A DNA stretch of 35,217 nucleotides from an uncultured Erysipelotrichaceae bacterium (lineage in GTDB: Bacteria; Bacillota_I; Bacilli_A; Erysipelotrichales; Erysipelotrichaceae), in the NCBI GenBank assembly GCA_944327135.1, contig CALVGQ010000101.1, positions 1 through 35,217 on the forward strand. The letters are read 5' to 3'. The notes beneath the pieces are model-generated. The model was given only the letters and a program-made list of their open reading frames with translations. It was not told where the DNA came from and did no database searches. Positions within the stretch are counted from its first letter, which is position 1. Each line of letters starts with the position of its first letter. Shown here one piece after another: positions 1 to 35,217 of this stretch. The translations under genes and the position numbers were made by a program.

Positions 1-456
1 TTCCAAATTTTCTTGCTGATTAAACGAAGCACTGCTTCCCTTGTGCATCATGCAGTTAATCAAGCCCACTTGGATTTTAGGACAGCTTTTCCGCGCCTTT
101 TGTATTCCCTGCAAAACCCCTTCAACAGCCTCAGCCTGAGACAAACCGGCCAGGGTATGCTGCTGAGGAGCAAATCGAATTTCTGCGTAAATCAGCCCCT
201 TTTCATGCAGCGTCTCAATCAAATGAAACGTTCCCTCGCATAAATCCTCCTGAGTCTGCAAAATCGCAATGGGAAAGTCAAATTTTTTAAATCCTTCTTC
301 CCGGGTCTTAAAATTTTTTTGATGCATGCGGTCATAATATTGCTCAAAGGTACAATCAGAGGAAACAACCCCTCTTTTTACCGCCGTTTTCCATGCCCAA
401 GTTAAATTTAATGAGCCATCAAGATGAAGATGCAGATCAATTTTTGCTGTTGACAT
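1..456 (-). CDS. Adenosine deaminase-family protein, N-terminal part (runs off the left edge)
   Basis: This is a partial gene: 152 codons are visible and the frame is still open at base 1. The start is the ATG at 454-456, preceded by an AGGAGG ribosome site. The N-terminus reads MSTAKIDLHLHLDGSLNL; the HxH metal-binding motif followed by DGS is the hallmark of the adenosine/AMP/adenine deaminase branch of the amidohydrolases. Further on, YAEIRFAPQQH matches the family's YxExRxxP motif. The family hydrolyses adenosine (or adenine) to inosine (or hypoxanthine) plus ammonia using one zinc ion in a TIM barrel. The later zinc-binding His, catalytic Glu and Asp-Asp lie outside the window, so adenosine cannot be told from adenine or a variant substrate. 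It has its own promoter, so it is probably not part of the nagA unit behind it. Confidence 0.85.
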   Translation of the reverse strand, partial: MSTAKIDLHLHLDGSLNLTWAWKTAVKRGVVSSDCTFEQYYDRMHQKNFKTREEGFKKFDFPIAILQTQEDLCEGTFHLIETLHEKGLIYAEIRFAPQQHTLAGLSQAEAVEGVLQGIQKARKSCPKIQVGLINCMMHKGSSASFNQQENLE

Positions 457-482
457 AATTATTCCTCCTGAAACCTAATCCA

Positions 483-511
483 AGTATAACATGTCCACCT
501 CTAGGAGAATA
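483..511 (-). promoter_or_regulatory. Probable promoter of the adenosine deaminase-family gene
   Basis: On the minus strand the -10 is TATACT at 483-488, preceded by TGT (489-491), giving the extended -10 form TGnTATACT. The -35 position (506-511, TATTCT) is poor, as is common with extended -10 promoters. Just upstream, 516-528 is a palindrome with arms TTCTTA and TAAGAA around one base, a possible operator. The distance to the start codon is about 27 bases. Confidence 0.5.
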
Positions 512-550
512 GCGCTTCTTATTAAGAAAGCAAGATAAAGTCTTTTTTCA

Positions 551-583
551 AATATAAAAAAGGCTCTTGATTGAGCCTCTTTG
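551..583 (-). terminator. Rho-independent terminator after nagA
   Basis: Read on the minus strand, AGGCTC pairs with GAGCCT around a six-base loop (561-578), and the downstream arm runs into a T-rich tract (551-561). It lies directly after the nagA stop at 585 and separates nagA from the deaminase gene. Confidence 0.8.
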
Positions 584-584
584 C

Positions 585-1778
585 TTATTCCATCTTATTT
601 TCACGAATAAACTGTTGGTTAAAAGGAGTTTCTTCCTGATCACGATTGAAAACCAAACGTCCCTGACTGTAAGTATGGCGCGCCTGATAATCCTCTGTAA
701 TAACAACCAGATCGGCATCTTTGCCCACTTCTATGCTTCCTTTATGTTCAAAGCCATATTTTCTGCTTGGCACAAGACTGCTCATTTTGACCACTTCTTC
801 CAGTGGAACTTGCAGTTTTTCTACCAGATTTTGAATGCCATATAAAACAGGTTTGCTGCTTCCAGAAAGCCGTCCCGTCTCACTCAGCACAAAACCTTCC
901 GGTGTTACAGTGATGGTTTTTCGGTCATTGCCAGCATTTTTAGCTTCACCACGATATTTTCCCTCAGGAGCACCCAGATAGCTTCCATTATCGGAAACCA
1001 TCATAATTTTATCATGATCTTTCATTCGAAGAATCAATTCTACCATTGGCAAGCAGACATGCAAGCCATCACAGATCAATTCACAAGTAACCTCATCCCG
1101 TAAAATCGATGCTCCAGCCGTACCAACATCCCGATGATGCAATCCAGTCATTACATTCATCAAGTGCGTCGCTACCGTGATCCCATGATCGATTCCACGA
1201 TTGGCTTCTTCATAATTGGCATTGGTATGATAACTTGCCACGGTGATTCCTTCCTTAACAAAATAATCAATCGCTTCCAAAGCATGATCCACCTCTGGAG
1301 CTATATCCACCAGTTTTAAGTAACCGTGACCATCCTTTACCATCTTCTTGGCTGTTTCCATGTTGACTTTTGGGTATCCTAAATTGATTCCTTTCTCACC
1401 AACTCGGCTTCCCCATGGACCTTCTGAATGAATTCCAAGCACCTGTGCCCCTTCAATTTTTTCCGTAGCTAATTTAGCCGTTAGTTCAAATTGATCCAGA
1501 TTTTGGATCGTTGGAAAGATAGAAGTCACGCCGAAGGCAGCCTCTCCTTTTAACGCCTGCTTAAACTCCTCTTCGTTACACGCATCAAACCGCCAGCCAC
1601 AGGCCCCATGATTGTGTGTATCAAAAATTCCTGGAATGATTCTTTGATGACCATAATCGATATCCGCCTGCAGCCCTGCTTCTTTAGGAAGAATCCGGGC
1701 AATCTTTCCATCAACGATCTCGATAAAACAGGCTTGGCACCCTTCACTGGTGTAGACGCGATCAGAATACAGTATCAT
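585..1778 (-). CDS. nagA: N-acetylglucosamine-6-phosphate deacetylase
   Basis: This 397-residue amidohydrolase is the usual length for NagA, which converts GlcNAc-6-P to glucosamine-6-P plus acetate in the cytoplasm. Visible motifs are DTHNHG (about 53-58, metal site), GIHSEGP with Glu119, ASYHTNANY with His184, ATHLMN with His205, DGLH with His240, and VSDNGSYLG with the probable catalytic Asp263. The positions follow the NagA pattern, but wording such as EGPWGS and SDNGS differs from common NagA (LEGPF, TDA). A relative acting on a related amino sugar phosphate, such as N-acetylgalactosamine-6-P, is therefore possible. The start at 1776-1778 has an AGGAGG site. It lies downstream of the PTS/ChbG operon and its regulator and is the obvious next enzyme for the incoming sugar. 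It has its own promoter and a terminator; no nagB is in the window. Confidence 0.88.
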   Translation of the reverse strand: MILYSDRVYTSEGCQACFIEIVDGKIARILPKEAGLQADIDYGHQRIIPGIFDTHNHGACGWRFDACNEEEFKQALKGEAAFGVTSIFPTIQNLDQFELTAKLATEKIEGAQVLGIHSEGPWGSRVGEKGINLGYPKVNMETAKKMVKDGHGYLKLVDIAPEVDHALEAIDYFVKEGITVASYHTNANYEEANRGIDHGITVATHLMNVMTGLHHRDVGTAGASILRDEVTCELICDGLHVCLPMVELILRMKDHDKIMMVSDNGSYLGAPEGKYRGEAKNAGNDRKTITVTPEGFVLSETGRLSGSSKPVLYGIQNLVEKLQVPLEEVVKMSSLVPSRKYGFEHKGSIEVGKDADLVVITEDYQARHTYSQGRLVFNRDQEETPFNQQFIRENKME

Positions 1779-1901
1779 GACAGTTCCTCCTTTGTCTTAT
1801 TTCCCGTGTCTTTGCTTTATTTTCAGCTGAAAAGATCACGATAGGAAATCCCTCTCTTGTTATGCAGCCGCGTTTTCAATTTCGATGAAACCTGAACATC
1901 T

Positions 1902-1960
1902 TAGACAATCATCCTGTCTGTAATCGATCGAATGGACCATGGCGATCTGCCTAGACAATC
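1902..1960 (-). repeat. Direct repeat in the nagA leader (GATTGTCTA, twice)
   Basis: The 313-base gap 1779-2091 holds no gene. On the minus strand GATTGTCTA occurs at 1952-1960 and again at 1902-1910, exactly 50 bases apart and both downstream of the predicted nagA start point. They could be operator half-sites or part of a leader RNA structure. I recognise no known riboswitch here. Confidence 0.35.
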
Positions 1961-2005
1961 CACCTTTTCACTTTTCTTTTTTGCTTGACAGGATTTTCCT
2001 CTTTC

Positions 2006-2034
2006 ATTATAGCTGGATTTAGAACGGGTGTTCA
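2006..2034 (-). promoter_or_regulatory. Probable nagA promoter
   Basis: On the minus strand there is a perfect TATAAT at 2006-2011 and TGAACA at 2029-2034, with a 17-base spacer. This predicts an untranslated leader of about 220 bases before nagA. No clear terminator lies between the regulator gene (ending at 2092) and this promoter, so read-through into nagA is also possible. Confidence 0.55.
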
Positions 2035-2091
2035 CATTTTCAAACTCTGGAAATATTCTTTTGATTTTCTATTTTTATTCAATTAAATATT

Positions 2092-4014
2092 TTAGATATT
2101 GATTGATAAAGTGATGAATATCCATCTCGAAAAAATCTTTTTTTCTTGATCGCCTCTGCATAACATCCTTAAGATTTCAGTAAGCAATTTCACTGAATAA
2201 TGATGACGATTAAATGCCACAAAAACATAGCAATTAACTTTTCCTTCTTCTGTCATCAAATTGAACTGACATGATCCGCACACAAAGACCATTTGATATC
2301 CATGCAAAAAATCTCCATCATAATTGCATAGTATCAATTGCATTTTATTTGTGGTTTGAAAATAAATCTTTTTATTCTCTGCAGTAAAATTGCATTTCTG
2401 CTCTAGACTTTCTACAAAATCCTCAATTTTAGAAATTTTGATACAATCATTTTTAATTTTTAAGATTCCTTCCGTGTTCATCGTTATTTTTTTCAAGATT
2501 GATTCCTGAATTTCTTTGGCATGCTCTAAAACTGCATCAATTCGATCAATCAAAATCGTATTCTCATTGACTGTACTTCGATCGCCAATAATTAATGTTT
2601 TCTGCTGATGGCTTAGATAAGAAGAGGTATCTATGATATTTTCAAAAGATTCGATGTATTTTTCGTTCAATCGATCTTTTAACATATCCATCATAATTAG
2701 ATTTTTTTCATTCTCTTCATGAGAAAAGAAAGCAATTCGAATCTTATTAAATTCAATTCTCTGCTGATAAATTTTTTTTATCACCACATAGCTCAGCTCA
2801 TTTAAATTTCTTCCTCGGACATGTAAATTGAAATACCGTTTGATTTCAACACGCAAGTTGCTCATAATATCACTTACCAAGGGGTTATTTAAATATTTGA
2901 ACTGATTGGTATAAGAAAGAAAATTTTTAAAGGAAAGAATGTGAAAATTGTCTTTGATAATAAGTTTTTTGCAAAACAAAAAGACATATTCAAAATCACA
3001 ATGATCTTCTAAAAGATTGATTCCCCAGAATCGAATCAGATACTGATGGATGATCTCCACTAATTTTCCCGCTTTTTCATTCAAAAATGAAAATTCCTGG
3101 ATCTTCATAGGATGATCATCAAGTAAAAGCAGCATAAGCGCTAAAGTCATAATTTCATTTTGATTTACTGAACTTTCTCTTTCTTTAAAAGGAATAAATT
3201 CATCATAAATTTCTTCAGCAATCTGAAATAAGAGATGATCTTCAAAAAATAATGCCGGTGCATATATCTTTGTCATGATCTTATCCACAGGATGCCCCTG
3301 CAGCAATCGCTCTTTTTGAATCAATAAATATTTCACGAAGAATTGAATGTTGCTGATAGGCATTGAAAGATGATGCCGCTCAAACAAGCTTGCGATTTTT
3401 CGGCAGATCTGATTTTCCAGTTCAAGATCCATCCACTGATTGATCGTCGGATTAAATTTTTCTATGCTTAGAGGAATTTTAATAAGTTCTCTTTCCGAAA
3501 TAAACAGTAAACTTAAAAGACAAGCTCTTAAATTGAACTCATTTCCTTCTGCAATCAATCCATAATAAGGGACAGTTCGAATTTTAACTTCATAACTAGA
3601 AATATAATCCTTTACTTTATTCAAATCTTTTTTGATGCCGCTTCGCGAATATCCAAACAAATCACATATCTGCTCAATCGTTAATCTGGAATGATTCAAT
3701 AGAATTAGTTGTCCGACGACTCCGATTAAACTAATATTTTCATCCTCACCTGCTTTATTTCGATGATAAAATGAAACGCAGCGTTCGATCTTTAGATTAA
3801 AAAGCTGTGGATCGATAATAGAATAACTGATACTTTCATCCTCAAGCTCTATTTTTATTCCATAAAATGGAGCCAGCTCCGCAATTTTATTCATATCGAT
3901 ACGATATTTATAATAATTCAGTTTAAAAAAATGACAAAAATCTTTTACTGCTACATGAGTATTCATCATGATGTAAAAGATTTCTAAATAATTTTTTTTA
4001 CTATAATTATCCAT
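2092..4014 (-). CDS. PRD/Mga-type PTS-associated transcription regulator
   Basis: This 640-residue protein is built like the BglG/MtlR/LicR class of regulators controlled by PTS phosphorylation. An N-terminal winged-helix-like part (about 1-70) is followed by a second helix-turn-helix around residues 105-150 (LTIEQICDLFGYSRSGIKKD), which ends in the typical YYGLIAEGNEFNLR turn before PRD domains. Two PRD-like helical blocks follow (about 180-290 and 300-410), then a C-terminal part (about 420-640) where an EIIB-like fold would be expected; no EIIB-type Cys loop is evident. The conserved PRD histidines are not clearly visible in their usual context. There is no AAA+ domain, so it is not a sigma-54 activator of the LevR type. 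It is coded 58 bases behind the PTS IIA gene and probably controls this PTS. The gene looks more AT-rich than its neighbours. The ribosome site GAGGGG supports the start. Confidence 0.7.
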   Translation of the reverse strand: MDNYSKKNYLEIFYIMMNTHVAVKDFCHFFKLNYYKYRIDMNKIAELAPFYGIKIELEDESISYSIIDPQLFNLKIERCVSFYHRNKAGEDENISLIGVVGQLILLNHSRLTIEQICDLFGYSRSGIKKDLNKVKDYISSYEVKIRTVPYYGLIAEGNEFNLRACLLSLLFISERELIKIPLSIEKFNPTINQWMDLELENQICRKIASLFERHHLSMPISNIQFFVKYLLIQKERLLQGHPVDKIMTKIYAPALFFEDHLLFQIAEEIYDEFIPFKERESSVNQNEIMTLALMLLLLDDHPMKIQEFSFLNEKAGKLVEIIHQYLIRFWGINLLEDHCDFEYVFLFCKKLIIKDNFHILSFKNFLSYTNQFKYLNNPLVSDIMSNLRVEIKRYFNLHVRGRNLNELSYVVIKKIYQQRIEFNKIRIAFFSHEENEKNLIMMDMLKDRLNEKYIESFENIIDTSSYLSHQQKTLIIGDRSTVNENTILIDRIDAVLEHAKEIQESILKKITMNTEGILKIKNDCIKISKIEDFVESLEQKCNFTAENKKIYFQTTNKMQLILCNYDGDFLHGYQMVFVCGSCQFNLMTEEGKVNCYVFVAFNRHHYSVKLLTEILRMLCRGDQEKKIFSRWIFITLSINI

Positions 4015-4072
4015 GTTCCCCTCATTGATTACCAGAGAAATTAAACTTCAGACTTTTAAAACAGCCCACGGC

Positions 4073-4492
4073 TTAAAGCAGTGAAAGGTCAAGTTCTTCG
4101 TTCCCATTTTCAAAAGATTGAAGGGCCAATTTTACATCTTGCACTGCCTTTCTGCCGCTTTGCAACAGTTCATCATCATTTTTTCTTGAAGTTAAGACCT
4201 GAAGAAGCATCGGAAGATTCATTCCTGTAATCAATTCAATTTTCTCATTCAAACAATGAATGGCCTGATTGCATGGAGTTCCAAACATGATATCAGCGAG
4301 AATAATCACCCCATCTCCGGAATCAATCTGCCGAAGAGCCTGCTGAATAACCATTCCAAAAGACTCTGGATGATCTTCAGGCTTTAATCCACAGGATGCA
4401 AATTGAGGGATATTTTCACCAAGAAACATTGTTGCCGATTGAGCCATTCCTTGAGCCATTGGGCCATGACTAATTAATAAAACTCCTTTCAT
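4073..4492 (-). CDS. PTS mannose-family EIIA component
   Basis: This 139-residue soluble protein is the expected size for a free-standing EIIA of the mannose/fructose/sorbose family (as in AgaF or LevD). It carries phosphate from HPr to EIIB. The N-terminus KGVLLISHGPMAQGM places the phospho-accepting histidine at residue 9, and ADIMFGTPCNQA matches the family's second conserved loop, which usually reads DLFGGSP. It is separated from the IIB, IIC and IID genes by the two ChbG genes, an unusual order. A perfect hairpin lies in front of it. The partner of the complex is the membrane pair IIC/IID with IIB. Confidence 0.88.
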   Translation of the reverse strand: MKGVLLISHGPMAQGMAQSATMFLGENIPQFASCGLKPEDHPESFGMVIQQALRQIDSGDGVIILADIMFGTPCNQAIHCLNEKIELITGMNLPMLLQVLTSRKNDDELLQSGRKAVQDVKLALQSFENGNEELDLSLL

Positions 4493-4520
4493 TTTTTCAT
4501 CCTTTCTAAATTAAAATGAA

Positions 4521-4552
4521 CAGTACACCGGAAAATTGATTCCGGTGTACTG
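4521..4552 (-). other. 13-bp perfect RNA hairpin between the second ChbG gene and IIA
   Basis: The arm CAGTACACCGGAA (4521-4533) pairs perfectly with TTCCGGTGTACTG (4540-4552) around a six-base loop. On the transcribed strand it is followed by a mixed sequence (TTCATTTTAA), not a proper U-run, so it is a weak terminator at most. It may be a processing or stability element that lowers or protects part of the operon mRNA. It lies 28 bases ahead of the IIA start, just upstream of its ribosome site. Confidence 0.65.
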
Positions 4553-4570
4553 CTGCTAGGATCCAGAGGA

Positions 4571-5395
4571 CTATTGAATTTTCATTTCTTTGAAAAACTG
4601 TTCTGCATTGATTAGCTCGATGTTATTTTTTTCGATCCACTTTTTCACTCTGGAATCACACAGCGCTGAGCATTCAATTCCTCGTATCACATGAAACGTG
4701 GACAAATCCATCAGATCCTTGTCAAAAAAGCCACAATGCGTGCTTAAAAGAGAATAGTCGTGCTTCAAAAGATTTCCTCTGTCTTCAAGGATATAGCCGA
4801 CAACATCTGTATTGGCCTGCATTTCTACAGTAAATCCCGCTTTTGTTTTGGAATAATTTTGATACCAACGCTGCGGATCATGATGAAGTCTGGTTTTCCA
4901 GTCCTGATTAATTCCATATTTTTCTGCTACTTCATTACGAGCTTTTGTAATATAGGGTGTGGTAATTGAATGTCCCCCGATATAAAGCGGCTTTGATCCC
5001 ATCATTTCAATAAATCGTTTTACTTGATTCTCTGTTTCAAGCAAAACTTCTTCATACACCAAGCCCATATTGGGATCATCACTCTTTTCCAGGTCCAAAA
5101 GATTTTTGACCCCATATTGATTCATCCTTTCCTTCGTAGTGATCAACCGACCTTCTTGATTGACCAAAGAAGGAACAAGCTTAGGATCTGAAACCGGTTT
5201 ACCAAATACCAAATTGATTTCCTGCCCCACCGTCACATGAGAAAATTTTTTGATTTCCGCAACCGCTCTTTCTGAGCATGCATTGTTCGTCATCAAACCG
5301 ACCGTGTTTAAAATGCCCTCTCGAATGGCATGAAGACAGCCGTCTGTAATGCAGTCGGACATGCCATAATCGGCACTATTTACTATCAATTTCAT
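4571..5395 (-). CDS. ChbG/YdjC-family carbohydrate deacetylase, copy 2
   Basis: This 274-residue protein belongs to the ChbG/YdjC (hopanoid/chitooligosaccharide deacetylase) family, which removes an N-acetyl group from amino-sugar oligosaccharides with a divalent metal. Family landmarks seen are the N-terminal NSADYGMSD (Asp9, metal site), the GILNTVGLMTN helix, GGHSITTP (His142) and STHCGFFDKDLM (His220), followed by the VIRGIECSAL block. The usual GxHxN histidine is replaced: the sequence is VGQEINLVFGKPVSDP, with Glu59 in that position. The start at 5393-5395 has AAGGAGG. It is a paralogue of the neighbouring gene at 5532-6320, with the same arrangement. In E. coli ChbG acts on PTS-imported phosphorylated chitobiose, so an analogous job on the substrate of this PTS is the natural inference. 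Confidence 0.82.
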   Translation of the reverse strand: MKLIVNSADYGMSDCITDGCLHAIREGILNTVGLMTNNACSERAVAEIKKFSHVTVGQEINLVFGKPVSDPKLVPSLVNQEGRLITTKERMNQYGVKNLLDLEKSDDPNMGLVYEEVLLETENQVKRFIEMMGSKPLYIGGHSITTPYITKARNEVAEKYGINQDWKTRLHHDPQRWYQNYSKTKAGFTVEMQANTDVVGYILEDRGNLLKHDYSLLSTHCGFFDKDLMDLSTFHVIRGIECSALCDSRVKKWIEKNNIELINAEQFFKEMKIQ

Positions 5396-5441
5396 TCAAT
5401 CATCCTCCTTATTGACTTATCGTTGCAAAGCATTTAAAACA

Positions 5442-5499
5442 AAATGGAAGAATTATACAACAAATCTTATTATTAAGAAGAATCCAAAATCTTCCATTT
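5442..5499 (-). repeat. 10-bp inverted repeat between the two ChbG genes
   Basis: AAATGGAAGA (5442-5451) is complementary to TCTTCCATTT (5490-5499), with 38 bases between. On the minus strand the second arm is followed by TTGTTTT. The loop holds TATAAT (minus strand, 5452-5457), which could be an internal promoter -10 but has no good -35. This is the only structure I see in the 136-base gap. Confidence 0.4.
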
Positions 5500-5531
5500 C
5501 TTTAAGAAACATCCAAACTGTTATTTTTAGA

Positions 5532-6320
5532 CTATACTAAATCCCTGAAAGAAATCAGCTCTACATGATTCTCTTTTAGCCAATCCATGATTCTTTTTGA
5601 AGTGTACATTTGATGATCTTTAGCACGAATGATGGTGTAGGTCGAATACTTCATCAGATCTGTATCTACAAAACCGCAATGTCCTCCAATCAAAACATAG
5701 GGTGCATCCTGATACTTTTTCAGCTGTTCAAGCGTATATTCCTCCACATTGGCCTGAAGCTGAACCTCTATTGTAAAGGGCTTCACATTCAAGCTCGGTA
5801 AGCGCTGGACGTCATATTTTTCTAATAAGTCCTGAGCAAACGGAATTTCGTACCTTGCTGCCGCTTTACGAATCGCCTTGCCATAATTCAAAGCATGTGT
5901 GGAAATGGAATGACCGGTTACATATTCCGGTTTTTTTCCTACTAATTCCATATATTTTTCAATTTGTGCACAAGCTTCAATATAACATTCTTCTAATGGC
6001 CACAGCGCTTCATTTTCAGAAAACCGCTGAAAACGATCGTCCTTGTATTTTACTGTAGATCGAATAAATTCTTTGGTCTGCGGATCTACCAAACTAGGGA
6101 TTTTTTTAGGGTCGGAAACACAAGGTCCACTCACAACATTAATATCGATGCCAAAGCAAACATGAGGACAGTCTTGAATGAATTCCACTGCTTTTTTAGC
6201 AGAAGGCATATTAGAGAATAATCCTGTAGAGGTGATAATGCCATTTTTCATGGCATCATACACACCCGCTGTCACTGCCTTTGTAAATCCATAATCATCA
6301 GATTTTACCAGTAATTTCAT
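5532..6320 (-). CDS. ChbG/YdjC-family carbohydrate deacetylase, copy 1
   Basis: This 262-residue ChbG/YdjC-type deacetylase is paralogous to the next gene in the operon. It has the classic double Asp at the N-terminus (KSDDYGFTK, Asp8-Asp9), then GIITSTGLFSNMP, VTGHSISTHAL (His137) and GGHCGFVDTDLM (His214), and ends in the family's SFRDL tail. As in the other copy, the histidine of the GxHxN motif is not present: the sequence is GIDINVVSGPCVSDP, with Asp59. Both copies share the PxVSDPKxxPSLV stretch, which marks them as one subfamily. The start at 6318-6320 follows a GGAGG site. The gene lies between the PTS membrane components and copy 2, so it is very likely co-expressed and acts on the imported sugar. 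The exact substrate cannot be read from the sequence. Confidence 0.83.
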   Translation of the reverse strand: MKLLVKSDDYGFTKAVTAGVYDAMKNGIITSTGLFSNMPSAKKAVEFIQDCPHVCFGIDINVVSGPCVSDPKKIPSLVDPQTKEFIRSTVKYKDDRFQRFSENEALWPLEECYIEACAQIEKYMELVGKKPEYVTGHSISTHALNYGKAIRKAAARYEIPFAQDLLEKYDVQRLPSLNVKPFTIEVQLQANVEEYTLEQLKKYQDAPYVLIGGHCGFVDTDLMKYSTYTIIRAKDHQMYTSKRIMDWLKENHVELISFRDLV

Positions 6321-6369
6321 CGAATCCCTCCTTATTTGAATTCAGCTTTCTAAAAATCCTCAGATAAAA

Positions 6370-7200
6370 CTATACAATGCCAAAGAACGATAGAATAATG
6401 CACACGATAATGATGATAAAAATAATTTTGATTGGTGAAGTTCCCTTTTTTATAAACTGAATGCACACTGTCCAAAGCGCCAAAGACAACAATCCCGGCA
6501 TGATCGAATCAAGGATCGCTTGAATATCTACCGTTGCTCCAAACACATTGGGAACCCAAACCAGTTTTACATTCACATTTGTGGCCACAAGAGCACCAAC
6601 CATCATTGCCCCCATTGCGCTTGCCACATCTGTAATCAAGCGGACTGCACCGCTTTCAAATGCTTTTGTGATAAAGCTCGTTCCGGAATTATATCCTATA
6701 TAGAGCAAAACATAAGAAGAAAGCATCCGCCCGCCAGCAAAGGTAACCGCAAAGAAAATCGGTCCTAGAATATTGCCTCCAGCAGCCAAGGAAATGGCCA
6801 CCCCTGCTAAGATCACTCGGTAGCAGTTAAAATAGATGGAATCCCCGATCCCTGCTGTTGGCCCCAGCAAAGAGGCTTTAATACTGGAAATCGCCTCTGC
6901 ACTCACGGTTCCTTTTTCCGCTCTTTCTTTCTCCATTACCAGTACGATCCCGGTTATCAAGGAAGTCATGGTCATATTTGTATTGTAGAACTCATCACAA
7001 TGCCTTACAAATGTTTTTTCTCTTTCTTCCTGATTATCTTTAAACCATACGTCCAGACCAGGTTTAATGCTTAATGCAAAATTTCGAGCAAACTGCACGA
7101 CAGCATTGCTGGACCAAGAAACTAAAAGACAATATTTAAACGATTTCTTTAAAATACTTTTTTCCTCTTGGGTCAAGTCTTTTTTCAAAGCATTACTCAT
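6370..7200 (-). CDS. PTS mannose-family EIID component
   Basis: This is the membrane-associated IID subunit of a mannose-family PTS permease, 276 residues from the chosen start. The typical N-terminal block is seen (LKKSFKYCLLVSWSSNAVV), then a run matching EIID with ASLLGPTAGIGDSIYF, the most conserved IID signature, followed by hydrophobic segments and a short C-terminal membrane helix (about 258-276). The longest frame begins at 7218, but the ATG at 7198-7200 has AAGGAG nine bases before it and gives the ATGAGTAA overlap with the IIC stop, so I prefer it. It forms the sugar channel together with IIC. The sequence alone does not identify the sugar; the amino-sugar genes around it suggest an N-acetylated hexosamine or its oligomer. 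Confidence 0.9.
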   Translation of the reverse strand: MSNALKKDLTQEEKSILKKSFKYCLLVSWSSNAVVQFARNFALSIKPGLDVWFKDNQEEREKTFVRHCDEFYNTNMTMTSLITGIVLVMEKERAEKGTVSAEAISSIKASLLGPTAGIGDSIYFNCYRVILAGVAISLAAGGNILGPIFFAVTFAGGRMLSSYVLLYIGYNSGTSFITKAFESGAVRLITDVASAMGAMMVGALVATNVNVKLVWVPNVFGATVDIQAILDSIMPGLLSLALWTVCIQFIKKGTSPIKIIFIIIIVCIILSFFGIV

Positions 7201-7984
7201 AGAAGTCATCTCCTTCACTAAGCTGAGCTGACGCTAGCTGATTTTTCATATCCGCCATTTCTTTGCTTCGTTTAAACTGAAGCAGAACAATTGCCAATGC
7301 TAAAAGTGCAATCACGATAATATCCAGACCAACAAATTTGGAAAGTATAAAACCGATGATGACATAAACCGGCGTGTACGTATCCCAGATCGATCTGGTC
7401 GTTAAGCACAAGCCAACTACGACCAGCATGCCGCTGGCGACATTGAATCCATTTAGAATCCAAGCTGGAATTTGATTAATTGCCTCAGTAATCAGTTCTG
7501 CTCCCAGCCACAGGCTAAAAAAGATAATCAATGTATTGACCAAGGTTTTTAATACCAATCCATCCACCAGCCACAATAACCTCCAAGCCTTGAAATTTCT
7601 TTCTTCTTCCAGTCGCAAGAACACTGGATGATATAATGCTTTTAAAAATTTCTCAACCGGCTTTAAACTATTCACGATTGCGCCGATTGTCACCGATAAG
7701 GCCAAACTTGTCTCCTGAGGAAGTCCTGTTAGAATAACTAAGGTCACCGGTACTACGGTTGAAACACGATAGTCTGAAGCAGCAACTCCTCCAATTGCAC
7801 TAATTCCCATATAAATGGCTTCCAATTGTGCTCCCATGATTATTCCCGTTTGGAGATCTCCACACACCAAACCGGTCAATGTTCCCAAAATAATCGGACG
7901 AGTAAAGCACTGCGTTCCTGTTAATGAATCAAAAATTTGTGCGACATGATAAGTCAAAGCAGCAATCAGTGCATTCAAAAACAC
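7193..7984 (-). CDS. PTS mannose-family EIIC component
   Basis: This 263-residue, strongly hydrophobic IIC permease subunit belongs to the sorbose/N-acetylgalactosamine/mannose PTS group. The family signature region is GTLTGLVCGDLQTGIIMGAQLEAIYMG split over about residues 34-60, followed by several membrane segments and a charged C-terminal tail (from about 238). It overlaps the IID start by eight bases, typical of stoichiometric coupling. A 69-base spacer separates it from IIB, and its start has a GGAGG-like site. It transports the sugar while IIB phosphorylates it. Confidence 0.9.
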   Translation of the reverse strand: MFLNALIAALTYHVAQIFDSLTGTQCFTRPIILGTLTGLVCGDLQTGIIMGAQLEAIYMGISAIGGVAASDYRVSTVVPVTLVILTGLPQETSLALSVTIGAIVNSLKPVEKFLKALYHPVFLRLEEERNFKAWRLLWLVDGLVLKTLVNTLIIFFSLWLGAELITEAINQIPAWILNGFNVASGMLVVVGLCLTTRSIWDTYTPVYVIIGFILSKFVGLDIIVIALLALAIVLLQFKRSKEMADMKNQLASAQLSEGDDFYE

Positions 7985-8053
7985 GTTGAATTCCTCCCTT
8001 TTAAAATCTTTTCTGAAAATAAGGATGATTTAAGCGCTTAAATTCCATCATTT

Positions 8054-8551
8054 TTAAAATTTCTGTCTAGCCCTTTTCAAGGCTTCTCTAAAATCAAGTG
8101 GAGTATCATCAGGCAGCATTTTGTTATAAATTTTTGGAGTAATTTCCGCTAATTTTTCAAATTGTTCAAACTGTTTTCGGTTTGTACGGCAAAATCCTGT
8201 CACCTGAATTTGACCTTCTGTAATTTTCTGCAAATAATTGCAGACATTGACCTCCTGAATTTTTAATGCTTCCACCAGCCGATAAGCGTCTTCCGGTGAA
8301 TCCGCAATCAGCAGAACCTTCATCGCCGCTGCTCGCGGATCGCTTAGAAGCTGAATCGCCCCTTCTACTGTACAAATTCTGACCTTTTTGCCAGTACTGC
8401 TTCCGGCCATGATCAGCATCTGCTTGGTCAATGCATCCTTGGCTGATTTATCGTTGGCAACAACAATCGCATTGATATCCAAGGCCCGTGACCATTGTGT
8501 TACGATCTGTTCGTGAATCAATCTGTCGTCAATTCTTAATTGAACGATCAT
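8054..8551 (-). CDS. PTS mannose/fructose/sorbose-family EIIB component
   Basis: This 165-residue soluble EIIB is the first gene of the PTS operon. The phosphorylation-site motif RIDDRLIHEQIVTQW places the active histidine at residue 13. Most relatives have Gly directly after that histidine (LIHGQV); here it is Glu. The ending LDFREALKRAR is also typical of the family. It receives phosphate from EIIA His9 and passes it to the sugar in IIC/IID. A cre-like palindrome lies 24 bases upstream, so catabolite repression through CcpA is expected. Confidence 0.9.
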   Translation of the reverse strand: MIVQLRIDDRLIHEQIVTQWSRALDINAIVVANDKSAKDALTKQMLIMAGSSTGKKVRICTVEGAIQLLSDPRAAAMKVLLIADSPEDAYRLVEALKIQEVNVCNYLQKITEGQIQVTGFCRTNRKQFEQFEKLAEITPKIYNKMLPDDTPLDFREALKRARQKF

Positions 8552-8574
8552 TCAATCACTCCCCAATCTGTGTT

Positions 8575-8590
8575 TTGAAAACGTTTTCTA
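8575..8590. promoter_or_regulatory. CcpA cre-like operator in front of the PTS operon
   Basis: TTGAAAACGTTTTCTA contains the perfect 12-bp palindrome GAAAACGTTTTC (8577-8588) and fits the catabolite-responsive element pattern TGnAAnCGnTnnCA well except for the last base. It overlaps the predicted transcription start of the PTS operon, a usual repression position. Confidence 0.65.
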
Positions 8591-8595
8591 AGTTT

Positions 8596-8651
8596 ATTTT
8601 AGCGAGTAAAAGAAGAAAAATAGATGCAGTGTTTTAAAAAATGAAATTTCA
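8596..8651 (-). promoter_or_regulatory. Tentative PTS operon promoter and activator site
   Basis: On the minus strand, TAAAAT at 8596-8601 could be the -10; its -35 region (around 8619-8624) is poor, as expected for a promoter that needs an activator. The perfect palindrome TGAAATTTCA at 8642-8651 is centred near -58 from that start and is a candidate site for the PRD-type regulator. No GG/GC sigma-54 elements are seen. Confidence 0.3.
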
Positions 8652-8684
8652 AAAAAAAATCTATATTAAAATTTTCAGGCAATG

Positions 8685-8722
8685 AAAAAAGACAGACAGT
8701 CACTTCACTAACTGTCTGTCTT
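8685..8722 (-). terminator. Rho-independent terminator of the MBL-fold hydrolase gene
   Basis: The arm AAGACAGACAGT (8689-8700) pairs perfectly with ACTGTCTGTCTT (8711-8722). Read on the minus strand the hairpin is followed by a run of six T (8685-8690). It isolates the PTS operon from the hydrolase gene upstream. The stretch 8723-8800 holds nothing else I can identify. Confidence 0.85.
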
Positions 8723-8800
8723 ACAAAATATCCACCATTCTTCTTTCAATTTTCCTCATGAATGACTGTTCGTTCTTCAAACAGTGCTTTTTCATGAAAA

Positions 8801-9616
8801 TCAATGAGCTTTATCCAAAGTATATTTGATATTGCCTTGCTTGCCATCAAGGCGATTCTCTTTATCATCAACCGGTTTCGCAATATGAAAATCAATGCCG
8901 TGTGAATGAACGATCTGATCCCGGTTTTTTCCAGCAAGGATGTCATCGCAGCATTCCAAAACGTTATCTAATAATTCCTTGGGGGAACAGAACGTTCCAT
9001 GATTGCGCAGGATCGTATCATATTCCTGTTCAAACGTTTTCAGCCGCTGCAGGCTCTTTCGGTATTCTGAAACACATGAAGAATTCTCTCCTGTCAGCAG
9101 TACGCCCACACCGCAGGCATCACCAAAGATGATCATCCGTTCCTCCTCAATCAGCGGAACCATCATTCCTTGCGTATGTCCTGGAACAGCAATCATCCGA
9201 ACCGTCAGATTTCCCAAATCAAAACGCTGGCCATCAGCGATATCGTTGATTTCTCCTTCATACATCAAAGCATAATCTGAATCAGGAATGGCTCGTGTTG
9301 CCGGATCCTTCCGATACCGCTCTTTTCTGAATTCCAGCGAACAGTGCTCCTGAAACAAGGCCATATCTTTCCGATTCATCCAAACCTCATCGAAATACCA
9401 ACAGCCCGCTCCATGATCAATATGCCCATGGGTCAGGATCACAAATAAAGGCTTATCCGTCAATGTTTCCGCAAACTGACGGATGTTTCCAAATCCATCC
9501 AGCGTATCCAGCAGAACCGCTCTTTTTTCTCCGATTACCAAATAGCAGCAGTTTTTTAAAAAATCCGTAATTCGAATCACCCGATCCGAAATTTTTTCAC
9601 TGGTATAATACTCCAT
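8801..9616 (-). CDS. MBL-fold metallo-hydrolase
   Basis: This 271-residue metallo-beta-lactamase-fold hydrolase shows the zinc-binding HGHIDH motif at residues 63-68, then PGHTQGMM (the third metal His) and IFGDACG (the bridging Asp), all in the standard order. The final metal histidine is probably in ILRNHG. Such proteins range from thioester and lactone hydrolases (glyoxalase II-like, quorum-quenching lactonases) to unassigned housekeeping enzymes; I cannot name the substrate. It is a single-gene unit with its own terminator (8685-8722) and a divergent upstream region shared with ylbJ. The start at 9614-9616 is preceded by GGGAGGG. Confidence 0.82.
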   Translation of the reverse strand: MEYYTSEKISDRVIRITDFLKNCCYLVIGEKRAVLLDTLDGFGNIRQFAETLTDKPLFVILTHGHIDHGAGCWYFDEVWMNRKDMALFQEHCSLEFRKERYRKDPATRAIPDSDYALMYEGEINDIADGQRFDLGNLTVRMIAVPGHTQGMMVPLIEEERMIIFGDACGVGVLLTGENSSCVSEYRKSLQRLKTFEQEYDTILRNHGTFCSPKELLDNVLECCDDILAGKNRDQIVHSHGIDFHIAKPVDDKENRLDGKQGNIKYTLDKAH

Positions 9617-9688
9617 TTTTTTCCCTCCCTTGATCTTAATTCTATTGTAAACCGAATCCTGCCAATGAGATAAAACTGTTTTTCCGTA

Positions 9689-9694
9689 ATTATA
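9689..9694 (-). promoter_or_regulatory. Candidate -10 element for the MBL-fold hydrolase gene
   Basis: A perfect TATAAT on the minus strand (9689-9694), about 72 bases ahead of the start codon. The nearest -35-like sequence, TTCACA, is 19 bases away. The remaining divergent gap (9617-9847) contains a weak plus-strand TTGCAA (9780-9785) and CATAAT (9801-9806) pair that could serve ylbJ, but with only 15 bases between them. Confidence 0.4.
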
Positions 9695-9847
9695 CAGAAA
9701 GCGAGCTCTGTTTTGTGAAATATTTTTCTAACTGTTTGGATCTTTTTTCTTAAATGATGTGCAACTAGCGGAAGGAATGTTGCAAAACAGCCAGAACCAG
9801 CATAATTCCAGCGCAATGCCCATTTAATAAAGAAAGGAGGTCCGGTT

Positions 9848-10741
9848 ATGAATAAATGGTTAAAAGGACTCTTGCTTTTTTTGTTCGTTCTGGTCTTGGC
9901 CCGTGGAAATCTGGCCTTTGAAGCCACTCAGCAAGCGCTGCAGTTTTGGTTCAATCAGTTGGTTCCTTCACTGTTTGTCACAATGGTCTTAGTCAGTCTA
10001 TGCCTGGACTATCAGGTTTTTTCCGGTATGCGTTTTTTAAAACCGCTCGCTTTTTTCTTTCATCTTGACGAAGGCGGGATCACCCTGTTTCTTTCCTGCC
10101 TGCTTTTAGGAGCCCCCAGCGGTGCAGTTCTAGCCAATCAGCTGGTCAAAGAAAAACGGCTCCATCCTGAAGCCGCTAAAAGATTGATTAGCTGTGTTTC
10201 TTTGGCAACGCCCTCTTTCATTGTGGTTACTTGTGGGACTGTAATGCTTCAAAAACCCATGCTGGGCGTGATGCTCTGGGGCATCGAACTTGCCTGCTGC
10301 GCTTTATTTATGCTAGTCTGGCATTCACCTAAGATCCAGCTCGAACCGCTTGAGATCCATCCCCACTTTTTCCCGGCATTTAAAAAAGCGGTAAAAAACA
10401 GCGGCATCGCGCTTTTTTACATCGGCGGATACCTGATGATGTTTTTAACGATCCTCAACGTTACAACACTCGGCCTAAGCCCAGCCATCACCCCAATCCT
10501 TAGTGCAGTGGGAGAATTTTCTCTAGGCTGTCGGCAAATCACGCACATGGCGCTTCCGCTTTCCCTTCAATTTGCCTGGCTCGCTGCCATCTTGGGATTT
10601 AACGGACTTTGCGTCCATCTGCAGATTTTCTCCTTAACGGAAAATGTTCCGCTGAATTACCGTCATTTTTTATTTCTTCGGATCATTCAGGCTTTGATAG
10701 GCTTTGCGGTGGGATCAATTCTTTTTTCACTTCTTCAATGA
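9848..10741 (+). CDS. ylbJ: YlbJ-like sporulation integral membrane protein
   Basis: This 297-residue polytopic membrane protein begins with a signal-anchor-like helix (KGLLLFLFVLVLA) and has several further hydrophobic spans. The region FLSCLLLGAPSGAVLANQL and the following SCVSLATPSFIVVTCGTVML match the nucleoside-recognition 'Gate' domain of YlbJ-type proteins. In B. subtilis ylbJ is needed for spore cortex formation and is next to ylbI (coaD) and ylbH (rsmD); the same three neighbours are here, although ylbJ is on the opposite strand. A strong AAAGGAGG site precedes the ATG. The last 59 bases overlap, tail to tail, with the end of coaD. Confidence 0.82.
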   Translation: MNKWLKGLLLFLFVLVLARGNLAFEATQQALQFWFNQLVPSLFVTMVLVSLCLDYQVFSGMRFLKPLAFFFHLDEGGITLFLSCLLLGAPSGAVLANQLVKEKRLHPEAAKRLISCVSLATPSFIVVTCGTVMLQKPMLGVMLWGIELACCALFMLVWHSPKIQLEPLEIHPHFFPAFKKAVKNSGIALFYIGGYLMMFLTILNVTTLGLSPAITPILSAVGEFSLGCRQITHMALPLSLQFAWLAAILGFNGLCVHLQIFSLTENVPLNYRHFLFLRIIQALIGFAVGSILFSLLQ

Positions 10742-11186
10742 TTTCTTTTGGAATAAACCCACTGATATCTCCATTATAACTGGCAATCTCCTTGGCCACG
10801 GAGCTGCTTAAAAAAGAATACTCCGGACGGGAAACCAGAAAAACCGTTTCAATCCGCTCATTGAGCATCATGTTGGCCGTCGCCTGCTGCAGCTCATATT
10901 CATAATCGGCCACGGCCCGAATGCCCCGGATCAACACCCGACATCCATTTTGTTCAGCAGTGCTGACCGTCAAGCCGCTGCCGATGATCACCCGAACGTT
11001 ATTGAGTTCCTTAACACATTGTTCGATCAGCCATTTGCGCTCCTCTTCACTGAATGTCGCCCTTTTTTTAGGGTTTTTCATGATCGCGATAATCAATTCA
11101 TCAAACATCCCCGCGGCCCGCTGGATAATATCCAGATGCCCTACCGTAATAGGATCAAAGGATCCCGGATACATTGCCTTTGTCAT
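10683..11186 (-). CDS. coaD: Pantetheine-phosphate adenylyltransferase
   Basis: This enzyme of coenzyme A synthesis joins 4'-phosphopantetheine and ATP to give dephospho-CoA. From the chosen start it has 167 residues, close to the usual 160. The N-terminal AMYPGSFDPITVGHLDII contains the nucleotidyltransferase TxGH motif, GIRAVADYEYELQQA matches the substrate-binding loop, and SFLSSSVAKEIA is the C-terminal nucleotide-binding motif. The longest frame starts at 11234 inside rsmD, but the ATG at 11184-11186 has AGGAG and gives the canonical N-terminus. It overlaps the end of rsmD by 32 bases (same operon) and the end of ylbJ by 59 bases (convergent). Confidence 0.95.
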   Translation of the reverse strand: MTKAMYPGSFDPITVGHLDIIQRAAGMFDELIIAIMKNPKKRATFSEEERKWLIEQCVKELNNVRVIIGSGLTVSTAEQNGCRVLIRGIRAVADYEYELQQATANMMLNERIETVFLVSRPEYSFLSSSVAKEIASYNGDISGFIPKEIIEEVKKELIPPQSLSKPE

Positions 11187-11742
11187 CTTTGTTCTCCTCT
11201 TCCATCTTGTAATAAGTAATTCGTGTAATACCATAAGTTACGGTTTTAACGCACCACAGCCGGCCAATTCGCTCAGGAAGAAGATCCCGGGCATGACATT
11301 CCGCAATGACCGCTCCCTGTGGCTTCACTAGATTTTGTTCCATCAGCTGACTCAGCAGATCCGCAATCTGTTGCTGAGCATAGGGTGGATCCATAAAAAC
11401 CAGATCGAACTGTTTCCCTGCTAGTCTCTTCAACGCCTTTTCTGCCCTCTGCCGAATTACCGTGATTTGCGTTTGAACCCCCAATGTCTGAACATTCTGC
11501 TCGATCGTATGGCAGGCACGCGGATCGATTTCCACCAGAATGCTTTGCTTGAACCCTCGACTGAGGGCCTCCAGCGACATTGCGCCGGAGCCCGCAAACA
11601 GATCCAGCATGCAGCCCCCTTCAAAATAAGGCCCGATCCGACTAAAGATGGCCTCCCTTACTTTATCGGTGGTTGGCCGTGTCGCAGTTCCGGGAACCGC
11701 CTGAATTTTTCTTGATCCAAATTTTCCTGCTACAATGCGCAT
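11155..11742 (-). CDS. rsmD: 16S rRNA (guanine966-N2)-methyltransferase
   Basis: This 195-residue SAM-dependent methyltransferase modifies guanine 966 (E. coli numbering) of 16S rRNA during 30S assembly. It has the RsmD signatures MRIVAGKFGSRKIQAVPG and TRPTTDKVREAIFSRIG, the SAM-binding LDLFAGSGAMSLEALSRG, VEIDPRA, and the catalytic FMDPPYAQ. The frame is open to 11922, but the ATG at 11740-11742 has AGGAGG and the conserved N-terminus, so the upstream 60 codons are not coding. It is transcribed with coaD. Confidence 0.94.
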   Translation of the reverse strand: MRIVAGKFGSRKIQAVPGTATRPTTDKVREAIFSRIGPYFEGGCMLDLFAGSGAMSLEALSRGFKQSILVEIDPRACHTIEQNVQTLGVQTQITVIRQRAEKALKRLAGKQFDLVFMDPPYAQQQIADLLSQLMEQNLVKPQGAVIAECHARDLLPERIGRLWCVKTVTYGITRITYYKMEEENKDDKGNVSGIL

Positions 11743-11783
11743 TTTTTTGAATCCTCCTGTATAAATCGAAAAAAGAAGGGCAA

Positions 11784-11813
11784 GATAGAAGTGCATCGGT
11801 AAAACGATGCTAT
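11784..11813. other. Small hairpin in the ftsW-rsmD gap
   Basis: GCATCG (11793-11798) pairs with CGATGC (11805-11810) around GTAAAA; the flanking GATA and TATC (11784-11787 and 11811-11814) extend the stem past a one-sided five-base bulge. It lies about 50 bases upstream of the rsmD start, in the leader of that transcript. I recognise no known RNA family. Confidence 0.4.
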
Positions 11814-11847
11814 CCCCCAATCTTTGTTTCTCCTCTCCCTTTCTTTG

Positions 11848-11878
11848 GAATCCCTTACCTTTAAGGGATTCTTTTTTA
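11848..11878 (+). terminator. Terminator-like hairpin pointing along the plus strand
   Basis: GAATCCCTT (11848-11856) pairs perfectly with AAGGGATTC (11863-11871), followed on the plus strand by TTTTTT. All annotated genes here run on the minus strand, where no T-run follows the hairpin. It would therefore end a plus-strand transcript, such as antisense read-through from ylbJ. Confidence 0.55.
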
Positions 11879-13069
11879 TTGGATCCTTCCCTGACGATAC
11901 TGGCTGATGATTGCCTGAGCAATCCCCACCGAAGTCATAAAGGACATCGTACTAGAACCTCCGGCTGAAATCAAAAGCAGCGGGACGCCTGTTAATGGGA
12001 TCAAGCCGGTCACTCCTCCCACATTAAACAAATAATGAATGAATAAATACATGGCAACCCCAATCAAGACCATTCTGGCTCTTTCACTTTCTATTTTCAT
12101 CGCATAAATAAACAGCCGACAGAAGATCACCATATAGCAAAAAAAGATAAACAGAAATCCGCCAAATCCCAGTTCTTCTACCACAATCGCCAAGATATAG
12201 TCTGTACTAGCAGCTGGAAAATTCATATACTTTTGAATCGATGCACCAAATCCGACCCCGGTCAGTCCACCCGATGCAAAAGAAATCAATCCTTTGATCA
12301 GCTGATAACCATCTCCATATCGATCCGCAAACGGATTCTGTGCCATTAAAAATCGGTTGATCTGATAGGTTGCGATTGGAATATGCTTCAACACCGTTTC
12401 TCCTACTGGCGTCATCAGAAAAACAGCCAACCCGCCACCGCCAGCCAGCAAAAGTAGCAGCTTTTTCTGATAATTTCGTAAAGCTCGATGCTGAGGAATC
12501 AAAAAAAGTACTGCCGCAATCCCAAGCATGATCACTCCGGAGCCGGTATCCGACTGCAAGATCACTACAATTCCAACAAACAGCCCTACCAAAAGAAGCG
12601 GTGCTTTTACCAGCTCTTTGGATTCGATTTTCTGCACCCGCACATCGCCTAGATACATGGCCATGATCAGCATGATCGAAATCTTGGAAAATTCCGATGG
12701 CTGCAAGGTAAACTCCATGCCTGCAACCGGCACTCGAATCCACGCTTTAGCCCCGCCAACCGGATCAAAAAAAAGGGCAAAAACAAGCAGACCAAGAGTT
12801 CCTAAAATCAGCAAAAACAGCAGCTGCCGACAGCGTTCAAAAGTAAACATCCGCGACATATACAGCATCCCGACAAACCCGGCAACGGTAAACAACAGCT
12901 GTTTAAACACGGTTTTTATCAGACTCATATAATTGGCGGCATCCGTCCCCATCGTTGCCGACGTAACCATGATCAAACCGAAAAGCGTCAGCGCCATTAC
13001 TGCCAAATGAATGCTCCGATCGCTGCCTACAGGCAAACGCAAAACAGACCGTTTTCTTTTTTCCGTCAC
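11876..13069 (-). CDS. ftsW: FtsW/RodA-family cell-division glycan polymerase (FtsW-like)
   Basis: This is a SEDS-family integral membrane peptidoglycan glycosyltransferase with about ten membrane spans. Family signatures visible are GAKAWIRVP, FTLQPSEFSKI, the long extracellular-loop block YQINRFLMAQNPF with GDGYQLIKGLISFASGG, DYILAIVVEELGF and GLIPLTGVPLLLISAGGSS. The VGGVTGLIPLTG and ISAGGSS wording is nearer to FtsW (septal) than to RodA. The longest frame begins at a GTG at 13102, but the GTG at 13067-13069 has AGGAG seven bases upstream and gives VTEKRKRSV (397 residues), so I take that. It is divergent from def. Confidence 0.88.
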   Translation of the reverse strand: MTEKRKRSVLRLPVGSDRSIHLAVMALTLFGLIMVTSATMGTDAANYMSLIKTVFKQLLFTVAGFVGMLYMSRMFTFERCRQLLFLLILGTLGLLVFALFFDPVGGAKAWIRVPVAGMEFTLQPSEFSKISIMLIMAMYLGDVRVQKIESKELVKAPLLLVGLFVGIVVILQSDTGSGVIMLGIAAVLFLIPQHRALRNYQKKLLLLLAGGGGLAVFLMTPVGETVLKHIPIATYQINRFLMAQNPFADRYGDGYQLIKGLISFASGGLTGVGFGASIQKYMNFPAASTDYILAIVVEELGFGGFLFIFFCYMVIFCRLFIYAMKIESERARMVLIGVAMYLFIHYLFNVGGVTGLIPLTGVPLLLISAGGSSTMSFMTSVGIAQAIISQYRQGRIQ

Positions 13070-13134
13070 GACGTCACTCTCCTGTCGTTGACATTTTATC
13101 ACATCCGTCGTTTGAAGAAAACAAAGAATAACAT

Positions 13135-13162
13135 TTGAAAACTTCCAAAAAATGAGTATACT
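13135..13162 (+). promoter_or_regulatory. def promoter
   Basis: TTGAAA (13135-13140), a 16-base spacer and TATACT (13157-13162) form a good sigma-A promoter. It ends about 20 bases before the def start codon, giving a very short leader. Confidence 0.7.
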
Positions 13163-13182
13163 AATATAGAGGTCTTTAATTT

Positions 13183-13758
13183 ATGAACGAAATCAATATC
13201 CAGACAATTATCAAAGATGACGATGTGCGGCTTCGTGAAAAATCATTGGATGTCGCTTTGCCGTTAAATGAAGAAGATAAAGATCTGCTGATGCAGCTGT
13301 ATACGTATGTAAAAGAATCTACTGATCCAGAGCTGGCCGAGAAAAAAGGGCTTCGTCCTGCGGTGGGAATTGCTGCAATTCAAGTCGGGATTCCCAAAAA
13401 AATGTGTGCAGTGATTTGTGAAGATGATCAATCTACCAAGGAAAAACCAATCTGGCATCGTTATGCCTTAGCCAATGCAAAAATTCTTTCCTATTCTGCC
13501 AAAAAAGCCTATTTAAAGAATGGGGAAGGCTGTCTTTCAGTTGAAAAAGAACACAGTGGGTACGTCGTTCGCAGCGCACGAATCAAAGTCAAAGCGTTTG
13601 ATCTTTTCAAAAATCAAGAAGTCATTCTGCGAGTCAGCGGTTATCCTGCAATCGTTCTGCAGCATGAAATCGATCATTTTGACGGAATCCTTTTTTATGA
13701 TCGCATCAATGCCATGGATCCGTTTCATGAAATTGAAGATGCTTTAGTCATCGAATAA
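13183..13758 (+). CDS. def: Peptide deformylase
   Basis: This iron/zinc enzyme removes the formyl group from the initiator methionine of nascent proteins. At 191 residues it is the longer type 2 form of Gram-positive bacteria. All three catalytic motifs are present: motif 1 VGIAAIQVG (GxGxAAxQ type), motif 2 EGCLS with the metal-binding Cys, and motif 3 QHEIDH with two metal-binding His and the catalytic Glu. The ribosome site AGAGGT is modest. In B. subtilis a def gene and RNase J are near neighbours, as here. Confidence 0.95.
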   Translation: MNEINIQTIIKDDDVRLREKSLDVALPLNEEDKDLLMQLYTYVKESTDPELAEKKGLRPAVGIAAIQVGIPKKMCAVICEDDQSTKEKPIWHRYALANAKILSYSAKKAYLKNGEGCLSVEKEHSGYVVRSARIKVKAFDLFKNQEVILRVSGYPAIVLQHEIDHFDGILFYDRINAMDPFHEIEDALVIE

Positions 13759-13775
13759 CAACAATTTAGAAATTT

Positions 13776-13799
13776 CTCCTTATGGTAGGAGTCTATTTT
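13776..13799 (+). terminator. Weak terminator-like hairpin after def
   Basis: CTCCT (13776-13780) pairs with AGGAG (13787-13791), followed by TCTATTTTT. The five-pair stem is short, so read-through from def into the RNase J gene is likely. Confidence 0.35.
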
Positions 13800-13838
13800 T
13801 CAATCAACAGGTGCAGTTAAAAAAGAAAAGAGGTTAAT

Positions 13839-15656
13839 ATGAGCGAAGAAGTAAAGAAAAAAAACGCGCCGAGAAGAAACAGTCCCAAAAATGTCAAAAC
13901 CAAATCCCAAGATAATTCATTCAATAAAAACGATACGCTGGTCTATGCCATGGGGGGACTTGGCGAAGTCGGAAAGAACATGTACTGCATCGAACATGAT
14001 GATGAAATCGTCATCATTGACTGCGGAGTCATTTTTCCGGACGAAGAACTGCTCGGGGTCGACTATGTCATTCCGGATTTTTCCTATTTAGTTAAAAATT
14101 CAAAAAAAATCAAGGCCTTGGTCATCACGCATGGCCATGAGGATCACATCGGAGGAATTCCGTTTTTTCTGCAGGCAATTCCTTTAAAAATGATTTATGC
14201 TCCCCGTTTTGCCTGTGCGCTGATCCGCAAAAAACTGGAAGAAAGAAGAATGCATCGCCAAGTCAAGCTGGTGGAGATCAATGAAGCTTCCCGCATCACC
14301 ACCAAGCATTTCAGCATCGGATTCTTCAATACCATCCATTCCACCCCGGATTCTTTGGGGGTGCTGATCAATACACCGAACGGACGCATCGTAGAAACAG
14401 GAGACTTTAAGTTCGATCTCAGCCCGATTCAATCCAATGCTGATTATCAGAAAATGGCTTATATCGGACAGATCGGCGTTACCTTGCTGATGAGTGATTC
14501 CACCAATTCTTCCGTGTCTGGTTTTTCCATCAGTGAAAAGAAAGTCGCCAAATCTTTGCTGGACATCGCCCGTAAGATTCCAGGACGGCTCATTGTAGCC
14601 ACATTTGCACCCAATGTCTACCGTGTACAGCAAATCATTGAAGCCGCCATTGCCTGTGACCGCAAGATTATTATCTTTGGTCGCTCGATGGAGAATGTCG
14701 TTGATGTAGGCCGAAAAATGGGAATCATCAAGGCCAAAGAAAGCAATTTCTTAAAACCAGATCAGTTAAGCCGAACCCCGGCCAACAAGATCTGCATCAT
14801 TTGCACTGGAAGCCAAGGTGAACCGCTGGCAGCATTAAGTCGAATTGCCAATGGCACCCATCGGCATGTCACCATTCAGCCAGGGGACAGCATTGTTTTT
14901 TCCAGCAATCCGATTCCTGGCAATGCCATGAGCGTTTCTCATATTGTCAACAAGCTGACCCGTGCCGGAGCCAATGTCATGGTCAACAGTCCGCTGACTT
15001 CCCTTCATACAACCGGTCATGCCGGACAGGATGAACAGAAACTGATGCTTCAGCTCATCAAGCCAACATATTTTATGCCGGTCCACGGAGAATACAAGAT
15101 GCTGAAGGTCCATGCTTCAACCGCTACTGAGACCGGTGTTCCTGAAAAAAATACTTTTATCTGTGCCAACGGCGATATCGTTGTCATGCGCAATGGAGAA
15201 TGTTTCCTTTCTGATAGCCGGATCCAGACCGATGACATTTATGTTGATGGCAATGATGCTTCCGGGCTTAGCACAGCTGTGCTAAGAGATCGTCATATTC
15301 TCGCAGAAAGCGGACTGGTCGCTGTCATTGTAACGATCGATTCCCGCTACAACAAAATTCTTTGTAGACCGAGCATCGTTTCACGCGGTTTTGTTTATAT
15401 CAAAGAAAGTCAAACCCTATTAAAGGAAGCAGAAATGGTAGTTTATGAAGCGCTCAAAAAGAAGATGCAGCAGCGAACTACCTTCGGTGAACTGAAAAAC
15501 TGCATACGCGGTTCTCTTGAACCTTTCCTGTATAAAAAAACCAACCGCAACCCGATCGTTATTCCGGTCATTCTGAATCAAAAAGCGGCCATGGTTCCTG
15601 CTTTGCGGAAAACACGTTCTACGGTCAAAAAAACAAACACGGAAACCAAGGCCTGA
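13839..15656 (+). CDS. Ribonuclease J
   Basis: This 605-residue beta-CASP metallo-beta-lactamase is of the RNase J family, an endo- and 5'-3' exoribonuclease central to mRNA decay and rRNA maturation in Firmicutes. The core begins at about residue 33 (LVYAMGGLGEVGKNMY); HGHEDHIGG at 98-106 binds zinc, ETGDFKFD is motif 3, LLMSDSTNS lies at the start of the beta-CASP domain, and SPLTSLHTTGHAGQDE and PVHGEYKML contain the later motifs. The first roughly 30 residues are an extra, Lys/Arg/Asn-rich extension not found in B. subtilis RnjA (about 555 residues). Only one RNase J gene is in the window, so RnjA versus RnjB is not assigned. The ribosome site AGAGGT precedes the ATG. A strong terminator overlaps its stop codon. 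Confidence 0.95.
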   Translation: MSEEVKKKNAPRRNSPKNVKTKSQDNSFNKNDTLVYAMGGLGEVGKNMYCIEHDDEIVIIDCGVIFPDEELLGVDYVIPDFSYLVKNSKKIKALVITHGHEDHIGGIPFFLQAIPLKMIYAPRFACALIRKKLEERRMHRQVKLVEINEASRITTKHFSIGFFNTIHSTPDSLGVLINTPNGRIVETGDFKFDLSPIQSNADYQKMAYIGQIGVTLLMSDSTNSSVSGFSISEKKVAKSLLDIARKIPGRLIVATFAPNVYRVQQIIEAAIACDRKIIIFGRSMENVVDVGRKMGIIKAKESNFLKPDQLSRTPANKICIICTGSQGEPLAALSRIANGTHRHVTIQPGDSIVFSSNPIPGNAMSVSHIVNKLTRAGANVMVNSPLTSLHTTGHAGQDEQKLMLQLIKPTYFMPVHGEYKMLKVHASTATETGVPEKNTFICANGDIVVMRNGECFLSDSRIQTDDIYVDGNDASGLSTAVLRDRHILAESGLVAVIVTIDSRYNKILCRPSIVSRGFVYIKESQTLLKEAEMVVYEALKKKMQQRTTFGELKNCIRGSLEPFLYKKTNRNPIVIPVILNQKAAMVPALRKTRSTVKKTNTETKA

Positions 15657-15683
15657 TGCATTCTCTGAATGCATCTTTTTTTT
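15655..15683 (+). terminator. Rho-independent terminator of the RNase J gene
   Basis: GATGCATTC (15655-15663) and GAATGCATC (15667-15675) form a perfect nine-pair stem with a three-base loop, followed by eight T. The stem begins inside the TGA stop codon. Confidence 0.88.
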
Positions 15684-15713
15684 GTGGACATACTATTTTT
15701 GAGGTGATAAAGA

Positions 15714-16166
15714 ATGAGTCAATCAACCAGGGAAGTCTGTCAAGATCTGAATACCTTATTGGAAGGCTGCCACATGGGTTCTGCTACCTTTCAGGAATAT
15801 CTGAGCCAGACCTGTTCCAGTCATTTAAAAACAACGCTGACAGAAGCCTTAACTATTTTCCGCCATCATGAAACAGCTCTAAAACACCATATCGAAGCCC
15901 TAGGTGAATCCTGTCAGGATGAAATCAAAATTGGTGGAATCTTCGCAGAATTTTTTGAAAAAATGAAAGCGGAGCTCGCTGTCAATGATCGTCAGCTGCT
16001 GGATTATGCAGTGCGCGGGATCGATATGGGACTGAAAGCCTGTCAAGACTTTAAGAAGAAACATCATGGGCTGCAGATGGACCTTTTGAAATCCGTCGAA
16101 GATATCGAATCGGACTACAAGCGAATTTATCAAAATTTGATTGATTTAAAATTGAACCAAGACTAA
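15714..16166 (+). CDS. Small helical protein, possibly DUF2383/ferritin-like
   Basis: This 150-residue protein appears all-helical and rich in Glu, Lys and His, with no signal peptide or membrane segment. The first 70 residues (VCQDLNTLLEGCHMGSATFQ and on to KHHIEALGE) resemble the four-helix-bundle DUF2383/PA2169-type proteins, which are ferritin-like in outline, but I rate this as a resemblance only. Several His and Glu residues in the second and third predicted helices (for example FRHHETALKHHIE) could bind metal. The ribosome site GAGGTGAT precedes the ATG. It follows the strong RNase J terminator and so should have its own promoter, although only 30 bases lie between and none is evident. 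It is convergent with the SIS gene through a shared terminator. Confidence 0.6.
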   Translation: MSQSTREVCQDLNTLLEGCHMGSATFQEYLSQTCSSHLKTTLTEALTIFRHHETALKHHIEALGESCQDEIKIGGIFAEFFEKMKAELAVNDRQLLDYAVRGIDMGLKACQDFKKKHHGLQMDLLKSVEDIESDYKRIYQNLIDLKLNQD

Positions 16167-16196
16167 AAAAGATCGAAGCTCAGCTTCGATCTTTTT
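16165..16196. terminator. Bidirectional terminator between the DUF2383-like and SIS genes
   Basis: GATCGAAGC (16171-16179) pairs with GCTTCGATC (16183-16191), with A6 on the left and T5 on the right, so it works in both directions. The three-base loop is the stop codon of the SIS gene, and the stem encodes its last residues. Confidence 0.88.
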
Positions 16197-16923
16197 CCAC
16201 CTCAGCAATATATTGTTCATGCAGCCGGCGATTGATCTCCTCTGCCCCGTCGATATTCGCGCTTCTGAAAATCGGTGGTTCTTCTCCTTCTTCCACCATT
16301 TTCTGAGCAATGGTCACTGTTAAGGCCTGAACCATCGCGATCCCGGTAAAATCGCTCGTTCCAGCAATTGGAACCGGCCATGATGGCAAAGTAAATTCGG
16401 CATCACCATATCCCGCTTGATTATCTAGCACCAGATCAGCTACTTCATACAATTTTTTTCCCTCTTTTTGCCGGGAGGATACCCTTTTGGAATGGCGTAA
16501 AGAAGTCAGCGCAATCACATAAGCTCCTTTTTTCTTTGCTTCGATTGCCATTTCCACCGGAACGCTGTTACGGCCACTATTGGAAATGATCAAAAAGACA
16601 TCGCGTTCCGTGATCGGATAAAGATCAAGCAGCGCTTTCGCATATCCCCCTAACCTTTCCAAATTCGTACTTTTGTTGACTCGTTCATGCAGCATCAGTT
16701 CTGGAGGAAGAATAGCTTTTACAAAAGCCAGCCCTCCGGCCCGTGTATACAGTTCTTCTGCAATCATATGCGAATGACCCGAACCAAAGGCATAAAAATT
16801 TCCGCCTTGACGATGAGAATTTAGAATCATCGAGGCCGCCTGTTCGATCTGTTCACATTGGGTGTCCAAGCAAGCCTGCAGCTTGTCGGCTAAAAAGGCA
16901 AAATAATCTTGTGTGCTCTGCAT
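16180..16923 (-). CDS. SIS-domain sugar-phosphate-binding protein (UPF0309-like)
   Basis: This 247-residue single-SIS-domain protein contains FYAFGSGHSHMIAEELYTRAGG and the phosphosugar-binding loop FLIISNSGRNSVPVEMAIEAK. The SNSGxN core and GSGHSH are typical of the uncharacterised UPF0309 sugar-isomerase-like group, related to GmhA and GlmS isomerase domains. The protein probably isomerises or binds a sugar phosphate, perhaps a hexosamine phosphate; the exact reaction is unknown. It is a single-gene unit: an extended -10 promoter lies upstream and its stop codon is the loop of the terminator. The start has a GGGAGG site. A link with the amino-sugar genes 8 kb away is possible but not shown. 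Confidence 0.78.
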   Translation of the reverse strand: MQSTQDYFAFLADKLQACLDTQCEQIEQAASMILNSHRQGGNFYAFGSGHSHMIAEELYTRAGGLAFVKAILPPELMLHERVNKSTNLERLGGYAKALLDLYPITERDVFLIISNSGRNSVPVEMAIEAKKKGAYVIALTSLRHSKRVSSRQKEGKKLYEVADLVLDNQAGYGDAEFTLPSWPVPIAGTSDFTGIAMVQALTVTIAQKMVEEGEEPPIFRSANIDGAEEINRRLHEQYIAEVEKDRS

Positions 16924-16946
16924 TGAAGTGCCTCCCTTCCGGCTTC

Positions 16947-16955
16947 ATTATAGCA
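16947..16955 (-). promoter_or_regulatory. Extended -10 promoter of the SIS gene
   Basis: The minus strand reads TGCTATAAT at 16947-16955, a perfect extended -10. No good -35 is present. The start codon is 24 bases downstream. Confidence 0.65.
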
Positions 16956-17000
16956 TGAAAATCCTTTTTCTTTACACCATTGCGAGGACTGAGAATCCAT

Positions 17001-17029
17001 AAAAAAATCGTTCCATTCAGAACGATTTT
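17001..17029 (-). terminator. Rho-independent terminator of pfkA-pyk
   Basis: AAAATCGTTC (17004-17013) pairs perfectly with GAACGATTTT (17020-17029) around a six-base loop. On the minus strand the hairpin runs into seven T (17001-17007). It lies right after the pyk stop. Confidence 0.85.
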
Positions 17030-17033
17030 CTCT

Positions 17034-18458
17034 TTATTTTACCTCAACGATCTTCATCATGTTAGCGCTGCCTTCTCCTGTTGGATATCCAGCCGTAATG
17101 ATGATCAGCTGACCCGGTTTTACTCCATACGATTTGGCAAACGTGCTAGCCAATTCATCATCATTCGTCATTTCATTCTGGATATCGGAACAGATCGGAG
17201 TAACGCCCCAGAAGCATTCCAGCTTGCGCTGAGTGCTCTTGGTAAAGGTTACAGCCAGAATCGGCACCGCCGGACGGAACTTGGAAATTCGGCGTGCTGT
17301 GGTTCCGCCTTGGGTAAAGGCCACGACCGCTCCGACATTATCCAACGTCAGGGTCGCATCAGAAACCGCAATTCCAATCGCATCCTGAACCGTCTTCTTG
17401 CTTGAATGCTTGGATTGTTCCAGCCGTTCCCGATACGGAACGATTCGCTCTGTCGCTTCTGCAATCGAAGCCATCGTCTGAACCGCTTCGAGCGGATATT
17501 CCCCGGCAGCTGATTCCGCAGAAAGCATGATCGCATCGCTGCCATCCAACACCGCATTGGCCACATCACTAGCCTCTGCCCGAGTCGGACGCGGATTGGT
17601 CGTCATCGAATCCAGCATATGGGTCGCGGTGATGACTGGTTTACCCAGCTGATTGGCCAGCTTGATGATTTGTTTCTGATAAATCGGAACGAATTGGGTC
17701 TGAATTTCTACTCCCAAGTCTCCTCGAGCGACCATGACTCCATCCGCAACTTCCAGAATAGACTGAAGGTTATCAAATCCCTCCTGATTTTCAATCTTGG
17801 CAATAATCTGAATATTCGGCTTTCCCATTTCAACCAAAATCTTCCGAATTGCCAAGACATCATCAGCTCTGCGGACAAACGATGCGGCGATGAAATCTAC
17901 GTCTTTGACACAGCCAAAACGAATATCCGAATCATCCTTCTTTGAAATAAACGGCATCGACAGCTTGACACCTGGAACATTGCATCCCTTGCGGGTTTTG
18001 ATAGGACCACTAACCTCAACCCGGCATTTCAGCTCACCACGTCCAGTATTTTCCAAAACCGTCAGCTTCATTTTTCCATCATCGATCAGAATATAATTGC
18101 CAGTAACCACGTCATCGAACAGCTCCGGACAAGCAATATGGAACCGTTCATGCGTTCCTTCGATTTCTTCCCGACAGACCGTAACGATCTCTCCGCGGGT
18201 ATATTCTTCCACACCGTTTTTAAAAACGCCGCAGCGGATCTCCGGGCCTTTGGTATCCAGCATGATTGCCAGATTGATTCCAATCCGGTCGGAAACTTCC
18301 CGCACCATATCCATCAATGCTCCATGACTTTCATGTTCGCCATGAGAAAAATTGAAGCGCACAATGTTCATGCCAGCCTTAGCCAGTTTTTCCACCATTT
18401 CCGGGGTATTGCTGGCTGGGCCGATCGTACAAACAATTTTTGTTTTTCTGCCTACCAT
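17034..18458 (-). CDS. pyk: Pyruvate kinase
   Basis: This enzyme catalyses the last step of glycolysis, PEP + ADP to pyruvate + ATP. At 474 residues it is the short form and lacks the extra C-terminal domain of the Bacillus enzyme. The sequence shows MNIVRFNFSHG, LDTKGPEIR (the Glu after Pro is the residue associated with K+ dependence), IIAKIENQEG, MVARGDLGVEI and TATHMLDSM; the usual form of the last is TATQMLESM, a mild variation. The C-terminal regulatory domain is complete. The start lies 11 bases behind pfkA, with a GGAGG site, so the two glycolytic kinases are one operon. Confidence 0.96.
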   Translation of the reverse strand: MVGRKTKIVCTIGPASNTPEMVEKLAKAGMNIVRFNFSHGEHESHGALMDMVREVSDRIGINLAIMLDTKGPEIRCGVFKNGVEEYTRGEIVTVCREEIEGTHERFHIACPELFDDVVTGNYILIDDGKMKLTVLENTGRGELKCRVEVSGPIKTRKGCNVPGVKLSMPFISKKDDSDIRFGCVKDVDFIAASFVRRADDVLAIRKILVEMGKPNIQIIAKIENQEGFDNLQSILEVADGVMVARGDLGVEIQTQFVPIYQKQIIKLANQLGKPVITATHMLDSMTTNPRPTRAEASDVANAVLDGSDAIMLSAESAAGEYPLEAVQTMASIAEATERIVPYRERLEQSKHSSKKTVQDAIGIAVSDATLTLDNVGAVVAFTQGGTTARRISKFRPAVPILAVTFTKSTQRKLECFWGVTPICSDIQNEMTNDDELASTFAKSYGVKPGQLIIITAGYPTGEGSANMMKIVEVK

Positions 18459-18469
18459 AAATGTCCTCC

Positions 18470-19432
18470 TTATACTAGCCGGTCGAACAACTGATACAAT
18501 TCCTTTCGTGATTTTTTCGGCATCTTCAATGCCTCTTCGATTGGGTAGGATACAATCGCATTATCCACGATTCCAACACAATGTCCGCCAATTCCGTTGA
18601 CCAAAAGATCCACTGCCTTTTCAGCCATTCGGCTGGCCAGCATACGGTCGCTCGGGGTCGGACTTCCACCACGCTGGATATGTCCCAGCACCGTTGCCCG
18701 GCCAGAGAAACCAGTATTGGCACTGATTTTGCGAGCCAATTCATTCACATCCGTAATCTTTTCTGAAATGACGACGATCGCATGCTTTTTTCTTCGCACA
18801 CTGTCTAGATATCGTAACCGTTCCAGCAGATCTTCCTCATCAAAACCGGTTTCCTGGGTGACCACCGCTTCCGCACCACAACTGATTGCAGCCCATACCG
18901 CCAAATCACCACAGCGATTTCCCATTACCTCAACAACAGAACAACGATGATGGGAACTGGAAGTATCACGCAGTTTATCTACACATTCCACCACCGTGTG
19001 CAATGCCGTATCAAATCCAATCGTAAAATCCGTCGCCGGAATATCGTTATCAATCGTTCCCGGCAGCCCGATACAGTTGATTCCCAGCTGGGTCAATGCC
19101 ATCGCTCCGCGGTAGGAACCATCCCCGCCGATCACAACGACGGCATCGATTCCCGCTTCCGTTAATTTCTGCACAGCGACCTGCTGAACTTTTACGTCTT
19201 TAAATTCTACCAATCGGGCCGAACCAAGAATTGTTCCTCCTCGGTCCAATATATCGCTGACGTCCTCTTTGATCAGCGGTCGGAAATTTCCCTCAACCAT
19301 TCCCTTGTATCCATCATTGATTCCAACGACTTCAATTCCATTGGCAATCGCCACTCGGGTTACAGCACGAATCGCAGCATTCATTCCCGGTGAATCTCCT
19401 CCAGAAGTCAAGATTCCAATACGTTTGATCAT
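18470..19432 (-). CDS. pfkA: ATP-dependent 6-phosphofructokinase
   Basis: This is the committed glycolytic enzyme, fructose-6-P + ATP to fructose-1,6-bisphosphate. It has 320 residues from the ATG at 19430-19432, the standard PfkA length; the longer frame to 19450 is rejected because AAGGAGG lies just before the inner ATG. Seen are GILTSGGDSPGMNAAIRA (ATP site), IGGDGSYRGA, GLPGTIDNDIPATD (the catalytic TIDND motif) and HIQRGGSPTPSDRMLASR. GDGS rather than GGDx at the nucleotide site indicates ATP rather than pyrophosphate. The usual MGRxAGDLA motif reads MGNRCGDLA. It is first in the pfkA-pyk operon, with an extended -10 promoter upstream. Confidence 0.96.
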   Translation of the reverse strand: MIKRIGILTSGGDSPGMNAAIRAVTRVAIANGIEVVGINDGYKGMVEGNFRPLIKEDVSDILDRGGTILGSARLVEFKDVKVQQVAVQKLTEAGIDAVVVIGGDGSYRGAMALTQLGINCIGLPGTIDNDIPATDFTIGFDTALHTVVECVDKLRDTSSSHHRCSVVEVMGNRCGDLAVWAAISCGAEAVVTQETGFDEEDLLERLRYLDSVRRKKHAIVVISEKITDVNELARKISANTGFSGRATVLGHIQRGGSPTPSDRMLASRMAEKAVDLLVNGIGGHCVGIVDNAIVSYPIEEALKMPKKSRKELYQLFDRLV

Positions 19433-19459
19433 TCGAGTCCCTCCTTGCAATACCCCATT

Positions 19460-19468
19460 AATATACCA
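19460..19468 (-). promoter_or_regulatory. Extended -10 promoter of pfkA-pyk
   Basis: The minus strand reads TGGTATATT at 19460-19468; no good -35 lies 17 bases upstream. It is in the 57-base gap after dnaI, which has no terminator, so read-through from the replication cluster is also possible. Confidence 0.55.
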
Positions 19469-19489
19469 CTTTCGTTGTTCAAAATAAAC

Positions 19490-20401
19490 TTAATTAGCCT
19501 GATTTCTCCGATTTTTTCCAGATAATTGAAGCAGTTTGCTCAGGCTTTTGATCCGTTCCATGATTCTAACCGCTTTCATTTCTTCTTCTCCAAATTTAGC
19601 ACTGAAGCGATAGTGATCATAAAGGCTATTCCAGTCTTCATTAGAAGTAAACCAGGTCATCCTCTGTTCCTCCATCCGCTCGTTCAGGATCGGAAAAAGC
19701 AGCTCATCCCGAACCCACGCTGTCACGCTTTCTGCACCGATATCATCAAAAACAGCAAAATCCACCTTCTGCAGGATTCGAATCTGTTTCTGATAAGTCT
19801 CCGGATCATGAAAGAACCCCTTCATCCGGGCAACCCAGCTTGGAACATTCACAAATGCCACCCGTTGTTTCTTTCTGGCAAAGTAATTGCATGCCACAGC
19901 AGCTAAAGTGCTTTTCCCTATTCCAACCGGACCCTGAATATAAAATCCAAATTCATTGGGAGCTTCCAGCCATGCCGCAATCGCCGCAATGCCATCTGCA
20001 TTTTCCTGATCTACCTCCAGCTTTTCCAGCGTCATTGTCTGGATCCGCCCCGGCATATCATTGATAACGATCTGTGACAAATGAGCCTCTTCCTCTTTCT
20101 TTTTTGCGGCAAAACGACAATCTCGCAAAACAAAATCCAAATATCCGTTATATTTCAAATCATAAATTTGTCCACGATTTTCCTGGACACAGTTTTTTAG
20201 ATCGCTGCATTGCCGGCATGCATTCAGCCCATCCCGCCATTTTTTGAACCGGTAAGGATAGTCTTCCACCAATTTCAGTCCGCATCCGCTTTTCTGACAA
20301 AATTGCTGAATTAGAGGATCTTTTTTCAGCTCTTTGATCAGCTTCCCTCTTTCTTCAAGAATTGCCGGATCCAGTTCGATCTTGAAATTGATTTTTTCCA
20401 T
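19490..20401 (-). CDS. dnaI: Primosomal helicase loader DnaI
   Basis: This 303-residue AAA+ ATPase loads the replicative helicase at the origin and at restarting forks, working with DnaB and DnaD in Firmicutes. The N-terminal domain has a probable zinc-binding Cys set (Cys62, Cys65, Cys71, Cys95) that contacts the helicase. The ATPase part shows Walker A GPVGIGKST (157-165) and Walker B FAVFDDIGAE (about 215-224), then the sensor-type TWFTSNED. It follows dnaB after a two-base gap, the same order as in B. subtilis. Confidence 0.93.
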   Translation of the reverse strand: MEKINFKIELDPAILEERGKLIKELKKDPLIQQFCQKSGCGLKLVEDYPYRFKKWRDGLNACRQCSDLKNCVQENRGQIYDLKYNGYLDFVLRDCRFAAKKKEEEAHLSQIVINDMPGRIQTMTLEKLEVDQENADGIAAIAAWLEAPNEFGFYIQGPVGIGKSTLAAVACNYFARKKQRVAFVNVPSWVARMKGFFHDPETYQKQIRILQKVDFAVFDDIGAESVTAWVRDELLFPILNERMEEQRMTWFTSNEDWNSLYDHYRFSAKFGEEEMKAVRIMERIKSLSKLLQLSGKNRRNQAN

Positions 20402-20403
20402 GT

Positions 20404-21621
20404 TTATCCCTCCAATCGTTTCAGCCGCTCTTTCAGTGCCTGCACTTCTTCTTCACTAACCGTTTTTTTCTCAGCGTCCTTGGAATCCTCCGGCTGAACG
20501 GACTGCTTCGCCTTAAAATTCTCAGGCAGGATCGCTTTGCGAACCGTTTTTGAATTTCTTCCTGATGATCGTGTCTCTGCCGCAGCCGCCTGTGCCTTGG
20601 CCAGAGTATCCACCTTATTTCTGATCCAGCTTCCTGCAATCTTCTCTACATAGGAGCGGGACAAACGATTCTCATTTTGCATCAGAACCGTTTCCACCAG
20701 CACATTGACAACCGCCTGCGGCATTTTTAGTTCACGAACCAAATATTCCAGCAGCCTAGCATCCGCTGGGGTAACGGGAATCCCCCCCTGCTTTTGCAAA
20801 AGAAACTGAACCGGCGAAACCTCATACGGATTCTCTGTTGGGCTTGCTTTAGGCTTTTCAAAGCTTGCCAAGCGTTTCAATTTCTGAATATCCAGCACAT
20901 TGGTGGAATTATTGATGCTATGCCCCACCAGGATTCGCATCCGATCTGCAGAAATGCCATATACCGTTGCCAGTTCACCGATCATCTGCAAGGCCTCCTG
21001 CGTACGGGCCTCTATTGGAAAAGATAAATTGGTGCTTTCCGAAAGGAATGTCTCATAATCAAATTCGATGTGCTGATCAGCAGCAACTGAAAACATCATG
21101 GGTTTTACACGATTGAATTCTTTTTCATCCATTTGTCCCCACGATTGTAGCTCCGATGCACGAAAACGCCTTGAAATGTTGGTATATCCCGTCTTATCTT
21201 GAACTGCAGCTACCGCTTTCATGCGGGTCGTTTCCGCATTGCGTGCCCCCACCAGCTGCAAATACCGGCGGCCCAGCACATCATGACTTAAAAACTCCTC
21301 TGCTTTTAACGGGGCTTTTAGTGTGTAAAGGTACAAATCGCGATTGTCAGTCTTTTTCTGCCAAGTAAGAATCAAATGAACTTCCTCACACTTTCCGCGT
21401 GCCAGCTCAAAGGCAACAATATCGATCCCCATCAAGGCACAAAGCCGCTGATGGCTCTCCGCACCATGCTGATGCATCGCTTCCTCTGCCAGCGTTAGAT
21501 AAAGAGCCGTTGCTGTCGGACCGATCAGCGCTTGATAACAAGTTACCAGAGAATACAGCTGTGCTTCAGACAGCGCTTCATAAATCTCGATTTTATAACT
21601 GTCTTTTCCTTTCAATTCCAT
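20404..21621 (-). CDS. dnaB: Replication initiation/membrane-attachment protein DnaB (Firmicute type)
   Basis: This 405-residue protein corresponds to the B. subtilis-type DnaB, which helps load the helicase at oriC; it is not the E. coli helicase of the same name. The N-terminal helical domain is diverged. The C-terminal DnaB/DnaD domain shows the AVVNVLVETVLMQNENRLSR and SYVEKIAGSWIRNKVDTLAK pattern (about 290-345). A Lys/Ser/Glu-rich linker and a short C-terminal helix follow. The identification rests mainly on this domain and on gene order between coaE and dnaI. It starts four bases from the coaE stop. Confidence 0.88.
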   Translation of the reverse strand: MELKGKDSYKIEIYEALSEAQLYSLVTCYQALIGPTATALYLTLAEEAMHQHGAESHQRLCALMGIDIVAFELARGKCEEVHLILTWQKKTDNRDLYLYTLKAPLKAEEFLSHDVLGRRYLQLVGARNAETTRMKAVAAVQDKTGYTNISRRFRASELQSWGQMDEKEFNRVKPMMFSVAADQHIEFDYETFLSESTNLSFPIEARTQEALQMIGELATVYGISADRMRILVGHSINNSTNVLDIQKLKRLASFEKPKASPTENPYEVSPVQFLLQKQGGIPVTPADARLLEYLVRELKMPQAVVNVLVETVLMQNENRLSRSYVEKIAGSWIRNKVDTLAKAQAAAAETRSSGRNSKTVRKAILPENFKAKQSVQPEDSKDAEKKTVSEEEVQALKERLKRLEG

Positions 21622-21625
21622 GCGT

Positions 21626-22213
21626 TTATCCTCCCTCGCTCAAACGATCTTCCAGCCAAACCTCTGTTTTCTTTCTCAAATCGTCAAGCGTGCCGTCGTT
21701 TTCAATGATCCAGGTGGCTTTGGAACGTTTTTGCATTTCCGTCCACTGGGCTGCCTGACGTTGCTGAATTTGCTCTACACTCATCTTCCGGTTCACCCTT
21801 AGCCGTTCGATCCGTTTCTTTTGCGAGACGCACACCAACAAAACCGCATCAAAATATTGTTCCCAACCGCTTTCATAAAGCGTTGGGACTTCTGCTAAAA
21901 ACAAGCCTTCAGTACATGCCGCCTGCGCTTCCATTTTTTCTAAAATCGCAGGATGCAAGATGGCCTCCAGATCATGGCGAGCCTGCTTGTTTTGAAAAAC
22001 TAGCTCAGCCAGCAGGCGCCGGTCAATTTCTCCATTGTTTTGAATGGTCTGTGGAAATCGCAAAGCCATTTTTTTATAAACTGCTGTCTGCGGTTGGCTG
22101 AGCTCCAGCGCAGCCTGATCGCAGCTAAAAACTGGAATTCCCAATTCCTTGATGTATTCACAAACCGTGGTTTTTCCAGAACCAATCGTCCCGGTGATAG
22201 CTATTCGTCTCAT
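21626..22213 (-). CDS. coaE: Dephospho-CoA kinase
   Basis: This enzyme performs the last step of coenzyme A synthesis, phosphorylation of the ribose of dephospho-CoA. At 195 residues it is typical. It shows the P-loop ITGTIGSGKTTV (about 6-17) and FSCDQAALE in place of the more common DADxIA. HPAILEKME and RQAAQW, part of the lid region, match the family. The ATG is one base past the mutM stop and the gene is in the polA operon, as in Bacillus. Confidence 0.93.
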   Translation of the reverse strand: MRRIAITGTIGSGKTTVCEYIKELGIPVFSCDQAALELSQPQTAVYKKMALRFPQTIQNNGEIDRRLLAELVFQNKQARHDLEAILHPAILEKMEAQAACTEGLFLAEVPTLYESGWEQYFDAVLLVCVSQKKRIERLRVNRKMSVEQIQQRQAAQWTEMQKRSKATWIIENDGTLDDLRKKTEVWLEDRLSEGG

Positions 22214-22214
22214 C

Positions 22215-23033
22215 TTATCGCTTCCTTTGACATTGCGGACAGTAACAGGTCCCGCGCTGATGGACTGTCATTCTGCGTAGCGTTGTCCCACAGATCGGGC
22301 AAGGCTTTCCAGCCTGACCATAGACCTGAATCTGCAACTGAAAAAGCCCGGTAACTCCCAATGAAGATGTATAGCTTCGCACCGTGCTTCCGCCCGCCTG
22401 GATCGCTTTGGTCAGCTGTTCGCGAATCACCTCGATCAGCCGCTTTCGACGCGAAGCCCCCAATCGTCCACAGGGCGTTAAAGGATGCAGACGCATCGCA
22501 AAGCAGATCTCATCCGCATAGATATTCCCAATCCCAGCCACAAATCGCTGGTCCATCAGCATCGTCTTAATAGGAACAGTTCGTTTTTGAAACCATTCAG
22601 CGACCCAGGCTTCATTGAATTCATCGCTGAAAGGCTCTGGCCCCAGCCCCTTAAAATGGCGCAGATCCGTTTGCTTTTCAATGACTTCCAGTCGGCCGAA
22701 TTTCCTTGTATCATGATAATCCAGACGCCGCCCATCATCCAGAAAAAACTGCAGATGCGTATGTCGATCCCACGGTTCTTCCGCGGTTTTGATGTAAAAT
22801 TTTCCTTCCATTCTTAAATGCGCAGTCAGATAACCATCTTCAAGCGTAAAAATCAAATATTTTCCACGCCGCCCAAATTCCAAAAAATGTCTTCCCTGTA
22901 CCCGCGAACAAAAATCTTGAGGACTAGGAACAACGATTTTCGGATACAGCACGCAAGCTCGATCAATTCGCCGTCCTGGAATCAGGGTTTCCAAGGTCCG
23001 AACGACCGTTTCTACCTCTGGCAGCTCCGGCAT
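22215..23033 (-). CDS. mutM: Formamidopyrimidine-DNA glycosylase
   Basis: This base-excision repair enzyme removes 8-oxoguanine and formamidopyrimidines and cuts the AP site. The 272-residue protein begins MPELPEVETVVRTLE (catalytic Pro2 and Glu3 after methionine removal). RRGKYLIF has the conserved Lys, DQRFVAGIGNIYADEICF is the helix-two-turn-helix DNA-binding motif, and the C-terminal zinc finger has CPICG and CYCPQCQ. Its ATG shares one base with the polA stop (TAATG), so translation is coupled to DNA polymerase I. Confidence 0.97.
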   Translation of the reverse strand: MPELPEVETVVRTLETLIPGRRIDRACVLYPKIVVPSPQDFCSRVQGRHFLEFGRRGKYLIFTLEDGYLTAHLRMEGKFYIKTAEEPWDRHTHLQFFLDDGRRLDYHDTRKFGRLEVIEKQTDLRHFKGLGPEPFSDEFNEAWVAEWFQKRTVPIKTMLMDQRFVAGIGNIYADEICFAMRLHPLTPCGRLGASRRKRLIEVIREQLTKAIQAGGSTVRSYTSSLGVTGLFQLQIQVYGQAGKPCPICGTTLRRMTVHQRGTCYCPQCQRKR

Positions 23034-25639
23034 TATTTGGCCTCATACCAGGTAGCACCGAATTGGCACTGTACCTTTAAAGGCACTCGCAGTGACATAG
23101 CCTGTTCCATTTCCTCTGTTACCAGCTTTAACATCAGCTCTTTTTCTGACAAATCTACATCAAAGATCAATTCATCGTGAACCTGCAGGATCATTTTAGA
23201 TTGCAGCTGTCTTTCTTTCATCTTCTGATTGATCCGAATCATTGCCAGTTTGATCAGATCCGCCGCTGTTCCCTGAATCGGTGCATTCATCGCAGCCCGT
23301 TTTCCAAATTCCCGGACCATGTAGTTTTTATCATGAATTTCCGGAATCTCCCGGCGACGGTTTAACAAGGTCTTGACATAGCCTTCCTGCTGGCACTGCT
23401 CGACAACTTCTTTCATATAAACCGAAATTTTGGGATATCGTTCTAAATACTTATCTATAAATGCTTTCGCTTCTTTACGGCTGATCTGCAGCTGTTCGGC
23501 CAGACCAAAGTCCGAGATTCCATAGACGATCCCGAAATTAACGGCTTTGGCATGGCGCCGCATCAGCGCCGTCACCTGTTCCTGAGGGACTTCAAATAAA
23601 TCCATTGCCGTCTTGGTATGAATATCCAAATCCTGCTGAAAAGCCCGAATCAATTCTTCTTCGTTCGCCATATGCGCCAAAACACGAAGCTCAATCTGAG
23701 AATAGTCAGCTGAAAGCAACAGATGATTCGAAGCAGGTACAAACGCTTTACGGATTGCACGCCCTTCTTCATCTCGAACACTGATATTCTGCAAATTCGG
23801 TGCTGTACTAGACAGTCGACCGGTTTGTGTCACGCACTGGTTGAAAATCGTATGTATCCGACCATCCGGAAAAATCGATTTTTTCAATCCCTCTGCATAG
23901 GTGCTATACAGCTTCTGAAATTTCCGGTATTCCATCAGCTCGTCAATTACCGGATGCATGCCTTGCAGCTTCTCCAGCACCTCAATGGAGGTAGAACGCT
24001 TTTTATTCGTCGGCAGCTGCAATTCATCAAAAAGAAATTCAGCCAGCTGCTTAGGCGAATTCAAATTGACCGGATGACTGCAGCGACATTGGATTTGCTG
24101 GCTAAGTGTTTCTACTTTTTCCTTCATCTCGGCTGCAATCGCATTCAACTGTTCAAGATCGATTAAAACACCGGTTTCTTCCATTTCAGCCAGCACCTCA
24201 ACCAGCGGCATTTCCAAATCATAAAATAATGATTCCATTTCCATTTCTTTTAATCGGACAGAGGCCGATTCAAAGATTCTCTGAATCAGTCTGGCCTTTG
24301 CAGCACAATATTCCATCTGCTGATTCAGCTCCGGCAGCATCGGCTTATTTTCCCGGCCATAAATCTCATGCAGCTGCATCGGAAGATGCAAATCATAGGC
24401 TGTTTGAGCCTTCTCCAGCGTTCCGACCGAAGTGTCTACTAAAAATGCTGCAATCATCGCATCAAAATTTAATCCCTTCAGCAAAAAACCATAGCGTTTT
24501 GCCACATGGATCAGCGTTTTAGCATCCCATACCCGTTTTATCTGTGTGCTGCTTAACCAGCTCATCAAAGCCTGATCTTGTTGGGCCTGTGGCCATGGCA
24601 AATAAACCGATTGCTGCAAATCCGCCAAAAGAAAACCGTAAAGCTCCGCAGAATAGGGATTCTCACTGCTTAGATCAGCCACCAGCACCGTCCCCTCATG
24701 CAGAATGGAAACCGGGCACGATTGCTCATAGCGGACAGGCTGTCCTTCAGGCAACGGATTCGGCTGGTTTGAAAGCGTCTGCTCCTTAAGGCGTTTGATC
24801 ATTGAATTCATCTCGTATTTCTGAAAGAACGCAATCTGATCTGCCAGATTAGCTTCATATCCCAAAGATTCCGCCTCCACAGGAAGAATGCGATCAGTTT
24901 GAATCGTCGCCAGCCGTTTTGATAGGCGGGCCTGAACAGCATATTCCACCAGCAGATCATGCAGTTTTCCTTTAATTTCATCAACATGATCCAGCACTCC
25001 TTCCACGCTTTGATATTGGTGCAAAAGCTTGAGTGCTGTTTTCTCTCCAACTTTCGGAACGCCCGGAATATTATCAGAAGCATCTCCCATCAGTCCTTTC
25101 AGATCAATGATCTGCTGTGGGGCGATCCCCATTTTTTCATGCAGACTTTCTACGGTCATTTCTTCTATCTCGCTGATCCCCTTTTTCATGACCCACACCG
25201 AGGTCGTTTCATCAATCAGCTGCAGCAAATCATGATCACTGCTTAGAATATGGATATCCCAATCGGGATACTTTTTTACAAGACAGCCGATGATATCATC
25301 CGCCTCGATGCCTTCCTGTTCATAACGGCTGATATTCATGGCATCCAGGTATTCGCGCACGATCGCAAACTGCACGATCAGCTCCTGCGGTGTCTCCTTG
25401 CGGCCGCCTTTATATTCCGGATAAAGCTCATGGCGAAAATTCTTCTTAGCCGAATCAAAAGCGACCAAGATCGTTTCTGGAGCAATCCTATCAATGGCCT
25501 TATTCAGCATGTTGGCGAATGCAAAGATCGCATTAGTCGGAACTCCATTGGATGTTGTCATTGGCCGGCCATAAGCCGTCGCATAATAAGCTCGAAATAA
25601 CAGTGAATTTCCATCCACCAGCAACATTTTTTTCATCAT
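23033..25639 (-). CDS. polA: DNA polymerase I
   Basis: This 868-residue polymerase serves repair and Okazaki-fragment maturation. Its 5' nuclease domain (about 1-290) begins LLVDGNSLLFRAYYA and has SSDHDLLQL and LMGDASDNIPGVP. The middle region (about 300-470) has lost the 3'-5' proofreading residues: VADLSSENPYSAEL stands where DxE would be expected, as in the Bacillus enzyme. The polymerase domain has motif A LLSADYSQIELRVLAHM, motif B RRHAKAVNFGIVYG and motif C QVHDELIFD. The start is ATG at 25637-25639, or the next codon (also ATG), after GAGGAGG. The gene starts only 22 bases after a strong terminator hairpin, leaving its promoter unclear. Confidence 0.97.
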   Translation of the reverse strand: MMKKMLLVDGNSLLFRAYYATAYGRPMTTSNGVPTNAIFAFANMLNKAIDRIAPETILVAFDSAKKNFRHELYPEYKGGRKETPQELIVQFAIVREYLDAMNISRYEQEGIEADDIIGCLVKKYPDWDIHILSSDHDLLQLIDETTSVWVMKKGISEIEEMTVESLHEKMGIAPQQIIDLKGLMGDASDNIPGVPKVGEKTALKLLHQYQSVEGVLDHVDEIKGKLHDLLVEYAVQARLSKRLATIQTDRILPVEAESLGYEANLADQIAFFQKYEMNSMIKRLKEQTLSNQPNPLPEGQPVRYEQSCPVSILHEGTVLVADLSSENPYSAELYGFLLADLQQSVYLPWPQAQQDQALMSWLSSTQIKRVWDAKTLIHVAKRYGFLLKGLNFDAMIAAFLVDTSVGTLEKAQTAYDLHLPMQLHEIYGRENKPMLPELNQQMEYCAAKARLIQRIFESASVRLKEMEMESLFYDLEMPLVEVLAEMEETGVLIDLEQLNAIAAEMKEKVETLSQQIQCRCSHPVNLNSPKQLAEFLFDELQLPTNKKRSTSIEVLEKLQGMHPVIDELMEYRKFQKLYSTYAEGLKKSIFPDGRIHTIFNQCVTQTGRLSSTAPNLQNISVRDEEGRAIRKAFVPASNHLLLSADYSQIELRVLAHMANEEELIRAFQQDLDIHTKTAMDLFEVPQEQVTALMRRHAKAVNFGIVYGISDFGLAEQLQISRKEAKAFIDKYLERYPKISVYMKEVVEQCQQEGYVKTLLNRRREIPEIHDKNYMVREFGKRAAMNAPIQGTAADLIKLAMIRINQKMKERQLQSKMILQVHDELIFDVDLSEKELMLKLVTEEMEQAMSLRVPLKVQCQFGATWYEAK

Positions 25640-25661
25640 TTTTCCTCCTCAAATCAAGCCG

Positions 25662-25687
25662 AAAAAGACCGTTTCAACGGTCTTTTT
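25662..25687 (-). terminator. Terminator-like hairpin between the lipoprotein gene and polA
   Basis: AAAAAGACCGT (25662-25672) pairs with ACGGTCTTTTT (25677-25687) around a four-base loop, with T5 on both strands. On the minus strand it follows the lipoprotein stop and ends 22 bases before the polA start codon. Confidence 0.75.
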
Positions 25688-26732
25688 ATTCTTCTGTCAT
25701 TTCTTCAGATTCTTCGTTATCCTCTTCCAATTCATCAATGATTTCTTCAGACTGAATGTTATCACTGGCCATGTTCTCCAACGTACTCAAATTTTCATAC
25801 ATGATTGAAAGATAGTCCATATTCGCGTTTTTTTGTGTTTCATTAATACTGGACAGGTTACTCAGATTAACTCGGGTCAGCTCCAGTTCGCTCTCCAGCT
25901 GGTTAAACAATTCAATCATATCTTCGCTCATATTGGGTTCATAAACGATGTATTTCACTTCATCATCTACGATCCGCTGCTTAATTACTTCCAACTGTTC
26001 AGAATTAGGAAGAACTCCATATTTGGACAAAATAACCGGATACACTTGAATTCCATAGGTCCTTTGCCAATTTCCAAAGCTGGCAGTCATTGAAACAAAC
26101 TTGACGGTTTTATTTTCCTGACGAAGCTTGGTAGACAAGCTTTGATATTCGGCATCCAGGCGAATCAGATCACTTTCCAAACGATCAAAATTCTCTTCAA
26201 AAAAAGCACTTTCCTCAATGTAATTTTCCTGCAGCCATTCCTTGATTTCGCGAGCCATGGAAACCATTGCGATTGGATCGGTCCATAAATACAAATCCTT
26301 GTCATTCATATCAACACTTTGAAACAGATCGCTGCGATAATAATCCGTCTCGACCCATGACTCCACATCATCCACAATCACGCGGGTATAACGTTTAAAC
26401 TCATAAATGCTGCTTTTTACAGAAAGATCTATGGTCGAAGTCAGAGAACGGATTTCTGAGCCATAGATCTGCATATAAGGCTCCAGTGATCCAATATACA
26501 GAAAAAGATCCGCATCCTCTAAAAGCGTCTTGTAATCTGAACGAATCTGGGCTCGCTGAACAATCTCATCACTTTGAATACTGACTGTTTCAATCCGGTC
26601 CTGAGCCAGACGTTCAAGCAGATAACCTACTGGATATACCGTATATACAACCTTTGGAGTCTCCGTTTTGCAGCCGGACAAACTCAGAAGGCACATCAGC
26701 AAACTCATCAGAAAACAAAGGCGTTTCTTCAT
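25686..26732 (-). CDS. ZnuA/TroA-like substrate-binding lipoprotein lacking metal-site histidines
   Basis: This exported lipoprotein has a signal peptide MKKRLCFLMSLLMCLLS and lipobox LSGC, predicted to be anchored by Cys. Its length and layout match the cluster-9 (ZnuA/TroA/MntC) metal-binding proteins of ABC transporters: DADLFLYIGSLEPYMQIYG, YLWTDPIAMVSMAREIKEWL and TASFGNWQRTYGIQVYPVI are the blocks that normally hold the ligands. However, the histidines expected there (before the DADLF block, in the HxWLDP motif, and in HxAFGY) are replaced, by Leu/Trp/Thr-type residues. It is unlikely to bind zinc in the usual way. The C-terminus is a strongly acidic tail. No permease or ATPase gene is adjacent. 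I chose the ATG at 26730-26732 (classical signal peptide); a GTG at 26744 is an alternative. An extended -10 promoter lies ahead. Confidence 0.75.
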   Translation of the reverse strand: MKKRLCFLMSLLMCLLSLSGCKTETPKVVYTVYPVGYLLERLAQDRIETVSIQSDEIVQRAQIRSDYKTLLEDADLFLYIGSLEPYMQIYGSEIRSLTSTIDLSVKSSIYEFKRYTRVIVDDVESWVETDYYRSDLFQSVDMNDKDLYLWTDPIAMVSMAREIKEWLQENYIEESAFFEENFDRLESDLIRLDAEYQSLSTKLRQENKTVKFVSMTASFGNWQRTYGIQVYPVILSKYGVLPNSEQLEVIKQRIVDDEVKYIVYEPNMSEDMIELFNQLESELELTRVNLSNLSSINETQKNANMDYLSIMYENLSTLENMASDNIQSEEIIDELEEDNEESEEMTEE

Positions 26733-26755
26733 TATATCACTCACTTTCCTTCAGA

Positions 26756-26764
26756 ATTATACCA
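26756..26764 (-). promoter_or_regulatory. Extended -10 promoter of the lipoprotein gene
   Basis: The minus strand reads TGGTATAAT at 26756-26764, a perfect extended -10 overlapping the 3' end of spoIVFB. The -35 is poor. This may also drive polA and the genes behind it if the hairpin at 25662-25687 is leaky. Confidence 0.65.
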
Positions 26765-27527
26765 TAAAATGATCATCATGACGTTTCTTTTTACCAAGAA
26801 TCTGCCATAGCCATTCCTTTTCTTCCAAAATCGTCGAACCAGTAAAAAAATAATTATGGCGATATAAATAAAAATCATCATGACAGTGAAGCCATTGTGG
26901 ATAGACAGGTATCGTTGAAATTCGATAAAGACAGGCATCATGCCAGCTTTTTTCTCTTTTTGTTAATCCGCAAAGGTTCAATATTCCTAAAAGAAAGGCA
27001 ATCAAAAAAGCCGCTGGGGTCCACCGAATCCAACTTGAAAAAGCCCATAGGATCATCCCGAGCGATACGACATGCAGCAAAAACAGAGCTTTTTTTACCG
27101 GGAAAAAGCCAAAGAAAATTACCAACAGCAAGCCAGCCCCATCAAGCGGATAAATCGGAAGGCAATTAAAAAGCAAGAGCTGCTGATTCATCGAAAGACA
27201 CCAGTCATAAAAAGCCAAAGAAATCCCATCCTGCAAAAGAAGAAGCCGCAAAAAAAGCGGAACAACCAGATGAACGGCCGGTCCTGCGGCCAATACTGAA
27301 AGCTGAACTAAAGGCGGATGCCAGCGCAAGGTCTCCATGGTCGCACAAAGTCCAAACGGATAAATAGCCACTCCTTCCACTGGAAGCCGCAGAAAAAGGG
27401 CCATTAGGCAATGGCACAATTCATGCATACTCATTAAAAGAAATAAAAAAAGCATGGGCTTCCAGCTTCCATTGAGCCAGGCAATTCCCCAAATCAGCCA
27501 AGTAAAGCCAGAAATATGCAGCTTCAT
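26757..27527 (-). CDS. spoIVFB: SpoIVFB-like site-2 protease (M50)
   Basis: This 256-residue intramembrane metalloprotease shows the HELCH zinc motif at 35-39 in the second hydrophobic stretch and the third-ligand motif NCLPIYPLDG at about 121-130 (Asp129). This architecture, plus its position after spoIVFA and minCD, matches SpoIVFB, which cleaves pro-sigma-K in the mother-cell-derived outer forespore membrane. C-terminal to the membrane part is a His/Trp-rich tail where SpoIVFB normally has a CBS domain; it looks diverged and shortened. It overlaps the spoIVFA stop by four bases (ATGA). The gene assignment rests on synteny as well as motifs. Confidence 0.84.
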   Translation of the reverse strand: MKLHISGFTWLIWGIAWLNGSWKPMLFLFLLMSMHELCHCLMALFLRLPVEGVAIYPFGLCATMETLRWHPPLVQLSVLAAGPAVHLVVPLFLRLLLLQDGISLAFYDWCLSMNQQLLLFNCLPIYPLDGAGLLLVIFFGFFPVKKALFLLHVVSLGMILWAFSSWIRWTPAAFLIAFLLGILNLCGLTKREKSWHDACLYRISTIPVYPQWLHCHDDFYLYRHNYFFTGSTILEEKEWLWQILGKKKRHDDHFMV

Positions 27528-28105
27528 GATGCCAAAGCATCCGCAAAAGAAACCGAAACTCCCTGCAAAGAAAAATCCAGATACACAACATCCTGTGTCA
27601 GCCCAAGGATCTGTCCTTTTAAAATTCGGTCATTTTCCTGAACATGCACTTCGCTCATCGTTCCATAGGTTGCCAAAATTTCATTATCCTGTTTTATGAT
27701 AATCAAATAACCGCTCTCCTGCTGATCCAGATACAGCACCACCCCATCATCGATGGCTACGACCTGTTGATTGGTCGCCTCATAATAAGGCCCCTCGACC
27801 TGTGTATAATGGGTCATGACACTGGTCGTAATTGTCTCTTTTTTCCCGCCAAACCAGTTTTCAAAGGGAATCCAGTCACTGATGCGATAAAGCTGCAGCG
27901 GCTCCGTTGCTTTTTGAATATTGCTGACCAATGTATCAAACCCGTGCTGCTGATGAATCAAATTCGCCAAGATCAGCGAAGCCATGATCAGAAACAGCAT
28001 CACAAACGTATACAAGGCACGAACTGCCCGATTTCTCTCTCTGTTCTCTGTAAGAATCGGCCTTCTAGAACGGATTCGTTGCTGACATCTTTTTCTTGTG
28101 TTCAT
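27524..28105 (-). CDS. spoIVFA: SpoIVFA-like membrane protein with M23 fold
   Basis: This 193-residue protein has an Arg-rich N-terminus, one membrane helix at about 31-50, and a C-terminal domain (about 105-193) with the LytM/M23 beta-sheet pattern (NQQVVAIDDGVVLYLDQQ, GYLIIIKQDNEILATYG, ENDRILKGQILGLT). The metal-binding HxxxD and HxH residues of active M23 peptidases are missing. In B. subtilis, SpoIVFA keeps SpoIVFB inactive until signalled from the forespore. The position between minD and spoIVFB supports the same role. A CATAGAAT box lies upstream. Confidence 0.8.
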   Translation of the reverse strand: MNTRKRCQQRIRSRRPILTENRERNRAVRALYTFVMLFLIMASLILANLIHQQHGFDTLVSNIQKATEPLQLYRISDWIPFENWFGGKKETITTSVMTHYTQVEGPYYEATNQQVVAIDDGVVLYLDQQESGYLIIIKQDNEILATYGTMSEVHVQENDRILKGQILGLTQDVVYLDFSLQGVSVSFADALAS

Positions 28106-28123
28106 CTTTGCATCACCCGTTCT

Positions 28124-28152
28124 ATTCTATGGTCCTAAATTTCAATCAAGAC
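28124..28152 (-). promoter_or_regulatory. Sigma-E/K-like promoter of the spoIVFA-spoIVFB pair
   Basis: In the 48-base gap after minD the minus strand has CATAGAAT (28124-28131), resembling the CATAnAnT -10 of mother-cell sigma factors. Thirteen bases upstream is GTCTTGAT (28145-28152), matching a sigma-E -35 in part (5 of 8 to GTCATATT). In B. subtilis the spoIVF operon is sigma-E controlled. Confidence 0.45.
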
Positions 28153-28153
28153 C

Positions 28154-28921
28154 TTAGCCAAGAATCTTTTGCAGGATGTTTTTTTCTTTATATCGCGGTA
28201 ATCCGACCTTTTCTCCCAAAAGCCGACGAGCCAAAGCTTCAATACACTGTCGTGACAGCTCGTTCATTTTGCCGTTTCCCAAATTGTTTCCCATTAGAAT
28301 CAACGGATCTTCATACAAGATCCCAGCACAGTCTAGTGAAAGGTAATCCAGAGCTTCCTTCAAGGTGCACTGAATTTTTTTCTGGATGTAAGAAGGATTC
28401 ACACGATTAATAACCAAACGAATTGGCGCAATCTGATTGCGCAGCAGGATTCCAATGACTCGATCCGTGTCCATCAAAGAGGCAATATCCAATTGAATGA
28501 CACACAGCGCTTCTTCCGCCAACAGCATGCTATATTGAAAGCCTTTCTCGATTCCTGCCGGACAATCCAGCAAGATTAGATCAAACTGTTCCTTCAGCCG
28601 CTCCAAAATTTGCTTTAAATCCTCAAAATGGATCTTGTCTAAACTGATCGTCTTGCACACTGAAAGCAGATATAAAGTAGCCGCTCGTTTGTCCTGAACC
28701 AACGCTTCCTGCAAGCTGCATCGGCCTTCCATAATATCATGCGCATCATAAATCAAACGATTCTCTAGTCCCATCGCAATATCTAAATTTTTAAGACCTA
28801 GATCCATATCCACGACACATACCCGTTTTCCTAAACGAGCCAGAGCCAATCCCAAATTGGCAACCAAGGTTGTTTTTCCTACCCCGCCTTTCCCGCTGGT
28901 AATCATAATACTTCTTGCCAT
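28154..28921 (-). CDS. minD: Septum-site-determining ATPase MinD
   Basis: This 255-residue ParA/MinD-family ATPase recruits MinC to the membrane and so blocks division away from midcell. Seen are the deviant Walker A SGKGGVGKTT (9-18 from the chosen start), switch I/II DMDLGLKNLD and LLDCPAGIE, and a C-terminal amphipathic helix (RYKEKNILQKILG) that resembles a membrane-targeting sequence. The frame also offers an upstream ATG at 28936, but GGGAGG lies between the two and supports 28919-28921. The start overlaps the minC end by 19 bases. Confidence 0.95.
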   Translation of the reverse strand: MARSIMITSGKGGVGKTTLVANLGLALARLGKRVCVVDMDLGLKNLDIAMGLENRLIYDAHDIMEGRCSLQEALVQDKRAATLYLLSVCKTISLDKIHFEDLKQILERLKEQFDLILLDCPAGIEKGFQYSMLLAEEALCVIQLDIASLMDTDRVIGILLRNQIAPIRLVINRVNPSYIQKKIQCTLKEALDYLSLDCAGILYEDPLILMGNNLGNGKMNELSRQCIEALARRLLGEKVGLPRYKEKNILQKILG

Positions 28922-29466
28922 ACTTCTTCCTCCCATTCACAAGTCTGTTTGTCTTTATGATAGAGGAGCGATCCCTCTTTTTTTGTCGAAATTTGCCAGA
29001 TTCCCTTGAAGCCGATACGAGCTTCTTCCATGGCTTGACAAAAAATACGGCTTTTCTCATCCAAACATTCAATCTGTCCGCGGATTGTCCCCATTACATA
29101 AAGGTTCCCGCTGATTAAAACAAGACTGACATCACGTTCTACATTGCCAAGAATCAAAGCCCCTGCCTCGATTCTTACCGGATTACCTCCCCGCAGCCGT
29201 TGATGAATAATTTGAAAATGCTTCGCTGATTCTTCTACATTGCTGTAGCCTTGCACCTTGCAGCATAACTTCATTGCCTCCAGACACTCCAGGATTTCTT
29301 CCATTTCCAAATCAGGAAAATGAAAAAAAACTTCAGGCATCCCTTGATACAACAAAGTCAGCTGCTGAAGTTTCTCCATCCAATCCTGCCATTGTGCCTT
29401 GAACGTCTCTTTCTGAAAACGAACAATCAAACACTTCTGACGAATCGTTATTTGAACTTTTTCCAA
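28903..29466 (-). CDS. minC: Septum-site-determining protein MinC
   Basis: This FtsZ inhibitor partners MinD. The C-terminal beta-helix domain is recognisable from about residue 95: RLRGGNPVRIEAGALILGNV and SGNLYVMGTIRGQIE match the MinC pattern. The N-terminal domain is diverged. I start at the TTG at 29464-29466, preceded by AGAGGAAAG and giving MEKVQITIRQK (187 residues), inside the end of mreD. The longest frame begins at 29526 with a Lys/Arg-rich stretch unlike MinC. The length is a little below the usual 220. The exact start is my weakest point here. Confidence 0.85.
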   Translation of the reverse strand: MEKVQITIRQKCLIVRFQKETFKAQWQDWMEKLQQLTLLYQGMPEVFFHFPDLEMEEILECLEAMKLCCKVQGYSNVEESAKHFQIIHQRLRGGNPVRIEAGALILGNVERDVSLVLISGNLYVMGTIRGQIECLDEKSRIFCQAMEEARIGFKGIWQISTKKEGSLLYHKDKQTCEWEEEVWQEVL

Positions 29467-29993
29467 AATAAACTTTCCTCTCTTCTTTTGTTCCTTTCTT
29501 TCCTGGCATCCGCCTCTTGCTTCCAATCCATAATCTCCAAAACGACAACCACCAAAACAAGATTCAAAAGAATGGTTGGAATACAGCGATGAAGCAGCCA
29601 GGTCATCAAGCTCATTTGAAAGCTACCGCCGGCTAACCAGCACAAGTATAACAGTGCTTCCTTGATGAAAAGTGTCGAAAGAAGAAGGATCATCTGCTCA
29701 AACAGCGAAGAAGAAAGATGCTTTTCCCATCCCCGCATAATCAAAGCTGAAAGAATAAACAAAAGAGCCAGATCCAGTGAGCGGTTCATCGCAAAAAAAT
29801 CGCTGCAACATCCGACCAAGAACGCCCAATAGATTCCGTTGACCCAATTTTTCCCGCGCACCAGCAAAAGCATTCCAAAAAAAGCGCAGCTTGGTACAGC
29901 AATAAATCCAACCATTGCCGGATCGGATGAAAACAGCGCTTCAACTACAAAATCCAACAAAAAACAAAGAGCAAGAAAAATCAAATCATTCAT
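29448..29993 (-). CDS. mreD: Rod-shape-determining protein MreD
   Basis: This 181-residue membrane protein has five or so hydrophobic spans and a short positively charged cytoplasmic tail (DARKERNKRREESLF). Its position between mreC and minC and the aromatic-rich membrane pattern (GIYWAFLVGCCSDFF, FLLDFVVEAL) fit MreD, which is poorly conserved in sequence. It belongs to the elongation complex that links cell-wall synthesis to cell shape. Its ATG overlaps the mreC stop by eight bases. Confidence 0.82.
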   Translation of the reverse strand: MNDLIFLALCFLLDFVVEALFSSDPAMVGFIAVPSCAFFGMLLLVRGKNWVNGIYWAFLVGCCSDFFAMNRSLDLALLFILSALIMRGWEKHLSSSLFEQMILLLSTLFIKEALLYLCWLAGGSFQMSLMTWLLHRCIPTILLNLVLVVVVLEIMDWKQEADARKERNKRREESLFWKKFK

Positions 29994-30837
29994 AGTCGTC
30001 TCCCAGCCGTTTCACGACATAAACATAATCCAGGTCGCTGAAATCTGCTGCCGGTTGAACATACACATCCATTCCAATCGCATTGGATAATTCCTCGACC
30101 CGGCTGACCGTTCCAATAAACAAGCCGCTAGGAAAAAAGCCTCCCATTCCGCTGGTCGTTACCTTCATCGATTCCGTTACCGTATTGTTAGAATCCAAGA
30201 GCTTCACAATAAAAGCCTGTTCATCAAAATCATAGCTTTCCAAAATTCCATTTGCCGTCACCCCGTCACTGATCTGAATTTTTACTGATACCTTGTTAGA
30301 ATGATCACTGACCGTCAATAGCCGCACTACTGATTGGTGCTCACTCACGGAAGTGACCTTGCCGATCAATCCTTGAGTCGAAATAACCGCATAATTTTCC
30401 GCTACGCCCTCAGCACTGCCTGCATCAATGGTCAGCATTCCATTCCAGGTTTCCGCAGAACGGGTCATCACCGTCGCTGGAATCGTTTGATAATCTGAAA
30501 TCACTGAGCGCAGATCGCTCATTTCTTTTAGCTCCTGAATCTGGCGCTGCTGCTCCTCGATACGAGCCTGCATAGAAGCCACTCCTTCAATCTGCTGCCG
30601 GAGGATTTCATTTTCTTCTTCCAGCGCCCACATCCGACCAAGGATGGAAAAGCCTTCAGTCAAGGAACGAATCGGATAATCGATCAAAGAATATTTCAGC
30701 ATGCTGAAAAATCCATATCCTTCATGCGACACAGAAACCAGCGGAGAATTGCCGCTTACCATATTCAAGATCAACGAAAAGGCCAGGACTGCTCCAATAC
30801 ATCCAAGCAAAATTCTCTGAATTCGATTCAGTTTCAT
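29986..30837 (-). CDS. mreC: Rod-shape-determining protein MreC
   Basis: This 283-residue protein is anchored by a single N-terminal helix (about 8-28, ILLGCIGAVLAFSLILN), followed by a coiled coil (about 70-108, EENEILRQQIEG and EEQQRQIQELKEM) and the extracellular double beta-barrel domain with WNGMLTIDAGSAEGV and TSGMGGFFPSGLFIG, both MreC hallmarks. MreC organises the wall-synthesis complex. The longer frame to 30930 would overlap radC; the ATG at 30835-30837 has a GGTGAT site and the promoter lies just upstream of it, so I take that start. Confidence 0.92.
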   Translation of the reverse strand: MKLNRIQRILLGCIGAVLAFSLILNMVSGNSPLVSVSHEGYGFFSMLKYSLIDYPIRSLTEGFSILGRMWALEEENEILRQQIEGVASMQARIEEQQRQIQELKEMSDLRSVISDYQTIPATVMTRSAETWNGMLTIDAGSAEGVAENYAVISTQGLIGKVTSVSEHQSVVRLLTVSDHSNKVSVKIQISDGVTANGILESYDFDEQAFIVKLLDSNNTVTESMKVTTSGMGGFFPSGLFIGTVSRVEELSNAIGMDVYVQPAADFSDLDYVYVVKRLGDDYE

Positions 30838-30852
30838 ACTATCACCAGCCCT

Positions 30853-30881
30853 ATTATACTTTTTTATTGGCGCTGATTCAA
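30853..30881 (-). promoter_or_regulatory. mreC promoter
   Basis: On the minus strand: TTGAAT (30876-30881), a 17-base spacer, and a perfect TATAAT (30853-30858). The -35 overlaps the radC stop codon. This is one of the best sigma-A promoters in the window and probably drives mreCD-minCD. Confidence 0.8.
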
Positions 30882-31540
30882 TCCAACAATCCTGCCTGAC
30901 GGAAACTAAATGCGCGATCTGGAGCCACAATCACGTGATCGAGCAGCTCAATGTTCATCAACTGTCCGATTTCAACCAGCCGTTCTGTGATTAAAATATC
31001 CTGTGGACTGGGCTCTGGATTACCGGAAGGATGATTATGTACAACAATCAGACGAGCGCCAGATACCTGAAGGGCACGCTGAAAGATTTCACGGGGATGA
31101 ACCAGACTATGGTCCAATGTACCCTTAAATAAAATCTCATGATGAAGGATCTGATTACGTACATCCAGATAAACAGCCAAAAAAAGCTCCTGCTGCTTTA
31201 ATCCGATTTCCAGCTTCAGCCATTGAACCAGCGTGTCAAAATCGGCGATCACATCCTTTTGGAAACAGGCTTCACAGCTCATTCTTCTTCCCAGCTCCAA
31301 ACAAGCCAGTAGTTCCAGCCCCTTGGCCTGCTTCAAACCTTTGATCCGGGTCAGCTGTTCTAAGGTCATGCGTGCTAAATTCACCAAACCTTTGCTTTCT
31401 TTTAAAATTCGATCCGCAATAACCAGCGCGCTTCCCTGCTTGTTGCCATGACGAATCACGATTGCCAGCAATTCCCGGTTGGACAGTGCAGACAAGCCAT
31501 AGCGCAAAGCACGCTCCCGTGGCCGTTCGTTTTCTGGCAT
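30878..31540 (-). CDS. radC: RadC-family JAB-domain protein
   Basis: This 220-residue RadC/YsxA-family protein has an N-terminal helix-hairpin-helix part (LSNRELLAIVIRHGNKQ and TRIKGLKQAKGLELLACLEL) and a C-terminal JAB/MPN metalloprotease-like domain with VVHNHPSGNPEPSPQD and LLDHVIVA. The name is historical; a role in DNA repair is doubtful and the biochemical function is not settled. It has the usual place upstream of the mre genes. The ATG lies eight bases behind the SPOR gene stop, so the two are co-transcribed. Confidence 0.92.
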   Translation of the reverse strand: MPENERPRERALRYGLSALSNRELLAIVIRHGNKQGSALVIADRILKESKGLVNLARMTLEQLTRIKGLKQAKGLELLACLELGRRMSCEACFQKDVIADFDTLVQWLKLEIGLKQQELFLAVYLDVRNQILHHEILFKGTLDHSLVHPREIFQRALQVSGARLIVVHNHPSGNPEPSPQDILITERLVEIGQLMNIELLDHVIVAPDRAFSFRQAGLLD

Positions 31541-31548
31541 TTCTTTGA

Positions 31549-32004
31549 TTACTGATATACATATCCCTCCAATAGCGTTTGATACTGCTCTTGTTTTGCC
31601 AACGTAATGGCTGCTTCATCAGTTAGCACTGCTTCTTTTACGATATATTCGATCTCCATTTCCTGAACTTGACTTAAAACCTGTTGGGTCAGCTCTTCCT
31701 GAGTGCTGCAGCCCACAACCAGAATCGTCTTCTCATTTTGCTGGATCAACAACGGGTCCATGCCTTGCCGTTTGCATTCGGCTGCCAAGCCTTCATAAGA
31801 AGAGGTCAATGTAAAAACTCCCAGCTGGATCCAATTCAGCTGAACCTTTTGTAAAGAAACAACTGGTTCCTCAGAAGTCTCAACGACTACCATTGAAGAA
31901 TTTTTTTCCACTGTTTCCAGATTAGAAAAAAACCAAAAATAAACGGCCGTAAAAATGCAAGATGCTCCCAATGCCAAGATCGTGCAGGCTTTTCTTTTTT
32001 CCAT
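31549..32004 (-). CDS. SPOR-like single-pass membrane protein at the spoIIB position
   Basis: This 151-residue protein has a short basic N-terminus, one membrane helix (about 7-25), a linker, and a compact C-terminal domain of about 70 residues beginning at NWIQLGVFTLTSSYEGLAAE, which resembles the SPOR (peptidoglycan-binding) pattern of alternating strands and helices. In B. subtilis the gene immediately upstream of maf-radC-mreBCD is spoIIB, a membrane protein with a SPOR domain that guides engulfment. The match here is by position and architecture, so no gene symbol is given. I start at the ATG at 32002-32004, with GGGG eight bases ahead; an ATG at 32010 and a GTG at 32013 are alternatives. 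Confidence 0.65.
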   Translation of the reverse strand: MEKRKACTILALGASCIFTAVYFWFFSNLETVEKNSSMVVVETSEEPVVSLQKVQLNWIQLGVFTLTSSYEGLAAECKRQGMDPLLIQQNEKTILVVGCSTQEELTQQVLSQVQEMEIEYIVKEAVLTDEAAITLAKQEQYQTLLEGYVYQ

Positions 32005-32022
32005 CTGCATCACCCCGTATTC

Positions 32023-32083
32023 ATTCTATGTTCCTGTCTCCATTTCTACTTATTATTCTTCCAAAAAAAACGTTCTTTCCTTT
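32023..32083 (-). promoter_or_regulatory. Sporulation-type promoter candidates for the SPOR-like gene
   Basis: CATAGAAT (minus strand, 32023-32030) is followed by a sequence very like the one before spoIVFA. Further upstream, AAAGGAAAG (32075-32083) and GAAGAATAA (32053-32061), 13 bases apart, resemble a sigma-H promoter except that the spacing is one base too long. Neither is convincing alone. Confidence 0.3.
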
Positions 32084-32134
32084 CAATTCATTTTTCTTCC
32101 CCCGCGATAGCTCCACTGAGCATTTTTGCAACGG

Positions 32135-32163
32135 TAGACAATCCTCACGCTTTTTGTTAAAAT
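32135..32163 (+). promoter_or_regulatory. Promoter of the dienelactone hydrolase-like gene
   Basis: TAGACA (32135-32140), a 17-base spacer, and TAAAAT (32158-32163), about 30 bases ahead of the start codon. Confidence 0.5.
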
Positions 32164-32193
32164 TTTAGTAAAGTTGAAGGAGGGAAAATCTGT

Positions 32194-32958
32194 ATGTGGA
32201 ATCAATTCAATGTCAAAGATTACGCCGGCATGATTGCCGAAACCATTCATATCCCTGGACATCAGGGGAAAACCATTCGTGCTTATTATTCCAAGCCGCT
32301 TCAAAAGGAAAACTGTCCAGGCTTGGTCCTGATTCCGCACATGCCAGGCTGGGATGAATTCTGTCGGGAAGCAGCCAGGCGGTTTACAGAACACGGATAT
32401 CAGGTTCTTTGTCCAAACATTTACGAGGATTACGGAGACGGTACACCTACGGAAGTGTCTAGCCGGGTTCGAGAAGCCGGCGGTGTCCATGATGACAGTG
32501 TCATGGAAGACTGTGCCGGTGCCTTGAATTTTCTGCGCAATCAAACCCAATCCAACGGGAAAGTAGGTGTCATTGGAATGTGCTCTGGCGGACGCCATAC
32601 TTTCCTAGCAGCCTGTACCGTGGATGGCTTTGATGCAGCAGTGGACTGCTGGGGCGGCGGAGTCGCTCCAGAGCCGGAAGAAGCCACCGAAGCCAATCCG
32701 GTCGCCCCGATTACTTACGCTGAAAAACTGAGCTGCCCATTGATCGGGATCTTTGGAAACGAAGATCATCACCCTACTCCAGAAGAAGTCGATCGATTAG
32801 AAACAGCATTAAAGAAATACAATAAAGAATTCGAATTTTATCGATATGACGGAGCCGGACATGGCATCTGGTATTATGATAAACCGATGTTTCGACAGCA
32901 GCAGGCCATGGATTCCTTCAATAAAGTATTGGCCTTTTTGGATCGCTATCTCAAATGA
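32194..32958 (+). CDS. Dienelactone hydrolase-family protein
   Basis: This 254-residue alpha/beta hydrolase is of the dienelactone hydrolase family. The catalytic triad is visible: nucleophile Cys130 in GMCSGG, Asp191 in FGNEDHHP and His223 in GAGHGIWY. The Cys nucleophile and overall length fit carboxymethylenebutenolidase-like enzymes, most of which act on unknown esters or lactones outside aromatic degradation. No aromatic catabolism genes are nearby, so I do not assign the textbook substrate. There is a strong GGAGGG site. Its last four bases (ATGA) overlap the start of the radical-SAM gene, so the two are translationally coupled. Confidence 0.85.
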   Translation: MWNQFNVKDYAGMIAETIHIPGHQGKTIRAYYSKPLQKENCPGLVLIPHMPGWDEFCREAARRFTEHGYQVLCPNIYEDYGDGTPTEVSSRVREAGGVHDDSVMEDCAGALNFLRNQTQSNGKVGVIGMCSGGRHTFLAACTVDGFDAAVDCWGGGVAPEPEEATEANPVAPITYAEKLSCPLIGIFGNEDHHPTPEEVDRLETALKKYNKEFEFYRYDGAGHGIWYYDKPMFRQQQAMDSFNKVLAFLDRYLK

Positions 32959-34124
32959 GCTCGCTTCCCTTTGTCGTGATGGCTAAGCCCGTCGGCTCTC
33001 GCTGCAACCTGCGGTGCCGCTATTGTTATTATCTGGATAAAGGAAAGTTTTCCTCCCATCAAAAGCAATCCAGAATGAGCTTTGACCTTTTGGAAAAACT
33101 GATTCGCCAGACGATTCAGGCCAGTTCTGGACCTATCGTCTCTTTTACATGGCATGGCGGAGAGCCTACTTTAGCCGGACTGGATTTCTATCAAAAAGCC
33201 ATCGAATTAGAAAAAAAATACCTTCCTAAAAACTGGCAGGTCTGGAACAATCTTCAGACCAACGGGATCCTGTTGAATGATCATTGGGTTCATTTTTTAA
33301 AAGAGAACCGGTTTGACGTCGGCTTAAGCCTTGATGGAAACCAGTGGGTCCATGATGCCAATCGCCTTGATCTTCGTCAAAGTGGTTCTTATCAACGCGT
33401 TCTGGCAGCGGCTAAGCGGCTTAAAGCGGCTGGAATCGAACCTGATTTGCTTTGCACGGTCAATGCAGCGACCATTAAACAGCCTTTAGAAGTTTATCAG
33501 GCTCTGCGGGAACTGGATACCGGATGGATCCAATTTATTCCGATCGTCATCCGATTAAAGAATGGTCAGATGGCTCCTGAATCGATCGATGCCAGTCAAT
33601 ATGGAACCTTTCTTTGTACCGTATTTGATGAATGGGTCCACCATGACCTCGGTCGTCTGGATGTTCAGCTTTTTGCTGAAACTGCCCGAGTCTTAGCCCA
33701 TGGAAAAGCAAGTCTTTGCTGGATGAGCGAAACCTGCGGACGAGTCTTAATTGTTGAGGAGGATGGCGCCGTTTATTCCTGTGACCATTTTGTGGATGAA
33801 AATCATCGGATCGGCAATCTTTTCCAAAACTCACTGGCTGATTTGGCCAACAGTGCAGCACAGCTTGCGTTTGGCAATCAAAAAAAACAAGCCTTGAGCG
33901 CCGAGTGTCGAGCCTGTCCTTATCTGGCCTATTGTCATGGCGGATGCTTGAAAGACCGTTTTGCGCAGTCCTCAACAAAAGAAAAAAACCATTATTATCT
34001 TTGCGGCGGATTAAAACAGTTTTTTGGGCATGCTCTTCCGATCCTCAAACAAATCATGCAGCTCAGTCAGGCTGGCAAAACTCCTCAAGCAATCATGGAA
34101 TGCTTAAATACCCAAAAAAGATGA
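32955..34124 (+). CDS. Radical SAM/SPASM protein, anaerobic sulfatase-maturase type
   Basis: This 389-residue protein starts with the radical-SAM iron-sulfur motif CNLRCRYC (Cys17, Cys21, Cys24) followed by YYLDKG, and continues with FTWHGGEPTLAG and LQTNGILL, which match anSME enzymes closely. The C-terminal SPASM region has the expected cysteines in ETCGRVLIVEEDGAVYSCDHF (split over 20 residues), CRACPYLAYCHGGC and YLCGG, for two auxiliary clusters. anSME enzymes oxidise a Cys or Ser in the sulfatase active site to formylglycine without oxygen. No sulfatase gene is in the window, so its partner is elsewhere or the substrate is different. It is coupled to the dienelactone hydrolase-like gene and ends in a terminator shared with the methyltransferase. 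Confidence 0.87.
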   Translation: MSSLPFVVMAKPVGSRCNLRCRYCYYLDKGKFSSHQKQSRMSFDLLEKLIRQTIQASSGPIVSFTWHGGEPTLAGLDFYQKAIELEKKYLPKNWQVWNNLQTNGILLNDHWVHFLKENRFDVGLSLDGNQWVHDANRLDLRQSGSYQRVLAAAKRLKAAGIEPDLLCTVNAATIKQPLEVYQALRELDTGWIQFIPIVIRLKNGQMAPESIDASQYGTFLCTVFDEWVHHDLGRLDVQLFAETARVLAHGKASLCWMSETCGRVLIVEEDGAVYSCDHFVDENHRIGNLFQNSLADLANSAAQLAFGNQKKQALSAECRACPYLAYCHGGCLKDRFAQSSTKEKNHYYLCGGLKQFFGHALPILKQIMQLSQAGKTPQAIMECLNTQKR

Positions 34125-34150
34125 GAAACCTCTGTTCCTCATCTTTTCTT
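34114..34150. terminator. Bidirectional terminator
   Basis: AAAAGATGAG (34116-34125) pairs with CTCATCTTTT (34138-34147) across a 12-base loop that can pair further; A-rich on the left and T-rich on the right. It ends both the radical-SAM gene (plus) and the methyltransferase gene (minus). Confidence 0.75.
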
Positions 34151-35217
34151 TTTCGATTTCTTCTTTTTGACCAAAGACACGATGCATTCTGTATGCACCG
34201 TTTTAGGGAACAGGTCCACCGGCTGAATCTTGTGAATCTGATAACCATGAGAACATAAAAATGTGCAATCTCGTTTTTGTGCTTCTGGGCCACAGGCAAT
34301 ATAAACGATCCGCTCTGGAGCCAGGGCAGCCAAGGCCTGCAAAAAACGCGAATCACTCCCCTGTCTTGCCGGATCCATCAAAACACAATCAAACCGATTT
34401 CCTTGGCGAACCGCTTCCTGCAGAAACCGTCCGCAATCCGTCGCCACAAAACGAACATTTCTGATCTGATTGACCTTAGCATTGGCAATCGCATTGCGAA
34501 TCGAAACAGGATTGATTTCCACCCCAACAACTTCTTTGCATAGTTTTGCTGCCAGCAAAGAAATCGTCCCAATGCCGCAATAGGCATCCAGCACCCGATC
34601 ACTCGGCTTGAGTTTTGCCATGCTAAGCGCTTGGGCATACAGCTGTTCGGTCTGAACCGGATTAATCTGATAAAAAGTTTTAGCTCCGATCCAAAAATCC
34701 AATCCGCCTAGCTGATCGCGGATTTTACCGGATCCAAACAAAATTTTTTCCTGATCAGCCAAAACCACACTGGTCGTTCGCGGATTAACATTCTGAACGA
34801 TCGTTTTGATGTTGGGATGAGTTTTTCTTAGCTCCTCGACAAACTTTCGACTGCCTGGGAAAATAGAAGAAGCGGTAACCAAACAAACCAAAACTTCCTC
34901 ATAAGCATGCGATACCCGAATCAAGCAGTGGCGCAAAAGCCCTTTTTTTTGGTCTTCATCATACGCCGTATAGTGCATTTTTCTAGCCAGCTGAAGAATC
35001 GTTTGCAAAATCTGATTCGCCGTCTCATGCTGAATCTGACAAGTGGTGATGGGACAGACACGATGGCTTTGTTCCTCATAAATTCCCGCTGCAATATTTT
35101 GATGACGATCCTCGGTAAAAGTCGCAATCACCTCATGTCGGTAATGAACTGGTATTTCCATCAGGATCAAAGCTTCAATGGGGTGCGCAGCTACCACAAG
35201 TGCCATTTTTTCCTGCT
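34139..35217 (-). CDS. 23S rRNA (uracil-5-)-methyltransferase RlmD/RumA-type (cut by the right edge)
   Basis: This partial gene is open to the window end; the ATG at 35206 is internal (the frame continues upstream with QEKMALVV), so no start is visible. The visible 359 or so residues have the class: GAKTFYQINPVQTEQLY, the SAM-binding VLDAYCGIGTISLLAA, VVGVEINPVSI, VLMDPARQGSD, and the catalytic Cys in VYIACGPEAQ, then VDLFPKTVHTECIVSL. The usual SCNP at the catalytic Cys reads ACGP. The family transfers methyl from SAM to C5 of uracil 747 or 1939 in 23S rRNA. Compared with typical members there appears to be an extra stretch of about 25 residues after KMALVV. The N-terminal Cys cluster lies off the window. 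Confidence 0.85.
   Translation of the reverse strand, partial: QEKMALVVAAHPIEALILMEIPVHYRHEVIATFTEDRHQNIAAGIYEEQSHRVCPITTCQIQHETANQILQTILQLARKMHYTAYDEDQKKGLLRHCLIRVSHAYEEVLVCLVTASSIFPGSRKFVEELRKTHPNIKTIVQNVNPRTTSVVLADQEKILFGSGKIRDQLGGLDFWIGAKTFYQINPVQTEQLYAQALSMAKLKPSDRVLDAYCGIGTISLLAAKLCKEVVGVEINPVSIRNAIANAKVNQIRNVRFVATDCGRFLQEAVRQGNRFDCVLMDPARQGSDSRFLQALAALAPERIVYIACGPEAQKRDCTFLCSHGYQIHKIQPVDLFPKTVHTECIVSLVKKKKSKKKR

Follow-up and report, generated by a model that had tools for sequence, protein, structure and literature searches.

A cluster of eight genes from an uncultured Erysipelotrichaceae bacterium couples a mannose-class phosphotransferase system (PTS) with two YdjC-family proteins, here ChbG1 and ChbG2, and a NagA-type deacetylase. 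This order is no chance neighbourhood, because mannose-class PTS, YdjC and NagA recur together in many genomes. Both YdjC proteins have lost the metal ligand His61 of ordinary ChbG, and ChbG2 has also lost the general base. An E. coli-like chitobiose route is unlikely, as the genome (96% complete) contains neither GH1 nor GH4. The cluster lies in a window of 35,217 nucleotides, which is the whole stretch of DNA analysed. All eight genes are on the minus strand, running from 8551 to 585 in the order IIB-IIC-IID-ChbG1-ChbG2-IIA-regulator-nagA. An earlier note, made from the sequence alone, had read the same order and coordinates, and these hold for all eight genes, with Pfam matches for the PTS subunits, the YdjC pair and nagA. 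The features, all on the minus strand, are as follows.

8689..8722 (-): terminator-like hairpin ending the upstream MBL-fold gene
8575..8590 (-): cre-like palindrome TAGAAAACGTTTTCAA directly upstream of IIB, with one mismatch to the consensus used; chance matches of this kind also occur
8054..8551 (-): PTS IIB, mannose/sorbose family (PF03830 PTSIIB_sorb, 5e-34); phosphorylation His in DDRLIHEQ, read from the sequence
7193..7984 (-): PTS IIC, mannose/sorbose family (PF03609 EII-Sor, 1.4e-49)
6370..7200 (-): PTS IID, mannose family (PF03613 EIID-AGA, 6.6e-71)
5532..6320 (-): ChbG1, YdjC family, Asp61 clade (PF04794 YdjC, 1e-33; alignments; AlphaFold2)
4571..5395 (-): ChbG2, YdjC-family paralogue (PF04794 YdjC, 1.3e-29; AlphaFold2)
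4519..4554 (-): terminator-like hairpin between ChbG2 and IIA (15 pairs, -28.6 kcal/mol, z -6.9)
4073..4492 (-): PTS IIA, mannose family (PF03610 EIIA-man, 9.3e-23); phosphorylation His in LISHG, read from the sequence
2092..4014 (-): regulator of 640 aa with an Mga-type HTH
2006..2034 (-): promoter-like site upstream of nagA, reading TGAACA-17-TATAAT (10/12); such sites occur in the region at chance level
585..1778 (-): nagA, NagA-type N-acetyl-hexosamine-6-phosphate deacetylase of a divergent clade (Amidohydro_1, 6.8e-16; TIGR00221)
557..582 (-): terminator-like hairpin 3' of nagA

The translation start of IID is most likely the ATG at 7200, which is preceded by AAGGAG, rather than the GTG at 7218 to which the longest ORF extends. 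The eight genes may not form a single transcript, given the hairpin between ChbG2 and IIA and given that nagA, 313 bp past the regulator, has a promoter-like site of its own. The cre-like and promoter-like sites occur in numbers near chance and are weak marks only.

The mannose/fructose/sorbose PTS is complete, with IIA, IIB, IIC and IID matching PF03610, PF03830, PF03609 and PF03613, respectively, and with the phosphorylation histidines of IIA and IIB present. The nagA product scores 220.5 to 221 bits against TIGR00221, narrowly under the cut-off of 225.65, and matches NagA structures in the PDB at 1e-38 to 7e-23. The residues known in NagA for metal binding and catalysis (HxH, Glu, two His, Asp) are kept as H55, H57, E119, H184, H205 and D263, which are invariant in clade A5. 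The regulator had been called a PRD regulator. In the window protein, Pfam detects an Mga helix-turn-helix (4e-5) and no PRD domain (PF00874) at an E value of 0.05, while 10 of 24 relatives do show a PRD.

In the Klebsiella enzyme kpChbG, Zn is ligated by D11, H61 and H125 (PMC9402603), and the reference roles used here are D10 as the general base and H206 as the acid. Alignment shows that ChbG1 retains Asp10, Asp11, His125 and His206, whereas the metal ligand His61 is replaced by Asp (D10, D11, D61, H125 and H206 in kpChbG numbering are D8, D9, D59, H137 and H214 in its own). In ChbG2, the general base Asp10 is replaced by Ala and position 61 is Glu, while D11, H125 and H206 are retained. The two proteins are 35% identical. 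Both belong to the YdjC superfamily PF04794, with 117.8 (ChbG1) and 104.3 (ChbG2) bits versus a Pfam gathering score of 29.7; however, they reach only 95.1 and 73.3 bits, respectively, versus the cut-off of 227 of the NCBIfam chitin disaccharide deacetylase model PRK02134. Both are modelled confidently by AlphaFold2 onto ChbG structures, with a pLDDT of 96.7 for ChbG1 and 93.3 for ChbG2 and 2i5i as the top PDB match in each case (TM 0.79 and 0.73, respectively). The two "ChbG-like deacetylases" of the earlier note are therefore not ordinary ChbG, and we use "deacetylase" for them as a family name. In view of the altered residues, its proposal that the phosphorylated product is their substrate is unproven, and it is doubtful in the case of ChbG2. 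The H61A and H206A mutants of Klebsiella ChbG are inactive, and H61D is not reported in that paper (PMC9402603), so that a changed ligand could mean changed or lost activity in the Asp61 proteins.

To examine conservation, a ChbG1-type profile was used to collect 79 loci. IIB, IIC and IID are present in 39 of them, 27 of which also contain NagA, and the hosts of the loci combining mannose-class PTS and YdjC are Erysipelotrichaceae, Lachnospiraceae MAGs and Chloroflexi. In these loci, NagA follows YdjC directly 25 times, and YdjC is directly preceded by IID 16 times and 17 times by a membrane protein, c9, for which no significant match was found in Pfam or the PDB. The coupling of a mannose-family PTS to YdjC and NagA, proposed earlier as a route unlike that of E. 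coli chb, is thus conserved, whereas the exact tandem ChbG pair is rare. None of the papers searched describes a mannose-class PTS coupled to YdjC, and no assay of any Asp61-clade member was found.

The coupling is associated with the altered residue. Mannose-class PTS genes lie near 46 of 85 Asp61 YdjC proteins versus 3 of 22 His61 proteins in the same family (Fisher p 0.0007), and NagA lies near 36/85 versus 2/22 (p 0.005), both p values being optimistic since the sequences are related. In 82 proteins, Asp61 is accompanied by conserved H125 and H206, suggesting a retained, altered metal site rather than decay. Some Asp61 YdjC proteins adjoin a cellobiose/glucose-type PTS with GH1, a sulfatase or an ABC transporter, and the clade as a whole therefore needs neither a mannose-class PTS nor a phosphorylated substrate. 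An amino-acid conjugate as the substrate, considered from one locus with an ABC transporter, NagA and YdjC, was dropped, as the next genes are ribosomal and the case is single.

We tentatively favour the view that the operon serves the breakdown of an acylated amino-sugar compound, which is less likely to be a disaccharide than a monosaccharide derivative or a small conjugate. All four PTS subunits would take part in importing the acylated amino sugar with addition of phosphate at C6. ChbG1, as a putative metal-dependent YdjC-fold hydrolase with an Asp-Asp-His metal site in place of Asp-His-His, may then remove one acyl group or otherwise make the phosphosugar acceptable to NagA. ChbG2, which keeps the fold without the base, most likely assists ChbG1 without being catalytic itself, in a structural or substrate-binding role and possibly in a heterodimer. 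kpChbG is a dimer, disruption of which costs over half of the activity (PMC9402603), and by analogy a ChbG1-ChbG2 dimer is plausible. NagA would subsequently carry out N-deacetylation, and NagB, whose gene lies elsewhere in the genome (where the nagB match carries a stop), would pass glucosamine-6-phosphate to glycolysis. Expression may be controlled by the regulator and the cre-like site. A bolder version, which we regard as speculative and unlikely, is that the Asp61 YdjC proteins form a functionally distinct enzyme class whose Asp-Asp-His site handles a PTS substrate not yet described from gut bacteria, and that ChbG1 works only in complex with the base-less ChbG2 as an enzyme-pseudoenzyme pair.

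The E. coli/Klebsiella chb operon (ChbBCARFG) likewise combines a PTS, a transcription regulator and a YdjC/ChbG protein, and shares with the window the ChbG fold and three of the five active-site residues, common to both copies. However, its PTS is of the lactose class, and the window lacks the GH4 enzyme ChbF, has two YdjC copies with an altered metal site and carries its own nagA. In a chitobiose-like route, the PTS would import an N-acetylated disaccharide, and its phosphate would be deacetylated by the ChbG proteins and then cleaved by a glycosidase from another locus, as in E. coli chb. The family membership and fold fit such a route, as does the cellobiose-type PTS with GH1 beside some Asp61 YdjC proteins; in addition, disaccharides can be carried by mannose-class PTS. 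However, both proteins lack His61, ChbG2 lacks the base as well, and GH1 is usually absent from the cluster (found in 6/39 mannose-PTS loci and missing from 33). Moreover, a search of the whole source genome (96% complete) for GH1, GH4 and GH170 found no GH1 or GH4, so that a disaccharide is unlikely to be processed by a ChbF-like enzyme from another locus; the single GH170 match, rejected as the missing glycosidase, is a fragment carrying a stop. We thus consider an E. coli-like chitobiose route unlikely in this genome. In Lacticaseibacillus paracasei, a chb plus nagA cluster also has NagA finish a PTS-borne amino sugar, but with a cellobiose-type PTS, a GH170 hydrolase and no ChbG in the cluster (PMC12791066).

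It is likewise unlikely that the cluster is a plain PTS for an N-acetylhexosamine (GlcNAc or GalNAc) with NagA, and that the YdjC genes are accessory and outside the main path. In NCBIfam, several PTS subunits best resemble Aga (GalNAc/GalN) components, Erysipelotrichaceae are known GalNAc users (PMC8063399), and another contig of the genome, C7, carries a PTS and NagA without YdjC or NanE. However, every NCBIfam Aga equivalog cut-off is missed by a wide margin, and in many loci YdjC keeps its place with the PTS genes on one side and NagA on the other, a conservation not needed for an accessory gene. Compared with the E. coli Aga operon, which also pairs a mannose-class PTS with a NagA/AgaA deacetylase, the window has no AgaS or tagatose genes and has YdjC proteins instead. 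Contig C97 encodes an AgaS-like protein next to an IIA and a canonical NagA, so that a GalNAc route is probably encoded at a separate locus.

A third possibility, which we judge quite unlikely, is that the Asp61 clade catalyses a different reaction on the imported compound, such as O-deacylation or cleavage of a different C-N bond (e.g., in a glycosylamine), rather than N-acetyl-glucosaminide deacetylation. The change of the metal ligand across the whole clade, the varied partners of its members (GH1, sulfatase, esterase, NagA) and the N-deacetylation already supplied by NagA are consistent with this, whereas ChbG1 has lost just one of the three metal ligands of the deacetylase and keeps both its general base and its acid, with no direct sign of other chemistry.

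A decaying duplicate in ChbG2, and with it a functionless tandem, would agree with its lost base and with the rarity of the base-less type, for which sampling 395 genomes of the class and 392 of the phylum gave no additional strong match. However, this reading is very improbable. In four loci, three of them 44-48% identical to ChbG2, the reading frame is open and many positions are invariant; they form a group with 98% support, and all four lie near an Asp61 partner and mannose-PTS genes, which decay would not preserve. A genome-collection scan with ChbG2 alone turned up no relative.

In public records, such YdjC proteins carry the label "ChbG/HpnK family deacetylase", and conserved-operon members with the clade-wide altered metal site are probably over-annotated in many genomes. 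Erysipelotrichaceae are gut bacteria linked to host amino sugars, and an operon of this type may flag a host- or diet-derived substrate not yet recognised. ChbG1 and the base-less ChbG2, if partners as we propose, would be a compact system for testing how an enzyme works with a pseudoenzyme.

A further cluster of the same genome, on contig C107, reads IIB-IIC-IID-NanE-NagA and resembles the window in PTS class, layout and NagA, which falls in the same clade. It differs in having an RpiR regulator and in that the epimerase NanE replaces the two YdjC genes, filling, as judged from gene order, the slot that they take in the window.

The eight minus-strand genes that the earlier note had read as a PTS operon enclosing two ChbG-like deacetylases, a PRD regulator and nagA were all found in the order claimed, and Pfam agrees with the assignments:

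8722-8689, terminator-like hairpin that ends the gene upstream of IIB
immediately upstream of IIB, cre-like palindrome
8551-8054, minus, IIB (mannose/sorbose class)
7984-7193, minus, IIC (mannose/sorbose class)
7200-6370, minus, IID (mannose/sorbose class)
6320-5532, minus, ChbG1
5395-4571, minus, ChbG2
between ChbG2 and IIA, strong terminator-like hairpin (15 pairs, -28.6 kcal/mol, z -6.9)
4492-4073, minus, IIA (mannose/sorbose class)
4014-2092, minus, regulator
1778-585, minus, nagA
582-557, terminator-like hairpin that ends nagA

The regulator and nagA are separated by 313 bp and nagA has its own promoter-like site; a single transcript of all eight genes is thus only putative. From its sequence, the PTS looks competent, because the phosphorylation histidines of IIA (in LISHG) and IIB (in DDRLIHEQ) are present. 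With NCBI's finer models, several subunits come nearest to galactosamine/N-acetylgalactosamine systems, every score lying far under the cut-off. A SIS-domain sugar isomerase protein (NF002805), encoded on the minus strand at 16183-16923 and some 8 kb away from IIB, is possibly related to amino-sugar use.

In the crystal structure of Klebsiella ChbG, a dimer, the zinc is ligated by D11, H61 and H125, with D10 and H206 proposed as the general base and acid, respectively, and the H61A and H206A mutants are inactive (PMC9402603). Aligned with this protein, ChbG1 keeps D10, D11, H125 and H206 with H61 replaced by Asp, and ChbG2, 35% identical to ChbG1, keeps D11, H125 and H206 with H61 replaced by Glu and D10 by Ala. 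The view that both are ordinary deacetylases is therefore wrong or unproven. Their AlphaFold2 models are confident (pLDDT 96.7 for ChbG1, 93.3 for ChbG2), and the best solved-structure matches of both are YdjC/ChbG proteins, i.e., 2i5i (TM 0.79 and 0.73, respectively), 7vi8 and 8jqe.

Judged by alignment, the altered pattern is not private to the window proteins: D-D-D-H-H occurs in 82 of 96 YdjC proteins (from 79 fetched loci and three more sources), which shows that the type is common rather than what its share is, since the search patterns favoured Asp61. When these pattern columns are left out, the tree unites the base-less proteins with those carrying Asp61 or Glu61 (SH-aLRT 90, not starred) and sets them apart from the His61 proteins. 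The base-less group (support 98, starred) has four members, ChbG2 and those of loci L040 (genome G023), L112 and L128, and in all four cases an Asp61 partner and mannose-PTS genes lie close by; the type is rare, samples of 395 class and 392 phylum genomes having yielded no additional strong match.

The arrangement recurs in variant forms in other genomes, where the earlier note had proposed to look for it. IIB, IIC and IID stand together in 39 of the 79 loci, with NagA in 27, more than one YdjC in 9 and GH1 in 6 of these 39. Erysipelotrichaceae genomes show varied versions of the order regulator-IIA-IIB-IIC-IID-(c9)-YdjC-NagA, as do Holdemania massiliensis, Holdemania filiformis, Dielma fastidiosa, Anaerorhabdus furcosa, Pelolinea submarina and others. 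A mannose PTS lies near 46/85 Asp61 but 3/22 His61 proteins, and NagA near 36/85 versus 2/22, a contrast whose p values are too small because the sequences are related; His61 members of the family more frequently have a glucose- or cellobiose-type PTS nearby. In many relatives, the conserved membrane protein c9 (~300 aa) lies between the PTS genes and YdjC (L149:7111-8001, L154:7102-7995, L173:7091-8020 and 16 others) and has no significant match in Pfam or PDB; its motifs, judged by eye, may recall an M28-peptidase-like domain. In the window, the second YdjC occupies the position expected for c9.

The window genome encodes seven NagA-type proteins matching the NagA model across most of its length, and a search of it for mannose-class IIC proteins gave 13 matches. 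The window NagA shares a clade with two others, both adjoining mannose-class PTS. One belongs to an IIB-IIC-IID-NanE-NagA cluster (contig C107), which fits N-acetylmannosamine uptake, epimerisation and deacetylation. There NanE holds the slot of the window's YdjC genes, suggesting that the YdjC step would likewise make a substrate for NagA from the phosphosugar taken up. On contig C97, an AgaS-like protein lies next to a canonical NagA. NagB is encoded elsewhere, its match containing a stop codon. Weak NagA-profile matches on C27 and C97, pairs of adjacent ~385-aa ORFs, are probably other amidohydrolases.

Neither GH1 nor GH4 was found across the genome, which argues against a ChbF-type disaccharide route. 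In contrast to E. coli chb, the window route is built on a mannose PTS, as the earlier note rightly held, and it probably serves an amino sugar; leaving the substrate open was also right. In the likely mechanism, the PTS would take up and phosphorylate the substrate, ChbG1 would act with a rebuilt metal site, possibly assisted by base-less ChbG2, and NagA would follow; substrate, ChbG1 reaction and ChbG2 partnership are inferences.

Asp61 YdjC genes also lie near sulfatases (L127:4015-5601, L179:5049-6590, L187:898-2406), and the L187 gene has an ABC transporter and a two-component system nearby as well; the clade thus also works outside PTS loci. In the window, an anaerobic sulfatase maturase (32955-34124, plus; TIGR03942, 430.6 bits) hints at sulfated-glycan use; a sulfatase was not identified among the scanned window proteins. 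Contig C16 of this genome holds a third Asp61 YdjC, unpaired (L005:6828-7649), with ABC transporter genes and a transposase nearby but without PTS genes, and a YdjC fragment at a contig end (C104:1-246; L004), adjoining dnaK- and dnaJ-like genes, may be a fourth copy.
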